From assembly GCA_947173495.1 (NCBI GenBank), contig CAMWFQ010000003.1, positions 1 through 64,000 on the forward strand: a stretch of 64,000 bases of DNA. Direction: 5' to 3'. The position numbers were made by a program, and so were the translations under genes. This document shows, piece by piece, positions 1 to 64,000 of this stretch (position 1 is its first letter; each line of letters begins with the position of its first letter). The DNA comes from an uncultured Lachnospiraceae bacterium (GTDB lineage Bacteria; Bacillota; Clostridia; Lachnospirales; Lachnospiraceae). The notes beneath the pieces were generated by a model that was not told where the DNA came from, did not search any database, and saw only the letters and a program-made list of their open reading frames with translations.

Positions 1-122
1 CGTTTCGCTGCTGATTCCAGTTCCGCAGCTTCTCTCCAGTGCCCCTTGGTCTGGCTCGATTTTCGGCCGCTTCCCGCGTCCGCAAATTGTGCCGGGCACT
101 TCCGTTTCGCTGCTGATTTCAG
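1..122. repeat. Dispersed repeat B, copy 1
   Basis: A GC-rich intergenic block that returns at 48383-48485. Shared words in order are TTCCAGTTCCGCAGC, CAGTGCCCCTT, TCTGGCTC, GCATCCGTAAAT or GCGTCCGCAAAT, GCCGGGCACTTC and TTCGCTGCTG. The end word TTTCGCTGCTGATT occurs at positions 2 and 104, so a second unit probably starts before the window. It lies just after the aldehyde dehydrogenase stop, in the gap before whatever gene follows in the minus-strand operon. No ORF is supported here. Confidence 0.7.
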
Positions 123-133
123 TTTTTATTCCG

Positions 134-1525
134 TCAGCGTATGCAGAGGCTGTCGGACATGGTGCAGCGTCTTCTCTTGGTGAAGGTCTGTGCGCTTGTC
201 AGTCCCTCGCCTGTTCTGGAAGCTATGGTGAAGGTGCAGTAACCCTCGCCGCCGAAGCCCAGTGCCGCGTAGCTGGGGCCGTTCTTTACCAGAATGGCGG
301 TATCGATTGCCTTTGCATATGTAGTGATATTGTCTACATTCTTGGAATGGATATGAGCGGAATGACGGTTGCCGTGCTCTAACCACACAGCGGTCTCGAC
401 TCCCTCCTCAAAGCTCTTTACTCTCACCACTCCCAGTATGGGCATCATCAGCTCTGTTGTGATAAGCGGATGTTCCTTGGGGCCTTCAAATACGATACAT
501 CTGACCTCCGGTCCTGCTTCCACACCTACCATGGAAAGCAGCGTTCTGGCATCTCTTCCCACGCACTTTCTGTTCAGGGCGCCCTTGGGGGTGATGACCG
601 TAGAGATCAGCTTGTCCTGAACTTCTCTGCTGGCAAGATAACATCCGTTTTCCTGGATCATGTAGTTCATCAGTTCATCCGCAACGCTGTCCACCACCAC
701 GACCTCTTTTTCTGCAATGCAGGGAAGATTGTTGTCAAAGGTACAGCCGTTTACGATGTCCTTTGCCGCCTTGCGCACATCTGCCGTGGCATCCACCAGA
801 GCGGGGGGATTTCCCGCGCCTGCGCCAATGGCTCTCTTTCCGGAGGAAAGAACCGCCGTTACCACACCGGGACCGCCGGTAGCCACCAGCAGGTGAATGG
901 ACGGATGCTTCATCATAATGGAGCTGGTCTCCATGGTGGGTACCTCCACCGTCACCGCAACATTGTCCGGTCCGCCGGCTTCCAGGGAAGCCTCATTGAT
1001 CATATTAATCGTAAAAATAGTCGTTTTCTTCGCATTGGGATGGGGATTAAATACGACTGTATTACCTCCCGCGATCATTCCAATGGAATTACAGATGACT
1101 GTCTCGGAAGGGTTGGTGGCCGGCGTGATGGCTCCGATCACTCCAAAGGGTCCCATTTCCACCAGGGTAAGTCCCCGGTCGCCTGACCATGCAATGGTAC
1201 TTAAGTCCTCTGTTCCGGGTGTCTTGTCCGCTGTCAGATGATGCTTTAAGATCTTGTCTCCCACATTACCCATTCCTGTCTCGTTGACACCCATATTAGC
1301 AATGAGCTCTGCATTTTCATGTGTTTTCTTCCGGATGGCAGAGATGATCTTCTCTCTCTGATCCAGACTCAGATTGCGGACAACCTTCTGCGCCTCAATG
1401 GATGCCTTGATGGCTTCGTTCATATCCTGAAACACACCGTGCATCCCTGCCGCAGGAGCGGTTATCTGCATGTTTGCCATGACCTTCTTTACAATGTCAT
1501 GGATCATACTCTCGTCTACAGGCAC
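134..1525 (-). CDS. CoA-acylating aldehyde dehydrogenase, PduP/EutE type, BMC cargo
   Basis: A 463-residue enzyme expected to oxidise an aldehyde (propionaldehyde in a fucose/rhamnose compartment) with NAD+ and CoA to acyl-CoA. The catalytic cysteine is C269 in FDNNLPC, and the ALDH fold follows with TPATNPSE and GGPGVV. The GTG start at 1525 is chosen because AAAGGAGG lies six bases upstream. It also gives an N-terminal segment, PVDESMIHDIVKKVMANM, that reads as an amphipathic encapsulation helix followed by an Ala/Pro linker. The reading frame stays open upstream to 1714, but that part overlaps the preceding gene. The start overlaps the preceding HbpS-like gene by 10 bp, so translation is probably coupled. 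The last residues (about TKRRRCTMSDSLCIR) depart from the family pattern and may be lineage-specific. Family call is firm; the exact aldehyde is inferred from the aldolase next door. Confidence 0.92.
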   Translation of the reverse strand: MPVDESMIHDIVKKVMANMQITAPAAGMHGVFQDMNEAIKASIEAQKVVRNLSLDQREKIISAIRKKTHENAELIANMGVNETGMGNVGDKILKHHLTADKTPGTEDLSTIAWSGDRGLTLVEMGPFGVIGAITPATNPSETVICNSIGMIAGGNTVVFNPHPNAKKTTIFTINMINEASLEAGGPDNVAVTVEVPTMETSSIMMKHPSIHLLVATGGPGVVTAVLSSGKRAIGAGAGNPPALVDATADVRKAAKDIVNGCTFDNNLPCIAEKEVVVVDSVADELMNYMIQENGCYLASREVQDKLISTVITPKGALNRKCVGRDARTLLSMVGVEAGPEVRCIVFEGPKEHPLITTELMMPILGVVRVKSFEEGVETAVWLEHGNRHSAHIHSKNVDNITTYAKAIDTAILVKNGPSYAALGFGGEGYCTFTIASRTGEGLTSAQTFTKRRRCTMSDSLCIR

Positions 1526-1995
1526 GCTATTACCTCCTTTAACATGGCTCTGCCATAGGCCGCCAATTCCGTGTCCTGGGCTGCCGTGCCGCCCGACACT
1601 CCCAAAGCTCCTATCATGGTATTTCCAACCATCAGCGGCTCGCCGCCGCCCAATATCATAACCCTGCCTTCGTTTGAAAACTGAAGGCCGTACAGGTCCT
1701 GGCCCGGCTGACATAAGCGTGAAAGCTCCTTCGTTGACATTTGAAAAGCCGTGGATGTGTAGGTTTTGTTGAGCGCCACATCGAAGCTTCCGTGATACGC
1801 ATGATCCATACAGTGAACGGCTACCGGTCTGCCGGAGGCGTCTGAAACTGCAATCACCACCCGCATGTCCATCTCCTTCGCTTTTTCCTCCACCTTTTCG
1901 ATCAGCCGGACAGCCAGATCCAGAGACATAATCTCCTTCACAATGGCCTCGTCAACAAGGTTTTTCACTATTTTTTCAAGATTATATTTATCCAT
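1516..1995 (-). CDS. HbpS/GlcG-like (DUF336, PduO C-terminal) protein
   Basis: A 159-residue stand-alone member of the HbpS/GlcG/PduO-C fold, known for binding haem or cobalamin-related ligands and often found in microcompartment and glycolate loci. Family hallmarks visible are VIAVSDASGRPVAVHCMD near residues 47-64, the glycine-rich GGGEPLMVGNTMIGALGVSG near 116-135, and the AQDTELA segment before the C-terminus. The start ATG at 1995 lies only three bases after the aldolase stop, so the two are in one transcript. It has no signal peptide. Its role here is not known. A scaffold, redox-cofactor or shell-associated role would fit, but none is shown by the sequence. Confidence 0.85.
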   Translation of the reverse strand: MDKYNLEKIVKNLVDEAIVKEIMSLDLAVRLIEKVEEKAKEMDMRVVIAVSDASGRPVAVHCMDHAYHGSFDVALNKTYTSTAFQMSTKELSRLCQPGQDLYGLQFSNEGRVMILGGGEPLMVGNTMIGALGVSGGTAAQDTELAAYGRAMLKEVIACL

Positions 1996-1998
1996 AAA

Positions 1999-2796
1999 TT
2001 ATTTGCCGAGCTGCTCTAATACTTTCTTGGTAATGGCTGCTACCAGCTCCTGGCTGTCCTGCGCATTGCCGGAAGAGGAACAGGATCCACAGTTATGGCA
2101 GTTCGCCTTTCCTTTATTCTGACACAGATCTGCCGGATGACGTCCGGGCAGGCCCATTTTTCTTCTGATCTCATACAGCTTCTGCACGTTTTCAGGGCTG
2201 AATTCCTTGGGGCCGCCGAGCTGTCTTGCCTTGTAAAGAAGCTCTGCATAGAATTCAACGGATTCCATCTTCATATAAGCGGACAGAAGGTCGCCTGACC
2301 AGGTAAGCGCTCCGTGGCTCTCCAGAAGAACCGCGTCAAAATGCTCCAGATAAGGCTCAACCGCATCGGGGATCTCCATGGTGGAGGGGGTTCCGTAAGG
2401 TGCAATGGGAACGCAGCCGAGTGCGATCACTGCCTCAGGCATAATGGGCTGTGTCAGCGGAATGCCTGCAATTGCAAAGCTGGTCGCAAAGGTGGGATGC
2501 GCGTGAACCACAGAACCAACGTCCGGCCTTTTCTGATAAACTCTCATATGCATCTTGATCTCAGAAGAGGGGCGGAATCCCTTGTTTGCCTGGATCACAT
2601 TTCCCTGTGCGTCTACCTTGCAGATATATTCCGGTGTCATAAAGCCCTTGGATACCCCTGTAGGTGTGCACAGGAATTCATTGTCACTCAGCTTTACGGA
2701 AATATTTCCGTCGTTTGCCGCAACCATGTTGCGGTCGTAGATTCTTTTGCCGATGTCACAAATCTGTTTTTTGATTTCATACTCGTTCTGTACCAT
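1999..2796 (-). CDS. Class II aldolase (fuculose/rhamnulose-1-phosphate type) with C-terminal encapsulation tail
   Basis: A 265-residue zinc aldolase expected to split L-fuculose-1-phosphate or rhamnulose-1-phosphate into dihydroxyacetone phosphate and lactaldehyde. Metal and catalytic residues are visible: E79 in RPSSEIKMH, H98 and H100 in VVHAHPT, and H161 in LLESHGAL. After the catalytic domain (about 1-215) comes an unusual tail: a CxxCxxC cluster (C233, C236, C239, plus C225), a Ser/Gly linker, then the amphipathic helix DSQELVAAITKKVLEQLGK, which reads as an encapsulation peptide. The ATG at 2796 is preferred because AAGGAG precedes it; an upstream in-frame start at 2907 lies in repeat A and has no support. 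Fucose/rhamnose-type glycyl-radical compartments use such an aldolase. Which of the two sugars is used cannot be told. Confidence 0.9.
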   Translation of the reverse strand: MVQNEYEIKKQICDIGKRIYDRNMVAANDGNISVKLSDNEFLCTPTGVSKGFMTPEYICKVDAQGNVIQANKGFRPSSEIKMHMRVYQKRPDVGSVVHAHPTFATSFAIAGIPLTQPIMPEAVIALGCVPIAPYGTPSTMEIPDAVEPYLEHFDAVLLESHGALTWSGDLLSAYMKMESVEFYAELLYKARQLGGPKEFSPENVQKLYEIRRKMGLPGRHPADLCQNKGKANCHNCGSCSSSGNAQDSQELVAAITKKVLEQLGK

Positions 2797-2867
2797 TTTT
2801 TTCTCCTTTTTAAATTTATTAACATAAAGATGACGCGCAAAAAATGCGGCATCCGTTGTTCTGATTT

Positions 2868-2981
2868 CCACGAGCAACGAGCCAAGCGGCTGCCCATAGA
2901 GATGCAAAGCATCTCATAGACATTTGGCGAATGCTGCGAGGCTGATCTGCTCTTCGAAGAAGAGGAGATGCCGCCCCGGCG
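2868..2981 (-). repeat. Dispersed repeat A, copy 1
   Basis: Read on the minus strand this block matches the copy at 14115-14252. Both contain GCATCTCCTCTTCT, CGAAGAGCAGATCAGCCTCG, GCAGTCGCCA or GCATTCGCCA, a central hairpin that differs between copies, and GGCTCGTTGCTCG at the end. It fills the gap between the GTPase and aldolase genes, so it is transcribed within the microcompartment operon and could fold in the mRNA. Confidence 0.75.
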
Positions 2982-3041
2982 AGGGGTCACATACCGTTGC
3001 TTGCAGCGGGGCTGCTGACTTTCAAAAAGCTCTCCCGTGTA

Positions 3042-3500
3042 TTATCCGCCGCGTTTCCAGGGAAGCACATCTCCCGGCTCGCTTAAGTATTCCAGCAGTT
3101 CGGCAACGCCTTCGCTTGCTTTGGAATTGACAAAAAAGATCTTTTTGCATCCTGTCAGCCGAAGCCATCTCTCCGCCCGTGCCGGGTTGCCATCTTCTCT
3201 GTCGATCTTGGTGACAATCCCGATCACTTCCCGGTTTACCATACAGGTAATGTTAGGAGGATAAAGAGAATACGGCTCGTTGGCCGCAAGCAAAAGCCCC
3301 ACCACATCCGCCTCGTAAGAATAAAGGGCAAGCGCTCTGCCGAGTCTGGCTGTCTGGGCATATTCTCCCGGTGTGTCGATAATCACATCGAAATAATTCA
3401 CATATTGTGTCTTCTTATACGTAATCGTTTCACCCTTCAGGGCCTGGGTAAGCGTCGTCTTTCCCGCTTCGCTCCGCCCCATCAAAATCAGCTTTTTCAT
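3042..3500 (-). CDS. EutP/PduV-type small GTPase of a microcompartment
   Basis: A 152-residue P-loop protein of the EutP/PduV family. The Walker A motif GRSEAGKTTL sits at residues 8-17, the switch region shows DTPGEY, and the base-specificity motif TKID is near residue 100. Family members accompany ethanolamine, propanediol and glycyl-radical compartments; PduV has been linked to compartment positioning, but the function is not settled. The ATG at 3500 overlaps the stop of the shell gene by four bases (ATGA), and an alternative TTG at 3518 looks weaker. The NKxD motif reads TKID, as in the family. Confidence 0.88.
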   Translation of the reverse strand: MKKLILMGRSEAGKTTLTQALKGETITYKKTQYVNYFDVIIDTPGEYAQTARLGRALALYSYEADVVGLLLAANEPYSLYPPNITCMVNREVIGIVTKIDREDGNPARAERWLRLTGCKKIFFVNSKASEGVAELLEYLSEPGDVLPWKRGG

Positions 3501-3850
3501 GTTCTCGTGATCTGGCAAATGGTATATCCCAGTGTGTCTTCCGTATAGGTAAGAATCGCCTGTATTGCCGCCTCCACCTCCGATACCGTACCGGTCACGA
3601 TCACTGAACCGGAAAACCTGTCCACAAACCCAAGTTCAACACCGGATGCTTTAATGGCAATATCTGCAATAATAATAGCCGTTTCCGCGGGGCTGACTGT
3701 CAACACACCGATCGCCGATTTTGAATATTCCACTGCCGGATCGAGCCCCAGCTTTTCATAAAGGATCTTATCCGGATTTGCAATGATATGTGCCAGCGTA
3801 ATCTGTCTGCCGGGGACCAGCTCCTGTATGATTCTTTGTTTTTCTTCCAT
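3497..3850 (-). CDS. EutS/PduU-type BMC shell protein
   Basis: A 117-residue, probably circularly permuted single-BMC-domain shell protein. The N-terminus MEEKQRIIQELVPGRQITLA is the hallmark EutS/PduU segment that forms a beta-barrel cap over the hexamer pore. The BMC core follows, with SAIGVLTVSPAETAIIIADI and a C-terminal strand. It is the first gene after the promoter at 3915-3943, which marks the start of the operon seen here. Other shell genes and the signature enzyme (glycyl-radical or B12 diol dehydratase) are not in the window and presumably lie before base 1. Confidence 0.9.
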   Translation of the reverse strand: MEEKQRIIQELVPGRQITLAHIIANPDKILYEKLGLDPAVEYSKSAIGVLTVSPAETAIIIADIAIKASGVELGFVDRFSGSVIVTGTVSEVEAAIQAILTYTEDTLGYTICQITRT

Positions 3851-3914
3851 ATTTATTTCCCTGTTCCGGCCTTCCTCTTAGCCCTTCCTGTTGTCCCGTT
3901 TTACTTATGCATTC

Positions 3915-3943
3915 ATTATAAAGTATTCTGACAATAAAGTCAA
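3915..3943 (-). promoter_or_regulatory. Sigma-A promoter of the microcompartment operon
   Basis: On the minus strand TTGACT (3943-3938) and a perfect TATAAT (3920-3915) are separated by 17 bases. Transcription would begin near 3908, giving a leader of about 58 nt before the shell gene. Confidence 0.85.
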
Positions 3944-3999
3944 CACAAAACAACATTTATTTCGTTCCGTTTTTGCCCGTTTTAAAAGTCGATTTCAAA

Positions 4000-4046
4000 T
4001 TTTTTTCTGGTTTTTCATTTGTTTTTGTTGTTTTTGTGTGGTTTTT
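4000..4046. other. Phased T-tracts in the divergent intergenic region
   Basis: Runs of five to seven T lie at 4000-4006, 4011-4015, 4022-4026, 4031-4035 and 4042-4046, so their centres are about 10 bases apart. Such phasing is expected to bend DNA. The block lies between the two divergent promoters and overlaps the -35 of the plus-strand one. The 315-base gap 3851-4165 otherwise holds the two promoters and a hairpin. Confidence 0.6.
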
Positions 4047-4056
4047 GTGGCATAAT
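4028..4056 (+). promoter_or_regulatory. Probable promoter of the PHP gene
   Basis: TTGTTT and CATAAT are 17 bases apart, and the -10 is preceded by TGG, giving an extended -10. It runs away from the microcompartment operon. Confidence 0.5.
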
Positions 4057-4089
4057 AAAATCAATATTGCTGCGACTTTTAAACCCTTG

Positions 4090-4138
4090 TTTTCTGACAG
4101 AATTTTCTTATAAAGAAATATTATCAGAAAAATTTTTT
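4090..4138 (+). terminator. Terminator-like hairpin in the PHP leader
   Basis: TTTTCTGA (4090-4097) can pair with TCAGAAAA (4124-4131), with an inner TTTCTT/AAGAAA pairing, and is followed by TTTTTT at 4133-4138. It lies after the proposed start of transcription and before the start codon, so it may attenuate. The stem is AT-rich and therefore weak. Confidence 0.35.
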
Positions 4139-4165
4139 CACAGTCCGGCGAGAATGGAGATTTTT

Positions 4166-4942
4166 ATGCAGAAAATTCCTGTTTTACTGGATATACATAC
4201 GCATTCTGTATCCAGCGGACACGGCACCTGTGATACCATTTCCGATATGGCACGTACAGCCGCCGCCCGCTCTTTGCAGATTCTGGGGATTTCCGATCAC
4301 GGCCCCCGCACCGCCGGCTCCGGAGGATGCTCTTATTTCAGAAATCTTCTGCTGGCAGAACGGAAGCGATTCGGTATCTCTCTTTTATATGGGGTAGAAC
4401 TTAATATTCTAAATGAAAAAGGAGAGGTTGATCTGGAGGATTCACTGATCCGTTCTCTCGACTACGGCCTGATCAGTATGCACCATCCCGTCTTTCAATC
4501 GGGAACCGCTTCTTTTAACACCACAGCCTGTATCAACGCCATGAAACATCCGGGTGTATGTTTTCTGGGACATCCCGACGACAGCAGATTTCCGCTGGAT
4601 TACGAGCGGCTTCTGGCCGCCTGCCCCAAATACGGGGTTTATCCCGAGATCAATAACGCCTCTCTGATGCCGGCTGCATACAGAACCAATGGCTTTCAGA
4701 ATTCGATGGAGATCCTTTCTCTGTGCAAAAAGCAGAAACTTCCGGTTCTGCTCTCCAGCGACAGTCATGGCAGAGAGCATGTAGGGGACATGAAATTTAT
4801 TTTTCCACTGCTGGAAGCCTGTGCCTTTCCGGCAGAGCTTGTGATCAACTGCAATCCCGCTCTGCTTTACCGGATCATCACGAAGAAGCCGGACGCTGAT
4901 GTGCTCCCCGGCTTATCAGTCAAAGATCCCGCAACAAGCTGA
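4166..4942 (+). CDS. PHP-domain phosphoesterase, YcdX-like
   Basis: A 258-residue PHP-superfamily protein. The first metal motif DIHTHS is near residues 8-13, the second GISDHGPR near 41-48, a glutamate in YGVELN, a further histidine pair in SMHHPVF, FLGHPDDS, and the final SSDSHGREHVGDM. This is the layout of YcdX-type trinuclear-metal phosphatases rather than histidinol phosphatase. The ATG at 4166 follows GGAGA by five bases; an ATG at 4154 is possible. It is divergent from the microcompartment genes and upstream of the RpiR regulator on the same strand. The substrate is unknown; a sugar phosphate from either neighbouring pathway is possible. Confidence 0.82.
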   Translation: MQKIPVLLDIHTHSVSSGHGTCDTISDMARTAAARSLQILGISDHGPRTAGSGGCSYFRNLLLAERKRFGISLLYGVELNILNEKGEVDLEDSLIRSLDYGLISMHHPVFQSGTASFNTTACINAMKHPGVCFLGHPDDSRFPLDYERLLAACPKYGVYPEINNASLMPAAYRTNGFQNSMEILSLCKKQKLPVLLSSDSHGREHVGDMKFIFPLLEACAFPAELVINCNPALLYRIITKKPDADVLPGLSVKDPATS

Positions 4943-5000
4943 CGGGGCAGCAAACCTGCAACGCAGCAAAGCGCAATACATCTTCGATGTATAAGGTATG

Positions 5001-5048
5001 AATGGACATGCAAGCATGTCCGCCCGGCTCGTTGCTCGCGGGAATAAA
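5001..5048 (+). repeat. Dispersed repeat A, copy 2 (right end only)
   Basis: GAATGGACATGCAAGCATGTCCG followed by GGCTCGTTGCTCGCGGGAATAAA is nearly identical to 14204-14252. GGACATGC and GCATGTCC form a hairpin. It sits in the 126-base gap between the PHP and RpiR genes and ends just before the ribosome site of the latter. Confidence 0.75.
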
Positions 5049-5068
5049 CAAAAAGGAGATTTTATTTT

Positions 5069-5935
5069 ATGGGAACGATCGAAAAGCATGTGCGCTACAT
5101 GTACTCCGCACTTAATAAATCCGAACAGAATGCCGCCAGTTATTTTCTGGAACATCCGGACCACATTTTCCAGTATCCCTTGAGTACGCTCGCGCAAATG
5201 TCACAGACCAGTCAGGGGGCATGGGTTCGCTTTTGTAAAAGCATCGGATTCGATGGATTGAAAGGACTGAAAAATGCTCTTTTTCTGGAAATCAGCCAAG
5301 AAAAAGAAGAAACGGATCCCTCTGCACAGACACGCTTTCTTGATATCCGGCAATGCAGCTCCACATCCCTTCTGGCAGACCAGGTATGTTCAAACAGCAT
5401 TCATGCCATTGAAGCCAGCCGAAATCTGCTGGATATAGACAGCATTGATGCCATCATTCCCATGATCATCAATGCCCATACCATCGGCTGTTTTGGCATC
5501 GGAGCATCCGGTTTTGTGGCGGAGGATCTGTATTCAAAGTTCCTTCGGCTGGGTTATCATGTTTTTTTCAGCCGCGATACCCACGTATCTTATTCCTTCG
5601 CGGCGACCGCTTCCAGCAGCGATATCGCTATCCTGTTTTCCAACAGCGGCAAAACCAGTGAAATGCTGCGGGTAACCCGTATCCTGAAAAAATCAGGGGT
5701 TCCCACCGTCGCCATTACCCGGTATGACGCGGACAATCCTTTATCTAAAATGGCAGATTATGTGTTGTATATTGATTCTATGGAAATTCTCATGAGAAGT
5801 GGTGCTACCAGTTCCCGCATCGCACAGCTTTGTATCTCTGATGTGTTGTTTATGGCTGTGGCCGGAAGAGATTACGAAAACATAGAAGAGAAGCTGGAAT
5901 TGAGCTACGAGAGCTGCCATCCAGCTTCAGATTAG
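5069..5935 (+). CDS. RpiR/MurR-family transcriptional regulator (HTH + SIS)
   Basis: A 288-residue regulator with an N-terminal HTH_6 domain (about 1-75: KSEQNAASYFLEHPDHIF, LAQMSQTSQGAWVRFCKSIG) and a SIS sugar-phosphate-binding domain (about 120-260: IGCFGIGASGFVAEDLYSKF, IAILFSNSGKTSEML). RpiR proteins sense phosphosugars; MurR of E. coli and B. subtilis senses MurNAc-6-phosphate. Its stop is nine bases from the stop of the MurK-like gene, convergent with the MurNAc operon, so control of that operon is the best guess. Control of the microcompartment genes is the alternative. The start at 5069 has AAAGGAG upstream. Confidence 0.85.
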   Translation: MGTIEKHVRYMYSALNKSEQNAASYFLEHPDHIFQYPLSTLAQMSQTSQGAWVRFCKSIGFDGLKGLKNALFLEISQEKEETDPSAQTRFLDIRQCSSTSLLADQVCSNSIHAIEASRNLLDIDSIDAIIPMIINAHTIGCFGIGASGFVAEDLYSKFLRLGYHVFFSRDTHVSYSFAATASSSDIAILFSNSGKTSEMLRVTRILKKSGVPTVAITRYDADNPLSKMADYVLYIDSMEILMRSGATSSRIAQLCISDVLFMAVAGRDYENIEEKLELSYESCHPASD

Positions 5936-5944
5936 ATCTTTTTG

Positions 5945-6850
5945 TCAGATCAGGAGTGCAGCGCCGTAGGCTGCGTCCTTTTTTCGTTCCGTTACATAAA
6001 GAGGGATTTCTTTTTCCTCTATAAGCTGTTCCAGAAATCCGCGTATCCTTTGATTATTTTCCAGCACGCTTCCCGCAAGCAAAAGAGGATAGGGAGCTTT
6101 CTTTGTGTTTTTCTCCAGCCATCTGACTGCCGGTTCTGCCAGTTCCAGAAGCTGTGCAGCCGCCCTTTTCGCAATTTTCTCCGCAACGCAGTCTGTCAAA
6201 ATCATTTCTTCTGTCAGAAGAAGCGCCAGACGGGCAATCTCTTTTTTTCCTGTCTCTTTTCCATAAACGAAGCTCACCATCTCTTCCACGGAGGAAATGC
6301 CGATCCTTTCAAAAACAGCCTCTGTCAGTCTGGTCTGCTCCGCTCTGTGATCATGTGCGCGCACAACCGCACTCAAAATATCTCTGCCGATGGCATACGC
6401 ACTTCCCTCATCGTCGATCAGATGCCCATATCCCCCTGCTCTGCAGCTTTCCGCTTTTGAATTCTGTGCCAGACAGACGGAACCGGTTCCTGATATCAGT
6501 AAAACGCCCGCCTCATCCAAAAGCCCGCCCTTCAACGCCGCCACATGATCCCCTGCAATAGAAATCGAACATGAAAATCCGCAGTTTTGTAAAGCCTGCT
6601 TCAGAAAAGGAGCCGCCTTCGGATTACTGACCCCGGCAGCGCCCACGCCAACGCCTTCACAGGAAGCAGGTTCAAATCCAAGCGCCCGGCACTGACCGGC
6701 AAGCTCTGACAAATGATTCTGAATCTGCTCTGTAGAATAGCTGTTATAATTGATGCCTCCCGCCAGAGCCCTGCCCTGCTCCTCCCCTTCCCTGAGGATC
6801 ACCGCCTTTGCACTGGTACCGCCGCCATCAATTCCCAAAATAAATCCCAT
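5945..6850 (-). CDS. BadF/BcrA-family amino-sugar kinase, MurK-like
   Basis: A 301-residue ASKHA-fold kinase. The phosphate-1 loop GIDGGGTSAKAV is at residues 6-17, the phosphate-2 segment VLLISGTGSVCLAQ near 115-128, and the ADENosine-side LLLAGSVLENN near 256-266. Clostridium acetobutylicum MurK, which phosphorylates both MurNAc and GlcNAc, belongs to this family. As the last gene of a MurQ/NamZ operon it would make MurNAc-6-phosphate for MurQ and GlcNAc-6-phosphate for glycolysis. Its start (AGGAGGG upstream) overlaps NamZ by 23 bp. This step is needed because the import system here is an ABC transporter, which does not phosphorylate its cargo. Confidence 0.88.
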   Translation of the reverse strand: MGFILGIDGGGTSAKAVILREGEEQGRALAGGINYNSYSTEQIQNHLSELAGQCRALGFEPASCEGVGVGAAGVSNPKAAPFLKQALQNCGFSCSISIAGDHVAALKGGLLDEAGVLLISGTGSVCLAQNSKAESCRAGGYGHLIDDEGSAYAIGRDILSAVVRAHDHRAEQTRLTEAVFERIGISSVEEMVSFVYGKETGKKEIARLALLLTEEMILTDCVAEKIAKRAAAQLLELAEPAVRWLEKNTKKAPYPLLLAGSVLENNQRIRGFLEQLIEEKEIPLYVTERKKDAAYGAALLI

Positions 6851-8018
6851 TTGTGCCCTCCTGTAAATAAAGCCTCAGTTCCCTTACAGAGTCGGCAAAT
6901 GCCCTGTCTTCCTCTTCCCAGCTCTCTTTCAATCTCTTTAAGCTGATTTTTCCCTGCAGATATTTCTGTACCAGATCATTTCCGTAAAGCACCTTCAGGT
7001 GAACCGTATCTTCCCCTTCTTCTTCCTTCCTGAAAATCAGCTGATCGGGATAACGGTCAGAAATAATCTTCATGAAAGTCAATGCCATCGGAAGAAAATC
7101 TGCTTCCTGATCAAGTGGAAGAAATTCCAGCCCATAGCATATCTCTTTTGCGTACTTTCCACTGACCGGGACAAACGCCCGCCTGCGGAACGCAAACGCT
7201 TCTTCCGGTTTCTGGTTGATCAGGTCCGAATAAAGCAGATCCATATCCAGAAACGGCGCCCCATACATCATAAACGGTCTGGCGCTTCCTCTTCCCTCAC
7301 TGATATTACAGGCTTCAAACAGACATCCTCCGCTGTAACACACGGTGTTCTCAAAAGCAGGAAGCGAGGGAGAAGGAATATTCCATTTGAGGCCGGTATC
7401 CGGATACATCATATCTGCCGTATAATTCTTCATTGTAATGACCGTCAGATCCAGCTTCAGAGATCTGTATTGTCTGAAATATCCGGCAGCCTCTCCCAGC
7501 GTCAGTCCATAACGCATGGGCAGCTCATAGTCACCCACAAAGCTGTGAATTGTCGGCAGAATTCTGGCTCCGGTTATCTTCCGGCCGCCAAGGGGATTTG
7601 GACGATCCAGCACTACAAAAGGAATTCCCGCGTCGGCAGCCGCTTCCATTGCATAGGTCATCGTATACAGATAGGTATAGTAGCGAAGCCCTGCGTCCTG
7701 TATATCAAAGACCAGAATATCAATTCCCTGCAGATCCTCCGGTGCAGGCTTTTTCTTTTTGCCATACAGAGAAACAACCGGGATCTCATCTCCTGCCTGC
7801 TGCTCCTCTTCCACTGCCTCTCCTGCTCCCGCCCCATACATTCCGTGCTCAGGTGTAAAAATACGGGTAACCCGGTATCCTGAATCTCTGAACACCGTCT
7901 GGTCATCCCTGCTCCAGTCAGGGGTGATTCCCGAAAAATTTGTGATCAGCCCAATCGCCTTTCCGCGGAACAATGCATCATATTCGCTGATCCGCTCAAG
8001 TCCCAAAATCGTTCTCAT
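6828..8018 (-). CDS. NamZ-like exo-beta-N-acetylmuramidase (DUF1343), cytoplasmic
   Basis: A 396-residue DUF1343 protein. B. subtilis NamZ, the characterised member, removes MurNAc from the non-reducing end of peptidoglycan fragments. Conserved features visible are GKAIGLITNFSG, the RIFTPEHGMYG motif holding the key Glu-His pair (near residues 55-60), DILVFDIQDAGLRYYTY and LDRPNPLGG. B. subtilis NamZ is secreted, whereas this protein begins MRTILGLERISEYD with no signal peptide or lipobox. The substrate must then be imported first. ATG overlaps the MurQ stop (ATGA). Call is firm; the cellular location is inferred from the N-terminus. Confidence 0.9.
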   Translation of the reverse strand: MRTILGLERISEYDALFRGKAIGLITNFSGITPDWSRDDQTVFRDSGYRVTRIFTPEHGMYGAGAGEAVEEEQQAGDEIPVVSLYGKKKKPAPEDLQGIDILVFDIQDAGLRYYTYLYTMTYAMEAAADAGIPFVVLDRPNPLGGRKITGARILPTIHSFVGDYELPMRYGLTLGEAAGYFRQYRSLKLDLTVITMKNYTADMMYPDTGLKWNIPSPSLPAFENTVCYSGGCLFEACNISEGRGSARPFMMYGAPFLDMDLLYSDLINQKPEEAFAFRRRAFVPVSGKYAKEICYGLEFLPLDQEADFLPMALTFMKIISDRYPDQLIFRKEEEGEDTVHLKVLYGNDLVQKYLQGKISLKRLKESWEEEDRAFADSVRELRLYLQEGTNGIYFGN

Positions 8019-8941
8019 TCCTTCTCTGCCTTTCTTTTCTCTCCTGTCTGCTTCAGTATCTCCTGAATGCGGCCGTTATTGTCGGAAAGAAGTCTCTTTG
8101 CTTCCTCACAGTCGGCGTCCATCAGAATCATCACGATGGCCGTTTTGGCACTGAATTCACATTTCTTCAAAGTCTCCCTTGCCAGCTCGTCGCTGACCCC
8201 GGTGCTCGTCCTTACAATTCTGACCGTCCTCTCCAGCAGCTTTTCATTGGTCGCTTTTACATCCACCATCAGATTTCCATATACTTTCCCCATCTGAATC
8301 ATAACAGTAGTCGAGAGCATGTTCAGAACCATTTTTTCTACCGTACCGCTCTTTAACCGGGTGGAACCCGTGATTACTTCCGGTCCCGGTGTGGGTGCAA
8401 TACCGATATCTGCCATTTGATCAATGGATGAGCCCGGACAGCATGTGATGGCAATGACCGGGGCTCCCGCCTGCCTGGCATACTCCATCGCGCCCAGAAC
8501 ATAAGGTGTATGTCCGCTGGCTGCAATCCCCACCAGCACATCCTTACTGGAAAAATGAATTCTTTTCAAATCTTCTTTTCCCTCATTTTTGTCATCCTCC
8601 GCTCCTTCTTTCGCCCTGAAAATTGCCTCCGTTCCCCCTGCAATGATGGCCTGGATCATTTCCGGATCTGTACCAAAAGTAGGCGGACATTCCACCGCAT
8701 CCAATACACCAAGCCTGCCTGAAGTACCGCATCCGATATAGATCAGGCGTCCTCCGTCTCTGACTTTGCCATAGATCACTTCCGATGCCCGCGCTATCTT
8801 TTCTATTTCCTTTTCGACTGCAAGCGCTGTCCTTTTATCTTCTTCATTCATCAGGCGAACCATTTCATATACACTGCTGGAGTCAATGTTTGAAGAATTT
8901 TCATTTCTTTGTTCTGTTGCGATACAATCAAGTTCAACCAT
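8015..8941 (-). CDS. murQ: N-acetylmuramic acid 6-phosphate etherase
   Basis: A 308-residue SIS-domain etherase that cleaves the D-lactyl ether of MurNAc-6-phosphate, giving GlcNAc-6-phosphate and D-lactate. The SIS loop IGCGTSGRLGVLDAVE spans residues 69-84. E84 and E115 (KEGAED) match the two glutamates of E. coli MurQ (E83 and E114). The ATG at 8941 is chosen because GGAAGG stands seven bases upstream; an ATG at 8965 would overlap the upstream gene by four bases but has a poorer site. It is in one operon with the NamZ- and MurK-like genes, which identifies the locus as MurNAc salvage. Confidence 0.96.
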   Translation of the reverse strand: MVELDCIATEQRNENSSNIDSSSVYEMVRLMNEEDKRTALAVEKEIEKIARASEVIYGKVRDGGRLIYIGCGTSGRLGVLDAVECPPTFGTDPEMIQAIIAGGTEAIFRAKEGAEDDKNEGKEDLKRIHFSSKDVLVGIAASGHTPYVLGAMEYARQAGAPVIAITCCPGSSIDQMADIGIAPTPGPEVITGSTRLKSGTVEKMVLNMLSTTVMIQMGKVYGNLMVDVKATNEKLLERTVRIVRTSTGVSDELARETLKKCEFSAKTAIVMILMDADCEEAKRLLSDNNGRIQEILKQTGEKRKAEKE

Positions 8942-8961
8942 ATTTTTTCCTTCCTTCCGTC

Positions 8962-10062
8962 TCAAACCATGTCGCCTCTGTTTTTCATTTCCTCATATTC
9001 TACTGCCATCAATGTATGCAGCACCCTGCGCACACGCAGATGCCTCATATTTTCCCTTGTGGGATGTACGCGGTTAGTCAGCAGTACAACATACAATCCA
9101 TTACAGGGATTCACGTAAAAATGCGGCCCGGTGAATCCGTTATGTCCAAATCCTTTCTGGGAAAAAATCTGCCCCGACATACTTCCGTATCCCCCTGCAA
9201 GCTGAAAGCCAAGCCCTCTGTTTTCCTCCATACCCTGCGTATAGTTCTTAACAGCCGCCTCAAATACACATTCCGGCAAATAAGTCTTCCCTTCATACCT
9301 TCCGCATCCGGATAGCATTCCGGCAAAATGAACCATATCCTGAAGGTTGGAAAACACGCCTGCATTGCCTGCAACACCGTTAAGGAAAAAAGCGTTTTCA
9401 TCATGTACCGTTCCTGCCAGCCATCTGCCATCAAAACGGCTCCGTTCTGTGTAAGCCGTATTGGAAAAGTATGCTCTCTCCCCATTCAGCGGATGATACC
9501 CCGTAGATGTCATCCCCAGGGGATCAAACACCTCCTCCTTTGCAAGCACATCCAGCGTCTTTCCTCCGATCCTCTCAAGCACTTTGCCAAGCAGGATGTA
9601 TCCGATACAGCTGTATACCACATGTGTTCCCGGCTGATATGCAAGAGGAATCGCCAGCACAGAGTCCAGCACATCCTCTGAAGATCTGCATATGGTCTCC
9701 AGTCCGATATATGCCGTATATCCTGATGTATGAGTCATAAGGTGAAAAATGGTAATCTCCTTTTTATCGTCAGGAATCTGTTCCTCCTTCAAATGTACTG
9801 CCAGTGTATCTGCAAGGTCAAGCTTTCCTTCCGCTATAAACCTGAGCGCTATCATTGTTGTCGACATGATTTTGGTCACCGACGCCATATCATACATCGT
9901 CCTCTCATTCACCGGCGTCTTCTCCTCCGTATAAGAGGTATAACCAAAGCTTTCCTGCACCAGCAGATCTCTTCCGCTCCCAATCGCCAGTGCCGCACCC
10001 GGAAATGCGCCTTCTTCCACGGATCTTCTTACAAAGTCAATTGATTTTTCAAATATGCCCAT
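8962..10062 (-). CDS. Class C beta-lactamase-fold serine hydrolase, AmiE-like context
   Basis: A 366-residue serine hydrolase. The nucleophile motif SVTK is at residues 61-64, the second motif is YSC at 150-152 in place of YSN, and the third is HNG (in GFGHNGFTG) in place of KTG. These changes are usual in esterase/amidase members and argue against beta-lactam resistance. No signal peptide is seen. The B. subtilis murQ cluster carries a member of this family (amiE/ybbE) at the same place. Removing peptide from imported muropeptides before NamZ and MurK act is therefore a reasonable guess, though unproven. The ATG at 10062 has GGGAGG upstream and is preferred to 10086. Confidence 0.82.
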   Translation of the reverse strand: MGIFEKSIDFVRRSVEEGAFPGAALAIGSGRDLLVQESFGYTSYTEEKTPVNERTMYDMASVTKIMSTTMIALRFIAEGKLDLADTLAVHLKEEQIPDDKKEITIFHLMTHTSGYTAYIGLETICRSSEDVLDSVLAIPLAYQPGTHVVYSCIGYILLGKVLERIGGKTLDVLAKEEVFDPLGMTSTGYHPLNGERAYFSNTAYTERSRFDGRWLAGTVHDENAFFLNGVAGNAGVFSNLQDMVHFAGMLSGCGRYEGKTYLPECVFEAAVKNYTQGMEENRGLGFQLAGGYGSMSGQIFSQKGFGHNGFTGPHFYVNPCNGLYVVLLTNRVHPTRENMRHLRVRRVLHTLMAVEYEEMKNRGDMV

Positions 10063-10130
10063 GTTTCTTCCTCCCCTGACCTTCAAACGCTGCCGCGTTT
10101 CGCGGGACTGCTTATGAATCGTAAAAGATA

Positions 10131-10162
10131 CTGGCGGTTCCGTCCTCTAACGGAGCCGCCAG
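10131..10162 (-). terminator. Intra-operon hairpin between binding protein and salvage enzymes
   Basis: CTGGCGG-TCCGT and ACGGA-CCGCCAG form a stem of about 13 bp with a short loop, 29 bases after the binding-protein stop. The following minus-strand sequence TATCTTTTAC is a poor U-run. It may protect the upstream mRNA or terminate part of the transcripts, so that more binding protein than enzyme is made. Confidence 0.6.
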
Positions 10163-10191
10163 ATCCTTACATTTACCAACCTGTCTTTCTG

Positions 10192-11790
10192 TTAGTTTCC
10201 GCCCTTTGCGGCAAGAAATTCCTGAAGCTGAGCGTTGGCATCGTCCACGATCTTCTGCATACCGGCTTCGTCAAGCTTTGCAAGGAATTCCGGAAGCTTT
10301 TCATCAACATCTACCGCACCTGTCAAAAGAGGGAGAGAATATTCGTCTATTACGTTCTTTACCGCGGCGATTTCCGTCTCCATCTCTGAACTGTTGTAGG
10401 TATAGCCAAGAATAGGGCTTTCTTCTGCTGCGCCATAGAACGCTTTGAATTCATCCCACCATCCTTTTCCCTGATCTACCGTTTCTGTCAGAATCGTTAC
10501 ATTACCCATACCGTTTGTCCAGGGTGTGTACTGCTTTCTCTCTTCCGTGAATTTAACAAGCCCCTCTTCCAGATTATAGTGTACGCCTTCAAGTCCGTAA
10601 TTCAGCATTGTCATAAGCGTTCCATCTGTGTTGAGCAAATTTAAGAATTCCACGGCCTTCTCCGGATTTTTGGAGGTTGTAGAGACTGCCATTAATGCTC
10701 CCTGAGAAGAAACAGTGTCTACATAAGGCTCTGTGCACGGAACCATTTCAACATGAATCCCACGTTCCACAGACATGTCAAGCTCATACCCATACGCATA
10801 AGACTGGGTTCCCAGCAAATAATCTGCATTTTTGTATTTCTGCATACGTAAATCTGCCGCCTGGTTGGTATTGGAAAGCCCCGGATCAATATAACCGGCC
10901 AGGAAATATTCTCTGCTCTGTCTTGCCAGTTTTTCAAACTCGTCTGTTCCCCACTTGTTCTGAATCACAAGTCCATCCTCACCCGGCTGTGTCACATCGT
11001 CAGGATTAAAATAGAAGGATAACAGGGTTGCCGCTCCTGTCACGACAGATGACGTTGTACCGATACGTTCCAGCACAAGTCCTTCTACATTCAGAGGATA
11101 GAAGTTTTCTCCCTCTCCCTCCTTCACCGTCTTCAGAATATCGCCAAAACCATAATAATCCGTATTTTCGATGTCTGCCAGTGTATAACCGTATTTCTCA
11201 AGGAGATCCATGTTCACATCCCAGCGGTACTGTTGTGCAATATCTTTATAGGTAGGAATGGCATATACGCCGAATCCATCCATTCCTTCTATCATCGCTC
11301 CGTTTCTGAGCACCTCCGGAAGCAGATCCCACACCTCTTTTCCATATTCCTCCAGCAGATTGTTATCAGGGTCATCCAGACGCACCCAATAGCCATCTCT
11401 TGCAAATTTAACATATTCATCCGCTGTCCATGAGGATGTAAAATAGATATCGATATCTTCTCCGCCCTGAAGCGCAAGAACCGATTTTTCATTGAAATCG
11501 GACCAGGTTCCCCAGATCGGTTCGATAGAGACGCCGATCTTCTCGTTCAGGTACTTGTTCACCTCTTCCAGAACGGCCGAATCATCTGACACATCGCTCC
11601 CCTCGAAGTACACTTTGATCACAGTTCCCCCTTCGTCGGACGAAGACGCTTCTTCTCCTGCGCTCTCCGTACTCTCCGTGCTCTCTGTGCCTTCTGACTG
11701 TGTCCCTGTATCCGCACCGCTGTTTCCGCAGGCGGCAAGTGACAATGTCATGGCGCAGGCAAGAATAACTGATAAAACTTTTCTCTTCAT
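10192..11790 (-). CDS. ABC transporter substrate-binding lipoprotein (LplA/YtcQ type)
   Basis: A 532-residue extracellular solute-binding protein. The lipoprotein signal is MKRKVLSVILACAMTLSLAAC with the lipobox LAAC (C21), followed by a Ser/Glu/Gly-rich linker to about residue 55 and a large carbohydrate-binding domain (family 1, LplA-like length). The start has TTAGGAGG upstream. It is the third gene of the transporter set, after the two permeases. Given the downstream MurQ, NamZ and MurK genes, the likely cargo is a MurNAc-containing sugar or muropeptide. No ATPase gene is present, so a shared MsmX-type ATPase elsewhere would be needed. Confidence 0.9.
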   Translation of the reverse strand: MKRKVLSVILACAMTLSLAACGNSGADTGTQSEGTESTESTESAGEEASSSDEGGTVIKVYFEGSDVSDDSAVLEEVNKYLNEKIGVSIEPIWGTWSDFNEKSVLALQGGEDIDIYFTSSWTADEYVKFARDGYWVRLDDPDNNLLEEYGKEVWDLLPEVLRNGAMIEGMDGFGVYAIPTYKDIAQQYRWDVNMDLLEKYGYTLADIENTDYYGFGDILKTVKEGEGENFYPLNVEGLVLERIGTTSSVVTGAATLLSFYFNPDDVTQPGEDGLVIQNKWGTDEFEKLARQSREYFLAGYIDPGLSNTNQAADLRMQKYKNADYLLGTQSYAYGYELDMSVERGIHVEMVPCTEPYVDTVSSQGALMAVSTTSKNPEKAVEFLNLLNTDGTLMTMLNYGLEGVHYNLEEGLVKFTEERKQYTPWTNGMGNVTILTETVDQGKGWWDEFKAFYGAAEESPILGYTYNSSEMETEIAAVKNVIDEYSLPLLTGAVDVDEKLPEFLAKLDEAGMQKIVDDANAQLQEFLAAKGGN

Positions 11791-11903
11791 AACGATTCCT
11801 CCTAATAAATTTTAATATGTATCTGCATATGGTATTGCATACGGCAGAGTTTTATCTGTCGTCCGCCGTCCCAATAAATGCCTTTTTTAACTGGCTGTCA
11901 GGC

Positions 11904-12818
11904 TCATCCTTTTACAGAACCTATCGTCAGTCCTGATATGATATATCTCTGGAAGAAGGGATAGGCAAATGTAATGGGAACCACTACCAGAACCACCATC
12001 GCCATTCTCAGCGTATCTGAAGGCAGATCGGATGCCATCTTCGATGCCTCCGCCCCCATCATGGCGCTGTTCTTTGCGAGGAAGTCCACCTTCGCCTGCA
12101 TCTCCTGCAACAGGTACTGCAACGGATAAAAGTCCGCCTCTCTCACATAGAGCATGGGGATGAACCACTCATTCCAGTATGCCAGTGCCGTAAGGAGTCC
12201 CACTGTAGCAATACCGGGTTTCGATACCGGAAGCACTATGCGGAACAGGGTCGTATATTCTCCACTGCCGTCAACTGCCGCCGCATCAATCAGCTCACCG
12301 GGCACGGAGCTCTGGAAAAAGGTTCTCATAATAATGATATTAAAGGGATTGAGCAGCATCGGTATGATCACCGCCCAATAGCTGTCAGAAAGTCCAAGCA
12401 CCTGTTTGCATATCACGTATGTGGGCGCAAGTCCTCCTCCGAAGATCATGGTAAAAAAGCAGAAGAAGGTAAAAAACTTTCTGAATTTAAAGTCTTTTCT
12501 GTACAATGCATAGGAATACAATATGGTAATCAGCAGCGTACACAGCGTTCCGAATACCGTAATAAAGATACTGTTGAAGTAGGAACGCCACAGCTGATGT
12601 CCCAGCGTGATGATATATTGATAGGCTACCATCGACCAGGACTGAGGTGTGAACGAGTATCCAATGGCTCCTATGCTCTCCGAAGATGAAAAAGAAATAA
12701 TCACTACGAAGATAAACGGAATGATACACAGACCGCAAAAGGCGATCAGGATCAGATGAAATATAGCTTCCGTAACGATACTGACGGAATTGGTCGGTCT
12801 TTTACTGTTCTTTTCCAT
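11904..12818 (-). CDS. ABC transporter permease (LplC/YtcP type)
   Basis: A 304-residue inner-membrane permease with about six hydrophobic segments (first at roughly residues 16-40). The ATPase-docking EAA loop is GELIDAAAVDGSGEYTTLFR followed by IVLPVSKP. The segment WNEWFIPMLYV is typical of the MalG-like subunit. It lies between the first permease and the binding protein, 12 bases after the former. It is expected to form a heterodimer with the product of 12831-13757. Confidence 0.9.
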   Translation of the reverse strand: MEKNSKRPTNSVSIVTEAIFHLILIAFCGLCIIPFIFVVIISFSSSESIGAIGYSFTPQSWSMVAYQYIITLGHQLWRSYFNSIFITVFGTLCTLLITILYSYALYRKDFKFRKFFTFFCFFTMIFGGGLAPTYVICKQVLGLSDSYWAVIIPMLLNPFNIIIMRTFFQSSVPGELIDAAAVDGSGEYTTLFRIVLPVSKPGIATVGLLTALAYWNEWFIPMLYVREADFYPLQYLLQEMQAKVDFLAKNSAMMGAEASKMASDLPSDTLRMAMVVLVVVPITFAYPFFQRYIISGLTIGSVKG

Positions 12819-12830
12819 ATGGCGCCCCCT

Positions 12831-13757
12831 TTAAAATAATGCACTGTCCGAATCGATTTTGTTCACAATCTTGTTTGCGACCAGGATACATACGAATCCT
12901 ACCGCCTGCTGCATAAGGCCTGCTGCAGAACTCATGCCGATGTTATGTGTCGCAGACAATGTGCGGTAAACATAAGTATCGATAACTCCTGTTGTGGCAT
13001 ATAAGCTTCCTGAATTCATGGGTACACTGTAGAAAAGACCAAAATCTGATTTCACGATATTTCCCACATTCATAATCAGCAAAATACAGATCATAGTGCT
13101 GAGGTGCGGCAGTGTTATGTATTTAATCTGCTGCCACTTAGTCGCTCCATCTATGGATGCAGCTTCATACAGGGTGGCATCTATGCCGGTAATAGCCGCA
13201 AGGTAAAGGATACAGGAATATCCGGTGGTCTTCCATATGTTACAGATTGTCAATATGGCCGGCCAGTATTTTGCTTCATGATACCAGTTGATGGCATCCA
13301 CGCCGGTCCTGCCCAGCATGTGAGAAATCAATCCTCTTGTAGGATCGAGAAATGCAAGGACGAAATAACTTGCAACCACCCAGCTCATAAAGTAAGGGAA
13401 AAACATCAGCGTCTGATAAACTTTCGCAACCCATTTTCTCGTGATCTCATTTAAAATGATCGCCAGCGTCACGGCGCAGAACAGTCCCAGCAGAATCCAG
13501 AAAATATTGTATACCAGCGTATTTCTGATATAAGTGAGACAGTCCTTTGTGGTAAACAGAAACTGGAAATTCTTCAAGCCAAGCCAGTTGCTGTGCGTCA
13601 GATTATTCCAGAAAGTAGGATTCCTCGGATATACCTTATAATCCTTAAACGCCAGAACGATTCCCGCCATGGGAAGATAGCGCAGAACCAGAAACCAAAT
13701 AGCGCCCGGCAGAGCCATGGACAACAGCATAAGTGTTTTTTTCGTTTTTCCCTTCAT
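12831..13757 (-). CDS. ABC transporter permease (LplB/YtcR-YteP type)
   Basis: A 308-residue permease, first gene of the MurNAc operon. Family landmarks are YLPMAGIVLAFKDYKVYP, GLKNFQFLF near residues 60-70 and the EAA loop DATLYEAASIDGATKWQQIK. Start ATG at 13757 has GAGGAGGG upstream. The combination LplB-like, LplC-like and LplA-like without a dedicated ATPase is typical of Firmicute oligosaccharide importers. Confidence 0.9.
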   Translation of the reverse strand: MKGKTKKTLMLLSMALPGAIWFLVLRYLPMAGIVLAFKDYKVYPRNPTFWNNLTHSNWLGLKNFQFLFTTKDCLTYIRNTLVYNIFWILLGLFCAVTLAIILNEITRKWVAKVYQTLMFFPYFMSWVVASYFVLAFLDPTRGLISHMLGRTGVDAINWYHEAKYWPAILTICNIWKTTGYSCILYLAAITGIDATLYEAASIDGATKWQQIKYITLPHLSTMICILLIMNVGNIVKSDFGLFYSVPMNSGSLYATTGVIDTYVYRTLSATHNIGMSSAAGLMQQAVGFVCILVANKIVNKIDSDSALF

Positions 13758-13833
13758 AGTCCCTCCTCATAAAATGAATAAAAAAAACCTTTCTCCATCC
13801 AAAAGCAATAGACAAATTGTTTAATTATTTTCC

Positions 13834-13891
13834 ACAATCGCATATTGTTTTGTATATTTTAAACTATACACCATCCCGGCATCAGAGTCAA
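13834..13891 (-). promoter_or_regulatory. Promoter and operator-like palindrome of the MurNAc operon
   Basis: On the minus strand TTGACT (13891-13886) and TATAGT (13868-13863) are 17 bases apart. Just downstream, ACAAT-ATGCG-ATTGT (13848-13834) is an inverted repeat placed at about +8 to +22, where a repressor would block transcription. RpiR/MurR is the obvious candidate. The leader to the first permease is about 100 nt. Confidence 0.75.
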
Positions 13892-14042
13892 TATTTAATT
13901 ATAGAAAAATATTTCTTATGAAATTTTTTTTTAAAAAAATATTGTATTTCCGGCACCTTCTCCAGCCCAAGGAATCTACGTTTCACAGGGCTTCTTTTGC
14001 CATGAAATCGAGCAGCGGAATGCACATGTCCCCTGCGTAATA

Positions 14043-14079
14043 AAATAAGCGGAAACGCAAAATGCGCTTCCGCTTATTT
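14043..14079 (-). terminator. Rho-independent terminator of the ParA/repeat-protein operon
   Basis: AAATAAGCGGAA pairs with TTCCGCTTATTT, with a further GCGC-rich inner pairing; on the minus strand the stem is followed by TATTAC. The 503-base gap 13758-14260 holds this hairpin, repeat A copy 3 and the promoter of the MurNAc operon, and no gene. Confidence 0.7.
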
Positions 14080-14114
14080 CAATGTCTTTTATGTCCATTA
14101 CTCTGTACCGACTC

Positions 14115-14252
14115 AGCGCCGGGGTGGCATCTCCTCTTCTCCGAAGAGCAGATCAGCCTCGCGGCAGTCGCCATACAACAGAAAACAGACTTTCTGTTGT
14201 CATGAATGGACATGCAAGCATGTCCGTCTGGCTCGTTGCTCGCGGGAATAAA
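14115..14252 (+). repeat. Dispersed repeat A, copy 3 (fullest copy)
   Basis: About 138 bases. In order it has GGGGTGGCATCTCCTCTTCT, CGAAGAGCAGATCAGCCTCG, GCGGCAGTCGCCAT, a hairpin ACAACAGAAA..TTTCTGTTGT, a second hairpin GGACATGC/GCATGTCC, and GGCTCGTTGCTCGCGGG. Left half is shared with 2868-2981 (inverted), middle with 25769-25814, and right end with 5001-5048. No ORF is supported in it. Confidence 0.8.
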
Positions 14253-14260
14253 ACGCTCCC

Positions 14261-14908
14261 TTATAAATAATAAACAGGCATGGCATCTCCCAGACCGAAG
14301 ATTTCATTGGGCTCTGCGGCACGATCCAGTATACCGCTGTTTTTTTGATATACGACCCGCTCCAGCACCTCCTTCTTCGGTGCGGCTATCGTCTCCGCTG
14401 CCGTTACCACTGTGTCTGCTTTGGCCGGAACCGGATCCACCCTGGATGCTGTCACTGAAGCAACAGCCGGAGACTTTCTCTCTGTCTCTGCGCTCACAGC
14501 TTTGGACGCCTTACCGGGTTCCTCTGCTCCTGCAGCTTTTGGCGTCTTACCGACAGTTTCTGCTCCTGCAGCTTTTGAAGCCTTACCGGCAACTTCTGCT
14601 CCCGCAGCTTTGGGCACCTTCACGGCTCCTGCTGCTTCCGGCATCTTATCAGCTCTCTCTCCTCCCGCCGTTTTTGGCGTCTTACCGGTTGTCTCTCCTC
14701 TCACAGCTTCCGGGCTCTTTTTTTCAGGTACACTGCTCTTTTGATCTGGTATCTGCGTACTTCTCCTCACTTCCTTAACGGCCGGCTGAAGCCGTTCCAT
14801 CATGCTGCCCGCCGGCGCCTGAGTTCTTTCTCCTGCCCCCCTTGCCGGCGTCTGCGCACGCTCCGCTGCCCTTGCCGCCCTTTCCATGCTTCCCTTACCT
14901 ACTGCCAT
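14261..14908 (-). CDS. Ala/Lys/Pro-rich low-complexity repeat protein, partner of ParA-like ATPase
   Basis: A 215-residue protein of unknown function. Residues about 80-150 contain 12-residue units of the form AAGAExxGKxxK (for example AAGAEVAGKASK, AAGAETVGKTPK, AAGAEEPGKASK), flanked by looser copies. The composition is Ala, Lys, Glu, Pro and Gly, resembling H1-histone-like or linker tails, with no cysteine or membrane segment. The last 35 residues (VLERVVYQKNSGILDRA, then NEIFGLGDAMPVYYL) are non-repetitive and may be the folded or docking part. The start overlaps the ParA-like gene by 14 bp, so the two are coupled. The coding frame is supported by this overlap and by its RBS region. No family was recognised. 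Confidence 0.7.
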   Translation of the reverse strand: MAVGKGSMERAARAAERAQTPARGAGERTQAPAGSMMERLQPAVKEVRRSTQIPDQKSSVPEKKSPEAVRGETTGKTPKTAGGERADKMPEAAGAVKVPKAAGAEVAGKASKAAGAETVGKTPKAAGAEEPGKASKAVSAETERKSPAVASVTASRVDPVPAKADTVVTAAETIAAPKKEVLERVVYQKNSGILDRAAEPNEIFGLGDAMPVYYL

Positions 14909-15692
14909 ACCCGATTACCTCCTCCGTAAGTTTTTTAAATTCTGCCGCGCTCCTGGCGGATTTTTTGTAGACCGCCACCGGCTTTGACGCATCCTGTGCC
15001 CATTCCACCGTCGAATCCACATGGATCACAGAATCAAATACATGAATTTCCTTATAATTTTCCAGGATTTCCCTGGTCTGCCTGTAATAATTTTTGCGTT
15101 CGTCCACCTTGGTGATCAGCACTCCCATGATCCTGGCATCAGACACTTCCCGAAGCTCCTTCAGAAAATCAAACATGTTGGCCAGTCCGAAAAGTCCCCA
15201 TGGCGACGCCTCCACCGGTACGATCACATAATCGGAAGCGCATAAGATATTGATGACCCAGGCCCCCAGGGTGGGAGGCGCATCGATCAGAATATAATCA
15301 TACGCTCCCTCACTCTTTATCCCATGCAGACACTTTTTTAAAATGAATTCTCTCTGCATCATCGTAAAAAGTTCGTATTCCACCTGGCTCATAAGCGTTG
15401 AAGAAGGAATCAGATCCAGATTCTGATAGTCCGTTGAAATAATATATTCCGCTAAATCCCTTTTCTCTCTGATTGCATAATAAAGATTCCGGCTGCTCTC
15501 CGCCATGGTCAGTACCTTTTCCTCTTCAAAAAACGACAGGGAAAGATTCAGCTGCATATCTCCATCGATCAGAAGGACTTTTTTGCCTGCCGCTGACAGT
15601 TCATATCCCAGGTTGGCACAGGAGGTAGACTTTCCGCTTCCTCCCTTATTATTGGTAAAGCATATGGTTATGGTATTTCGATTATTCTTCAT
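14895..15692 (-). CDS. ParA/Soj-family ATPase, orphan chromosomal type
   Basis: A 265-residue deviant-Walker ATPase. Walker A' is NNKGGSGKSTSCANLG at about residues 13-28 (KGGxGK[ST]), Walker A'' is LLIDGDMQLN near 44-53, and Walker B is YILIDAPPTLG near 125-135. There is no N-terminal HTH, so it is a type Ib or chromosomal form. No ParB, no centromere-like iterons and no replication gene are nearby, so plasmid partition is unlikely. It is followed and overlapped by the low-complexity protein. Positioning of a cell-surface or cytoplasmic complex is possible. The ATG at 15692 has AGAGAGGTGG upstream. Confidence 0.85.
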   Translation of the reverse strand: MKNNRNTITICFTNNKGGSGKSTSCANLGYELSAAGKKVLLIDGDMQLNLSLSFFEEEKVLTMAESSRNLYYAIREKRDLAEYIISTDYQNLDLIPSSTLMSQVEYELFTMMQREFILKKCLHGIKSEGAYDYILIDAPPTLGAWVINILCASDYVIVPVEASPWGLFGLANMFDFLKELREVSDARIMGVLITKVDERKNYYRQTREILENYKEIHVFDSVIHVDSTVEWAQDASKPVAVYKKSARSAAEFKKLTEEVIGYGSR

Positions 15693-15752
15693 TTGCCACC
15701 TCTCTGTTACCATTTTTTCCATATTACCACAGGCTCACAGCGGTTTGCAACA

Positions 15753-16808
15753 CTATCCGGAGAATCCCGACATCAGATAAATGACAAATTCAACCCTTCC
15801 ATCCGATGTCCTGCCTGCTCTGATATATCCCCCTTCCTCCTCCAGAATCTTCCTTGCAATCGATAATCCCAGCCCGACCCCTTCTTTCTCCCGTGTATTT
15901 CTTCCTCTGTAAAAGCGGCGGAACACCTTATGGTATTCTTCCGGATCGATCCCGGCCCCCTCATTGCGCACAGCTACTCCCACATAGTTTGTCAGCTTCA
16001 TTACTTCCATCTCGATCCTGCTGCCTTCCTCCCCATATTTGACCGCATTATCCAACAGATTAAAGAGAGCCTCTCCCGTCCATCTTGCATCTGCCGCTGC
16101 CAGTACCTCTCTCTGGCCGGTCAGATCAATCTCCATATTCCTGTGCTTTGCTTTCTCCATGATCTGCCCCACTGCCTGAAGCAGAATAGGCTGCAGACTC
16201 TGCCGCTCCACTTTCAGCTGGATCATTCCCGTTTCCAGCCTGGATACCTTTGAAAAGCTCTCCCCAAGCCATGAGAGCTTTTGCGACTGTTCCTTCAGGC
16301 TTTTTATAAACTGCTTTCTTTCCTCCTGTGTCAGGTCCTCTCTTTCCAGAAATTCTGCATACATCCTGATATTCGTGACAGGTGTATTCAGTTGGTGTAC
16401 CAGATCGCCTGTATTCTCAGCCATCTGTAACCGGAATTTTCTCTCCCACTCTTCATAAGAACACAGAATGTCATACAGCCGAAGCAAAAGCTCCTGCATT
16501 CTGGAAAGAATCGTATCATCCGTTCTGGGAAACTTATTCATGACCTTTCCATCTATCAAATTTTCTATCATATCACTGAATGCCCGGAGCTTTCTGTCCA
16601 CCTGCCGTTCTATCGCGAAATAAACTCCTGCAAATATTGCCAGATTCAGCGCTCCATAGACCACAAGCAAAGACGTTCTGTAAAAAGGCCTCCTGCAGGA
16701 AAGCTCGCTGAACAGGAAAAGCAGTATGAGCATGATACCCATACCGCTTATCCACATTTTGTCTGTGCCGTTTCTATCCGATAATCGTTGAAAAAACCGG
16801 TGCTTCAT
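15753..16808 (-). CDS. Sensor histidine kinase (ABC-linked, intramembrane-sensing size)
   Basis: A 351-residue kinase with two close membrane helices (about residues 22-42 and 48-66) and almost no extracellular loop. The H-box is GDLVHQLNTPVTNIRMYAEF, the N-box LFNLLDNAVKYG, and the G-boxes EGAGIDPEEYHKVF and GVGLGLSIARKIL. Start ATG at 16808 overlaps the regulator stop (ATGA). Such kinases usually take their signal from the linked ABC transporter, here encoded just upstream in the transcript. This fits antimicrobial-peptide or cell-envelope-stress response systems. Confidence 0.88.
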   Translation of the reverse strand: MKHRFFQRLSDRNGTDKMWISGMGIMLILLFLFSELSCRRPFYRTSLLVVYGALNLAIFAGVYFAIERQVDRKLRAFSDMIENLIDGKVMNKFPRTDDTILSRMQELLLRLYDILCSYEEWERKFRLQMAENTGDLVHQLNTPVTNIRMYAEFLEREDLTQEERKQFIKSLKEQSQKLSWLGESFSKVSRLETGMIQLKVERQSLQPILLQAVGQIMEKAKHRNMEIDLTGQREVLAAADARWTGEALFNLLDNAVKYGEEGSRIEMEVMKLTNYVGVAVRNEGAGIDPEEYHKVFRRFYRGRNTREKEGVGLGLSIARKILEEEGGYIRAGRTSDGRVEFVIYLMSGFSG

Positions 16809-17488
16809 CTCTGTGCATCCTCCCATTTATAGCCTAAACCGAATACCGTTCTGATATAGACCGGCTGCTCGGGATTATCCTCCACTTTTATGCGCAGTCT
16901 GCGTATCGTCACATTGAGGGTCCGGTTCTCCACATATCTTTCGTCATTATCCCATATTCTCTCAAGTATTTTCTCCCTCGTCAGCACAATCCCTCTGTTT
17001 TGAATCAGAAGTTCAAGCAATCTGCCCTCCAGTGCGGTAAGCTCCACCGGTTCTCCGCATCTGGTCAGTGTTTTACACTCAAAATCATACATCAGATCGC
17101 CGTTCACATAGATCTGTCTCGACGCTCTGTCGCTGCGTTTCAGCACCGCTGCGATCTTCATCAGCAGCACCGGCAGGGAAAAGGGCTTTGTAATATAATC
17201 GTCACACCCGGACCGAAAGCCTCTGAGCATGTCTTCCTCAGAATCCTGCGCCGTCAGAATCAGTACCGGAACCGGCTGCCCTGCCAGGACCCTTTGCAGG
17301 AAGTCCCTGCCGTCCCCATCCGGCAGATTAATATCCAGCAGGATCAGGTTCATCTTATCTTTCAGGCTTTCCTGCGCTTCTTTCAGACTATAGGCACTGT
17401 ACACAAAATATCCTTCCCTTCGCAGGGCAAAAGCGATCCCACTGTTCATCGCCCTGTCGTCTTCGATCACTAAAATATGTTTTTCCAT
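16805..17488 (-). CDS. OmpR-family response regulator
   Basis: A 227-residue regulator. The receiver domain (1-115) has the acidic pair IEDDRA at residues 7-12, phosphoacceptor D53 in LLDINLPDGDG, and K in DDYITKPF near 102. The winged-helix DNA-binding domain (130-227) has ELTALEGRLLELLIQNRG and TLNVTIRRLRIKVEDNP. It lies three bases after the permease stop. Direct repeats at 20874-20891 upstream of the ATPase gene have the 11-bp spacing used by this family, so autoregulation of the operon is likely. Confidence 0.92.
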   Translation of the reverse strand: MEKHILVIEDDRAMNSGIAFALRREGYFVYSAYSLKEAQESLKDKMNLILLDINLPDGDGRDFLQRVLAGQPVPVLILTAQDSEEDMLRGFRSGCDDYITKPFSLPVLLMKIAAVLKRSDRASRQIYVNGDLMYDFECKTLTRCGEPVELTALEGRLLELLIQNRGIVLTREKILERIWDNDERYVENRTLNVTIRRLRIKVEDNPEQPVYIRTVFGLGYKWEDAQR

Positions 17489-17491
17489 CCT

Positions 17492-20053
17492 TTATACCAC
17501 TTCCCGCAGTCTCTCCACAATTGACTTCTGATTCATCACTCTTGTAAGCATACCGGCCATGACCATGCACAGGACTGCGGAAAGCAGCAGAAAAATTCCA
17601 AGCGCCTGTAAAAATGCTTCCGGAGAAAAATTAAAGACCGCATCCGAACCGATCATATATGCCAGAATCGCCCCTACTGCTGTCGCCAACACTGACGCCG
17701 CGGCAACGAGTCCTGCATATTTTGCAAAAATATCGCGTTTCATCTGTTTCCTGGTCATTCCTACAGACTGCATCGCCGCATATTCCACCCTTCTTGCCAC
17801 TACATCTGTGGTCACCGTATTCACCATATTTGCAATGCCGATCAGCCCCACAATAACTGCCAGTAAAATTCCAAAAGCTGTCATGGCCCTCTTCGTCTCC
17901 GTATTCCTGATTCTGCTCACATAAGCAGCGTCAAGTGCCAGCTGCATATTTCCGTCTTCCTTCACGATATCCGCCACCGCATCATACTGCTCTTTCTCTG
18001 AGATGAACGCGGCATCCTCTCCATATTCAAATCCATTAAAACAGATATCGCTTACAAGATTTCCGTAATCGGAATAGATTTCCTCAAATGTCCTGTCCGT
18101 GAGCCAAAGTTGGGATTCCCCGAGCGTATCAGTTCCAAAAATATTATCGCATGTGACAAGCGCCAGCACAGTGAATTTCTGTTCCACACAACGTTCCGAT
18201 CCACCGTCATAAAAAGATACCGTCACCTCATCACCTGCATGAACCTGATATTCCATCCCCTCACTCTGCTCTACATCGTGTATATACCAGGAACGATTAT
18301 AAATCAGATAGTTGCCCTGTGCAAACTTTTCTGCATCCAGACTCCCTTCCAGTACGGTAAAATACTGACTCTCATAATCCAGATATGCCGGATCCATTCC
18401 GCTTACATCTATCTGACAGTTACCTCTTTCCGTCCTTCCCGGATCCTGGAACCACATAGTATCCCCCTGCGCCAGCTTTGCCCGGTATGCTGCCATATCC
18501 TGCGCAATTTCACCCTCAGACAGAATTTCTCCATGGGAGGGCATGTATCTGTAACTTCCCTGAGTGACATAATAATCCGGCCTGGTTCTTGCCCGGTAAT
18601 ATATCCTGAAATCCTCCGCAAATACCAGATCCTTAAGACGCTGTATCAGGTCGGAGCTGATGGGCTGATATGGCTCGTCGGATCCGAACCTCACTGTATT
18701 CTGACTGACTCTGAAGTCTGTCCCGTTATGCCTGCGTGTCTGTGTCTCCACTGAATATCCCATGGATATCGTATATACCACCAGAAACAAAATACCGCTG
18801 AGCGCAAAAGAAATCACGGAGAAAGCGCCTTTTTTCTGCCTGCCGCGGTATCTGGCTGCCTCTACGGATGAAATCCTTCCCGCAATCTTAAACGGCTTCA
18901 TGGTGCTGATGAATACGGTAAGCCAGGAAAACACGGCTTCCAAAATAAACACCCGGCCAAATCCTGCCGGCTTATAATAAACCGAAATTCCATCCGCAAA
19001 GGCCCCCAAAACTGCACCGGAAGCTGCCCGGCCGATCAAATATCCGACCGTTCCTCCTGCCGCAATCCCGATCAGGGCGATCCTGTTCATCTGCCATGAC
19101 AGCATCCGGCGAAGCTGTCTGCAGGTCATGCCGATGGTCTTCAGTTCTCCATAAAACCGGATGTCATTCACGATGGAAATGTCAAAGACATTATAAATGA
19201 AGAAATATCCGCACAGCATAATGCAGACAAGTACCAGCGCCAGAGGAATAAGAATCATCACTGTCGTATCACTGGCTTTGTAGCTGATTCCGTTTCCTTT
19301 CGCCTGTTCATTCACCTCCTCCAGCTTCTCCTGCTTATCCCATCCCAGCCTGAGAGGATTCAGGTTGTTGAGCTTTATATAAATATGGTCATATCCCCGT
19401 ATGATTCCCGGATTGTAAGTATCAATAAACGTTTCGTCCGTATAAATTTCTTCATAAATATCTGAAACATTACGCAGAGGATTCCTGTAATAGCCGCAAA
19501 CCTTCATGGGAATCACCCGTTCCGTCTGTTCCTCCTGTGCTTTATCCTGTACCAGCACTGCCAGGTCAAAACAGACTCCTGTCTGTTCATTCAGTCCAAG
19601 ACGCTCCGACATGGTATCAGACAGCAAAATCTCATCTGCCTTCTCCGGATACTTCCCTTTCACCAGCTGCACCATGTTCTTTTCATAATGCACTTCATCC
19701 GCTGCAAACAGACGCACATCAAGACCTGAAAATTCCCGGTTATGGAGATAACTGGTACTGCATCTTCTGGCACAGGCGGCCCACTCCACCTGTGGAAGAT
19801 TTCTGGCTCTCTCCAGTATCTGCTCATCGCCATAGATCAGAGAACTGTCCGCCCCTGGTCCGGGGGAAGCTCCCATAGAACGTTTCTCGGCATTGATAAA
19901 GCCAATTCCTACTGTGAAGGTAACGCCAATCAGGACAGCAGTCAGTGACACGGCAAGAATTGCCAGCCTGTTCCTGACAGGATGCGCCCTGTAATCATCT
20001 GCTGCCAGCTCTTTTTCCAGTGACAGATCGGAGTTCCTGAACATGATATTCAT
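17492..20053 (-). CDS. FtsX-domain ABC transporter permease, 853 residues
   Basis: A large permease with an N-terminal helix near residues 28-48, a long extracytoplasmic region, a cluster of helices near 265-390, a further helix near 410-430, a second extracytoplasmic region of about 280 residues, and a C-terminal FtsX-type helix group (720-840). The two-block design is that of transporters exporting or sensing peptides and lipids. Signature segment NDIRFYGELKTIGMTCRQLR is the FtsX cytoplasmic motif, repeated at the C-terminal block as RRVEYAAMQSVGMTRKQMKR. ATG overlaps the ATPase stop (ATGA). It is coupled to the ATPase, regulator and kinase genes. Confidence 0.88.
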   Translation of the reverse strand: MNIMFRNSDLSLEKELAADDYRAHPVRNRLAILAVSLTAVLIGVTFTVGIGFINAEKRSMGASPGPGADSSLIYGDEQILERARNLPQVEWAACARRCSTSYLHNREFSGLDVRLFAADEVHYEKNMVQLVKGKYPEKADEILLSDTMSERLGLNEQTGVCFDLAVLVQDKAQEEQTERVIPMKVCGYYRNPLRNVSDIYEEIYTDETFIDTYNPGIIRGYDHIYIKLNNLNPLRLGWDKQEKLEEVNEQAKGNGISYKASDTTVMILIPLALVLVCIMLCGYFFIYNVFDISIVNDIRFYGELKTIGMTCRQLRRMLSWQMNRIALIGIAAGGTVGYLIGRAASGAVLGAFADGISVYYKPAGFGRVFILEAVFSWLTVFISTMKPFKIAGRISSVEAARYRGRQKKGAFSVISFALSGILFLVVYTISMGYSVETQTRRHNGTDFRVSQNTVRFGSDEPYQPISSDLIQRLKDLVFAEDFRIYYRARTRPDYYVTQGSYRYMPSHGEILSEGEIAQDMAAYRAKLAQGDTMWFQDPGRTERGNCQIDVSGMDPAYLDYESQYFTVLEGSLDAEKFAQGNYLIYNRSWYIHDVEQSEGMEYQVHAGDEVTVSFYDGGSERCVEQKFTVLALVTCDNIFGTDTLGESQLWLTDRTFEEIYSDYGNLVSDICFNGFEYGEDAAFISEKEQYDAVADIVKEDGNMQLALDAAYVSRIRNTETKRAMTAFGILLAVIVGLIGIANMVNTVTTDVVARRVEYAAMQSVGMTRKQMKRDIFAKYAGLVAAASVLATAVGAILAYMIGSDAVFNFSPEAFLQALGIFLLLSAVLCMVMAGMLTRVMNQKSIVERLREVV

Positions 20054-20733
20054 ACCCGCACCTCCCCGCCTGCCACAAGCTTTCCGTCTTCTATATGAAG
20101 CACACGGTCCGCAAGCTGAGCTATGGCATCGTTATGAGTAATCATGACGATGGTCTGATGAAATTCTCTGGAAGTCTTTTTCAACAGTCCCATGACCTCC
20201 GCACTGGTTCCGGAGTCCAGATTGCCCGTGGGTTCGTCCGCCAAAAGCACTGCCGGCTTTGCAGCAATCGCTCTTGCAATGGATACCCTCTGCTGCTGTC
20301 CTCCGGAAAGCTGATTCGGGTATCTGTCCATCTTGCCCTCAATCCCAAGCTGCCTGCAGATATGCTCAATGTAGTCTCTGTCCGGCCTCCTTCCATCCAG
20401 TCTGATGGGCAGGACAATATTTTTATAAATATTCTGAACCGATATCAGATTATAATTCTGGAAAACAAAACCGATATTTCTGCGCCTGAAAACAGTCAGC
20501 TGCTCCTGCGTCATCTTCATAATCGACTGCCCGTCTATTATGGTCTCTCCTGAATCCGCATAGTCCAGCCCGCCAATAAGATTCAGCAGCGTTGTCTTAC
20601 CGCTGCCCGATGTACCCACAATAGCCGTAAAGCTGCCTTTCTCTATCGAAAAGCTGACATCGTCTACCGCTCTGACCAGATTTTCTCCACTTCCATAATG
20701 CTTCTTAAGATGCACTGCTTTCAGAATTTCCAT
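20050..20733 (-). CDS. ABC transporter ATP-binding protein (LolD/MacB/BceA type)
   Basis: A 227-residue ATPase. Walker A is GTSGSGKTTLLN at about residues 39-50, Q-loop FVFQNYNLI near 89, signature LSGGQQQRVSIARA near 142-155, Walker B VLLADEPTGNLDS near 160-172, and switch ITHND. The ATG at 20733 has GGAGAG upstream; the open frame further back to 20802 lacks such support. It powers the permease at 17492-20053. Confidence 0.93.
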   Translation of the reverse strand: MEILKAVHLKKHYGSGENLVRAVDDVSFSIEKGSFTAIVGTSGSGKTTLLNLIGGLDYADSGETIIDGQSIMKMTQEQLTVFRRRNIGFVFQNYNLISVQNIYKNIVLPIRLDGRRPDRDYIEHICRQLGIEGKMDRYPNQLSGGQQQRVSIARAIAAKPAVLLADEPTGNLDSGTSAEVMGLLKKTSREFHQTIVMITHNDAIAQLADRVLHIEDGKLVAGGEVRV

Positions 20734-20815
20734 AGCGTCTCTCCACTCCCTGTCTACTTTATTTTTCTCAATGCTTCTCCGACTCCGTACCCTCTGCTTC
20801 ATTGCAGATTTAATG

Positions 20816-20836
20816 CCCCGGCAGCTTGCTGCGGGG
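20816..20836. other. Leader hairpin of the ABC/two-component operon
   Basis: CCCCGGCAGCTTGCTGCGGGG is a near-perfect hairpin between the promoter region and the ATPase start codon. It lacks a U-run on the minus strand, so it is more likely a stability or regulatory element than a terminator. Confidence 0.5.
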
Positions 20837-20852
20837 TTATTGGCTTCACTGA

Positions 20853-20891
20853 ACTATATCATAGACCAGAGATGTTACATTTCGGTTACAT
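20853..20891 (-). promoter_or_regulatory. Promoter with OmpR-type direct-repeat operator
   Basis: On the minus strand ATGTAAC occurs at 20891-20885 and again at 20880-20874, exactly 11 bases apart. This is the spacing used by paired OmpR-type regulators. A -10 of TATAGT (20858-20853) or TATGAT (20863-20858) follows and no good -35 exists, as in activator-dependent promoters. The likely activator is the regulator at 16805-17488. Confidence 0.65.
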
Positions 20892-20913
20892 TTGCTTATG
20901 GAATCCAGTTCTG

Positions 20914-21657
20914 TCATTTCTGTTCCGGAATAACGACCGTAAACTGAAGATAATTCACTCCTCTGATTTGCTCATTGGACACCATGATCTCACCCCCCAG
21001 CTTATGTACTGTTTTTTTCAGCTTTTTTAAGCCGATCCCATGTCCTTCCCCCTTACCGGCGGTGTCCTTTTGAAAAAACAGTAAAATCTCTTCCGGCGAA
21101 AAGACTTTGCTGGTATTGGCAAGAGAAATACGGATTTCATTTTCCCCGTCAGAAATCTCCAGGCGAATAAGCGGGAGCACACTTGTACCGCCTTCAAGCG
21201 CTCTGAGGGCATTATCAAATAAAACTCCCAAAATATCGATTAACTCATACCCGGGAATTTTTAATTTTGATTCGTCGACAGCAACATGATACTCTACCTG
21301 AATATCATATTTATAAGCTTCTTCAATTTTTACAGAGAGAAACCCGGCGATCAGCCGGTGAGGAACCGATAACAAAAGCCGCGCCTTATCGCTCCTGTCC
21401 ATAAGTTCATGACAGTACTCGCTCTGCCTGCGCGCCAGCTCCTCATAATTATCGATGGTATAGATCATGCCCAGAATGGCACTGATATGATTGTCCAGAT
21501 CATGCTGTCTTTCTCTGACAGACATAATCAGTTCGTTATATGCATCATAATATCTTTCATTCTCCCTGGTCTGCAGCAGTCTTTTCCTTGCTCCGGCCCT
21601 GGACCGCATTCCTTCTATCAGTACCAAAAAGAATATACAAAGGATAAGTACTTTCAT
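20914..21657 (-). CDS. Minimal GHKL sensor kinase (AgrC/CitA-like), no sensor domain
   Basis: A 247-residue protein with one N-terminal membrane helix (about residues 2-17), then the H-box RERQHDLDNHISAILGM (His near 53) and a GHKL ATPase domain (DILGVLFDNALRALEG, GHGIGLKKLKKTV). AgrC-type kinases normally have five to seven membrane helices before this region, so this is either a deliberately small kinase or an N-terminally reduced one. No LytTR or other regulator gene is beside it. An ATG at 21657 is used (GGAGAG about 11 bases upstream); a TTG at 21666 is possible. It may work with the two-component system downstream or with a distant regulator. Confidence 0.75.
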   Translation of the reverse strand: MKVLILCIFFLVLIEGMRSRAGARKRLLQTRENERYYDAYNELIMSVRERQHDLDNHISAILGMIYTIDNYEELARRQSEYCHELMDRSDKARLLLSVPHRLIAGFLSVKIEEAYKYDIQVEYHVAVDESKLKIPGYELIDILGVLFDNALRALEGGTSVLPLIRLEISDGENEIRISLANTSKVFSPEEILLFFQKDTAGKGEGHGIGLKKLKKTVHKLGGEIMVSNEQIRGVNYLQFTVVIPEQK

Positions 21658-21886
21658 TTCTGACAAAACTCTCCGCAGGTATTTCTTACGCTTCTCTGCA
21701 TCCGGATACCGTCATTTTTCCTGCGCTCATTTTATCATATCTGAAAAAAGGAAATTACTGCTTAAACTAGTGATTCCATACAAACACTGATTAACCTTGC
21801 CAGACAGCCTGCTGTAATCGGGCAGGGGTGGGTTTCCCATGCCCGTCGAGCGGCCTGTTCCCTTATGCGGGCCTGTGTATCAAATT

Positions 21887-21911
21887 GGGCAGGGGAAGTT
21901 CTCCCCTGCCC
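21887..21911 (-). terminator. Hairpin after pyrF
   Basis: GGGCAGGGGA/TCCCCTGCCC with a short loop, eight bases beyond the pyrF stop, followed on the minus strand by AATTTG. It is a very stable stem with a weak U-run, and probably a terminator. Confidence 0.65.
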
Positions 21912-21919
21912 GCCTTCTC

Positions 21920-22855
21920 TTATCTGCTGTTTAATGCGTCTGAAATATCCTGTCTCATTTCCTCCACTGCCGCCCGTGAGGCTTCCCCGAATCCCTCTTC
22001 TTTAAAGGAGACATATTTCTCCTGCTGCCATGCGGCGATGATTCCTCTCGAGGAATTCACAATGGCTCCCAGCCCGTCCTCGTTGAAGAAATGTACCAGA
22101 TCCTTTCCCTTTCCGCCCTGGGCTCCATAGCCGGGCACCAGAATATAGCTCTTCGGCATTATCCCGCGGAGCACCTTTCCCATCTCCGGGTAGGTTGCCC
22201 CCACTACAGCGCCAATATAACTGTAGCTCTCTCCCATATGCTCCTGTGCCCATTTGGCCACCTGCTCTCCTACCACTTCATAAAGGGGGCGTCCTCCGGC
22301 ATCAGAGACAGGTCTGTCCTGAAACTCTCCGCTGCTGGGATTAGAGGTCTTTACCAGAACAAATAATCCCTTTTTTTCTTCCTGGCATACCTTAATAAAG
22401 GGTTTTACGCCATCAGAGCCGAGATACGGATTCACCGTTATAAAATCCTCGTCAAGTCCACGGCAGATTGTGCTTCCAATCTTTACTTTTCCAAGATGGC
22501 CAACTGCATAGGCTTCCGATGTGGAACCGATATCTCCTCTTTTCACATCCCCGATCACCACCAGATTCTTTTCCTTGCAATAGTCCACCGTTCTTTTAAA
22601 TACCGCAAGTCCGGGAATCCCAAACTGCTCGTACATGGCGATCTGCGGCTTTACCGCCGGTATAATGTCATAAATATGATCAACAATCTCTTTATTGAAC
22701 TGCCATACTGCCTCGGCTGCCCCCTCAAGTGTCTCCCCATACTCTTCGAAGGCCTTTTTCTGAATATGCTCCGGAATAAATTTCATCATGGGATCCAGCC
22801 CGACCACGATGGGCGCGCCGGTAGATTTTATTTTCGAAATCAGCTGATTAACCAT
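21920..22855 (-). CDS. pyrF: Orotidine 5'-phosphate decarboxylase, type 2
   Basis: A 311-residue decarboxylase that makes UMP in pyrimidine synthesis. The early active-site strand is VVGLDPMMKFIP (about residues 15-26) and the core catalytic loop is VVIGDVKRGDIGSTSEAYA (about 98-116), containing the Asp-Lys-Asp array. The length and loop mark the longer type 2 form. ATG at 22855 has AGGAG upstream; the open frame continues to 22897. It stands alone among unlinked genes rather than in a pyr cluster. Confidence 0.95.
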   Translation of the reverse strand: MVNQLISKIKSTGAPIVVGLDPMMKFIPEHIQKKAFEEYGETLEGAAEAVWQFNKEIVDHIYDIIPAVKPQIAMYEQFGIPGLAVFKRTVDYCKEKNLVVIGDVKRGDIGSTSEAYAVGHLGKVKIGSTICRGLDEDFITVNPYLGSDGVKPFIKVCQEEKKGLFVLVKTSNPSSGEFQDRPVSDAGGRPLYEVVGEQVAKWAQEHMGESYSYIGAVVGATYPEMGKVLRGIMPKSYILVPGYGAQGGKGKDLVHFFNEDGLGAIVNSSRGIIAAWQQEKYVSFKEEGFGEASRAAVEEMRQDISDALNSR

Positions 22856-22903
22856 AAGTAGCTCCTGTTCTGGTGTCTGTTGTTTATCGTTCTGCAATCC
22901 TGT

Positions 22904-23950
22904 TTATCTTGTTTTTAAAAAGGTATATTCCCGCTGAGCCTGCTCATCATCCGGATAGGTGCTCAGATAGCTGCTCATAAGCTCCGCCGCTTTTCCGTAA
23001 TCATGAAGCTGCTCATAAGCAACAATTTCATTCATTTTCAGGGTCTGCATCATGCCATTGTCTTCTATGTTCATGGCGGCCTGGAAGGCTGCCAGCGCCC
23101 CACTGTAATCCTCCGCCTGCATTCTGCACAGCCCCAGCTGATTTAAAATCTGCGGATTAGGCCCTTCGCTTTCCAGGAAAACACTGTACACACTGATTGC
23201 ATAGTTGATATCTCCCAGAGTCTCATAGGTCTTCCCCAGAAAAAGGGTGGTCTCAAATCCTCCTTCTTCCCTGGCTTTCTCCAGATAGGTCCTGGCATTT
23301 TCATAATCCTCCAGGTAATAGCAGATGCGTCCCTTTTCATAGTTGGTCATATCCTTGGTTCCTGCATCCATGGCCGCCTGAAGGTATTCCTGTCCTGTAT
23401 CTTTGTAGCCGTCCTCTTCCAGAACCGTATAGATATTAATCAGCCTGTCATAATCACTTTTGTCCAGGGCAATCACCCTGTCAAAATCCGCCTTGGCCAG
23501 CTCAAGATTGCCCTGCTCCGCATAAATCACGCCCCTGAGATAGCAGGCGTCCTTCTCCTCTTCCTTCAGCCCCAGGATCGCATCATAGACATCGATGGCT
23601 TTCTCCTTGTTTCCCTGCTTATAATAGGCAGCCGCCAGATAATAATTGATATCATAATCCATATTGACGACTCTGCCATCGCTTAAAGAAAGCGCTGTCT
23701 CAAAAGCCTGTACTGCCTCGTCATACATGGTCTTTCCCATATACGCGATTCCTTCTCCACGACAGGCAAGCCGCAGATCCTCCCCGGCCTCCTTTGCCGC
23801 CGCAAAGCTTTCAATTGCACTGTCATACTCATATGCTGCCACAGCCTGCATACCGGCATTAATATTCTCATTTTTTCCTTTCATGCCGCACCCGCCAAGC
23901 AACAGAGCCAAAACTGCTGCAGTCATCACCGCACGATATTTCTTTTTCAT
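22904..23950 (-). CDS. TPR-repeat lipoprotein
   Basis: A 348-residue surface lipoprotein. The signal peptide ends in LLLGGC (C21), and the mature part is almost wholly tetratricopeptide repeats, about eight, each with the W/Y..A.. G..Y...G....A...Y pattern (for example GIAYMGKTMYDEAVQAFETA, YYKQGNKEKAIDVYDAI, GVIYAEQGNLELAKADFDRV). Such proteins act as scaffolds. The partner is unknown. It sits between pyrF and the Hpt gene, with short gaps. Confidence 0.85.
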   Translation of the reverse strand: MKKKYRAVMTAAVLALLLGGCGMKGKNENINAGMQAVAAYEYDSAIESFAAAKEAGEDLRLACRGEGIAYMGKTMYDEAVQAFETALSLSDGRVVNMDYDINYYLAAAYYKQGNKEKAIDVYDAILGLKEEEKDACYLRGVIYAEQGNLELAKADFDRVIALDKSDYDRLINIYTVLEEDGYKDTGQEYLQAAMDAGTKDMTNYEKGRICYYLEDYENARTYLEKAREEGGFETTLFLGKTYETLGDINYAISVYSVFLESEGPNPQILNQLGLCRMQAEDYSGALAAFQAAMNIEDNGMMQTLKMNEIVAYEQLHDYGKAAELMSSYLSTYPDDEQAQREYTFLKTR

Positions 23951-24035
23951 TCAGTTTCCGTTTCCTCTTATACGTACTTTCCTTCCGGCTGTCTCACCCT
24001 GTATCCTGATCCTTCCCGGGACTTTTTTGTTTTCG

Positions 24036-24398
24036 TTATGCCGACAGAAGATCACTGATTGCCTTCAGCACATGTTCCTGCTCCTGCTTGATTCTGGCAA
24101 AGTCTTCTTCCACGCCATCGTAATGTTTTGCGCGAAGCTTTTCCACCAGCTCCGAAGTAGCGTCACTGAGCCTTGTCATCTCCAGATTCCCTGTTACGCC
24201 TTTGAGATTATGGGCATTTCTGAAGGCTTCCTCGTAATCCTTTTCCGCTATGGCCTTCTCCAGGCCCTCAAAGCATTTCTCATTTGGGTATTTACTCAGC
24301 ATCCTCAGAATAAAATCCTCTTTTAACGGGATCCTGGCAGCAAGTCCGTCAAAATCAATTCCTGCCTCCAGCAGCATTTTCTTATTTTCCTCTGTCAT
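24036..24398 (-). CDS. Stand-alone histidine phosphotransfer (Hpt) protein
   Basis: A 120-residue four-helix Hpt protein. The phosphorylated histidine is H63 in NAHNLKGVTGNL. It starts 17 bases after the RNA methyltransferase stop, with AAGGAGAAGG upstream. Free Hpt proteins carry phosphate between hybrid kinases and regulators, but no hybrid kinase is next to it. The chemotaxis-linked PAS kinase at 34958 has no receiver domain, so the partners are unknown. Confidence 0.85.
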   Translation of the reverse strand: MTEENKKMLLEAGIDFDGLAARIPLKEDFILRMLSKYPNEKCFEGLEKAIAEKDYEEAFRNAHNLKGVTGNLEMTRLSDATSELVEKLRAKHYDGVEEDFARIKQEQEHVLKAISDLLSA

Positions 24399-24415
24399 CT
24401 TTTCCTTCTCCTTTT

Positions 24416-25699
24416 CTATTTTCTTAGTCCTTTCGGATAATGATTTTTCATTATTGTACCGGAAAGCTTTCCCCAGCCCAGACTATATCCGTCCACTGTG
24501 ATCAGATACCACCCTTTTTCCCCTTCCGCTGAAAAAGTCTGCCCTTTCAGATACCTCCCCGCCTCCTCCGGTGTGAGATGAAAATGCTTTTTGACTTCCT
24601 GCGGCTTCAATGCAAGAGCCAGCGCATGGGACGGTTCAAACCGGTCCTTCCTGATTGTCCCCAGATGAAGGCCCGGACGCAGCACTTTCAGTCCTTTCAG
24701 AGCTGGAAGGGCCTGCGGCGCAAGATACAGCTGATCGCCAAATTTTACATAGACTCCATCAAAATCGCATTTCAGATATTGCGCACAAAATTCGCTCCAC
24801 TGCCTGTACTCCCGGGTCGGGAGTCCCTTTTCCTCTCTCCGGCAAAGGGCTCTATCCTCTTCTCCTTCGTTTTTGTAAAGAGCTGCCAGAAAATGCCCCT
24901 CTCCCTTCACCTTATGGGGCCAGAGCCGCAGAACCTTCTCCTGTTCAAATTCAGGATGTCTCTTCAAAAAGGAATCTATCGTCTCTTCATTTTCTTCTCT
25001 TTCAAAGGTGCATGTAGAATAAACCAGCCTTCCGCCGCCTTTGAGCATGCGCGCTGCACTTTCCAGAATTTTCGCCTGACGTTTCGCGCACATGGCAACA
25101 TTTTCCGCGCTCCACTCCAGAACGGCACTTTCATTTTTGCGGAACATTCCTTCTCCGGAGCATGGCGCATCCACCAGTATTTTGTCAAAATATCCCTTGA
25201 AGGACCGCTCCAGTTCCCACGGCTCGTGGCTGATCACAAGCGCGTTTCTAATACCCATTCTTTCTATGTTCTCTGAAAGCACCCTGGCTCTGGCAGGATG
25301 GACTTCATTACAGACCAGAAGCCCTCTCCCTTTCATAAAGGATGCAATCTGGCTGCTTTTACCGCCGGGAGCCGCGCACAGATCCAGAATCTTCTCTCCC
25401 GGTTTTGCCTCAAGCCTGGGAGCCACTGCCATAGCGCTTGCTTCCTGGATATAGTATACACCGGCTTCATGATAAGGATGTCTTCCCGGTCTTTCTTCCC
25501 CCTCATAATAAAAACCTTCTCCTGACCAGGGAACCGGATCCAGTTTCCAATTGCATTTATGCGCAAATTCCTGCTGATCTGTCTTCAGCAGATTCAGACG
25601 CAGAGAATGAATTTCTTCTTTTTCATAACTTGCAAGAAAATCTTCATATTCTCCATCCAGCATTTCTTTCATTCGATTCAAAAATGGTTCCGGCAACAT
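24416..25699 (-). CDS. RNA m5C methyltransferase, RsmF/NOL1-NOP2-Sun family
   Basis: A 427-residue SAM-dependent enzyme that methylates cytosine in rRNA (16S in RsmF). The SAM motif is ILDLCAAPGGKSSQIA (about residues 104-119), and the two cysteines of the mechanism are C180 in DAPCSGEGMF and C230 in STCTFEREENEE. A C-terminal PUA-like RNA-binding region follows (FHLTPEEAGRYLKGQTF). A promoter lies immediately upstream. Confidence 0.92.
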   Translation of the reverse strand: MLPEPFLNRMKEMLDGEYEDFLASYEKEEIHSLRLNLLKTDQQEFAHKCNWKLDPVPWSGEGFYYEGEERPGRHPYHEAGVYYIQEASAMAVAPRLEAKPGEKILDLCAAPGGKSSQIASFMKGRGLLVCNEVHPARARVLSENIERMGIRNALVISHEPWELERSFKGYFDKILVDAPCSGEGMFRKNESAVLEWSAENVAMCAKRQAKILESAARMLKGGGRLVYSTCTFEREENEETIDSFLKRHPEFEQEKVLRLWPHKVKGEGHFLAALYKNEGEEDRALCRREEKGLPTREYRQWSEFCAQYLKCDFDGVYVKFGDQLYLAPQALPALKGLKVLRPGLHLGTIRKDRFEPSHALALALKPQEVKKHFHLTPEEAGRYLKGQTFSAEGEKGWYLITVDGYSLGWGKLSGTIMKNHYPKGLRK

Positions 25700-25732
25700 C
25701 TCATCTTTCCTTTTAAGCTCTCTACAGTGCCT

Positions 25733-25761
25733 ATTATAACCCCTTAACCGTCGATTTACAA
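25733..25761 (-). promoter_or_regulatory. Promoter of the RsmF-Hpt group
   Basis: On the minus strand TTGTAA (25761-25756) and a perfect TATAAT (25738-25733) are 17 bases apart. Transcription would start near 25726, about 27 bases before the ATG. Confidence 0.8.
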
Positions 25762-25768
25762 CAAAATT

Positions 25769-25814
25769 CCTCGGCAGTCGCCATGAGAACAGAAAGCAGG
25801 CGTTCTGTTCTCAG
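25769..25814 (+). repeat. Dispersed repeat A, copy 4 (middle part only)
   Basis: CTCGGCAGTCGCCATGAGAA, then a hairpin GAGAACAGAA..TTCTGTTCTC, matches the middle of the copy at 14115-14252. Its end overlaps the last codon and stop of the PatB/MalY-like gene, so it also supplies a hairpin just at the end of that transcript. Confidence 0.65.
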
Positions 25815-27010
25815 CATCTGTCTCTTTGCACCTCCAGCACTGCCCTCGTAAGCTGTTCCAGAGCCTTTTCCAACGTTTTTCTGGGACAGGCCACATTGAT
25901 ACGCTGAAATCCTCTCCCCTCTTCTCCAAACATTTCTCCTCCGTCCAGCCACAGCTTCGCCCTGTGAATTACCATTTCCTCCAGCTCCTTCTCTGTAAGC
26001 GCAAGCTTACGAAAATCAAGCCAGATCAGGTAGGTGCCCTCGTGCTGCGCCATAGTCACTTCCGGAATATTTTTCTCCACATATTCCTTTGCAAAGCGAA
26101 CGTTTTCTCTGACATATTCATGCATGGCTTCATACCATTCGTCTCCATCCCGATAGGCCGTTTCGCATGCGATCAGTCCCATGGCATTCAGCTCTCCGTA
26201 TCCTGTCTCCTTTATTTTCATCTTGAATGTATCCCTCAGGACAGGATTTGGTATGAAAATATTTGACACCTGAAGTCCTGCAATATTGAACGTCTTACTG
26301 GGCGCTGTGCAAATCACCGAAATCTCTTCATATTCTTTTTTCAGAGAGGAAAATACATGGTGTCTTCCCTTAAACACAAAATCTGCATGTATCTCGTCGC
26401 TGACAACAATTACATGATGTTTCAGGCAGATATCGCCTATCCGGACCAGCTCCTCTTCTGTCCAGACACGCCCAACCGGGTTATGCGGATTACAGAGGAT
26501 AAACATCTTTACGTTTTCCTTTATGATCTGGTCTTCGAAATCATCAAAATCCATATGATATCTGTTATCTTCACCATAGATCAGGGGATTGCGTACCACT
26601 TTCCTTCCATTACTCTCAATCACGCCTCTGAATGGATAATAAACTGGCGGCTGTATCAGCACACTCTCCCCCGCCCCGGTGAAAGACCGCACCGCAGTGG
26701 CCAGAGCAAACACTACCCCCGGTGTTCTCACCATCCAGTCTGTTGAGACCTCCCAGCTGTAATGCCGCTTCATCCATCCCTTTACGCTCTCAATATATCC
26801 CTCCATCGCATCACTATAGCCAAAAATTCCATGAACTGTTCTTTCTTCCAGCGCTTTTTGTATGTAAGAAGATACCTGGAAATCCATATCCGCCACCCAC
26901 ATAGGAATGATGTCTTCCGGCATATTACTTTTTTCCACCAGATCATATTTTACAGAATCTGTGTTTTTCCTCTCGATGATCCTGTCAAAGTCAAGATTTT
27001 TATCAGCCAT
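25811..27010 (-). CDS. PatB/MalY-type PLP-dependent C-S beta-lyase
   Basis: A 399-residue fold-type I aminotransferase-like enzyme, expected to act on cystathionine or cysteine conjugates and release a thiol, pyruvate and ammonia. The PLP lysine is K239 in TAPSKTFNIAGLQ; also visible are PMWVADMDF near residue 36, CNPHNPVGRVW near 173 and SDEIHADF near 204. The ATG at 27010 has GGAGGAAAAG upstream; the frame remains open to 27073. It appears monocistronic. Regulatory side activity as in E. coli MalY cannot be judged. Confidence 0.9.
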   Translation of the reverse strand: MADKNLDFDRIIERKNTDSVKYDLVEKSNMPEDIIPMWVADMDFQVSSYIQKALEERTVHGIFGYSDAMEGYIESVKGWMKRHYSWEVSTDWMVRTPGVVFALATAVRSFTGAGESVLIQPPVYYPFRGVIESNGRKVVRNPLIYGEDNRYHMDFDDFEDQIIKENVKMFILCNPHNPVGRVWTEEELVRIGDICLKHHVIVVSDEIHADFVFKGRHHVFSSLKKEYEEISVICTAPSKTFNIAGLQVSNIFIPNPVLRDTFKMKIKETGYGELNAMGLIACETAYRDGDEWYEAMHEYVRENVRFAKEYVEKNIPEVTMAQHEGTYLIWLDFRKLALTEKELEEMVIHRAKLWLDGGEMFGEEGRGFQRINVACPRKTLEKALEQLTRAVLEVQRDRC

Positions 27011-27050
27011 TTTCACTTTTCCTCCATCTTTTGTTAATTTAATCGAGCAG

Positions 27051-27269
27051 GGCGCATGTTGCGTCAGCAACAAGTTTCCTTATGCGACCGTGTGCAATCC
27101 AGCAGGGAAGAACCCTCTTCCACTGCTCACGCGCCGGGCGCATGTTGCGTCAGCAACAGATTTCCTTATGCGACCGTGTGCAATCCAGCAGGGAAGAACC
27201 CTCTTCCACTGCTCGCGCGCCGGGCGCATGTTGCGTCAGCAACAGATTTCCTTATGCGACCGTGTGCAA
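27051..27269. repeat. Tandem repeat, 86-bp unit, about 2.5 copies
   Basis: The units begin at 27051, 27137 and 27223 with GGCGCATGTTGCGTCAGCAAC and differ by only two or three bases. Each unit has a hairpin (GTTGCGTCAGCAAC) and then CCTTATGCGACCGTGTGCAAT. The same layout occurs more loosely at 46896-46943. The 319-base gap 27011-27329 contains these repeats and the MCP terminator and no supported gene. Confidence 0.9.
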
Positions 27270-27271
27270 TA

Positions 27272-27301
27272 AAAGGCACAGGACATTCCATCCTGTGCCT
27301 T
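27272..27301 (-). terminator. Terminator of the chemotaxis operon
   Basis: AAGGCACAGGA and TCCTGTGCCTT form an 11-bp stem with a 7-base loop, followed on the minus strand by TTTATT. It lies 29 bases after the MCP stop. Confidence 0.9.
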
Positions 27302-27329
27302 GAAAAAGCTTACCCATGAACCAGTAAAT

Positions 27330-28799
27330 TTAGTATTTTCCGAATCCATCTCCAAGTGAGATCACCTGCTCATTGTCAATGCCTGAAGAGGAAGATGAAC
27401 TTCTGGAAGAAGAACTGCTTACATGGCCATTCCCCAGATTGTAAATGGAGAGCATATCTCTCATTCTGGATGCCTGGTTGGAAAGCTCTTCACTGGCTGC
27501 CGCACACTCTTCACTGGTAGCGGAATTGGTCTGTACAACCTGAGATACCTGTGAGATCGCCTGCTCAATCTGAGCTACTGCAGTTGCCTGATAATTGGAA
27601 GACTCTGCAATATTGTTGATAATCACTTCGCTCTCCTGTACCACCTTTGTAATTGCTTCCATTGATTTTGCTGTATCGTCCGCAATCTTGGAACCGGAAT
27701 TCACCTGCTCAATGGAGTGCTCGATCAGCTCGGCTGTCTCTTTGGCTGCTTCCGCACTCTTGGCTGCCAGGCTCCGTACCTCCTCGGCAACTACTGCAAA
27801 GCCTTTTCCTGCCTCGCCTGCTCTTGCTGCCTCAACGGCTGCATTCAGTGCAAGAATATTGGTCTGGAATGCGATATCGTCAATGGTCTTAATGATATTG
27901 GAAATACTTGCGGATGATTTGTTGATCGCCTGCATAGCGACTACCATCTGCTGCATCTGTCCGTTTCCGCTCTGAACATCATTGATTGCGGTAGCTACCA
28001 GCTTGGCGGCGTCATTGGCCTGCTCTGCGTTCTGTTTGGTCTTCTCTGCAATCTCGTCGATTGATGCTGTGATCTCCTGGATCGCGCTTGCCTGCTCTGT
28101 GGAACCCTGAGCCAGTGCCTGGCTTGCGCTTGCAACCTGGGAAGCACTGAGCGTTACCTGTGAACCCGCATCGCTGATATTGGTCATAGTCTGCAGATTA
28201 TCCTCAACCAGCTTCTTTAAGGAATTACCCAGAACATCTTCCGCCGAACTGGGATTTACCATCACGGTCAGATTACCGTTGGATACTTCCTCCGCAACAT
28301 TGGCCTGATATTTAATATTGTCGATCACCTTGGTGTATTCGTCTACCAGCGCACCGAACTCATCATTGTTATGTTTCACCATTTCAATGTTATTGATCCG
28401 CCCCAGGGCGATATCCTTTGCCGCATCGGAAAGCTGGCGCACTGACCGCATAATATCCTTGATCAGCGTCAGCCCGATCAGAACCGTAACGATTACGGCA
28501 GCGACCAGAATACCTACGCTGATATAGCTTGATCCGTTCATGATGGTCTGCATTCTTGCAACTCTGTTGTCTTTTCCGGAATTAACGATCCCCATGAGTT
28601 CCTCTATGGCAGCATCATCTATATTTTCATTATCAATGAAATGCTGATGAAGATCTGCGGCACCCTGCTCATTCATCTCACTGATGACATCTACGCATTC
28701 CTGCTGTACCCACACTCCCAGAAGCACGGTAAGGATTGTAAGAAAAACCGGTACGCTAAATCCCAATATTAATTTTGTTTTCATTTTCATGTTTTTCAT
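27330..28799 (-). CDS. Methyl-accepting chemotaxis protein
   Basis: A 489-residue receptor. Membrane helices are at about 8-28 and 94-116, with only about 65 residues between them outside the cell, too short for a dCache or typical four-helix ligand domain. HAMP-like segments follow (117-210), then the signalling domain with the highly conserved hairpin tip [20 protein letters not shown] and [20 protein letters not shown]. The C-terminus has a Ser-rich linker ([12 protein letters not shown]) ending in [11 protein letters not shown]. No CheR-docking pentapeptide of the NWETF type is seen. It is the last gene of the operon. Confidence 0.93.
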
Positions 28800-28811
28800 C
28801 TCTTATACCTC

Positions 28812-29348
28812 TCAATCTTCATCAATCATCATGTCAGCAGCGCTTTCAACCACCGACAGATCTTCATCATTCAACAGTTTGTCAGGATCAAGCAGAAGCT
28901 TTACAGTATCTCCCACTTTACCAATACCGTATACATATTTGTTCTGAACCTTATCCGCCCGTCCGAAAGTAGGAGGAGGCAGTATGTTTTCATCCTTGAT
29001 CTCAACCACTTCCGCAATCTTCTCCACGATCAGACCAACAATCATGGATTTGACATTGATCACAATGATACAGGTTCTGTCATTGTACTCAAGCGGCGGC
29101 TGTTTGAATCTGAGCCGGACATCAATTACGGGGATGACCTTTCCTCTCAAATTAATAAGTCCTTTAATATAGTCCTCCGTCTCCGGAATCGCAGTAACCG
29201 ACTGAAATTTGATAATTTCATTCACATACTGGATTTCCAGACCAAAAAACTCATTGCCGGATTTAAAGGTCATGTATTTGCCCTTTTGTGCGTCCTGCTC
29301 ACTTGAAGCGGCCTGATCCCGTTTCTTCAAATCGCTTGTTTCACCCAT
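28812..29348 (-). CDS. cheW: CheW coupling protein
   Basis: A 178-residue CheW, joining receptors to CheA. The CheW fold spans about residues 24-165 with GLEIQYVNEIIKF, GLINLRGKVIPVIDVRLRF and VDxVxEV-like VEKIAEVVEI. A charged N-terminal extension (about 22 residues) and an acidic C-terminal tail are additional. It lies between CheA and the MCP. Confidence 0.94.
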   Translation of the reverse strand: MGETSDLKKRDQAASSEQDAQKGKYMTFKSGNEFFGLEIQYVNEIIKFQSVTAIPETEDYIKGLINLRGKVIPVIDVRLRFKQPPLEYNDRTCIIVINVKSMIVGLIVEKIAEVVEIKDENILPPPTFGRADKVQNKYVYGIGKVGDTVKLLLDPDKLLNDEDLSVVESAADMMIDED

Positions 29349-29373
29349 ATGTTTACCGTTCCTTTCTATAAAT

Positions 29374-31518
29374 TTATTCTACTAATCCAGTAGCATCCAA
29401 AATCAGAGCAATGCTCCCATCACCAAGCTGGGTACAGCCGGAGAGTCCTTTGACTTTTCCGATATAAGGAGGAATCGGTTTCACTACGATCTCCCTCTCA
29501 CCGATCAGCTTATCCACCAGAAGACAGACTTTCTTATCCTCTACCTCAATGATCAGCATAATTCCCTTTTCCACGGATTCCTCGTATTCCTCCAGGCCAT
29601 ACCATTTACCCAGTCTCAGCACCGGATACGCCTCGCCGCGGATCATAATATACTCATCCCCGTTGGGCTCATGGATCATCATTTCCTCGCGGACACGAAT
29701 GAATTCCTTAATTACGCCTGTCTCCATAACGAAGGAGGAATTACCTGTCTCCATAACGATACCATCAATAATCGCCAGTGTCAAAGGTATCTTAAGGCTC
29801 ATGGTGCTTCCCAAGCCGGCTGTACTTTCAATTTCAAGGGTACCGCCAATCGCCTGAATATTCTGAATCACCACATCCATACCTACCCCACGGCCCGAAT
29901 ACTCTGTCACCTGTTCGTTGGTGGAAAATCCCGGCAGGGTAATAAACTGATATACCTCTCTGTCTGAATAAGCGGAATCCGGCTTGTTGTCGTCCAGAAG
30001 CCCCTGTCTTCTCGCCTTGGCAAGGATCTTTTCTCTGTCGAGACCTTTTCCGTCGTCTTCAACGCTGATCCAGACTTTTCCGGCCTCTGTTTTGGCGGAC
30101 AAGGTAACCTTTCCTTTTTCAGGCTTGCCGCTTTCGAGACGTTCTTCCTTTGATTCAATTCCGTGATCCACGGAATTTCTTACAATATGCATCAGCGGGT
30201 CGGAAATGTGTTCGATAATATTCTTATCCACTTCCGTATGCTCGCCTACCATTACAAATTCGATATCTTTTCCAAGCTTTCTGGAAACGTCAAACACAAT
30301 ACGATTCATTTTCTGGAAGGTATTGGTCAGCGGTACCATTCGCATGGACATGATCACATCCTGCAGGTCTGTCGAAACTTTAGACAGCTGTGCTGCCGCC
30401 TTATGGAAATTGTCAAGGCTCAGTCCCGGGACATTCAGATCCGGACTCTGAAGCACTACAGACTCGGAAATAACCAGCTCTCCGATCAGCTCCATCAGCT
30501 GATCCATCTTCTTTACATTCACACTAATATAAGAAGCCTTATCTGTCTTTTTATCTTTTGCAAGGGTTTTGGCCTTACCGGGCTCTTTGGATTTAATGAC
30601 GAAATCTCCCGGCGTAATCTTGGGTTTGGCCGGCTCAGCCTCTTTGCCTTCCGCTGCCTCCGCCTTATTTTCAATCTCCTCCACACTGGAATTCAAATCA
30701 ATCTTGACCTCATCCTGATCGCCAAAGTCAAATCCCTGGAGGAACTCTTCTGCCTTGCACTCATAGACGTCAACCGCCTTAATATCATATCCTACGCCGA
30801 TGATCTCGCGGATCTGCTCTTCCGTGCACTGAGCCTGGAGCAGAATACGGAATCCCTCTTTGATAATGGTATCTGCGCTGTTCTCATCGGCGATGATATC
30901 CTCCGGAGAATAAAGCAGGTCCTCTGCGATCTCCTTCAGCGCATAAACCACCTTGTAGGCATGAACATTCGCCATCTCCGTTTCCGGATAAAAGGTAATG
31001 TAGATCTTGTAAAAACGGCTGTCACTGGTAGCCACAGGAGCGATATAAAACTGCTTGGGCTCCTCATGGATATTCTCCGGAGGCGCCTCCTCCCCCGCCT
31101 TTTGTCCGCCGCTCTTGATCTGATTCAAAAACTTGTCAAGATCCGCCACAATACTGCTGGCATCTCCATCCACCGGTTCACCGTTCCTGATCTTATCCAT
31201 CTCACCGGAAATAAAATCCTCTACCTCCAACACATGCTCCACCAGCTGTAAATGGGGAACATTATCAGGGTGAGATTCCCTCAGGTAGTAAAAGACGTCC
31301 TCCAGCTTATGCGACACAGCCGTTATATTGTCGAACATCATGATACCGGATGAACCCTTAATGGTATGCATGGTTCTGAATATCTCGTTTATGCTGTCTT
31401 CGTCAAAGCAATCTGCATCTTTCTGTTCAAGCACTCTTTCCTGAAGCTGTTCAAGAAGCTGTTCATTCTCAAACAAATAGATGTCCAGCATGCCGTCTGT
31501 GCTAAATTCCTCAGCCAT
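29374..31518 (-). CDS. cheA: Chemotaxis histidine kinase CheA
   Basis: A 714-residue kinase. The P1 phosphotransfer domain carries H51 in RTMHTIKGSSGIM. A P2-like region (about 150-265) follows, then P3 dimerisation (about 320-385), P4 ATPase with HIVRNSVDHGIES and GRGVGMDVV, and a C-terminal P5 CheW-like domain. An acidic linker rich in Glu/Ala lies near 280-300. Phosphate would pass to CheY and CheB, encoded just upstream. Confidence 0.96.
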   Translation of the reverse strand: MAEEFSTDGMLDIYLFENEQLLEQLQERVLEQKDADCFDEDSINEIFRTMHTIKGSSGIMMFDNITAVSHKLEDVFYYLRESHPDNVPHLQLVEHVLEVEDFISGEMDKIRNGEPVDGDASSIVADLDKFLNQIKSGGQKAGEEAPPENIHEEPKQFYIAPVATSDSRFYKIYITFYPETEMANVHAYKVVYALKEIAEDLLYSPEDIIADENSADTIIKEGFRILLQAQCTEEQIREIIGVGYDIKAVDVYECKAEEFLQGFDFGDQDEVKIDLNSSVEEIENKAEAAEGKEAEPAKPKITPGDFVIKSKEPGKAKTLAKDKKTDKASYISVNVKKMDQLMELIGELVISESVVLQSPDLNVPGLSLDNFHKAAAQLSKVSTDLQDVIMSMRMVPLTNTFQKMNRIVFDVSRKLGKDIEFVMVGEHTEVDKNIIEHISDPLMHIVRNSVDHGIESKEERLESGKPEKGKVTLSAKTEAGKVWISVEDDGKGLDREKILAKARRQGLLDDNKPDSAYSDREVYQFITLPGFSTNEQVTEYSGRGVGMDVVIQNIQAIGGTLEIESTAGLGSTMSLKIPLTLAIIDGIVMETGNSSFVMETGVIKEFIRVREEMMIHEPNGDEYIMIRGEAYPVLRLGKWYGLEEYEESVEKGIMLIIEVEDKKVCLLVDKLIGEREIVVKPIPPYIGKVKGLSGCTQLGDGSIALILDATGLVE

Positions 31519-31557
31519 ATCCTTCTCCTTTCCTGCATATTCTTTCTATTTCATTTG

Positions 31558-31950
31558 TTATATCAGGTTCAGCTTTCTCATCGCCTGTTCAAACCGTTCC
31601 TGATCAATGGGCTTGCCGGAATATACGGTACAGCCCAGCTCAAATGCCATTTTAACATGACTCTCATCATTTAAAGCCGTTGTCATAATGACTTTAACAG
31701 CCTTCTCTTCCGGAATTTCTCTTTCTTTTTCAAGATTACGGATTCCCACAAGAGCCTGATAACCATCCATGACCGGCATCATAATGTCCAGACAAACCAG
31801 ATCATATGGCTCATTATCTTCCAGGGCCATCATGAAGGCATCCACTGCTTCCATTCCATCCACAGTCACATCACATTCACCGTACTTTGACAGGAAACTT
31901 ACCATAAATTTCCTTGTTGCAAAATCATCTTCTGCCAATAGAATTTTCAT
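31558..31950 (-). CDS. CheY-like single-domain response regulator
   Basis: A 130-residue receiver domain only. Acidic pair E7-D8-D9 in LAEDDFA, phosphoacceptor D55 in CLDIMMPVMDG, T in MTTALND, and K in YSGKPID. In this operon position it is probably the motor-binding or adaptation regulator of the pathway. The conserved aromatic of flagellar CheY is present as Y in VYSGKP. It may equally be a CheY variant for another output. Confidence 0.88.
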   Translation of the reverse strand: MKILLAEDDFATRKFMVSFLSKYGECDVTVDGMEAVDAFMMALEDNEPYDLVCLDIMMPVMDGYQALVGIRNLEKEREIPEEKAVKVIMTTALNDESHVKMAFELGCTVYSGKPIDQERFEQAMRKLNLI

Positions 31951-31973
31951 CCTCTATCTCCTTTGCGTTATTT

Positions 31974-33005
31974 TTACCTCATTCTATTCAATAAAGCATA
32001 GGTTCTCCCCGGAATGTCGGAAAGCTTTTCCTGATGCTCTACTGCTCCTATATCATAAGCCACTTTAGGCATTCCATACACCACACAGGTCGACTCATCC
32101 TGTCCAATGGTTCTGGCTCCCGCCCTTCTCATGGCAAGCAGCCCCTTAGCGCCATCTCCGCCCATTCCGGTAAGAATGATCCCCACCGCTTTGTTCCCCG
32201 CCACCTTTGCAACAGAGTCAAACAGCACATCCACAGAAGGACAGTGCCCGTTTACCTTGGGGCCCTTTTTACATTCTACCTGATAACAGCCGTTTACCTT
32301 TACCAGCTGCATATGTCTGTCACCGCCAGGCGCGATCAGGATCTGCCCCGGCATCACTCTGTCGCCGGTTTCAGCTTCCTTTGCCCGGATGCGGCACAGA
32401 TCGTTTACTCTCTTTGCATACATGGAAGTAAATCCCGGCGGCATGTGCTGAACCACCACAATTCCCGGTATATCCGGCCCGTATTCCTTGACCACTGCCA
32501 GAATTGCTTCCGTACCTCCTGTAGAAGCGCCAATGGCAACGATGAGATCGTTGTCCTTTACGTTCAGCCGGTGTTCTGTCTGCATGCTCACCTTGGTTTT
32601 TATATTGCCGATCTTTGCAGTAGATGCAATCTTGATTTTCACCAGAAGCTCGTTCTTGATAAATTCCTCCAGCTGCACCCGGTTTGATACAGCCGGTTTT
32701 GCCACAAAATCCACCGCTCCTGCATGCATTGCGTCGAACACCTTATCACTTAAGGCACTGATCACCACCACGCGGAGAGGATACTGAGGCATAAGCTTAC
32801 GCAGGAACTCTATGCCATTCATCCTCGGGAGCTCCACATCCAGTGTCATAACATCCGGCTTGCACTCTATAATTTTGTCTCTTGCTTCAAAGGGGTCCTG
32901 TGCTTCACCTACTACTTCAATGGCCGGATCCGAGCTCAGCCCCTGAACCAGCAAACTTCTGAAAAGCCTGGAGTCATCCACTACCAAAACTCTGATCTTC
33001 CGCAT
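31974..33005 (-). CDS. cheB: Chemotaxis methylesterase CheB
   Basis: A 343-residue protein with a receiver domain (acidic pair VDDSR near 10-12, D in TLDVELPRMNG near 56) and a C-terminal methylesterase/deamidase domain. The catalytic Ser is in IGASTGGTEAI, His in QHMPPGFTSMYA and Asp in GMGGDGAKGL. It starts four bases after the CheR stop. Confidence 0.95.
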   Translation of the reverse strand: MRKIRVLVVDDSRLFRSLLVQGLSSDPAIEVVGEAQDPFEARDKIIECKPDVMTLDVELPRMNGIEFLRKLMPQYPLRVVVISALSDKVFDAMHAGAVDFVAKPAVSNRVQLEEFIKNELLVKIKIASTAKIGNIKTKVSMQTEHRLNVKDNDLIVAIGASTGGTEAILAVVKEYGPDIPGIVVVQHMPPGFTSMYAKRVNDLCRIRAKEAETGDRVMPGQILIAPGGDRHMQLVKVNGCYQVECKKGPKVNGHCPSVDVLFDSVAKVAGNKAVGIILTGMGGDGAKGLLAMRRAGARTIGQDESTCVVYGMPKVAYDIGAVEHQEKLSDIPGRTYALLNRMR

Positions 33006-33008
33006 GTG

Positions 33009-33833
33009 TTATCCCTCCTTCTTTCTGAATATTGAGGGCCGGATAATCTGAAACGGCGTATCACTTCTGTCTATGGTCTCCGTCGTCCCTATGAAGAAAT
33101 ATCCTCCGGGCTCCAAAGCATTATACACCTTCTGCACCAGCTCCTTTTTGGTTTTTTCATCAAAATAAATCATAACATTGCGAAGAAATATAGTATGCAT
33201 CTTTTTTCTGAAAGGGAACGGATCCATCAAATTAAACTGCCGGTAGATCACTTCCGCTTTCAGTTCATCTTTTACCTTATACTGACTTCCTCCCGCAACA
33301 GAAGTAAAAAACTTCTTTTTCCAGCCTTCCGGTACCTTGTTCAGCTGTTCCGCCGTATAGACTCCTGCCATAGCCTGCTTTAATACTCTTGTGGAAATAT
33401 CTGTTGCCAGGATCTTGGTATCCCATCTGTCTCTCTCCAGCCCGAAAAAATCAGCCAGTACCATGGCAATCATATAGGGTTCTTCTCCCGTGGAGGCGGC
33501 GCCGCACCAGATACGCAGCTCCCGCTTGTTTCCCTCCTTCATTCTCAGCCACGGAAGCACAGTACTCTTGAAATAATCAAAATGTTCAAACTCCCGCATA
33601 AAATAGGTATGGTTGGTGGTCAGCAGATTGACCAGCATCTTCTCTTCCACCCCGGAGCGGTCCCTTTCCACCGCATCCATAAACTCGTTGACGCTTTTCC
33701 AGCCGCCTGTTCTCATGTGCTTTTGCAGCCTTCCATTTACGATGACCTTTTTCTGTCCCAGGTCAATGCCGTAATTCTGCTTCATGTAGACTGCAATTCT
33801 CTGAAACTCCTCATTGGTGATCAAAAAAATCAT
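33009..33833 (-). CDS. cheR: Chemotaxis receptor methyltransferase CheR
   Basis: A 274-residue SAM-dependent methyltransferase that methylates receptor glutamates. An N-terminal helical domain (1-75) is followed by the SAM domain, with LRIWCGAASTGEEPYMIAM (about 102-120), IFLRNVMIYFD near 215-226 and a final YFFIGTTETI. Length and order match the family. Confidence 0.95.
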   Translation of the reverse strand: MIFLITNEEFQRIAVYMKQNYGIDLGQKKVIVNGRLQKHMRTGGWKSVNEFMDAVERDRSGVEEKMLVNLLTTNHTYFMREFEHFDYFKSTVLPWLRMKEGNKRELRIWCGAASTGEEPYMIAMVLADFFGLERDRWDTKILATDISTRVLKQAMAGVYTAEQLNKVPEGWKKKFFTSVAGGSQYKVKDELKAEVIYRQFNLMDPFPFRKKMHTIFLRNVMIYFDEKTKKELVQKVYNALEPGGYFFIGTTETIDRSDTPFQIIRPSIFRKKEG

Positions 33834-33862
33834 CTCCCTTTATTACTCTGTCATACTTTGCG

Positions 33863-34945
33863 TCACTTCAGCTGACGCGATATCTTACAACAAATTTTAT
33901 ATATATCGGGATTAAATTTTATTCCCGCTTCTTCCTTCATCTCTGACAATGCTTCCTGCCTGTTTAAATTTCCTTTCGCTGTCAGGGTACAGTATCTGCT
34001 CATAAGGGAAACGATCTGCGCGGCAAGGGGGATTTCTTCTCCCTTAAGTCCAGCCGGATAGCCGCTTCCGTCCCAGTTCTCGTGATGATAGTGTACGATT
34101 TCCATTGAAATACTGACAAAATCGTTATAATCACTACTTCCGTGAAGATCCGAGAGCAGTTTGGCTCCCATTCCGGTATGCCCCTGCATCAGGATCCTCT
34201 CCTGTTCGGTAAGCTCTGCCTCCTCCTTTTTCAGAATTTCCTCCGGGACTCCGATATTTCCTATATCGCACAGAGGCGCCGCCAGCTCTATGGTATCTAT
34301 AAAAGTATCTGAAATTCTCTCTTCATACAGCGGAGAAAGCTGCATTCCCTGTGCAAGGATCCCGCAGTTTGCGCTCATCCGCTTTCTGTAGCTCTCATCA
34401 TAAGTGGAATTTTTTTCTGCAATGCCCGCCAGGGCATAGAGTATGTTCTTTTTCTCCAGCTCCATTTGCCTGAGCTGCTCTCCCACAGAAACCTGCAGCC
34501 TCCGGTTCTTTTCCTGAAGCTCTCTGGCCATCTCATACAGCCGCAGATGTACTCCCACCCGCGCCTGTACCTCTTCCGGAATAAACGGTTTCGTGATATA
34601 GTCTTCACAGCCTATGGAAAATCCCTCCACAATATCCTGAGGTTTATCATTAGCCGAAATCAACACAATCGGAATACTTCTGGTTCTCGCATTTCCTTTC
34701 AGGATTCTGCACAGCTCATACCCATCGATTCCCGGCATGGAAACATCAGTCAGGATCAGCTGGGGAGGGCCTTCTCCGCTCATCTGCAGAATCCGGAGCT
34801 GCTCAAGTGCATTTTCCCCGTTTGCAGCAAGTACGGGGCGGCAGCCCATATTTCTGATAATCTCTCCCAGGATCTCTCTGTTAATCTCCACATCATCCAC
34901 TATGAGAATGGTTTCCCCGCCTGCGTATTTTTCTTTGTAGAACAT
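33863..34945 (-). CDS. REC-HD-GYP-like protein with degenerate metal site
   Basis: A 360-residue protein. The receiver domain (10-130) keeps D17/D18, phosphoacceptor D67 in LILTDVSMPGIDG and K119 in DYITKPF. The second domain resembles an HD-GYP c-di-GMP phosphodiesterase and keeps HHENWDGSGYPAGLKGE (287-303). The defining HD pair reads CD (C226-D227) in LAAPLCDIGNIGVPEEIL, the usual lysine of HDIGK is N230, the first His of the family is absent near 185, and the later DxxDALT reads SRYCTLT. It is therefore probably not catalytic and may bind c-di-GMP or a protein. It sits between a PAS kinase and CheR, so it links chemotaxis with second-messenger or phospho-signalling. Confidence 0.85.
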   Translation of the reverse strand: MFYKEKYAGGETILIVDDVEINREILGEIIRNMGCRPVLAANGENALEQLRILQMSGEGPPQLILTDVSMPGIDGYELCRILKGNARTRSIPIVLISANDKPQDIVEGFSIGCEDYITKPFIPEEVQARVGVHLRLYEMARELQEKNRRLQVSVGEQLRQMELEKKNILYALAGIAEKNSTYDESYRKRMSANCGILAQGMQLSPLYEERISDTFIDTIELAAPLCDIGNIGVPEEILKKEEAELTEQERILMQGHTGMGAKLLSDLHGSSDYNDFVSISMEIVHYHHENWDGSGYPAGLKGEEIPLAAQIVSLMSRYCTLTAKGNLNRQEALSEMKEEAGIKFNPDIYKICCKISRQLK

Positions 34946-34957
34946 CGGTGTACCTCC

Positions 34958-36373
34958 TCATGCCTGCAGGAAAGCCTTCAATTCTTCAAAACCGGCTGTA
35001 ACCTTATCATAATTCTCTTTCTGGACTGCCATCTTAAGTCTCAGAACAACACGGGATACTTCCCGCGGCGCTCCTTCTGTAAGCTGCCTTAAGGTTTCCA
35101 TGAACATTTCCGCCTTCTCCCAATTCTCCATTTCTACACAGAGAATCAGCTTTGAAAGGGTCCTGTTTAAAGCTTCCTTATTTTCAGAGCTGCCATACAC
35201 CCTGGCAGAGTCCTGCTGATTTTGCCGGTTTGCAAAAAAATCGGCAGTCACTGTATCGGCACGGGATACTGTCTCATTTTCCTGCGAATCCACCCCCGCC
35301 CATATGGAAAAGGAAAAAGCGCTTCCTCTTCCCTTCCGGCTCTCCACACCGATCCTGCCGCCCATCAGCTCTGCCAGCTGCTTGCAGATATTCAGACCGA
35401 GGCCGGTACCGCCGTACTTCCTTGAAATAGAAGCATCGACCTGTGAAAAACTCTGAAAAAGCTTACCCATCTCTCCTTCATCAATACCGATTCCGGAATC
35501 TATCACAATAAAGAATAACTCGACTCTGTCCTTGACCTGAGCGGTCTTTAATACCTCGAGGGTAATCTTTCCCACCGAGGTAAACTTCAGTGCATTCGAC
35601 AAAAGATTGTTGAGGATCTGCTGGATTCTAAGCTCATCGCCTATAATATATTCCGGCACCTGGGGCGATACCGTCATAAAAAATTCCAATCCCTTTTCCG
35701 TGATCTTGTTCATATGATTTGCCTTCACATAATCCAGCATATCTCTCATATGAAACCTCCGGGTTTCCAGGGTAAATTTTCCCGCTTCCAGCTTGGAAAA
35801 ATCCAGTATATTGTTGATGATCTTATTCATATCATCACAACAGCGTTCTATCACTTTCAGCGTTCTGAGCTTTCTCTCATCTTCCTCCTGTCCGGAAAGC
35901 TCTCTCACATGCCCCAGCACTCCGTTCACCGGCGTCCGCAGCTCATGTGTTACATTAGCCACAAATTCCGACTTCACCTTCAGCGCCTGCCGGGCCTGCT
36001 CTCTCACTTCACTGATCTCACGGCTCAGATGATCCTTCTCCAGGGTAATATTAGCCATGCATATGTATGTTTTCTCTTCGACGTCAGCGGATAGGATCCT
36101 GGCTTCTACCGGAAAGCAGGTAAAGTTCCTGCGGTATGCCACAAGCTTCTGCAGATCGCGGCCAAATGGATAGTCTGTTTTCAGAATCCCTCCCTGCACT
36201 TTGAAACTGCCTGGAAAGATCTCAGCGATATTTCTGCCGCACAGCCCTCCATCATATTCAAGATTCTTCTCCGCTTCCCTGTTGGCATAGGAAATAATCC
36301 CAAACTGATCAAAAATGAGGATCATCTCCAATGCGTCATCCAGGGGAAAGATCCCGCACTCACTCTGCTGCAT
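34958..36373 (-). CDS. PAS-domain cytoplasmic histidine kinase
   Basis: A 471-residue soluble kinase, first gene of the chemotaxis operon. A PAS domain (about 8-125: ILIFDQFGIISYANREAEKN) precedes HisKA (H-box EFVANVTHELRTPVNGVLGH) and HATPase (NLLSNALKFTSVGKI, FSQVDASISRKYGGTGLGLN). A C-terminal helical segment of about 100 residues (ENKEALNRTLSKLILCVEME onward) follows. There are no membrane helices and no receiver. The ATG at 36373 has GGAGGGATAG upstream; the open frame to 36523 lies in a repetitive leader. Its likely partner is the REC-HD-GYP-like protein 12 bases downstream. Confidence 0.88.
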   Translation of the reverse strand: MQQSECGIFPLDDALEMILIFDQFGIISYANREAEKNLEYDGGLCGRNIAEIFPGSFKVQGGILKTDYPFGRDLQKLVAYRRNFTCFPVEARILSADVEEKTYICMANITLEKDHLSREISEVREQARQALKVKSEFVANVTHELRTPVNGVLGHVRELSGQEEDERKLRTLKVIERCCDDMNKIINNILDFSKLEAGKFTLETRRFHMRDMLDYVKANHMNKITEKGLEFFMTVSPQVPEYIIGDELRIQQILNNLLSNALKFTSVGKITLEVLKTAQVKDRVELFFIVIDSGIGIDEGEMGKLFQSFSQVDASISRKYGGTGLGLNICKQLAELMGGRIGVESRKGRGSAFSFSIWAGVDSQENETVSRADTVTADFFANRQNQQDSARVYGSSENKEALNRTLSKLILCVEMENWEKAEMFMETLRQLTEGAPREVSRVVLRLKMAVQKENYDKVTAGFEELKAFLQA

Positions 36374-36515
36374 CTGTCTATCCCTCCATGCAGGGCAACC
36401 GGCTCCCCACACCTTCGGCGAGGCGCTTTCCCGATGCCCTCTGCGGGGCATCTCCTTACATCCCTGCGCAAACAAACGCTGCCACGCTTCGCGAACCAGC
36501 TTATTGCTAAATAAA

Positions 36516-36545
36516 GGCAGCAAAAGAAATCGTCTTTTTGCTGCC
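36516..36545 (-). terminator. Terminator-like hairpin in the chemotaxis operon leader
   Basis: GGCAGCAAAA and TTTTGCTGCC form a stem, and on the minus strand TTTATTT follows. It lies between the strong promoter at 36638-36666 and the first coding gene, so it may be an attenuator or, less likely, the terminator of the ROK-gene transcript. A 12-codon ORF (36592-36554, MNTLGVERLNCS) lies just before it, but its ribosome site is weak. Confidence 0.65.
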
Positions 36546-36613
36546 GATACTTATTATGAACAGTTAAGTCTCTCCACCCCCAGCGTATTCATGGCTCTTT
36601 TGCTTATCCCCCG

Positions 36614-36639
36614 GTTATCTGTATTTGTCTACAGATAAC
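36614..36639. promoter_or_regulatory. Operator-like perfect inverted repeat
   Basis: GTTATCTGT and ACAGATAAC, nine bases each with an eight-base spacer, overlap the -10 edge and start point of the chemotaxis promoter. This is where a repressor dimer would bind. The regulator is unknown. Confidence 0.6.
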
Positions 36640-36666
36640 TTTACCATTTTTCCATGGGAATGTCAA
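36638..36666 (-). promoter_or_regulatory. Promoter of the chemotaxis operon
   Basis: On the minus strand a perfect TTGACA (36666-36661) and TAAAGT (36643-36638) are 17 bases apart. It lies in the 322-base gap 36374-36695 after the ROK gene, giving an untranslated leader of about 255 nt. The -10 is of sigma-A type rather than the GCCGATAA-like sigma-28 type often used for motility genes. Confidence 0.8.
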
Positions 36667-36695
36667 TTCATTTTGGTTTGGATATAATCACCATT

Positions 36696-37589
36696 TCATT
36701 TTATTCTCCGTTCATATTCCTTCTGCGCCTGTCTGGCGGCTCCCAGCATTCCGGCCCTGTTTCCCAGTCCGGCAGGCAGTACTTCTACTTTCCTGAAGGA
36801 GGGGAGCAGATGACTTTGCAGCCGGAAACGTATCTGTTCCGTCACATACGCCTGTTCCATGATACCGCCGCCCAAAACCAGCAGAGAAGGGTTGAATATA
36901 TGAATCAGACTTATCAGTCCATACAGAATTTCTTCTATCCACTGATCCACCAGCTCACGTACCTCATGGTTTTCGATCTCCGCAAAGATCTCAAGGCCAT
37001 TCTGCATACGGGGGAAACGCTCTCTCGCTTTTTGAAGCAGCGCCGTTGTGGACGCATATCTTTCGTAGCAGCCGCTGAAAAGATCCTTTTCAGGATTCCT
37101 GGCTTCAGGATGTGTCACAATTCCTCCGAATTCTCCCGCACAGTATCCGGCGCCGGTATAAATTTCTCCCCCGGTAACAATCGCTCCGCCTACGCCTGTT
37201 CCATAGGTCAGGCACAAAAAATCCGGATATCCTCTCCCTGCGCCGTACCACGCCTCCCCCAGTGCCGCGCTGTTCACATCGTTGAGCACTGCCACAGGAA
37301 CCCCGAATTTTGCTTCTGTTATTTCCTTCACCTTCATCCCTGTGTAACCGGGAATATTCTCATTCGCATACAAAACAGTCCCTTCGGCAGTATCCACCTG
37401 CCCTGCCGTACTGATTCCCACTGCCTGGAATTCGCCATATCCTTCCAGAAGAGAAAGAACCTTCTCCATCACAGCGCTTCCGCCAAGCCGGGCATTGGTG
37501 TCCGTAACTCTTATCTCTCTGATCTCGCCCTTCTCCCAGATCCCTGATTTGATACAGGTTCCGCCAATATCAATTACCGCTATTTTCAT
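36696..37589 (-). CDS. ROK-family sugar kinase
   Basis: A 297-residue kinase of the ROK family (glucokinase/N-acetylmannosamine-kinase type). The ATP loop IDIGGTCIKSGIW is at about residues 5-17. The central VLNDVNSAALGEAWYGAGRG and GTGVGGAIVTGG are clear. The Zn-binding CxCGxxGCxE signature is reduced to SGCYERYAS, so a structural zinc is probably absent. Start ATG at 37589 gives MKIAVIDIGG, with AGGAGGAAAGG further upstream. It follows the MATE gene by 51 bases and is probably co-transcribed with it. Confidence 0.88.
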   Translation of the reverse strand: MKIAVIDIGGTCIKSGIWEKGEIREIRVTDTNARLGGSAVMEKVLSLLEGYGEFQAVGISTAGQVDTAEGTVLYANENIPGYTGMKVKEITEAKFGVPVAVLNDVNSAALGEAWYGAGRGYPDFLCLTYGTGVGGAIVTGGEIYTGAGYCAGEFGGIVTHPEARNPEKDLFSGCYERYASTTALLQKARERFPRMQNGLEIFAEIENHEVRELVDQWIEEILYGLISLIHIFNPSLLVLGGGIMEQAYVTEQIRFRLQSHLLPSFRKVEVLPAGLGNRAGMLGAARQAQKEYERRIK

Positions 37590-37640
37590 TTGCAATCCAG
37601 CCTTTCCTCCTGAAGCAGGCACAGAACATCTTTTTGCTGC

Positions 37641-39017
37641 CTAAATTGCCTTCTCCTTCCATTTACCCCGCTTATAGAACCAGAAGGTAAGCAATGCGCC
37701 GATCAGCCACGAACACAGCAGCGAAATAAAAATGCATTCCTGCCTTCCCGCCGGAAATGCTTCCGATCTGGTCAGAAAAGCAATTCCGTAGGCAATCGGG
37801 ACACGAATCACGATTGTCGTGGCAATGGAAATCCACATGGGCGTCATGGTATCACCCGCTCCCCGCATAACGCCGGAAAGACTCTGCGTGACAGCCATTG
37901 CTATGTACCCTACCGCCAGAATTCCCATCATCTCCCGGCTCAATTCCACCAGCTCCGGTGTTTTGGTAAAGATCCCCATGAGGCTTTTGCCAAAGATCAG
38001 GATCAGCGAAGTAAGTACGGCGGAAGTTCCCATTGCAATAACCGTTCCCTGCCTGGCGCCCTTTTCCACCCTCTGATAAAGTCTGGCGCCTACATTCTGT
38101 CCTGCGTATGTTGTCATAGCCGTCCCAAAAGAAAAATTCGGCATCATGGCAAATCCATCCACTCTCATCACGATTACATTGGCCGCAATAAACATTTCTC
38201 CGAAGCTGTTGGTCAGAGACTGTACCACGATCATGGCCATGGAAAGAATTGCCTGGGTAATACCGGAAGGAAGTCCCAACTGGATCACCTTCCTGCTGTG
38301 CTTTTTCTTCAGCTTCAGGTATCCGGGCCTGAGGTCAAAGAGATCCGTCATTCGTGTCAGCCGGAGCAGACACAACAAAGCCGAAACCGCCTGGGCAATC
38401 ACTGTTGCCAGCGCCACGCCGTTGACCCCCATCCCCATTTTCGCAACGAATAACAGGTCCAGCGCGATATTGAGCACTGTTGACACCAGAAGATACGCCA
38501 GAGCAGACATGGAATCGCCCAGCCCCCGTAATATGCCGCTCAATATATTGTAATATGCCATACCGGCCACGCCGATAAACAAAATCAGCAGATAGGAGTG
38601 GCACCAGTCGATAATAGAGGCCGGCGTATTCAGTAATTCCAGCAAAGGACGCGCCAGAAGAGATGCCGCCACCATTACGAACAACACTGCTATGGCTGTA
38701 AGCGTAATGCAGTTCCCGATGGTGACGGAGAGCTCCTCACGCTGTCTGGCCCCAAAATACTGGGATACCATAATACCGGCCCCCACGCTGATTCCCACAA
38801 ACAATACAATCAGAAGATTTAAAATCGGTCCCGCGCTTCCCACGGCCGCCAGCGCATTGTCGCCCACATAATTGCCGACCACCACACTGTCCACTGTGTT
38901 ATAAAGCTGCTGGGCAATATTTCCCACCAGCATGGGAACTGTGAAAAATACGATCTTTTGCCAGGGCGACCCTTCCGTCATATCCACGGGCTCAAAAAAT
39001 TTCTTCAATACTTTCAT
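37641..39017 (-). CDS. MATE-family multidrug/solute exporter
   Basis: A 458-residue membrane exporter with twelve predicted helices. Family landmarks are VGNYVGDNALAAVGSAGPI near residues 50-68, a second GNAxxMRVDG-type segment, and AVTQSLSGVMRGAGDTMTP near 360. It is driven by an ion gradient; the substrate is unknown. The ATG at 39017 has GGAG seven bases upstream; starts at 39029 and 39056 are possible. Confidence 0.9.
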   Translation of the reverse strand: MKVLKKFFEPVDMTEGSPWQKIVFFTVPMLVGNIAQQLYNTVDSVVVGNYVGDNALAAVGSAGPILNLLIVLFVGISVGAGIMVSQYFGARQREELSVTIGNCITLTAIAVLFVMVAASLLARPLLELLNTPASIIDWCHSYLLILFIGVAGMAYYNILSGILRGLGDSMSALAYLLVSTVLNIALDLLFVAKMGMGVNGVALATVIAQAVSALLCLLRLTRMTDLFDLRPGYLKLKKKHSRKVIQLGLPSGITQAILSMAMIVVQSLTNSFGEMFIAANVIVMRVDGFAMMPNFSFGTAMTTYAGQNVGARLYQRVEKGARQGTVIAMGTSAVLTSLILIFGKSLMGIFTKTPELVELSREMMGILAVGYIAMAVTQSLSGVMRGAGDTMTPMWISIATTIVIRVPIAYGIAFLTRSEAFPAGRQECIFISLLCSWLIGALLTFWFYKRGKWKEKAI

Positions 39018-39070
39018 AGTAATCTCCATAGTAAATGATCCTTTATGCTCTTTCAAGATGCGTATTTACC

Positions 39071-39099
39071 ATTATATGCGAGTTTGTCTTCTTTTGCAA
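39071..39099 (-). promoter_or_regulatory. Promoter of the MATE-ROK pair
   Basis: On the minus strand TTGCAA (39099-39094) and TATAAT (39076-39071) are 17 bases apart. Transcription would start near 39064. Confidence 0.8.
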
Positions 39100-39157
39100 G
39101 ATAAATAAGAATCCTGCTCGCGCGCGGAGCACTCCCTGTGCGCCCCTGCGCATAAAA

Positions 39158-39196
39158 ACACGGGGAATCCGCTTTCAAAAGCCGGATTCCCCGTGT
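39158..39196 (-). terminator. Terminator of the glycosyltransferase gene
   Basis: ACACGGGGAATCCG and CGGATTCCCCGTGT form a 13-14 bp stem ending four bases from the stop codon, followed by TTTTATG on the minus strand. Confidence 0.92.
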
Positions 39197-39199
39197 TTG

Positions 39200-41365
39200 T
39201 TAATATAAGGATAACAGTCTCTTTATTGCCCTGTCTTTGTCCACCGCACTGTGGCCGATCACCACAGCCACCGCTTCCCGGGAGAGTTCTCTGCAGGCGA
39301 TACGGGCCTTCAGCGCTTCTACCGCCTGATCGTTCGTGCCGTTTTCCGCATGCCGGACAATAAATTTAATCTCATCATATTTATCTCTCATTTCCTCCCA
39401 TACCTGTACATCTGAAAAAAAGCTCTCCGCTTTGCTTCCTCTGTTTTTTTCAACGGAATAAATCTCCAGAATGTTTAATGCCGACTGCAGATTTTTGTCA
39501 TTGATATCCTTATCTTTTACTTCATTACCGACAGCCGCCGCCTCATCAAATTTTCTCTCCTCTAGGTACTTTTTCAGCAGTTGGAACAGTTTTCCCTGAA
39601 TTTCGCCAAAATCCGGATTGTATTCTGTCTGAAATTCTTCTGAAAAATAATCTCTGTATTCCTTCAGAATATGCGCTCTCGCTTCGTCGTAACGGGCCAG
39701 CTTTGAATAGCCGCAGTCATGCATACACCAGGGCTCCTTCTGAGAGGGCACCACGACCCGGTATCCTTTCCTTCGGAATTCCAGAGACTGAGATATGTCA
39801 TAAAAATCCCATCCCAGCTTCAGATCCTCCCGCCACTCCAGATCATGCTGTGTCGCCATAAGCATGCCGTCAACTGCCTCCGCCTCTGTATATTTTCCTT
39901 CCTGATCACGCTCCCCTTTCAGCCTGAACGCTGACATATAGCTGCAGCCATAGGTACTGCCTACATTCCATGCATCCCAGATGACCGCATTTTGCGGCAG
40001 ATCAACGCCGCCTATCATTCCCATCAGCCCAATCTTTTCGTCGGAACGGAAAATTTCCAGCATGTCTTCGATAAAGTGTCTGTTATAAATAAACACATCC
40101 TGATGAAGATACACTTTATATTTTGCATCGCTGTCTTTCATGGCTGCATTATACCCCTGCGCCATACTTTCCGCTTCCGAAATACAGATGATATCGATCT
40201 CATGGCCGGAAGGGACATACAGCTGATTGATATACCACACACACTCTTCATAATACAGAGTGTTGTCCACACATATGATAAATGCTATTTTATTCTGATC
40301 AGTTTCTTTTCTTTCCATTTGAAGTTCCTCTTTATGAAGTTCCTCTTTATGAAGTTCCTCTTCTTTTCCACTGCGTGTCATCGCATATAAGCTTTCACAC
40401 AGTTCCGTCGCTTTCACAAGCCCTTCCGACAGGGACTGGTTCTGCGAACGCAATAACGTCATCTGCGCATATATTCCAGGATCGTGCATCGCCTCATAAA
40501 CGCATTCTTCCAGGAATTCATAATAAAACGGCGTCAATTTTGCATAATCCCACCACAGCTGTTCGATATCATAGTGAATCTCTTTTCCTGACCAGGGTTT
40601 TGGTCCGGAGAAATGAACAACAGCGCTCTGCTGCCGTACCTGCTCATAATGTATGCCATTTGTGTATGCCGTCCAGGCAAACAGATCATAACGTCTGAAA
40701 TCAACGATTTTTACCTCTCTCCAGTGCATATCGTTCAAAAGATCCTGATCAGGCGCGACCATCTGAAAATTCAGTCTTTCCGCCAGATTCAGATAATCTC
40801 TGAAGGAATACTTTTTCCGTATCTCTTCTATATTCAGCAGGATTACGCCCGAACAGAAGTAGGTGAATCCTTTTTGAATCTGTTCCCGGAAAATCTCATC
40901 ACGCTTATCCCCAAAGGGCGCCCTGCTGATATCCCGGCAGGCACAGATCATATTCCCTTCAAAATCCGTAAAGTAAAACTCCTCCAGGGACCGATTGACA
41001 ATAATGTCCACATCCAGATAAAGAAGCCTTTCCACATCTGCGGAAAGAAGATCGGGCAGCATCAGACGATAATAGGCCTCCGGCGTCCAGGCGCCGGTTA
41101 TCCGAAAGTCCGAAAACAAAGCGCGCTCTTTCCCGATCAGAAGCCAGCATATGGTTCCCGCACAGTCTGCTGCCAGTTTCTCCAGGCATTTCCGATCCGA
41201 CTCTGTCAGGTCGCTATGCAGGATATAGAGGTGGATCTCCATATCCTTCGGCTGATTTTCAAACAGCGAGGTAAGCATGACATAAGCGTACCGCATATAT
41301 TTGCTGTTCAGCGCCGTGGCAATATTCATTCTTCGTTTCTTCACAGAAATATCCTCTGCGCTCAT
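39200..41365 (-). CDS. Two-domain glycosyltransferase: GT8 fused to a GT2-like domain
   Basis: A 721-residue protein. The first half (about 10-290) is a GT8 domain with NIATALNSKYMRYAYVMLTS, the DxD motif in RLLYLDVDIIVNRSLEE, and HFSGPKPW. After a linker holding three tandem EELHK units (coded by a 15-bp tandem repeat at 40318-40362), a second domain (about 345-600) has IAFIICVDNTLYYEECVWY and WDAWNVGSTYGCS, typical of the family annotated glycosyltransferase 2-like (PF13712). The last 120 residues are helical. It has no membrane segment. The ATG at 41365 has GGGGGA upstream and is preferred to a GTG at 41398. Targets (glycoprotein, flagellin or polysaccharide) are unknown. Confidence 0.85.
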   Translation of the reverse strand: MSAEDISVKKRRMNIATALNSKYMRYAYVMLTSLFENQPKDMEIHLYILHSDLTESDRKCLEKLAADCAGTICWLLIGKERALFSDFRITGAWTPEAYYRLMLPDLLSADVERLLYLDVDIIVNRSLEEFYFTDFEGNMICACRDISRAPFGDKRDEIFREQIQKGFTYFCSGVILLNIEEIRKKYSFRDYLNLAERLNFQMVAPDQDLLNDMHWREVKIVDFRRYDLFAWTAYTNGIHYEQVRQQSAVVHFSGPKPWSGKEIHYDIEQLWWDYAKLTPFYYEFLEECVYEAMHDPGIYAQMTLLRSQNQSLSEGLVKATELCESLYAMTRSGKEEELHKEELHKEELQMERKETDQNKIAFIICVDNTLYYEECVWYINQLYVPSGHEIDIICISEAESMAQGYNAAMKDSDAKYKVYLHQDVFIYNRHFIEDMLEIFRSDEKIGLMGMIGGVDLPQNAVIWDAWNVGSTYGCSYMSAFRLKGERDQEGKYTEAEAVDGMLMATQHDLEWREDLKLGWDFYDISQSLEFRRKGYRVVVPSQKEPWCMHDCGYSKLARYDEARAHILKEYRDYFSEEFQTEYNPDFGEIQGKLFQLLKKYLEERKFDEAAAVGNEVKDKDINDKNLQSALNILEIYSVEKNRGSKAESFFSDVQVWEEMRDKYDEIKFIVRHAENGTNDQAVEALKARIACRELSREAVAVVIGHSAVDKDRAIKRLLSLY

Positions 41366-41528
41366 AATTTCCCCCATTTCTGCGCTGTTTTGCTGCACAA
41401 GGCCATAATATGGCTAAATCCATAAAATGGATTAACAAGTTTGCGGCAGGCAGCGCGCAGACACAAATCGCGCGATTGAAAATTTTAAATTCTCAGTCTT
41501 TCCCCTCCTGCTTATCTCGTTAACGCTC

Positions 41529-41534
41529 ATTATA
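41529..41534 (-). promoter_or_regulatory. Extended -10 promoter of the glycosyltransferase gene
   Basis: TGGTATAAT on the minus strand is an extended -10 with no good -35. It leaves a leader of about 155 nt that holds an AGGAGGGG ribosome-site-like run with no start codon after it. The gap 41366-41660 shows nothing else certain; TATACT at 41620-41625 may be the -10 of the plus-strand LytTR gene. Confidence 0.55.
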
Positions 41535-41660
41535 CCATACTTTTACAGAAGAAGTTACCATATATCATTCGAAATCGACCGTCTGTGAAAAAACAGTAGA
41601 AATCTTTTCTGCTTTTTCCTATACTATAGCCGTAGCTACAGAAAGGAGATACCAAATCGG

Positions 41661-42101
41661 ATGCAGACAGAAATCAGAATTGACAGTACCTGCAAAGAGC
41701 CAAAGATCATTATCCTCACCGACAGGATAACAGATGAAATAAATGAGCTTGTAAAAAAGTTGTCCGCAGACTCTCCACAGATCCTCGCCGGGTTCCGGAA
41801 CGATAAGCTGGAAGTGCTGGATGAGTCTGATCTCCTCCGCATTTACGCGGCAGCCGGAAAAGTTTTTGCTTCCACTATAAGCGGCGAGTATACCCTGCGC
41901 CTGCGGCTCTATGAACTGGAGGAGAGGCTTGACAAGGGTCAGTTTGTGCGTATCTCCAACTCGGAGATCATCAATCTGAAAAAGGTAAAAAGCTTTGACT
42001 TGAGCTTCACAGGCACCATCTGCGTTTCGCTTTCGGATGGAACCGTCACCTATGTTTCAAAAAGATATGTGAAAAAAATCAAACAGGTTTTGGGAGTATA
42101 A
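41661..42101 (+). CDS. LytTR-domain DNA-binding protein
   Basis: A 146-residue regulator with no receiver domain. The N-terminal region (1-50) is not recognised; the C-terminal half is a LytTR domain (ELEERLDKGQFVRISNSEII, then VKSFDLSFTGTICVSLSDGT and YVSKRYVKKIKQVLG). Genes of this type pair with a small membrane protein of the DUF3021 family, which holds them in check (LytTR regulatory systems). The partner is the next gene, eight bases away. Confidence 0.88.
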   Translation: MQTEIRIDSTCKEPKIIILTDRITDEINELVKKLSADSPQILAGFRNDKLEVLDESDLLRIYAAAGKVFASTISGEYTLRLRLYELEERLDKGQFVRISNSEIINLKKVKSFDLSFTGTICVSLSDGTVTYVSKRYVKKIKQVLGV

Positions 42102-42121
42102 ACGGAGGAATGGAGATCACT

Positions 42122-42583
42122 ATGAACATGAAAAAGAAAATATTACTGCGCTCTCTTACAGGCGCGCCCATTGGGCTTACGATCAGCACCTTTATTACCA
42201 TTGTTTTTTCAGCGCTTCTCGGAAACGGTGAATATTTCCCGGTCCCCCACGAGCTGGCTGCCGCCTGCGGCAGTGAGATAAATGCCGTAATCCTGCAGAC
42301 TGTTTTCAGTATGCTCTACGGCGCGGTATGGGCCGGCGGATCGGTCATATGGGAGATAGAGAACTGGAGCCTTCTCAGAATGACGCTCACTCATCTTGTG
42401 CTTCTCTCTGCCGTGACCTTTCCCATTGCCTGGTTCCTGCAGTGGATTCCCCACCAAGTGAGAGGCGCCTGTCTCTTCTTCGGAATCTTTTTTGTCATCT
42501 ATGCCGGGGTCTGGATTTCACGATACCTGGCCATCAGAAAACAGGTTGAGGAGATTAACCGAGGGCTGAAAGAGTTGGAATAA
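42122..42583 (+). CDS. DUF3021 membrane protein, partner of LytTR regulator
   Basis: A 153-residue membrane protein with about four helices (near 10-32, 52-75, 85-105 and 112-132) and a charged C-terminal tail (AIRKQVEEINRGLKELE). The ATG at 42122 is chosen because GGAG stands six bases upstream; ATG at 42110 would fall directly on GGAGGA. DUF3021 proteins are always found with LytTR genes, where they are thought to bind and sequester the regulator until a membrane signal arrives. Confidence 0.85.
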   Translation: MNMKKKILLRSLTGAPIGLTISTFITIVFSALLGNGEYFPVPHELAAACGSEINAVILQTVFSMLYGAVWAGGSVIWEIENWSLLRMTLTHLVLLSAVTFPIAWFLQWIPHQVRGACLFFGIFFVIYAGVWISRYLAIRKQVEEINRGLKELE

Positions 42584-42660
42584 TCGGGCAACATGCTTCG
42601 CGAACTGTCCTTATGTTACAAGGCCCATTACCGTTAACTTACTGACACTGCTTATGTTAA

Positions 42661-42696
42661 GAAACGGATAGCACCGCATCGCGGGCTATCCGTTTC
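42661..42696. terminator. Bidirectional terminator between DUF3021 and rhamnosidase genes
   Basis: GAAACGGATAGC and GCTATCCGTTTC form a perfect 12-bp stem. ATCTTTTATT follows on the plus strand and TTAAC on the minus strand. The two flanking genes converge here. Confidence 0.9.
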
Positions 42697-42734
42697 ATCT
42701 TTTATTGCGCCGGCAGGCGCAGCATAACCGCTCT

Positions 42735-44927
42735 TTAACCCCAGTAGGTATAGCTTCCGGGCTCGACGGTTTCTTTTTTATCTCCTATGACGATCTCACT
42801 CCTCACAGGGGTGGTGATCTCAAATCGTACCTGATCATCCACATACTTCCATGCGGAGCGGATCTGTCCGTGTCTGGTATTCAGCGTCACGTCGATCCAG
42901 CCCAGACGCTTGTCCGGTTTGGGAGTGATGCGCGCCCCGGCAAATCCCGGCGCTTCCTCCACAGGCTTGATCCCCGCCGCCTCCTCATAGAGCCAGTCGG
43001 CCACCGATCCGTAGGAATAATGGTTGAAAGAATTCATCTCCGGGCTCCAGAGAGAGCCATCCTCCATAATACCGTCCCAGTGCTCCCATATGGTGGTGGC
43101 GCCTTTCCTTACCGGATACAGCCAGGAAGGATATTCCTCTCTCAAAAGAAGAGAATAGGCCAGATCCGTATGCCCGTAATTGCTGAGCACATGGAGGATA
43201 TAAGGAGTTCCCACAAAACCTGTCATGATCCGGGTTCCATCCCTGACAATCATATCTGCCAGTGCATCGGCTGTCTTCTGAGGATCCTCCGCCAATTCAA
43301 ACCATACCGCAAGAATGTGCTCGGTCTGGGTAAGATATTCCGGATAAGCCTTCCGGAAAGCCTTTCTGATCTCCTCAAAGAGAGCCTCGTATTCGGACAT
43401 ATCTTTCCCCAATACACGTCCTGCCCTGGCCGTCAGCTGAGCGGAACGGGCATAAAAGGCTGTAGCGATAAAATCCTCCCGGCTTGCGCCCCTGTAGCTT
43501 CCCACAGGCGCATCCAGTCCTACCCAGTCCCCGAAATGCTCTCCGCCGGTCCATAAATATTGGGTCGTGGTGCTCCCTGTAATAAAGTCCACCCACTTTT
43601 TCATGCTCTCAAACTGCTCTTCCAGATCCGATACATTTCCGTAGGTCATATAGATCTGCCAGGGGCAGATGGTAGCGGCGTCCCCCCAGGCAGCACTCTC
43701 TCTACACTCAGGAAGATAATTGGGAATCACCTGAGGCACGGAACCGCTCTCAAGCTGCTCCGCCGCCAGATCCCGCAGCCATTTGCGGAAAAAAGTCGCC
43801 ACATCAAAATTATAGGCGGCCGCCTTGGTGAAGGTCTGAGCGTCTCCTGTCCATCCCAGACGCTCATCCCGCTGAGGACAGTCCGTAGGCACATCCAGAA
43901 AGTTTCCTTTTTGTCCCCAGAGCACATTGGAGAAGAGCTGGTTGATCCCTTCATGGGCCGTGCGCACAAAGCCGGTCTGCTTCATATCCGAATAAACGGC
44001 AATGGCCGTAAACTGATCTGCCGAAGGCTCTCCCGGAAACTCTTCCAGCTTCAGATAGCGGAAGCCGAAGAAGGTAAGCCTGGGATGCCAGGTCTGCCTC
44101 CCCTCCTTGCAGATATAGCAGATTTCCGCCTTTGCACTGCGGTAATTTTCGTTGTAGAAGTTTCCATCCTTATCCAGGATCTCCCCGTGAAGGATCCGGA
44201 TCTTGTCGCCCTTATGGGCATCCAGCGTAAACTCCACATAGCCGGTAATATTCTGTCCGAAATCAACCACCCACTCCCCTGCAGGCGTCCGTATGATCTT
44301 TTTTGCGCCGACCCGCTCCATCTCCTTAATCTGTTCCCCTTCCTGGGGGATCAGCGTATCCATGGGCCAGGAAAACTCGCATACCTCTCCTTTGGCTGGA
44401 GGCACGTCTTTCTCCCCGGGCTCCAGGGATGCGTCATAGCTTTCTCCATCATAAATTTCAGAAAACCGCACCGGTCCCTCCTGCACCTTCCAGGTCTGAT
44501 CGGTGGCAATGATCTGATTTTCCCCGTTCTTACCGGATAAAATAAGCTCTCCCAGGATTCCCTGATCTCTCTCCATGCGCCTTTCCTTATCCTCCGAGGA
44601 TTTCCAGCCCGGCATGCGGGAAGAGAACCAGCCCTTCCCCAGCGTCACACAGATCTCATTTTCCCCTTCTCTGATAAGCTCTGTGACATCATACTCCTGA
44701 TATTGAAGCCGCTTCTCATAGACCGTCCAGCCCGGAGCAAGCACATAATCGCCTACCCGCTTTCCATTGATCTGCGCTTCATAGACCCCCAGGGCCGTCA
44801 GATACAGCACTGCGCTTCCGGGCGCCTGTTCCTGCTGCCATGTCCTTGAAAACACAGGACATACTTCTCCCATTTTTTCTGCGGGACGGATCCACCGGGC
44901 CGTCCACTCTTTTCTTTTGCTGCTCAT
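42735..44927 (-). CDS. Alpha-L-rhamnosidase, GH78
   Basis: A 730-residue glycoside hydrolase that releases L-rhamnose from non-reducing ends. An N-terminal beta-sandwich (about 1-330, with YEAQINGKRVGDYVLAPGWT) precedes the (alpha/alpha)6 catalytic domain, in which FLDVPTDCPQRDERLGWTGD holds the key acidic residues and TIWEHWDGI the later ones. No signal peptide, so the substrate is imported first by the adjoining ABC transporter. It is somewhat shorter than the roughly 900-1000 residues of many family members, lacking an extra N-terminal beta domain. ATG overlaps the permease stop (ATGA). Confidence 0.94.
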   Translation of the reverse strand: MSSKRKEWTARWIRPAEKMGEVCPVFSRTWQQEQAPGSAVLYLTALGVYEAQINGKRVGDYVLAPGWTVYEKRLQYQEYDVTELIREGENEICVTLGKGWFSSRMPGWKSSEDKERRMERDQGILGELILSGKNGENQIIATDQTWKVQEGPVRFSEIYDGESYDASLEPGEKDVPPAKGEVCEFSWPMDTLIPQEGEQIKEMERVGAKKIIRTPAGEWVVDFGQNITGYVEFTLDAHKGDKIRILHGEILDKDGNFYNENYRSAKAEICYICKEGRQTWHPRLTFFGFRYLKLEEFPGEPSADQFTAIAVYSDMKQTGFVRTAHEGINQLFSNVLWGQKGNFLDVPTDCPQRDERLGWTGDAQTFTKAAAYNFDVATFFRKWLRDLAAEQLESGSVPQVIPNYLPECRESAAWGDAATICPWQIYMTYGNVSDLEEQFESMKKWVDFITGSTTTQYLWTGGEHFGDWVGLDAPVGSYRGASREDFIATAFYARSAQLTARAGRVLGKDMSEYEALFEEIRKAFRKAYPEYLTQTEHILAVWFELAEDPQKTADALADMIVRDGTRIMTGFVGTPYILHVLSNYGHTDLAYSLLLREEYPSWLYPVRKGATTIWEHWDGIMEDGSLWSPEMNSFNHYSYGSVADWLYEEAAGIKPVEEAPGFAGARITPKPDKRLGWIDVTLNTRHGQIRSAWKYVDDQVRFEITTPVRSEIVIGDKKETVEPGSYTYWG

Positions 44928-45778
44928 CCTTTCACTGCACCTCCTGTCAGTCCTTCCACAATCTGGGAAGAAAATACAAAATAAAGAATAATGATGGGTA
45001 TCAATGTAATAATAACCGCCGCCATGGACTCGCTCATATATCGGGTAAACTGACTGATATACTGATAAATCGCCAGGGTCAGGGTCTTAACATTCTTGTT
45101 TCCCAGAAGCACCATGGGCATATAAAAATCATTCCACTCCTGAATCGCCGTGATCAGAGCCATGGTTACGATCACCGGTTTGCAGACAGGAAGAACAATC
45201 CGAAAGAAAATGGTAAAGTCTCCCGCCCCATCCAGCCTTGCCGATTCCTCCAGCGCCACCGGAATGGTCTTAAAGAACTTCTGAAAAATGAAGCAGGCCA
45301 TGGAGATTCCCGCCATATATACCAGAATCATTCCCGGAAGCTTATTAAGAAGGCCGATCTTTTTCAGAATCAGAAACAGAGGAAGGACGCTCACCTGTAC
45401 CGGCACCATCATCCCTACCAGAAAGTATGCCGTGAGGAAAGATTTCCCCTTAAAATCATAACGTGAAATCCCGTAGGCTGTCAACGCCGCAATAAAGGTA
45501 CATCCGGCTGTTCCGCAGACAGTCAGCACAATACTGTTTTTAAAATATTTCAGGAAAATGTCTTCAATCAGAATCTTCCGGTAGCTCTCAAAGGAGAGCG
45601 CCCTGGGCAGTCCCACAAAATTACTGACCAGATCACCCTTGGTCTTAAGGGAATCAAGAAGGGTTATACCAATCACAAAAACCGTGGTAAGGGTATAAAC
45701 GATCAAAACCGCCGCCAGGACTGCCCTGGCCAGCTTTGCTGTCGGTGATAAAATTTCTCCGCTTTGCTTTCTCTTCAT
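44924..45778 (-). CDS. ABC sugar permease, MalG type
   Basis: A 284-residue permease with six helices. The EAA loop is PVALEESARLDGAGDFTIFFR followed by IVLPVCKP. It is the second membrane subunit, after that at 45788-46696, and overlaps the rhamnosidase start. The cargo is probably a rhamnoside. Confidence 0.92.
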   Translation of the reverse strand: MKRKQSGEILSPTAKLARAVLAAVLIVYTLTTVFVIGITLLDSLKTKGDLVSNFVGLPRALSFESYRKILIEDIFLKYFKNSIVLTVCGTAGCTFIAALTAYGISRYDFKGKSFLTAYFLVGMMVPVQVSVLPLFLILKKIGLLNKLPGMILVYMAGISMACFIFQKFFKTIPVALEESARLDGAGDFTIFFRIVLPVCKPVIVTMALITAIQEWNDFYMPMVLLGNKNVKTLTLAIYQYISQFTRYMSESMAAVIITLIPIIILYFVFSSQIVEGLTGGAVKG

Positions 45779-45787
45779 GGGCCCTCC

Positions 45788-46696
45788 TTACATATCATAT
45801 TCAAACTTCGACAAAAACTTGTTTTGCAGTACCGTAACAAACAGCATGATCACAAACATCAGCACGCAGATGGACGCGCCGAATCCCAGATTGGACTTGC
45901 CGTTTAAGCCGCTTCCAAAAGTATACCGATAAAACACCATATTGGCAAAATCCAGGCACCCGTTTACGCCCCCGTTAGCGCCCCCCAGAATAAAAGGCAT
46001 ATCAAAGATTGCCAGGGCCCAGATGGTGCTCATGGTAATAATAGACGCACAGGAAGGAAGCGATAAGGGCAGCAGAATACGGAAAAATCTCTGCCACTCG
46101 TTACATCCGTCAATCCTGCATGAGTCCATGATATCCCTTGAAATATCCATCAGATTGGAGTAAAAGATCATGATGCCTGATCCTGCCCCCTGCCAGATAA
46201 TCAGCACAATCATCAGCTTAAAGGCTCTGTCCGGATCTCCAAACCAGGCGCTCTGCCATTCCGGATGCCCAAGCCATTCAAAGATCTTGTTCAAAAATCC
46301 GATATTGGGATCAAACAAAAGAGTCGCAAAAAAGCTCACGATGGCGGAACTGATCACATAGGGCATAAAAATCATAAATTTAATATAATTATATGCCGGA
46401 ATCTTGATATACAAAAGATAAGCAATCAGATACTGAAAAGGCGTAATGATGAGCCATACGCACAGCAGATATTTCAAATTATTTTTAAGCGCATTAAACA
46501 TGGTGGGCGCCATCCGTTCATTGAAAAATAACGTTCTGAAATTTTCCAGACCGATAAACTTCATTTCCCCCAGTCCCGACCACTCAAACACACTTAAATA
46601 AAACACATAAAAAATTGGAAGAATAATAAATATCGTATACAGGATAAATCCGGGAGCAATAAATAAAATATGTTTCTTCTTTTTCAAATTCCCCAT
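45788..46696 (-). CDS. ABC sugar permease, MalF type
   Basis: A 302-residue permease with six helices, first near residues 10-35. The EAA loop is ISRDIMDSCRIDGCNEWQRFF followed by RILLPLS. The ATG at 46696 has GAGAAGGG upstream; 46735 is an unsupported longer start. There is no ATPase gene in the cluster, so a shared MsmX-type ATPase must serve. Confidence 0.91.
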   Translation of the reverse strand: MGNLKKKKHILFIAPGFILYTIFIILPIFYVFYLSVFEWSGLGEMKFIGLENFRTLFFNERMAPTMFNALKNNLKYLLCVWLIITPFQYLIAYLLYIKIPAYNYIKFMIFMPYVISSAIVSFFATLLFDPNIGFLNKIFEWLGHPEWQSAWFGDPDRAFKLMIVLIIWQGAGSGIMIFYSNLMDISRDIMDSCRIDGCNEWQRFFRILLPLSLPSCASIITMSTIWALAIFDMPFILGGANGGVNGCLDFANMVFYRYTFGSGLNGKSNLGFGASICVLMFVIMLFVTVLQNKFLSKFEYDM

Positions 46697-46763
46697 CCCT
46701 TCTCTCTTTTCCGCAGGCAGCAGAAGAATCTGCATGTTCTCTGTGCCGGGCGATTTGACTGAA

Positions 46764-46797
46764 AGGAATGCCCCGTCTTGTATGGCGGGGCATTCCT
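46764..46797. terminator. Hairpin between binding protein and permeases
   Basis: AGGAATGCCCCG and CGGGGCATTCCT form a 12-bp stem. Six T follow on the plus strand, but on the minus (operon) strand only TTTC follows. It is likely a partial attenuator that keeps binding protein more abundant than permeases. The gap 46697-47008 also holds two related hairpins and a repeat but no gene. Confidence 0.65.
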
Positions 46798-46864
46798 TTT
46801 TTGTTATCTTTCCATTAATGATTCACAATTTTATGTACAGGCAGACCTCTGAACTATATTTATA

Positions 46865-46886
46865 GGAAACGACATTAGTCGTTTCC
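46865..46886. repeat. Palindrome, GGAAACGAC hairpin
   Basis: GGAAACGAC-ATTA-GTCGTTTCC, a perfect nine-base hairpin. A related one lies at 46950-46983. It has no U-run. Confidence 0.6.
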
Positions 46887-46949
46887 GTTTGCGCCGTCCG
46901 CATGCTGCGAATGCAGCGAATCTCTCTGTGCGGACGTGCGCATCCATTT

Positions 46950-46983
46950 ATAGCAAACGGCAAATATTTTTGTCGTTTGCTAT
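46950..46983. repeat. Palindrome, ATAGCAAACG hairpin
   Basis: ATAGCAAACGGCA pairs with TGTCGTTTGCTAT over 13 positions with one G-T wobble. It lies 25 bases after the binding-protein stop and probably protects the 3' end of that part of the mRNA. Confidence 0.6.
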
Positions 46984-47008
46984 AAATTCTGTGATCCGCG
47001 AATTCTGC

Positions 47009-48370
47009 TTAATCCATAACTGCCGTGATCTCGTCACAGAAATCATCTACGCTCATACCGCCGGTGAAAACCTTGGAGAAATCCTGATCCCAGAGGTTGT
47101 TTGCCTCTCCATCCTTGGAGTGATAGTTCAGAACGCTCTGCCAGCTGGTATAGATATTTCCCTTGCCGCTCTCAGAGATCATCTTTGCGATATCTGTAGA
47201 AGCCTCGATCTGATCGGATGCAGACACGGAACCCTGAGACTGTACCCAAATAGTCTGAGCCTCCAGCGTTGCGCAGTAGTTTGCAAATGCCAGAGCCGCA
47301 TCCATGTTCTCGCTTGCACTGTTTACGGAAAATCCGTTGGCAGGTGTTCCTACCAGACCAGTCGTTCCATCTTCGCCCGGGATTGCAAAAGCGCCGTAAT
47401 TCAGATCCGGATTATTCTCGCTGATGGTGGAAACCTCCCAGGAACCTGCAATGGTCATGGCTGCATTTCCGGTGGTAAATGCCAGAATCTGTGCATTAGA
47501 ATCCGCCACGCCAAGCCAGTTATCTCCATAATATCCTTTCTCGCCCCATTCAAGCATTTTGTTCAAGCATCCCTTTACTTCCTCCCCTGCAGCGGGAACA
47601 GAGTAATCTGCCAGGCCCTTGGTATACTCCACATCATATGCTGCCAGAACCGGCTCGAAGGCAAAAAGAGTACTCCACTGGCTGTTGGGACACAAAGAAA
47701 TAGGGGTAATACCGGCATCCTTAATCTTTCCCAGAAGCTCTTCGAACTCGGAAAATGTAGTGGGAACTGTCCATCCGTTCTCCTCGAACATATCAATGTT
47801 ATAAAATGTTGTACGGGTATCCATGGTCAGCCAGGGTACGGAATAAGATTTTCCATCGATCTTTGTCAGTTCCATTGCCGCCTCGGGCATCAGGGAATAG
47901 TCAATCTTGTCTGTCAGTTCCTCACACACACCGTTACTCACATAGTCGCCCATGGTAGGATTCACGCTTCCGTTGGTCCAGAACAGATCGGGACCATCGC
48001 CGGACTGGATGGCTGTGGCAAGAATACTATAATAATTGTCATCCTTAATCTCATAATCGACTGTCACATTGGGATACTTCGCCTCAAAGCCTGCGATTAC
48101 ATCCTTAAGGCTGGGCTCAAAACTGAAGGCATGCTCCCAGATGGTAAGGGAACCGGAAATATCTGCTTCTGCGCTTTCCTGGTTTTCCTCTCCCTCCGCC
48201 GCATCAACTGCCTCGGCATCTTCTGCCACCGCTTCGGTGTTCTCTGCTGCAGTATCTGCTTCCTGCGTGTTGCCGGAAGAAGCATCATTTCCGCCGCCGC
48301 ACGCTGCAAGTGACAGTGTCAGTGCTGCCGCCCCCAGAAGAGCAATCACTTTTTTCATGTTCTTTTTCAT
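47009..48370 (-). CDS. ABC sugar-binding lipoprotein of the rhamnoside transporter
   Basis: A 453-residue family-1 solute-binding protein. The signal peptide runs to the lipobox LAAC (C24), then an acidic Ala/Glu/Asp linker (about 30-70) and the binding domain, with SLTIWEHAFSFEPSLKDVIA and ITEGTAAM-like TTGNAAMTIAGSW. The start has TAGGAGG upstream. It is the first gene after the promoter at 48502-48530 and stands before the two permeases and the rhamnosidase. Sugar specificity is inferred from the GH78 gene. Confidence 0.92.
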   Translation of the reverse strand: MKKNMKKVIALLGAAALTLSLAACGGGNDASSGNTQEADTAAENTEAVAEDAEAVDAAEGEENQESAEADISGSLTIWEHAFSFEPSLKDVIAGFEAKYPNVTVDYEIKDDNYYSILATAIQSGDGPDLFWTNGSVNPTMGDYVSNGVCEELTDKIDYSLMPEAAMELTKIDGKSYSVPWLTMDTRTTFYNIDMFEENGWTVPTTFSEFEELLGKIKDAGITPISLCPNSQWSTLFAFEPVLAAYDVEYTKGLADYSVPAAGEEVKGCLNKMLEWGEKGYYGDNWLGVADSNAQILAFTTGNAAMTIAGSWEVSTISENNPDLNYGAFAIPGEDGTTGLVGTPANGFSVNSASENMDAALAFANYCATLEAQTIWVQSQGSVSASDQIEASTDIAKMISESGKGNIYTSWQSVLNYHSKDGEANNLWDQDFSKVFTGGMSVDDFCDEITAVMD

Positions 48371-48382
48371 ATTTTTCCTCCT

Positions 48383-48485
48383 ATTCCAGTTCCGCAGCTA
48401 CGCGGCAGTGCCCCTTTATCTGGCTCATATTTCCGGCTGCTCTCGCATCCGTAAATCGAGCCGGGCACTTCTGCTTCGCTGCTGT
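48383..48485. repeat. Dispersed repeat B, copy 2, in the binding-protein leader
   Basis: Matches 16-122 closely (see that entry). It has a hairpin CCGCAGCTACGCGG and a longer pairing of GTGCCC with GGGCAC. It lies between the start of transcription (about 48495) and the ribosome site, so nearly the whole leader RNA is repeat. Confidence 0.8.
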
Positions 48486-48501
48486 TTTAAAGTTTAAAAT
48501 A

Positions 48502-48530
48502 ATGATAGAAGTTTGCCAATGCAAATGCAA
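48502..48530 (-). promoter_or_regulatory. Promoter of the rhamnoside operon
   Basis: On the minus strand TTGCAT (48530-48525) and TATCAT (48507-48502) are 17 bases apart. TTGCCAATGCAAATGCAA across the spacer and -35 is partly palindromic. Confidence 0.65.
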
Positions 48531-48579
48531 TCAACAAACTTCTCCTTTTTCTTCACAAAACTATCTTTATATTTTCTCT

Positions 48580-48612
48580 GATTCAAGATCTTATCTCCGG
48601 ATTCAAAATCTT
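48580..48612 (-). promoter_or_regulatory. Direct repeats, candidate AraC-type activator site
   Basis: On the minus strand AAGATTTTGAATC (48612-48600) and AAGATCTTGAATC (48592-48580) are 20 bases apart and differ at one position. They end about 50 bases upstream of the -35. AraC-type proteins bind such same-face direct repeats. The regulator encoded next door (48683-49810) is the obvious candidate. The gap 48371-48682 holds these sites, the promoter and repeat B. Confidence 0.65.
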
Positions 48613-48682
48613 ATTATTTACAGGAATCGGCGGATAGATTTGTCGTCTGTCCTGTCATACTGTGAGGAACAGCTGCCTGCTT

Positions 48683-49810
48683 TCAGTTCGTCTTCCGGTA
48701 ATCTGTAATAGTGGAACCGGTCACCTTCTTAAACACCCGGACCATGTAATTCTCATTGGAAAATCCGGTCTGCTCCGCGATCTCCGCCAGTGAAAGGCTG
48801 CGGTCCGAGAGCCTTGTCTTGACCATTTCCACCTTCTGCTCATTCACATACTGCACCAGGGTTTTTCCTGTCCTTGCCTTGAATTTTTTGCAGAAACTGG
48901 GAACGCTCATGTTGCTGTCCTTTGCAATCTCCGCAAGGGAGAGTCCTTCTTCCAGATGGTCTCTGATGAAATCCATCGCCGCCTTCAGCTCGTCAAAGGG
49001 CTCCTCATGATAAAAAAACAGATATTTCTCCGTGGATGAAGCAGCTTCATCCGCCGCCCGGGATGCCTCCTTATATCTTTCGGGAATCTCTTCCGTCCGC
49101 TCAAACTCCCTGCTGACACCCAGAATGATCTGCTGACTCATGATCCGCTCCGTATCTTCCTTCAGGCAGGCGGCCACCGCGGCGAAATTTTCCTGCCGTT
49201 CACAATCCGCCAGCCCCTGATCTGCCTGAAACACTATGAACATATCGCCTGCTGCCGGTGCAAACAGAGTTCCCGCTCCATACCCTGAAAGAAGCTCTTC
49301 CAGAAAATGCGCCGCCATTTTCCTGTCCAGTCCGTTCTCTTCCTGACAGAAACGGATCACTCCGATCCGGTAAATCAGACTTTCCCTCTCCTCCCGTGGA
49401 GCCCTGCGCTGTATACTCTCGTCCTGAAAACGGCTCCGGGACTTTTTTTCATAAATTTTCCGTATCTCTCCCGAGAGCCGCTCTCCGTTCAGTTCATGCT
49501 TGAGGAGATAGCCATCCGCTCCCACCTCAAGAGCCTCTCTTGCATAGTTAAAGTCATTATGACAGCTCAGGATCAAAATTCCCATGCCGGCGTGCTGTAC
49601 CTTTACTTTCCGGATCAGATCCATTCCCTGCATTCCTGTCATTTCCAGATCGGTCAGCAATATATCCACCGGGTTCCCTTTTAAATAGGAAAGTGCTTCC
49701 GATGCATCCTCAAAGGTCTGTCTGATATGCACATCTCTCGCTCCGTCCAGAAGGGTCTGTATCCCGATCCGGGAGAGCATTTCGTCATCTACGATTACTA
49801 CTTCTATCAT
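48683..49810 (-). CDS. YesN-type response regulator (REC + AraC HTH)
   Basis: A 375-residue regulator. Receiver domain: acidic pair VDDEM at 8-12, phosphoacceptor D55 in LLTDLEMTGMQG, K near 104 in YLLKHEL. A middle region (120-270) has a TTGATE-like helical fold. The C-terminal two-HTH AraC domain has LSLAEIAKDSNMSVPSFCKK and LSLAEIAEQTGFSNENYMVR. It starts six bases after the kinase stop and probably controls the rhamnoside operon downstream. Confidence 0.92.
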   Translation of the reverse strand: MIEVVIVDDEMLSRIGIQTLLDGARDVHIRQTFEDASEALSYLKGNPVDILLTDLEMTGMQGMDLIRKVKVQHAGMGILILSCHNDFNYAREALEVGADGYLLKHELNGERLSGEIRKIYEKKSRSRFQDESIQRRAPREERESLIYRIGVIRFCQEENGLDRKMAAHFLEELLSGYGAGTLFAPAAGDMFIVFQADQGLADCERQENFAAVAACLKEDTERIMSQQIILGVSREFERTEEIPERYKEASRAADEAASSTEKYLFFYHEEPFDELKAAMDFIRDHLEEGLSLAEIAKDSNMSVPSFCKKFKARTGKTLVQYVNEQKVEMVKTRLSDRSLSLAEIAEQTGFSNENYMVRVFKKVTGSTITDYRKTN

Positions 49811-49816
49811 ACTTCT

Positions 49817-51634
49817 CTATAAAATCTCCGTTTTCTTCTCTTCCGCACTACATTTCAGCAGTGGCAGCCGGTACTCTACTGTAGTCCCTCTGCCCGCTTG
49901 GCTTTCGATCTCCATTCCGTATTCCTCTCCATATTCCAGCCGGATCAGCTGTTCAATATTATGAAGTCCGATATTGGTATGATCCTCCTGCTTTTCTTCC
50001 CCTCTGCGCCAGCTCTCCACATCAAAGCCGATCCCGTTATCCTGCACCCTGATCCGAAGCTGCCCATCCTCCCAGATATGGATATGAATCCTTCCCCGGC
50101 GTTTCCCGCGGGAAAATCCGTGGGTGATGGCGTTCTCCACCACAGGCTGCAGCAGAAATTTGCGGATCCTGAAACGCTCCGGTTCCAGATCCAGTTCAAA
50201 CTCCAGCTCAAAATTCATAAACCGTGCTTTCTGTATCCTCGCATAATTTTCGATCAGGGTGATCTCTTCCTTCAGGGTATAATTCTCGTCTTCTATCTGA
50301 GCGGCATTCATCAGGATTCCCACCAGTGCCTCCACCATTTTGCTGATATTATCCTGCCTGTTAATGACCGCCATCCACTTAATGGTATTTAAAGCATTAT
50401 AAATAAAATGCGGCTTGATCTGGGCAGTCAGAGCCCTGGCCTCCAGCTGATTCTTCTCTTTCAGATTTCTCTCATTGGTCACCACCAGATCATTGATCTT
50501 TTCCGTCATCTGATTAAAATGCTGTCCCAGACTCCTGACCTCTCCTATGGAGGACTGCTCCATTTTGATATGCAGATCCCCCTGGGCAAAGGCATCCATC
50601 TTCTGGCTTAGAAGCGAAATGGGATGAAAAATATAATGGTTCAGCAAAAACAGCATGGCAAAGACAAAGGTCAGATAGATCACGCAGATCAGTATTGTAG
50701 CGGCCCTCAGTCCCTCCATCGGCTTCAGGATATTGGATACCGGGCAGATGCTCACAAAATACAGCTCCGGAGAGTAGAGGGCACAGGACGCATAGATCAC
50801 ATCCTGCCCCTCAATTCTGCTGCTTCCATAGATCTTCTGCCTGTCCATGACCAGGTCCTTTGCCGGAAATTCCTTCCCGATCTCCTCCTGGTTCACACTG
50901 TAAAAAATCTTCCCCTCTCCATCCAGCACATATCTCTCCAAGCCGTTTACATTGAGTCCTTTAAACGGCTTGGAAAACAGCTTCTCGTTCAGTACAAGGC
51001 AGAGCGTACCCACACTGACAAGATCCGTATCATTCACCTCTCTGACCAGAAGATAGCGCTGGCTTTTCCACTTTCCAAAGAGAGCGTCGGCGCGAAACCA
51101 CCTGGCCCTTCCCCCGGCAGCTGACACCGCCTCCTCATGGGTCTCCACTACCTTTCTAATATCCACGCTGTTCTGAAGGCCTGCTGAATAGATTTTTCCG
51201 CCGCTGAGCAGATAAGCTGACATTACGTCACTGTTGGAATAACAGATGGCCTCCATGCTTTCAATGATTCTCTCCTCCTTCTCTTCCTCTGAGAGAACAA
51301 CAGCTGTGCGCGTGCTCTCCGTCCGTTTGTCCTGAACTGAATCCCTCTTCTCTGTTCCCGGCAGAAGGCCGACTGTGCCGCCGTAATAGAGATTCATGGT
51401 GGCCTCCTCATATTTGGTCATAAGGGTTTTCACCTGCTGGGAGACCGCCGCCATAGTATCCGCCATATTGGAACCGTAGTTGTCAACCACACTGTTGCGG
51501 AATACCGTGCCTGCAAGTATGGCTATGGTCAGAAAGGGCAGGATTACCAGCACTGCAAACAGCAGGAAGAAACGGGATCTTATTCCATATTTTTCTGAAT
51601 GAACTCTGCTGCTCCTTTGTACTTTATTAAGCAC
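49817..51634 (-). CDS. YesM-type sensor histidine kinase
   Basis: A 605-residue membrane kinase. Helices at about 18-40 and 307-330 enclose a large extracellular Cache-like sensor. HAMP follows (HPISLLSQKMDAFAQGDLH), then a His_kinase domain with TAQIKPHFIYNALNTIKWM and HATPase (GFSRGKRRGRIHI, VQDNGIGFD). A GTG start at 51634 is proposed: GGAGG lies five bases upstream, and the start overlaps the preceding gene by eight bases. The frame stays open further upstream across the His-rich tail of the NifX-like gene, where it is a shadow. Confidence 0.88.
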   Translation of the reverse strand: MLNKVQRSSRVHSEKYGIRSRFFLLFAVLVILPFLTIAILAGTVFRNSVVDNYGSNMADTMAAVSQQVKTLMTKYEEATMNLYYGGTVGLLPGTEKRDSVQDKRTESTRTAVVLSEEEKEERIIESMEAICYSNSDVMSAYLLSGGKIYSAGLQNSVDIRKVVETHEEAVSAAGGRARWFRADALFGKWKSQRYLLVREVNDTDLVSVGTLCLVLNEKLFSKPFKGLNVNGLERYVLDGEGKIFYSVNQEEIGKEFPAKDLVMDRQKIYGSSRIEGQDVIYASCALYSPELYFVSICPVSNILKPMEGLRAATILICVIYLTFVFAMLFLLNHYIFHPISLLSQKMDAFAQGDLHIKMEQSSIGEVRSLGQHFNQMTEKINDLVVTNERNLKEKNQLEARALTAQIKPHFIYNALNTIKWMAVINRQDNISKMVEALVGILMNAAQIEDENYTLKEEITLIENYARIQKARFMNFELEFELDLEPERFRIRKFLLQPVVENAITHGFSRGKRRGRIHIHIWEDGQLRIRVQDNGIGFDVESWRRGEEKQEDHTNIGLHNIEQLIRLEYGEEYGMEIESQAGRGTTVEYRLPLLKCSAEEKKTEIL

Positions 51635-52043
51635 AACTTCCTCCACATCCATGTTCTCCATGGCCGCAGCCATGTTCACCGTCTCCGTGATGGTCGTGGT
51701 GGTCATGATGATCACAGTGCACGTTGCTGTCATAGCTCAGTGTTCCGTCCAGAAATGCCCTTACCGCTTCGTCCGCATCCCCGCTGACGCCGCCGTAGAG
51801 CCGGATACCCGCCTGCTCCAGCGCTGCCTGCGCGCCGCCTCCGATACCGCCGCAGATCAGCGCCTCCACCCCCTGTTCTTTCAAAAAGCCGGCCAGCGCC
51901 CCGTGGCCTGTACCGTTAGTCGCAATGATTTCTTCGGTTCTGATCCTGTTTTCTTCCAAATCAAAAATTTTAAATGCTTCGGTACGTCCAAAATGCTGAA
52001 AAATCTTTCCTTCCTCATAAGTTACTGCTATTTTCATCTTCAT
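51627..52043 (-). CDS. NifX/NifB-type dinitrogenase-cofactor-domain protein with His/Cys tail
   Basis: A 138-residue protein. The core (1-105) is a NifX/NafY/NifB-C (Nitro_FeMo-Co) fold: MKIAVTYEEGKIFQHFGRTE, then GVEALICGGIGGGAQAALEQ. The tail is metal-rich: NVHCDHHDHHDHHGDGEH, then CGHGEHGCGGSC. Anaerobes carry many such proteins outside nitrogen fixation, where they may carry metal clusters. The ATG directly follows a TAA stop of the relic at 52044-52217, and the AAAGGGG before it comes from the relic's tail, so its expression may be coupled to what is left of that gene. Confidence 0.85.
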   Translation of the reverse strand: MKMKIAVTYEEGKIFQHFGRTEAFKIFDLEENRIRTEEIIATNGTGHGALAGFLKEQGVEALICGGIGGGAQAALEQAGIRLYGGVSGDADEAVRAFLDGTLSYDSNVHCDHHDHHDHHGDGEHGCGHGEHGCGGSCA

Positions 52044-52217
52044 TTACCCCTTTCCTGTGAGCGTCAGCGTCTTTCCAAAACGGCAGGGTCTTGTAAAAAG
52101 GCTTACCTTGCTCCCTTTTTCCAGCAGTTCTTTGAGCAGTAAGGTCTTATCCACATAATAGCAGGATTTGTCAATAAGCTCTTTATCACTCTCCACACCC
52201 ACTGCGAGCTTTTTCAT
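52044..52217 (-). pseudogene. Truncated AAA-ATPase-like (PF09820/DUF1703) gene
   Basis: About 57 codons. KKLAVGVESDKELIDKSCYY, VDKTLLLKELLEKGSKVSLF and TRPCRFGKTL match the start of the abundant anaerobe family with an AAA-ATPase-like N-terminal and a PD-(D/E)XK-like C-terminal domain, normally about 500 residues or more. The frame stops at LTLTGKG just after the Walker-like RFGKTL. The rest is gone, replaced by the NifX-like gene. The usual start of this family is present, so it is a 3'-deleted copy. The 328-base gap 52044-52371 contains this and no other gene. Confidence 0.8.
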
Positions 52218-52371
52218 TCCCATAATCAATACTCCGTAATCTTCAGGCGCTCAAAAAACCTCTTACCCATAAAGTCCACGCTGCTTTTCCTATAGTATAC
52301 CCTCTTTGCCCCAAACATGCCAGAGTCATTTGCGGACGAACATTTGGCTGGCTTTTCACTGCAGCACTCTG

Positions 52372-53229
52372 TCAGACTTTATAAATCCTCCAGAGATCCT
52401 CCAAAGCAATGGTTCTCCCCAGAATTGCGCTGATCTCCCGCTCTCTGGAATGGAACAGGCCGGAAAGCAGCCGGCGCACATCCTCTTTTGTACCATAATG
52501 GATCTGATTATGGCAGTTACTGCACAGCGAAAAAATATTCTGTTCTCTGTCGAGACTGACGCCAAACTCGTCTGTCATGGACATGGGAATTAAATGATGC
52601 GGCTCCATATACAGGCAATCCGCATTCTTACGGCGAAAAGATGCATGTGCCGGGTCCACCTCACAGCGATGTCCGGCACGGGCAAGGGCCCGCCGGGCAA
52701 CGGCGGGATCCCGTAAATAGATATTTTTGCTGCCTGAGCGTTCCAGGAGCGGCCCCTTAGGCATCGGTTCGTCCGAACAAAACGTCACCGCCTCGTCCTG
52801 AACATCCTCTGACTGATGCATCTGTTCCAGCAGCATCTGATCCGCCGTACTTTCAAAATCCATATGACTGTGAAGAAATTTCTGGCGGAAAACGGCTGTA
52901 AAGCGGGCGTCCTCTTCAGACGACATATTTTTGACCTTCTCATCCATCAAATTCACATATGCCTTTCCAGGCTCTGTGATCTGCCAGATTCCCTTCACGC
53001 CCTTCTGCATATATCCCCGCTCGACCAGGTGATGCCGTTCATAAGAAAAATCATTCCGCCAGGCTCTTTCGTTTCTCGTCGTGCGCAAAGCATCGTTCCG
53101 GTCATTTTTGTACCAGTATCCCTTTTCCTGTATATGCTGTAATACCGTCTTTCTCCGGCCGCCTCCGCCCAGCTCCATAAGAGAATAAAGCAGTACCAGC
53201 CATTTTTGCTCCTGTTGATTCATCTGCAT
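52372..53229 (-). CDS. HNH endonuclease with N-terminal winged-helix domain, restriction partner of M-S fusion
   Basis: A 285-residue protein. An N-terminal winged helix (about 5-95: LLYSLMELGGGGRRKTVLQH, then RNDFSYERHHLVERGYMQ) resembles Mrr-N-type domains. The C-terminal HNH nuclease has RCEVDPAHASF (about 188), YMEPHHLIPMS (His-His near 208-212), and CSNCHNQIHYG (236-246). Start ATG at 53229 has AAAGGAGG upstream and overlaps the methylase by 10 bp. This tight coupling with a methylase makes a restriction role likely. HNH with a methylase-specificity fusion is an unusual arrangement. Confidence 0.85.
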   Translation of the reverse strand: MQMNQQEQKWLVLLYSLMELGGGGRRKTVLQHIQEKGYWYKNDRNDALRTTRNERAWRNDFSYERHHLVERGYMQKGVKGIWQITEPGKAYVNLMDEKVKNMSSEEDARFTAVFRQKFLHSHMDFESTADQMLLEQMHQSEDVQDEAVTFCSDEPMPKGPLLERSGSKNIYLRDPAVARRALARAGHRCEVDPAHASFRRKNADCLYMEPHHLIPMSMTDEFGVSLDREQNIFSLCSNCHNQIHYGTKEDVRRLLSGLFHSREREISAILGRTIALEDLWRIYKV

Positions 53230-55232
53230 GGATCATCCTCCTTTCTGCTTTGGATACCCATGACAGAACAGGTAATATACCTCCGTATGAGAAGCCGTTC
53301 GCATTCTTCCAGCAGGCTCTTCAGCCGTTCATCCGTACATTGCTCACGAAACCGGAAAAGCGAAAATACCGCGCTTCCCAGTTTCTTCTGCATTTCCGTA
53401 TCCGGAAAATAAACCGCAATTTTTGAGAGCTTTTTATTGTTGATGCCCGCATATGTTGTATAGACAGTAGAGACATTTTCAACTTCCCATCGGTAAATCT
53501 CACTGCGAAAGTAGCATGCTGCATAAAGAGGATCCATGGTCTTCTCTTCCCGGGGACGGAGTCGTTTCAGGAAACCGCCGCAGACCGCCTCCTGATCTTT
53601 TAGTGCCACGCAGCCGCAGGCAAGCTCTTCCGTCGTCTCGCTTGTCCTGTTTAAAAGCACATCTCCGCACTTTATTCCGTACTTTATTTTTTCATCCTCC
53701 GTCACTTCCACACAGGAAGAAACATGATCCGGTACATAAGGAGCGTGAATCACCGCCTTTACGTCCACTAACGGGGTTCCCCTGCCAAAGAATGCCCTGC
53801 CTTTCATCACCCCGCCGGACACATCATACATTTCAAGCAGATCCGCCTTTTTCCATGCTTTTGCACCTTCGGCATTTTTCCATGGAACCAGGGCGGATAC
53901 GAAGGATGCATCCGCGCATTGTGCGGAAATCTCCTCTATGATCTCCGCCAGCTTTTCGCATTCTCTCCTGACCTGAGAGTGTCCGGGCCGGGAAACCGCC
54001 AGATACAGATTCGGGCTGAGCAGAAACTCCTTCTGTGCCACCGCCTCTGGCGAGGCAGTCCCATACCACTCCGTACAGCCATGCAGATTTCCCTTCCGGT
54101 GCCTGTCCGCCAGCCCTTTTAACTCCTCGATGTGTGCTGGCGTAATTTCCTTTCTGACTGCCGGCTTCATCCGTGCGACATCTATAAAAAGGATCTCCCG
54201 CTCCGCCCTGCCGGTACCTGCCAGCAGCCAGATACAGCAGGGCACTCTGGTGGAATAGAACAGACCCGGAGGAAGGGTAATAATTGCCTCCACCAGATTG
54301 TTTCGGATCATTGCCTCCCGGATGTCTGCTTCCCGTCGTATCCGGGTGGTCAGCGTCCCGTTGGGCAGGACCACAGCCCCGCGGCCCTCCGGTTTCAGAT
54401 GACTTAAAACATGCTGAAGCCAGGCAAAGTTGGCATTTGAGCGGGGAGGGAATCCCAGACACCACCTTTCATCACCTGCAATGGCAAAGTCGTTGAACCA
54501 GTCCTTGTAATTAAACGGCGGATTCATAATAACAAAGTCGAATTTCCTGTCCCTGTGCCGGTCTTGCAGCAGTGTACTGGCAGGCTCCCGCCCCAGATCC
54601 GCATATCCCCCTCTGAACAGAAGGCTCAGCTGAGAAAGCAGGTACGAATCCTCGTCCTGGGTCTGCCCATACAGTTTCAGGTTCCGCCCGCTGTACTGCC
54701 AGGCTGCGGAGAGCAATGCTCCGCTTCCGCAACAGGGATCGTACGCCGTCCCCTGCTCCGGATTCAGCAGTGCCGCAAGGCACCGGGCAACACTCCGGGG
54801 CGTATAAAAATCACCGGATGCCGATGTTATGCTGCCTGCGGAACTTTTTCTGCAAAAGTAAAATTCAAAAATATCAGCCGTGGACAAAACATTTTCGGGA
54901 ATATCCCACAGCCATTCTGTCAGCTCTCTCAAAGAGTCCTCTTCCACATCCTGCTTTTCATTCTTCTCTATCAGCATCTGCACAAAAGGAAACGAGTCCT
55001 TCAGCAAAGTAAGGGCATCTGCCACAGACTCCCTGTACGTGCTCTTCCGCTTTGTCAGCACCAGCTCCAGCAGCTGATGCTCAGTTTGTCCAAAATCCTT
55101 CTCTGCTAAAAATTCCGGTAAAAACTCCTCCTGTGATAACTTCCTGAGCAGTAACAGACTGAAGAAGATGCTGTCCCCTGTGCGCCTGCCAAGTTGTTCT
55201 ATTTTCCAAAGTTCTTTCCTTCCGCCTGCCAT
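53220..55232 (-). CDS. N6-adenine methylase fused to a specificity (TRD) domain
   Basis: A 670-residue protein. Residues 1-140 form a helical HsdM-like N-terminal region, then an N6-adenine methylase with motif I TAYDPCCGSGALLSA (about 159-173) and motif IV VIMNPPFNYKDWF (about 231). From about 430 a specificity-like region follows (AEIIEEISAQCADASFVSAL, LEMYDVSGGVMKGRAF and TVYTTYAGINNKKLSKIAVY) with one TRD of HsdS type and a coiled C-terminus. So M and S are one polypeptide, as in type IIG/type I-half systems. It is divergent from the type I operon at 55.5 kb. AGAGAGG precedes the ATG at 55232. Confidence 0.87.
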   Translation of the reverse strand: MAGGRKELWKIEQLGRRTGDSIFFSLLLLRKLSQEEFLPEFLAEKDFGQTEHQLLELVLTKRKSTYRESVADALTLLKDSFPFVQMLIEKNEKQDVEEDSLRELTEWLWDIPENVLSTADIFEFYFCRKSSAGSITSASGDFYTPRSVARCLAALLNPEQGTAYDPCCGSGALLSAAWQYSGRNLKLYGQTQDEDSYLLSQLSLLFRGGYADLGREPASTLLQDRHRDRKFDFVIMNPPFNYKDWFNDFAIAGDERWCLGFPPRSNANFAWLQHVLSHLKPEGRGAVVLPNGTLTTRIRREADIREAMIRNNLVEAIITLPPGLFYSTRVPCCIWLLAGTGRAEREILFIDVARMKPAVRKEITPAHIEELKGLADRHRKGNLHGCTEWYGTASPEAVAQKEFLLSPNLYLAVSRPGHSQVRRECEKLAEIIEEISAQCADASFVSALVPWKNAEGAKAWKKADLLEMYDVSGGVMKGRAFFGRGTPLVDVKAVIHAPYVPDHVSSCVEVTEDEKIKYGIKCGDVLLNRTSETTEELACGCVALKDQEAVCGGFLKRLRPREEKTMDPLYAACYFRSEIYRWEVENVSTVYTTYAGINNKKLSKIAVYFPDTEMQKKLGSAVFSLFRFREQCTDERLKSLLEECERLLIRRYITCSVMGIQSRKEDDPCR

Positions 55233-55282
55233 CGTACCTCTCTCTTCCCCGCTGCACGGGATTTTTTCCTGTGATTGCTCAT
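55199..55282 (-). CDS. Possible 27-codon leader ORF of the methylase gene
   Basis: An ATG at 55282 has the strong ribosome site AGGAGGGGGG upstream and reads 27 codons (MSNHRKKSRAAGKREVRWQA, then EGKNFGK) to TAG at 55199, overlapping the first 11 codons of the methylase in another frame. Its product is very basic. It may set the translation level of the methylase. Coding use is unproven. Confidence 0.35.
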   Translation of the reverse strand: MSNHRKKSRAAGKREVRWQAEGKNFGK

Positions 55283-55408
55283 ACTGCTACCCCCCTCCTG
55301 TATCATATCATAAAGGTAAAAACGATACCAGTCCCAGTCAAGATGGGATTTGTCAAGGATATTTTCACCCATAAACTAGCAAAAATCCAATAGAAATCCA
55401 CATTTTAT

Positions 55409-55459
55409 CCTGCAATCGCAGGAGAAAATCTTGCGTTTAGGAATTAGTCGTGTTATAAT
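55409..55459 (+). promoter_or_regulatory. Promoter and operator-like palindrome of the type I RM operon
   Basis: TTGCGT (55431-55436) and a perfect TATAAT (55454-55459) are 17 bases apart. CCTGC-AATC-GCAGG (55409-55422) lies eight bases upstream of the -35. The XRE regulator coded next is a candidate to bind it. Confidence 0.75.
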
Positions 55460-55510
55460 AAGCAACAGAAATCTTCAAATCGGCACATTTCCAGAAAAGG
55501 AAGGTTCATT

Positions 55511-55717
55511 ATGACTATCAGTTACAAAAAATTATGGAAACTGTTAATTGACAAGGATATGAAGAAAAAAGACTTGCAACAATTGGCGGGGATTAGTGCG
55601 GCATCTGTTACGAAGCTCGGCAAAAATGAAAATGTAAATACGGAAATCATTGAAAAAATCTGTACAGCCCTAAGATGTGATGTCTGTGATATTATGGAAA
55701 TGGTAGAAAAACCGTGA
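55511..55717 (+). CDS. Small XRE/Cro-family HTH regulator
   Basis: A 68-residue DNA-binding protein, essentially one HTH_3 domain (DMKKKDLQQLAGISAASVTK, then LGKNENVNTEIIEKICTALR and CDVCDIMEMVE). It has AAAGGAAGG upstream. Such regulators act as controllers of restriction-modification expression or come with integrative elements. It is first in the type I operon, 90 bases before HsdM. Confidence 0.9.
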   Translation: MTISYKKLWKLLIDKDMKKKDLQQLAGISAASVTKLGKNENVNTEIIEKICTALRCDVCDIMEMVEKP

Positions 55718-55807
55718 ATCGGTTTTACAGAATATGAGTTTTGAAGCAACGATAAATCTGCTGTAAATCGGAAGACGTCAATCTCTGTGAGAAGGGAATA
55801 AAGACAC

Positions 55808-57814
55808 ATGGACAATCAAATTCACAATACAATCGTAAGTTTTATATGGGGAATTGCGGATGACTGCCTGCGCGACGTGTATGTGCGGGGAAAATATCGT
55901 GATGTCATTCTGCCAATGACAGTTATCCGCCGTTTGGATGCCATGCTGGAGGACAGCAAAGGGGCTGTTCTTGATATGAAGAAAAAGCTGGATGAAGCCA
56001 GAATCGACAATCAGTGGCAGGCGCTGTGCAATGCGGCAGGGCAGGCATTCTGTAATGCCTCGCCATTCCGTCTGCGCGACCTCACCAGTCGTGCTAAGAA
56101 GCAAACACTAAAGGCAGACTTTGAGGCTTACCTAGACGGTTTTTCCCCTAATGTGCAGGAAATTTTGGAGAAGTTCAAGTTCCGAAACCAAATTGACACG
56201 ATGATTGAGGCGGATATTCTGGGGGCGGTGATTGAGAAATTTATTTCGTCGGATATCAACCTCTCTCCGAAGCCGGTTTATAAGGATGATGCGCAGACTA
56301 TCGTGAAGCATCCAGGACTGGACAACCACGGAATGGGTACGATTTTTGAGGAACTGATCCGCAAGTTCAATGAGGAAAACAACGAGGAGGCCGGGGAACA
56401 CTGGACGCCCCGCGATGTCGTTGAACTGATGGCTGACCTTGTGTTTATGCCCATCGCCGACAAAATCAAGGATGCTACCTATTCCTGTTATGACGGAGCC
56501 TGCGGGACGGGCGGTATGCTTACTGTCGCGCAGGACCGGCTTCTGACGATTGCCCGGCAGTATGGAAAGAATGTATCTATTCATTTGTTCGGACAGGAAG
56601 TGAACCCCGAAACATATGCAATCTGCAAGGCGGATATGCTGCTCAAAGGTGATGGGGAACAGGCGGAGCATATCAGCTATGGTTCTACACTTTCCCTGGA
56701 TGGAAACGCCACAAGGCAGTTCGATTTTATGCTGTCCAATCCACCTTACGGGAAAAGCTGGAAAGTGGACGCGGAGAAGATGGGCGGCAAAAAGGAGATT
56801 TTGGATACCCGCTTTAATACCTATCTTGAAGACGGCGAACAGATGGCGATGATTCCGCGGACAAGCGATGGTCAGTTGCTTTTCCTGCTGAACAATGTGG
56901 CAAAGATGAAAAAGGATACACCGCTGGGCAGCCGAATTGCCGAGGTACATAACGGCTCGTCCATTTTTACGGGAGACGCTGGCAGCGGGGAAAGCAATGC
57001 CCGCCGCTATCTGATTGAGAATGACCTGGTTGAGGCTATCATCGCATTGCCGGAGAATATGTTCTACAACACAGGGATCGGGACATTCATCTGGATTTTG
57101 TCCAACCGAAAGGAAGAACGACGCAAAGGAAAAATTCAACTGATTGACGCGACCGCCATGAAATCTCCGCTCCGCAAAAATATGGGCAAGAAGAATTGCG
57201 AAGTTACACCGGAAATCCGCAATGAGATCGTCCGCATTTTTATGGAAATGGAGCAAAGCGAAGTCAGCATGATCTTTGATAACGAGGAGTTTGGCTACTG
57301 GTCTGTCACGGTGGAGCGGCCTCTGCGCCTGCGCATATATCTAGACAGGGAAATTCCGGCCAGTTTGTTTAAGAAAGCGGATGAGGTTGTGGCGGTGCAA
57401 AGCGCTGTCGTCGAAGCCGCAAAAACCGCTCCTCTGGATGATTGGACAGCATTTGCCAAAGCCACAAAGCTGAAAGCCGCTACCTTGAAGAAAATCCGGC
57501 CCTTTATCACGGAGAAAGACTCGTCTGCGCAGGCCATTGAAGGGGAACCGGATGTTGATTTGCGGGATACGGAAAATATCCCGTTTACCTATGAGGGCGG
57601 CATTGATGCATTTATGAAAGATGAAGTGTTGCCATATGCCCCAGATGCCTATGTAGACGAAAAGAAAACACAGATTGGCTATGAGATCAGCTTTACCAAG
57701 TATTTCTATAAGCCGGTGGAACTGCGCCCTATGGAGGAAATTTTAGAGAGCCTGAAAGCTCTTGAACGGGAAGCGGATGGCATGATGGCGGAGATTATGG
57801 AGGGGATACGATGA
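55808..57814 (+). CDS. hsdM: Type I restriction-modification methylase subunit HsdM
   Basis: A 668-residue methylase making N6-methyladenine in the HsdMS complex. It begins with HsdM_N (about 5-145), followed by the SAM motif I YDGACGTGGML near residue 228 and motif IV SNPPYGKSW near 310. WTPRDVVELMADLV near 200 is the family-typical lead-in. A C-terminal region of about 150 residues (KPVELRPMEEILESLKALER) completes it. Stop overlaps HsdS start (ATGA). Length is usual for the extended HsdM form. Confidence 0.95.
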   Translation: MDNQIHNTIVSFIWGIADDCLRDVYVRGKYRDVILPMTVIRRLDAMLEDSKGAVLDMKKKLDEARIDNQWQALCNAAGQAFCNASPFRLRDLTSRAKKQTLKADFEAYLDGFSPNVQEILEKFKFRNQIDTMIEADILGAVIEKFISSDINLSPKPVYKDDAQTIVKHPGLDNHGMGTIFEELIRKFNEENNEEAGEHWTPRDVVELMADLVFMPIADKIKDATYSCYDGACGTGGMLTVAQDRLLTIARQYGKNVSIHLFGQEVNPETYAICKADMLLKGDGEQAEHISYGSTLSLDGNATRQFDFMLSNPPYGKSWKVDAEKMGGKKEILDTRFNTYLEDGEQMAMIPRTSDGQLLFLLNNVAKMKKDTPLGSRIAEVHNGSSIFTGDAGSGESNARRYLIENDLVEAIIALPENMFYNTGIGTFIWILSNRKEERRKGKIQLIDATAMKSPLRKNMGKKNCEVTPEIRNEIVRIFMEMEQSEVSMIFDNEEFGYWSVTVERPLRLRIYLDREIPASLFKKADEVVAVQSAVVEAAKTAPLDDWTAFAKATKLKAATLKKIRPFITEKDSSAQAIEGEPDVDLRDTENIPFTYEGGIDAFMKDEVLPYAPDAYVDEKKTQIGYEISFTKYFYKPVELRPMEEILESLKALEREADGMMAEIMEGIR

Positions 57815-59154
57815 ACACAAATCATACCCATGATAATCTCGTTTGGCTCAGGGCAATTCCCTCACATTGGGACTGCAAGAAAATTGGCTCTTTATTTACT
57901 GAGCGAAAAGTTAAGGTTTCCGACAAAGATTATCCCCCACTTTCTGTCGCAAAAATTGGTGTTGTGCCGCAATTAGACAGTGCAGTAAAAACTGATGCAG
58001 GGGACAATCGTAAACTGGTGCGTGTAGGGGACTTTGTTATCAATAGCCGGTCTGATAGAAAAGGCTCTTGTGGTGTTTCGGAACTTGATGGTTCGGTTTC
58101 TCTTATTAACATTGTACTTACACCCAGAAGCGAATGGAACAGCAGATATGTACATTATTTACTGAGAAGCCAGCCCTTCTCGGAGGAATATTATCGTAAC
58201 GGCAGAGGAATTGTTGCTGATTTATGGACAACGCGATACAGTGAAATGAAATCCATTCTTCTCCCCATCCCACCACGCCCCGAACAGGATCAGATTGTGC
58301 GGTTTTTGGATTGGAAGGTTTCAAGTATTAATCGGCTAATTTCAATAAAGCGGAAACAAATAGCATTGCTTCATGAGCGGCAGAGAGTTTATATCTCACA
58401 CATTGTCACACATGGCCTACACAATAATGTATCTACAAAAAATTCTGGGGTAGAGTGGATTGGCGATATACCAGAACATTGGCAAACTATGAGATGTAAG
58501 TATCTTTTCTCGGAACGGGACGAGCGTTCACAAGAGGGCCAGGAGCAGCATTTGTCTATGAGCCAAAAATATGGGCTTGTACCAGATAGTCAACTTGATG
58601 AACGCAGGATGCTCTCAGAATCGTATGCAGGCGGTAAACTGTGTTATAAAGATGATCTTGTTTTGAACAGGCTCAAAGCACACTTGGGTGTCTTTGCGTT
58701 GTCTCCACAGTCTGGAGTTATCAGCCCAGACTATACAGTGCTGATACCAAACACAGAGAGAGTTCTCCCGACATTTGCAGAAACTGTACTAAAAAGTGAC
58801 CGTTGCCGGGGTGAACTGCGCATCATGGTGCGCGGCATAATCGAAGGATTCTGGCGACTTTATACAGATGATTTTAATACTATCGTTCTGCCTGTCCCGC
58901 CAATTGAAGAACAGGCAGAAATTATGGAGTACATAATTAAGTTCCGTGATAAGACAAAAAAGTATGAAGATAGCCTAACGCAGGAGATTTCTACTTTACA
59001 GGAATTTAAGGCCCGCCTTATCTCCGATGTGGTAACAGGTAAAATAGATGTCCGAGGTATCGAAATTCCAGAATGCAAATTTGTGGAGGAAACGGTTGAT
59101 ACAGAGAATAATGAAAGCATGGAGGGAATGGAAGGTGAAATATATGAAGAATAA
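57811..59154 (+). CDS. hsdS: Type I specificity subunit HsdS
   Basis: A 447-residue protein with two TRDs, each ending in a coiled-coil conserved region. TRD1 begins near residue 14 (AIPSHWDCKKIGSLF) and ends at PRPEQDQIVRFLDWKVSSIN. TRD2 begins with GVEWIGDIPEHWQTMR (about 211) and ends at PPIEEQAEIMEYII. A long acidic C-terminal tail (ETVDTENNESMEGMEGEIYE) is an extra. The recognition sequence cannot be read from the sequence. Confidence 0.93.
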   Translation: MNTNHTHDNLVWLRAIPSHWDCKKIGSLFTERKVKVSDKDYPPLSVAKIGVVPQLDSAVKTDAGDNRKLVRVGDFVINSRSDRKGSCGVSELDGSVSLINIVLTPRSEWNSRYVHYLLRSQPFSEEYYRNGRGIVADLWTTRYSEMKSILLPIPPRPEQDQIVRFLDWKVSSINRLISIKRKQIALLHERQRVYISHIVTHGLHNNVSTKNSGVEWIGDIPEHWQTMRCKYLFSERDERSQEGQEQHLSMSQKYGLVPDSQLDERRMLSESYAGGKLCYKDDLVLNRLKAHLGVFALSPQSGVISPDYTVLIPNTERVLPTFAETVLKSDRCRGELRIMVRGIIEGFWRLYTDDFNTIVLPVPPIEEQAEIMEYIIKFRDKTKKYEDSLTQEISTLQEFKARLISDVVTGKIDVRGIEIPECKFVEETVDTENNESMEGMEGEIYEE

Positions 59155-60031
59155 ATTATCAAAATGGTGGTTTCTGGTTGTCCTAACCATTCCCTTCCTT
59201 CTAATGCTCTGCCTGCATATAGGAATTGCTCTGGGGAATTATTTTGGCATCAATATCAATGTGCCAAATGTCGATGCCTCCACATGGTTTATCTTTTGTG
59301 GCAGTTACCTTGGCGGGACGATGACACTTGCGGGTGTCATGCTTACATTGCGACATGAACGCAATATCCATCAATATGAGAAATCAATGGATAGCATCGA
59401 AAAAGAAAAAGATGCGTTGGGGAAAGCGATTTGTGATTTGAATGTTTTTGCATCAAGCACTCTCTATCAGCAGTTTAACAGTTTGTATATTACAGGCAAG
59501 GGATATGAACCTGCTGAAGTAGCAACTATCCGACAGCAACTTTCTGAAGAAATGCGAAAAATTAATGCTCTGAAATTGGAAACTATGTTTTTCACAGATA
59601 TTTATGCAATGACCGCAGGATGTTCCGCTTGTAAAAAGCCTTGCAGAGTCCAATCAATTTTGCCGGAGTTTCAAAAGATATATGAGAAGGTTGGAAGCAA
59701 ACTTTTCGAACTGCTACAGATAGTAGATGCCTATGTTGTTGTTTCTGTCAGTAATGCCCTGTATCAAGCTTTGATAACAAATTGTCAGCAAAGCAACCAG
59801 CGGCATCAAGCATTGGGACAGCCGCCAGAGTATAGTGAAGCTGAAATTGAAATCCATAAAAGCAAAATTATTGACATTGAACCTCAAAGGGAAAATTTAC
59901 TTGCCCTTATGAATGAGGTTAGCAAATATAATCAGAATGAAATCCAGCAACTATCTGCCCTAGCGCGTGAATACATCGCAACAAAACAACAAAACGCATA
60001 TAAAAAATGTTTTCACGGCAAGGAGGACTAA
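59144..60031 (+). CDS. Two-helix membrane protein with long coiled-coil, in the RM operon
   Basis: A 295-residue protein of unknown function. Two membrane helices lie at about 8-30 and 46-68 (WWFLVVLTIPFLLMLCL; FIFCGSYLGGTMTLAGVML). The GSYLGGxxxxxGVxLT pattern recurs in small proteins of phage-resistance loci. After them come a coiled-coil (about 72-100) and a cytoplasmic helical domain with a CSACKKPC cysteine cluster (C168/C171/C175 region). Start ATG at 59144 has GGAAGGTG upstream, overlaps HsdS by 11 bp, and is followed four bases later by the YhcG-like gene. The coupling argues it is part of the defence operon. The frame upstream to 59048 is a shadow. Confidence 0.75.
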   Translation: MKNKLSKWWFLVVLTIPFLLMLCLHIGIALGNYFGININVPNVDASTWFIFCGSYLGGTMTLAGVMLTLRHERNIHQYEKSMDSIEKEKDALGKAICDLNVFASSTLYQQFNSLYITGKGYEPAEVATIRQQLSEEMRKINALKLETMFFTDIYAMTAGCSACKKPCRVQSILPEFQKIYEKVGSKLFELLQIVDAYVVVSVSNALYQALITNCQQSNQRHQALGQPPEYSEAEIEIHKSKIIDIEPQRENLLALMNEVSKYNQNEIQQLSALAREYIATKQQNAYKKCFHGKED

Positions 60032-60035
60032 TAAA

Positions 60036-61058
60036 ATGGCTGACCTTAACCTAACTCCTTATGAGGACATCTATTCCGAAATAAAGGAAACCCTCCTGCT
60101 GTCACGCAATCAGGCATACAGCGCAGTCAATTTTGCGATGGTACAAGCCTACTGGCAGATTGGGCGCATCATTGTAGAGCATGAGCAAAACGGCAATGCG
60201 CGGGCTGATTATGGGAAAGCTGTTTTACAGGAGTTGTCCAGCCGTTTGACCAAGGACTTCGGCAAGGGCTTTTCTGTGCGGACATTGCAACAGATGAAGA
60301 AATTTTATGCGATGTTTCCAAATACGAACGCGCTGCGTTCGCAATTGACCTGGACGCATTACCGCCTTTTGCTGTCGGTGGAAAATGAACAGGCAAGGCA
60401 ATGGTATATGGACGAGGCTATTGCTTCCGCATGGTCGAGTCGCCAACTGGAAAGGCAGATTTCTACCCTATACTATGAGCGGCTTCTTGCAAGCAGAGAC
60501 CAGGTACCTGTAAGGGCCGAGGCTGTTGAACTCACAGCACCTTTATCTGCGGAAAATTTCATCAAAGACCCATATGTGTTGGAATTTCTTGATTTGAAAG
60601 ATTACCCGGCCCTGCGGGAGTCTGATTTGGAACAGGCATTGATTGATAAATTGCAGGAATTTCTGTTGGAGTTGGGGCGTGGTTTCTGCTTTGTAGCCAG
60701 ACAGAAGTTGATGCGCTATGAAGATGAGGACTTTTATCTTGACCTCGTGTTTTACCACAGTATCCTGAAATGCCATGTGCTGATTGACCTGAAAATCGGG
60801 AAATTGACCCACAGCGACATCGGCCAGATGGACAGCTACATCCGAATGTTTGATGCGCTATATAAAAACGAAGATGATAACCCTACTATCGGCATCATCT
60901 TGTGTTCCCAAAAGAATGAGGCAATCGTCAAATACTCTGTTTTGAACGATGCTCAACAAGTTTTTGCTTCGCGTTATCGTTTTGCCCTGCCCACTGCTGA
61001 AGAATTACAGCGTGAAATCGAAGCCGAGCGCAAGCGGATTGAAGAACAGGAGGGCTGA
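60036..61058 (+). CDS. YhcG/DUF1016-type PD-(D/E)XK nuclease
   Basis: A 340-residue protein. The N-terminal DUF1016 region (about 1-165: QAYWQIGRIIVEHEQNG, then LSVRTLQQMKKFYAMFP and LTWTHYRLLLSVENEQAR) is followed by a PD-(D/E)XK nuclease domain (RYEDEDFYLDLVFYH, then LIDLKIGKLTHSDIGQMDSY). The Asp in DLVFY and the D-x-K in LIDLKIG are the likely catalytic residues. ATG at 60036 has AAGGAGG upstream. Members often sit beside or inside type I RM operons, as here, between HsdS and HsdR. The function is not established. Confidence 0.9.
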   Translation: MADLNLTPYEDIYSEIKETLLLSRNQAYSAVNFAMVQAYWQIGRIIVEHEQNGNARADYGKAVLQELSSRLTKDFGKGFSVRTLQQMKKFYAMFPNTNALRSQLTWTHYRLLLSVENEQARQWYMDEAIASAWSSRQLERQISTLYYERLLASRDQVPVRAEAVELTAPLSAENFIKDPYVLEFLDLKDYPALRESDLEQALIDKLQEFLLELGRGFCFVARQKLMRYEDEDFYLDLVFYHSILKCHVLIDLKIGKLTHSDIGQMDSYIRMFDALYKNEDDNPTIGIILCSQKNEAIVKYSVLNDAQQVFASRYRFALPTAEELQREIEAERKRIEEQEG

Positions 61059-61060
61059 GT

Positions 61061-64000
61061 ATGGCCTTTACAAATACAAAAGAAAGCGGTTTGGAGGCCC
61101 TCATTGTAAAATGGCTGGTTGAGCAGAACGGTTATGAAGAAGGGACTAACGCCGATTATAATAAAGAATATGCGATTGATGAACCCCGCCTTTTTCGATT
61201 TTTGCAGGATACCCAGCCCTCACAGATGGGTAAGCTGGGTGTGTTTCGGTCCGAACAGAAAAAGCGTCAGTTTCTGAACCGCCTCCAGGGTGAGTTGGTC
61301 AAACGCGGTATTGTAGATGTTCTGCGCAATGGCATTAAAGTGTATCCGGTTGATCTCATCATGTTCTATCTCACACCGACCGAAAACAACGAAAAAGCGA
61401 GGGAGATGTTCCAGAAAAATATTTTCAGCGTGACGCGCCAGCTCCGCTATTCTCAGGACGCAGGCAAGCTAGCTCTTGACCTGTGCTTATTTATCAATGG
61501 ATTGCCTGTCATCACCTTTGAACTCAAAAACCAGCTTACAAAGCAAAATGTGGATGATGCCGTCCAGCAGTACAAAGATGATCGCGATCCTCGAGAGATG
61601 TTGTTCCAGTTCAAACGCTGCATGGTGCATCTGGCCGTGGATGACGCCCGTATCAAATTTTGCACTCGACTCGCGAGCAAAGACAGTTGGTTTCTGCCTT
61701 TCGATAAGGGATACAACGATGGAGCAGGCAATCCGCCGAATCCCAATGGCTTAATGACCGATTACCTGTGGAAAGACATTCTTACAAAAGAAAAACTGAC
61801 GCTGATTATTGAGAACTACGCTCAGGTTGTTATCGAGGTAGACGAGGATACCAAAAAGAAAAAAGAGAAGCAAATTTTTCCACGGTATCATCAGCTGGAT
61901 GTAGTTACAAAGCTTCTTAGCGATATGCAGGAAAACGGTATTGGGCGTAAATACCTGATTCAGCACAGTGCAGGAAGCGGCAAGTCCAACTCTATCGCAT
62001 GGCTTGCCCATCAGTTGATTGGACTGGAACAGGATGGGCATCCGATGCTGGACTCGGTTATTGTGGTCACTGACCGCCGTATCCTCGATAAACAGATCAG
62101 GGATACTATCAAGCAGTTTATGCAGGTCAGCAATACCGTGGCATGGGCAGAACACTCCAGCGACCTTACCAAAGCCATCACGGATGGCAAGCGCATCATC
62201 GTTACTACGATCGAGAAGTTCCCGTATATCGTTCCACAAATTGGAGCCGTCCACAAAGATAACCGGTTTGCCATTATCATTGATGAGGCGCATTCCGGGC
62301 AGAGTGGTCGCAACTCCGCACAGATGAATCTTGCCCTCTCCGGACTCGCTTCGGATAACGAGATGGACAACGAGGACAAAATCAACGCTATGATGGAAGG
62401 GCGTAAACTGCTGAATAATGCCAGCTATTTTGCCTTCACAGCTACACCGAAGAATAAGACATTGGAGACCTTCGGCATGCTTGTTGTGGATGAATATGGA
62501 AATCCTATATTGAATGATAAGGGCGAATTGCAGCATAAGCCATTCCATGTCTACACGATGAAGCAAGCTATCCAGGAAGGATTTATTCTGGATGTGTTGC
62601 GGAATTACACACCTATTGACAGCTTTTACAGATTGATGAAGACTGTCGAGGACGATCCGATGTTTGACAAAAAACGCGCCCAGAAGAAACTCCGTAATTT
62701 TGTGGAGAGCGACAGCTATACCATAGCGAAGAAGGCCGCTATGATGGTTGACCACTTCCATGAACAGGTCATCGCTATGGGAAAAGTTGGCGGGCAGGCC
62801 CGCGCTATGGTTGTGACTGCCAGTATTCCGCGATGCATCGAATATTATTATGCTATCAACAAGTGTCTTTCTGAAAGGCACAGCCCCTATAAAACCATTA
62901 TTGCTTTCTCTGGTGAGTGTAAGTACAACGGTCAGGAACCGCCGCTGACCTCGGCAGGCATGAATGGATTCCCAGACGCTAAGATACCAAAGACCTTTAA
63001 GGCGGATCCGTATCGCATCCTGATTGTTGCGGATATGTTTCAGACCGGCTTTGATGAACCCCTGCTCCACACGATGTATGTGGATAAGATGCTCTATGAC
63101 ATCAAAGCTGTACAGACCCTTTCAAGGCTGAACCGTTGTCATCCAAAGAAGTACGACACCTTCGTTTTGGATTTCGCTAATAAACCGGAAATTATTGAAG
63201 AGTCCTTCTCGCGCTACTATCGCACCACGATTTTGTCCGGAGAGACTGACCCCAACAAACTTTATGATCTTGTGGCAACGATGGAAGGGTATCAGATATA
63301 TTCCGGTGATGATGTAGAACGCTTGGTTAACTTGTATCTGAATGGCGCAGATCGTGATAAACTTGATCCTACTCTGGATGCCTGTACAGTCATTTATAAG
63401 CAGTTGGAAACGGATGACCAGATTAAGTTCAAAAGCGCGGCAAAAGCTTTTTGCCGTACATATGGATTCCTCGGCGCGATTATTCCCTATGGCAATGCAG
63501 ATTGGGAGCGGCTCTCTATTTTCCTCAATCTGCTGATACCCAAACTGCCTTCTCCCCGTGAGGACGATCTGTCGCAGGGCATTCTTGAGGCAATCGATTT
63601 GGAAAGCTATCGCAACGAGGCGCGTGAGTCAATATCCATCAAGTTGGAGGATTCTGATTCCGAGGTTGCACCGGTTCCATCCGGCAAGGTTGGTCACATT
63701 ATCGAACCAGAGATGGATTTACTTTCCGTTATTCTGTCTGATTTCAACGATATGTTTGGCAATATCAATTGGAACGATGCAGATAATGTGCGCAGACAGA
63801 TTCTTGAAATACCCGCTATGGTTTCCAGGGATGAGAAATATCAAAATGCTATGAAGAACTCTGATGAACAGAGTGCAAGACTTGAAAGTGAGCGGGCTTT
63901 GCAGCAGGTCATCTTCGCTATCATGGCTGATAATATGGAATTGTTCAAACAGTTTCAGGATAATCCCTCATTCAAGAAATGGCTTTCCGATCTTGTATTT
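61061..64000 (+). CDS. hsdR: Type I restriction subunit HsdR, 3' end beyond window
   Basis: Starts three bases after the YhcG stop with ATG at 61061 and stays open to the end of the window, giving 980 codons with no stop. The N-terminal PD-(D/E)XK nuclease has the D in LALDLCLFINGLP and ExK in ITFELKNQ (about residues 139-155). Helicase motifs follow: Walker A HSAGSGKSNSI near 303, DEAH IIIDEAHSGQSG near 406, FAFTATPKNKT near 463, and VADMFQTGFDEP plus QTLSRLNRCHPKKYDT near 660-705. It translocates DNA and cuts at a distance in the HsdR2M2S complex. Only a short C-terminal part seems missing. Confidence 0.95.
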   Translation, partial: MAFTNTKESGLEALIVKWLVEQNGYEEGTNADYNKEYAIDEPRLFRFLQDTQPSQMGKLGVFRSEQKKRQFLNRLQGELVKRGIVDVLRNGIKVYPVDLIMFYLTPTENNEKAREMFQKNIFSVTRQLRYSQDAGKLALDLCLFINGLPVITFELKNQLTKQNVDDAVQQYKDDRDPREMLFQFKRCMVHLAVDDARIKFCTRLASKDSWFLPFDKGYNDGAGNPPNPNGLMTDYLWKDILTKEKLTLIIENYAQVVIEVDEDTKKKKEKQIFPRYHQLDVVTKLLSDMQENGIGRKYLIQHSAGSGKSNSIAWLAHQLIGLEQDGHPMLDSVIVVTDRRILDKQIRDTIKQFMQVSNTVAWAEHSSDLTKAITDGKRIIVTTIEKFPYIVPQIGAVHKDNRFAIIIDEAHSGQSGRNSAQMNLALSGLASDNEMDNEDKINAMMEGRKLLNNASYFAFTATPKNKTLETFGMLVVDEYGNPILNDKGELQHKPFHVYTMKQAIQEGFILDVLRNYTPIDSFYRLMKTVEDDPMFDKKRAQKKLRNFVESDSYTIAKKAAMMVDHFHEQVIAMGKVGGQARAMVVTASIPRCIEYYYAINKCLSERHSPYKTIIAFSGECKYNGQEPPLTSAGMNGFPDAKIPKTFKADPYRILIVADMFQTGFDEPLLHTMYVDKMLYDIKAVQTLSRLNRCHPKKYDTFVLDFANKPEIIEESFSRYYRTTILSGETDPNKLYDLVATMEGYQIYSGDDVERLVNLYLNGADRDKLDPTLDACTVIYKQLETDDQIKFKSAAKAFCRTYGFLGAIIPYGNADWERLSIFLNLLIPKLPSPREDDLSQGILEAIDLESYRNEARESISIKLEDSDSEVAPVPSGKVGHIIEPEMDLLSVILSDFNDMFGNINWNDADNVRRQILEIPAMVSRDEKYQNAMKNSDEQSARLESERALQQVIFAIMADNMELFKQFQDNPSFKKWLSDLVF

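Follow-up and report, generated by a model that had tools for sequence, protein, structure and literature searches.

What are two extra genes doing between the specificity and restriction genes of a type I restriction–modification (RM) operon, and do they belong together? The question is posed by the 3′ end of the window, the whole 64,000-nucleotide stretch of DNA analysed here, where the following genes are arranged on one strand:

55511..55717, + strand: small Cro/C1-type HTH gene (HTH_26; Pfam PF13443, 2.6e-19), just 5′ of hsdM
55808..57814, + strand: hsdM, type I methyltransferase subunit (Pfam N6_Mtase 7e-52 and HsdM_N 8.2e-22; PADLOC MTase_I 9.6e-249)
57811..59154, + strand: hsdS, specificity subunit (Pfam Methylase_S 3.2e-08; PADLOC Specificity_I 4.5e-98)
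59144..60031, + strand: gene for a putative membrane protein of 295 aa, here called MP, with a CxxCxxxC cluster (C160, C163, C167) and a start inside the end of hsdS
60036..61058, + strand: yhcG, YhcG/DUF1016 PD-(D/E)XK nuclease, 340 aa from its ATG (Pfam YhcG_C 5.6e-57 and DUF1016_N 1.9e-45; PADLOC PDC-S02 6.6e-144)
61061..64000 (window edge), + strand: hsdR, restriction subunit (Pfam HSDR_N 8e-17 and SWI2_SNF2 1.7e-27)

The window thus ends in a type I RM operon in which hsdM, hsdS and hsdR are all present, open and co-oriented. The hsdR gene continues 141 bp beyond the window edge, and its complete reading frame encodes 1026 aa (L011 11062-14142). Four related loci (L031, L032, L035 and L036) also carry the HTH gene upstream (94–97%). 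The hsdS and MP genes overlap by 11 bp, MP and yhcG are separated by 4 bp, and yhcG and hsdR by 2 bp. The reading frames and their spacing agree with an earlier note on this DNA, which had described two genes between hsdS and hsdR with an 11-bp overlap and gaps of a few bases. Promoter-like and terminator-like signals in the operon show no excess over shuffled sequence. The MP start lies within the end of hsdS, so that translation of MP is probably coupled to that of HsdS.

MP has one strongly hydrophobic segment, at about residues 9–31 (Kyte-Doolittle up to 2.57). A second segment, residues 49–67, is weak, its value of 1.51 barely exceeding that of the stretch 193–211 (1.49). The two-helix architecture proposed earlier is therefore certain for the first helix and likely for the second, both being assigned from hydropathy; the second is accepted on the strength of a Gly-rich motif that it shares with remote relatives. 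Lysines precede segment 1 and arginines come after segment 2, which by the positive-inside rule suggests that both ends of the protein are cytoplasmic and would put the long coiled coil proposed in the earlier note on that side of the membrane. Cysteines 160, 163 and 167 form the expected CxxCxxxC cluster and are invariant in all 10 aligned proteins (8 close and 2 remote), the two remote proteins having one extra residue ahead of the third cysteine. In the arrangement that we envisage, an anchor close to the N terminus would leave the remainder of MP in the cytoplasm, where the cluster may bind a metal such as zinc and hold a helical domain.

Searches with MP against Pfam, NCBIfam, PHROGs and the PDB gave no match better than chance (best E 0.11, 0.057, 0.043 and 0.18, respectively), the weak PDB hits being mostly designed proteins, and PADLOC gave no match at all. 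No recognisable effector or enzyme domain was detected in MP with these five resources, and no Pfam or PADLOC profile for SLATT or other named two-helix effectors matched it. The SLATT_fungal profile was touched only by another protein in the analysis, L019, at an E of 0.015, which is below its cut-off. As far as the literature and family models searched extend, MP is an undescribed protein, and the earlier failure to recognise it is borne out.

The yhcG product is a plain member of the YhcG family, corresponding to the PADLOC candidate system PDC-S02. Its assignment as a YhcG/DUF1016 nuclease is confirmed by both Pfam domains and by residues D236 and D251-L-K253, which fit the PD-(D/E)XK motif; the activity itself is predicted from sequence. 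The reading frame is open in all six homologous loci that carry yhcG, one of them cut by its contig end. The occurrence of YhcG in RM loci, already remarked upon in the earlier note, has a precedent in print: in 2005 it was reported beside the type I cluster of a single archaeon and predicted to be a nuclease, with no other clear association known at that time (PMC1189080).

MP is rare. It is single-copy in its own genome, and a search of the genome collection identified 8 further loci that encode a relative (L031–L038), or 9 with the window; the hosts of 7 of the 8 are members of the Clostridia. In a sample of the host family, MP matched 8 of 397 genomes at E 0.001 or better, with close homologues confined to the window's genome, G403 and G652 (the last two taken to be the same loci as L031 and L038) and the others remote or chance matches. 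The only other genome of the same genus in this sample is without MP. Among 391 genomes sampled from the class, 2 matched, the window's own and one remote. Profile searches at E 0.01 raised these counts to 10/397 and 4/391, again mostly with remote matches. MP has no relative among 72,556 plasmid records and 50,697 phage records, nor in two scans of viral contigs.

In each of the 9 loci MP begins 11 bp before hsdS ends, giving an identical overlap, and yhcG follows in 7. The order hsdM-hsdS-MP-yhcG-hsdR is found in the window, L031, L035 and L036, with one stop in hsdR of L035 and frame changes in hsdM and hsdS of L036; sequencing errors may account for such breaks in draft genomes. L034 preserves the window's gene order until its contig ends within yhcG. 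L032 contains HTH-hsdS-MP-yhcG followed by a cut hsdR with a stop, and hsdM is missing. Despite their missing or broken hsd genes, L032, L035 and L036 each encode full-length MP and YhcG. In L037, MP has lost 24 internal residues, and the MP–yhcG segment is flanked by remnants of hsdS (residues 393–447) and hsdR (residues 2–33), which rules out this locus as an example of the two genes moving as a free pair. The two loci without yhcG are L038 (hsdM-hsdS-MP-hsdR, with frame changes in MP and hsdR) and L033, where hsdM, a short hsdS and MP are followed by a Schlafen/AlbA_2 gene and the contig ends 1.3 kb after MP. A search for a YhcG remnant in L033 returned short, partly palindromic matches (best 44 bp at 80%, E 3e-6) that we judged unconvincing.

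YhcG is likewise found without MP. Plasmid records matching YhcG at E 1e-60 or better number 48, and we examined 10 of these loci, hand-chosen for variety. In 5 of the 10, YhcG lies within an hsd operon, four times between hsdM and hsdS and once between hsdS and hsdR; the other 5 are outside hsd operons, one having pglZ and brxL nearby. MP is absent from all 10. No membrane partner was found flanking YhcG in these PDC-S02/YhcG loci, unlike in the window: the 20 annotated flanking proteins, from an incomplete gene table, have hydropathy peaks of at most 1.61, compared with 2.57 for MP. The one related hsd operon with YhcG in its hsdS–hsdR gap, L071, also lacks MP. The two proteins therefore do not form an obligate pair, each occurring alone (MP in 2 of 9 loci; YhcG in L071 and in all 10 plasmid loci). 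The coupling of MP to YhcG proposed in the earlier note holds to the extent that yhcG is the next gene in 7/9 loci; the firm link is to hsdS (9/9). Of the two points on which the note made its proposal depend, the homologues are not found outside defence loci, and their link with YhcG is partial. MP is thus tied more to the hsd operon than to YhcG, although these associations rest on small numbers because only 9 loci are available, from related hosts and partly from draft assemblies.

The position of MP and YhcG within the operon is a recurrent cargo slot. A search with HsdR of the 397 host-family genomes identified 24 places in 23 genomes at E 1e-100 or better, of which 20 were compared; the other four are the three loci already known to carry MP and a contig starting within hsdR. 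The hsdS and hsdR genes are adjacent in 13 of the 20, and a gene lies between them in 7:

L072, L077 and L080: TIR proteins
L071: YhcG
L076: DUF4238
L069: another membrane protein, without a Pfam match
L079: a protein without an assigned family

The slot is empty in L063–L065, the three of these 20 loci closest to the window in HsdR (78–80%), one of which (L063) is cut before hsdM. MP and yhcG therefore behave as embedded accessory genes, lying on the same strand between hsd genes at a site that is empty or otherwise filled in related operons. A gap that in this bacterial family repeatedly carries TIR, YhcG and membrane proteins is a good hunting ground for new defence genes.

Inserts of this kind are known from other bacteria. 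The prrC gene sits between hsdS and hsdR. PrrC is reported to be embedded in the EcoprrI type I operon and to become active when the enzyme is inhibited (PMC12707154, PMC3874165, PMC3506569). EcoprrI resembles the MP case in that its type I RM operon harbours an additional gene, but the window's operon has two. PrrC is also reported to contain an ABC NTPase and a tRNA-cutting domain, whereas in MP there are membrane helices but no enzyme domain that could be recognised; neither ABC NTPase nor anticodon-nuclease domains, the hallmarks of PrrC/RloC, were found in MP or YhcG, and the match of MP to ABC_tran_CTD (E 0.23) is far below the cut-off. DarTG2 is another parallel in layout, reported as a two-gene insert at the same place, between hsdS and hsdR, termed a potential recombination hotspot, with a small repressor gene heading the island (PMC12255303). 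DarTG2 is, however, a toxin–antitoxin pair, and MP and YhcG match neither component by family scan. TgvAB, as far as its report could be consulted, is also a two-gene insert between hsdS and hsdR of a type I RM operon, in Vibrio; both genes are required and the system acts on phages with hypermodified genomes (PMC11411939). TgvAB is GmrSD-like, and MP and YhcG are not (Pfam).

Because such embedded extras are already in print, the earlier claim of a new arrangement cannot be maintained: MP itself is a new protein in a known kind of arrangement. Among the literature matches listed, titles and abstract openings describe no membrane protein paired with YhcG, a preprint on embedded defences being outside the scope of this comparison. 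YhcG or DUF1016 is not mentioned in the available text of PMC12839542 and PMC13092281, and appears in that of PMC11341870 only as a figure label.

The MP reading frame is not a chance one, being kept in frame and position in 9 distinct loci with low dN/dS. Values are 0.07–0.23 in 25 of 28 MP pairs (3 are saturated) and 0.02–0.09 in 21 YhcG pairs, although many or most of the dS values are near saturation, making the ratios rough. MP is therefore under purifying selection, which marks constraint and is no proof of a defence role; whole-gene averages give no sign of positive selection. The MP sequences fall into two groups, the window with L031–L033 and L034–L037, that match the groupings of neither HsdS nor YhcG. 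Between the window and L034–L037, YhcG is 94–97% identical and MP 67–69%; for L036, the figures are 97% and 69%, with dS of 0.49 for YhcG and 1.44 for MP. HsdS and MP are similarly discordant, at 87% and 67% for window–L035 and 36% and 97% for L031–L032. The differing synonymous distances of MP and YhcG fit allele swapping, and MP alleles seem to have been exchanged on their own.

MP also has two remote relatives. L015 (377 aa) and L017 (338 aa from the first Met used) are 70% alike and have in common with MP the N-terminal part and the cysteine cluster; the MP family profile matches them over 185 columns (93.6%, E 2.1e-7). L017 follows Lamassu lmuA and lmuB genes (PADLOC 1.1e-111 and 2.5e-178), a single instance, from a contig of 4.5 kb. 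L015 has a SEC-C gene on one side and a PDDEXK_2 gene on the other, and its surroundings show no clear defence system; a PDDEXK_2 gene comes next after both proteins. Plasmids, phages and viral contigs yielded no relative of L015, and a search of 25 genomes for further L017-type members returned one, L017 itself. In the other remote relatives the match is confined to the N-terminal part, and the cysteine cluster is, by eye, absent. Among these, L012 follows hsdR of another type I operon, L016 adjoins a PIN gene, L087 is one gene from a HEPN gene, L088 follows RloB/AbiL-like genes and L089 is near a gene that looks phage-like; around L019 and L086 no defence genes are evident. L018, a chemotaxis receptor, and L090, by its look a sugar permease, were dropped as chance matches.

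How MP might act can be considered together with these observations. The earlier note proposed a membrane-anchored sensor that controls the nuclease as a second defence layer when the type I enzyme fails; spelled out, MP would hold YhcG back or recruit it and then let it go upon that failure. The 4-bp spacing, the same order in 7/9 loci and the occurrence of N-terminal relatives near predicted nucleases or toxins (the Cap4-type LmuA of L017 and the PIN, HEPN and RloB/AbiL neighbours) are what such a model would predict. We nevertheless think it unlikely, since L033 and L038 have MP without YhcG, YhcG does without MP in L071 and the plasmid loci, the two proteins have not diverged in parallel, and most of the relatives so placed have only the N-terminal part. 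A role for YhcG as a client of MP is possible given the 7 loci and is not required by the data.

The constant overlap with hsdS turns attention to the type I enzyme. MP could be a latent effector that HsdMSR silences and that phage inhibition releases, as PrrC is reported to act in the available parts of its literature, and the loss of 24 residues from MP beside the hsd remnants of L037 looks as if the protein had been disarmed. This is somewhat less probable still: full-length MP persists in L032, L035 and L036, where little would be left to restrain it, unless the breaks are assembly errors or MP is silent there; MP has no enzyme domain; and its alleles do not track HsdS. The same overlap would suit balanced synthesis with HsdS if MP were a helper of the enzyme, for instance one that keeps HsdMSR at the membrane, close to where DNA enters, and MP does accompany hsd genes even where YhcG is missing. 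We regard this as quite improbable, because the closely related hsdMSR sets of L063–L065 manage without MP, and MP stays open beside broken hsd genes.

The reading that we favour, with slightly better than an even chance of being correct, is that MP and YhcG are two accessory defence genes occupying the hsdS–hsdR cargo slot. YhcG would be a separate neighbour, probably attacking nucleic acid independently and not an obligate client of MP. Gene layout, overlap, conservation, purifying selection and the recurrent use of the slot are observed, whereas for MP we infer the topology, metal binding, an anti-phage role and a step at the membrane. The more specific idea, that MP works alongside the type I enzyme as an effector or tether in a second line of defence, is a tentative proposal that deserves clearly less credence than the cargo reading itself. 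Should MP prove to be a defence protein, the set of genes carried inside type I RM operons would gain a membrane component, and the nine loci would offer a small, testable family for membrane back-up of restriction enzymes. A broader and speculative extension, which we consider unlikely, is that MP founds a family of membrane-anchored defence partners, each with a metal-binding cysteine cluster, that join systems as different as Lamassu and type I RM with YhcG. Such partners would either draw the nucleases or other enzymes of these systems to the membrane or, when those fail, cause cell death from there. Two weak family-profile matches, L027 and L030, contain an internal stop.

The type I operon of the window is adjoined by a two-gene pair, divergent from it, that was recognized from open reading frames and family matches:

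Window 52372–55232, minus strand: methyltransferase gene and Mrr_N/HNH nuclease gene

The C-terminal part of the methyltransferase is specificity-like, and the nuclease gene overlaps the methyltransferase gene by 10 bp. The pair looks like a second RM system.

Three of the 20 related hsdR loci encode TIR-domain proteins between hsdS and hsdR, for which the top PADLOC match is the candidate PDC-S66. RhuM-family genes lie between hsdM and hsdS in the type I operons of L066 and of L012, a locus whose hit to the membrane protein covers the N-terminal part only.

TIR-domain and RhuM-family genes within type I operons
L072 9221–9979: TIR-domain protein
L077 8361–9116: TIR-domain protein
L080 8912–9934: TIR-domain protein
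L066 9686–10720: RhuM-family gene
L012 4287–5327: RhuM-family gene

Two further gene groups, with Lamassu and with AbiL-like genes:

L017 2718–3800: remote relative of the membrane protein, directly 3' of Lamassu lmuA and lmuB
L088 589–3262: AbiL-like ATPase and RloB/AbiLii genes, then a membrane protein

The L017 relative could be a further part of the Lamassu system; the L088 protein gives a weak PDC-M18B match.

In L031 and L036, which encode close homologues of the membrane protein beside hsdS, hsdR is followed by similar small genes and a gene of about 670 codons for a putative recombinase (assigned by appearance only), suggesting a shared mobile element.
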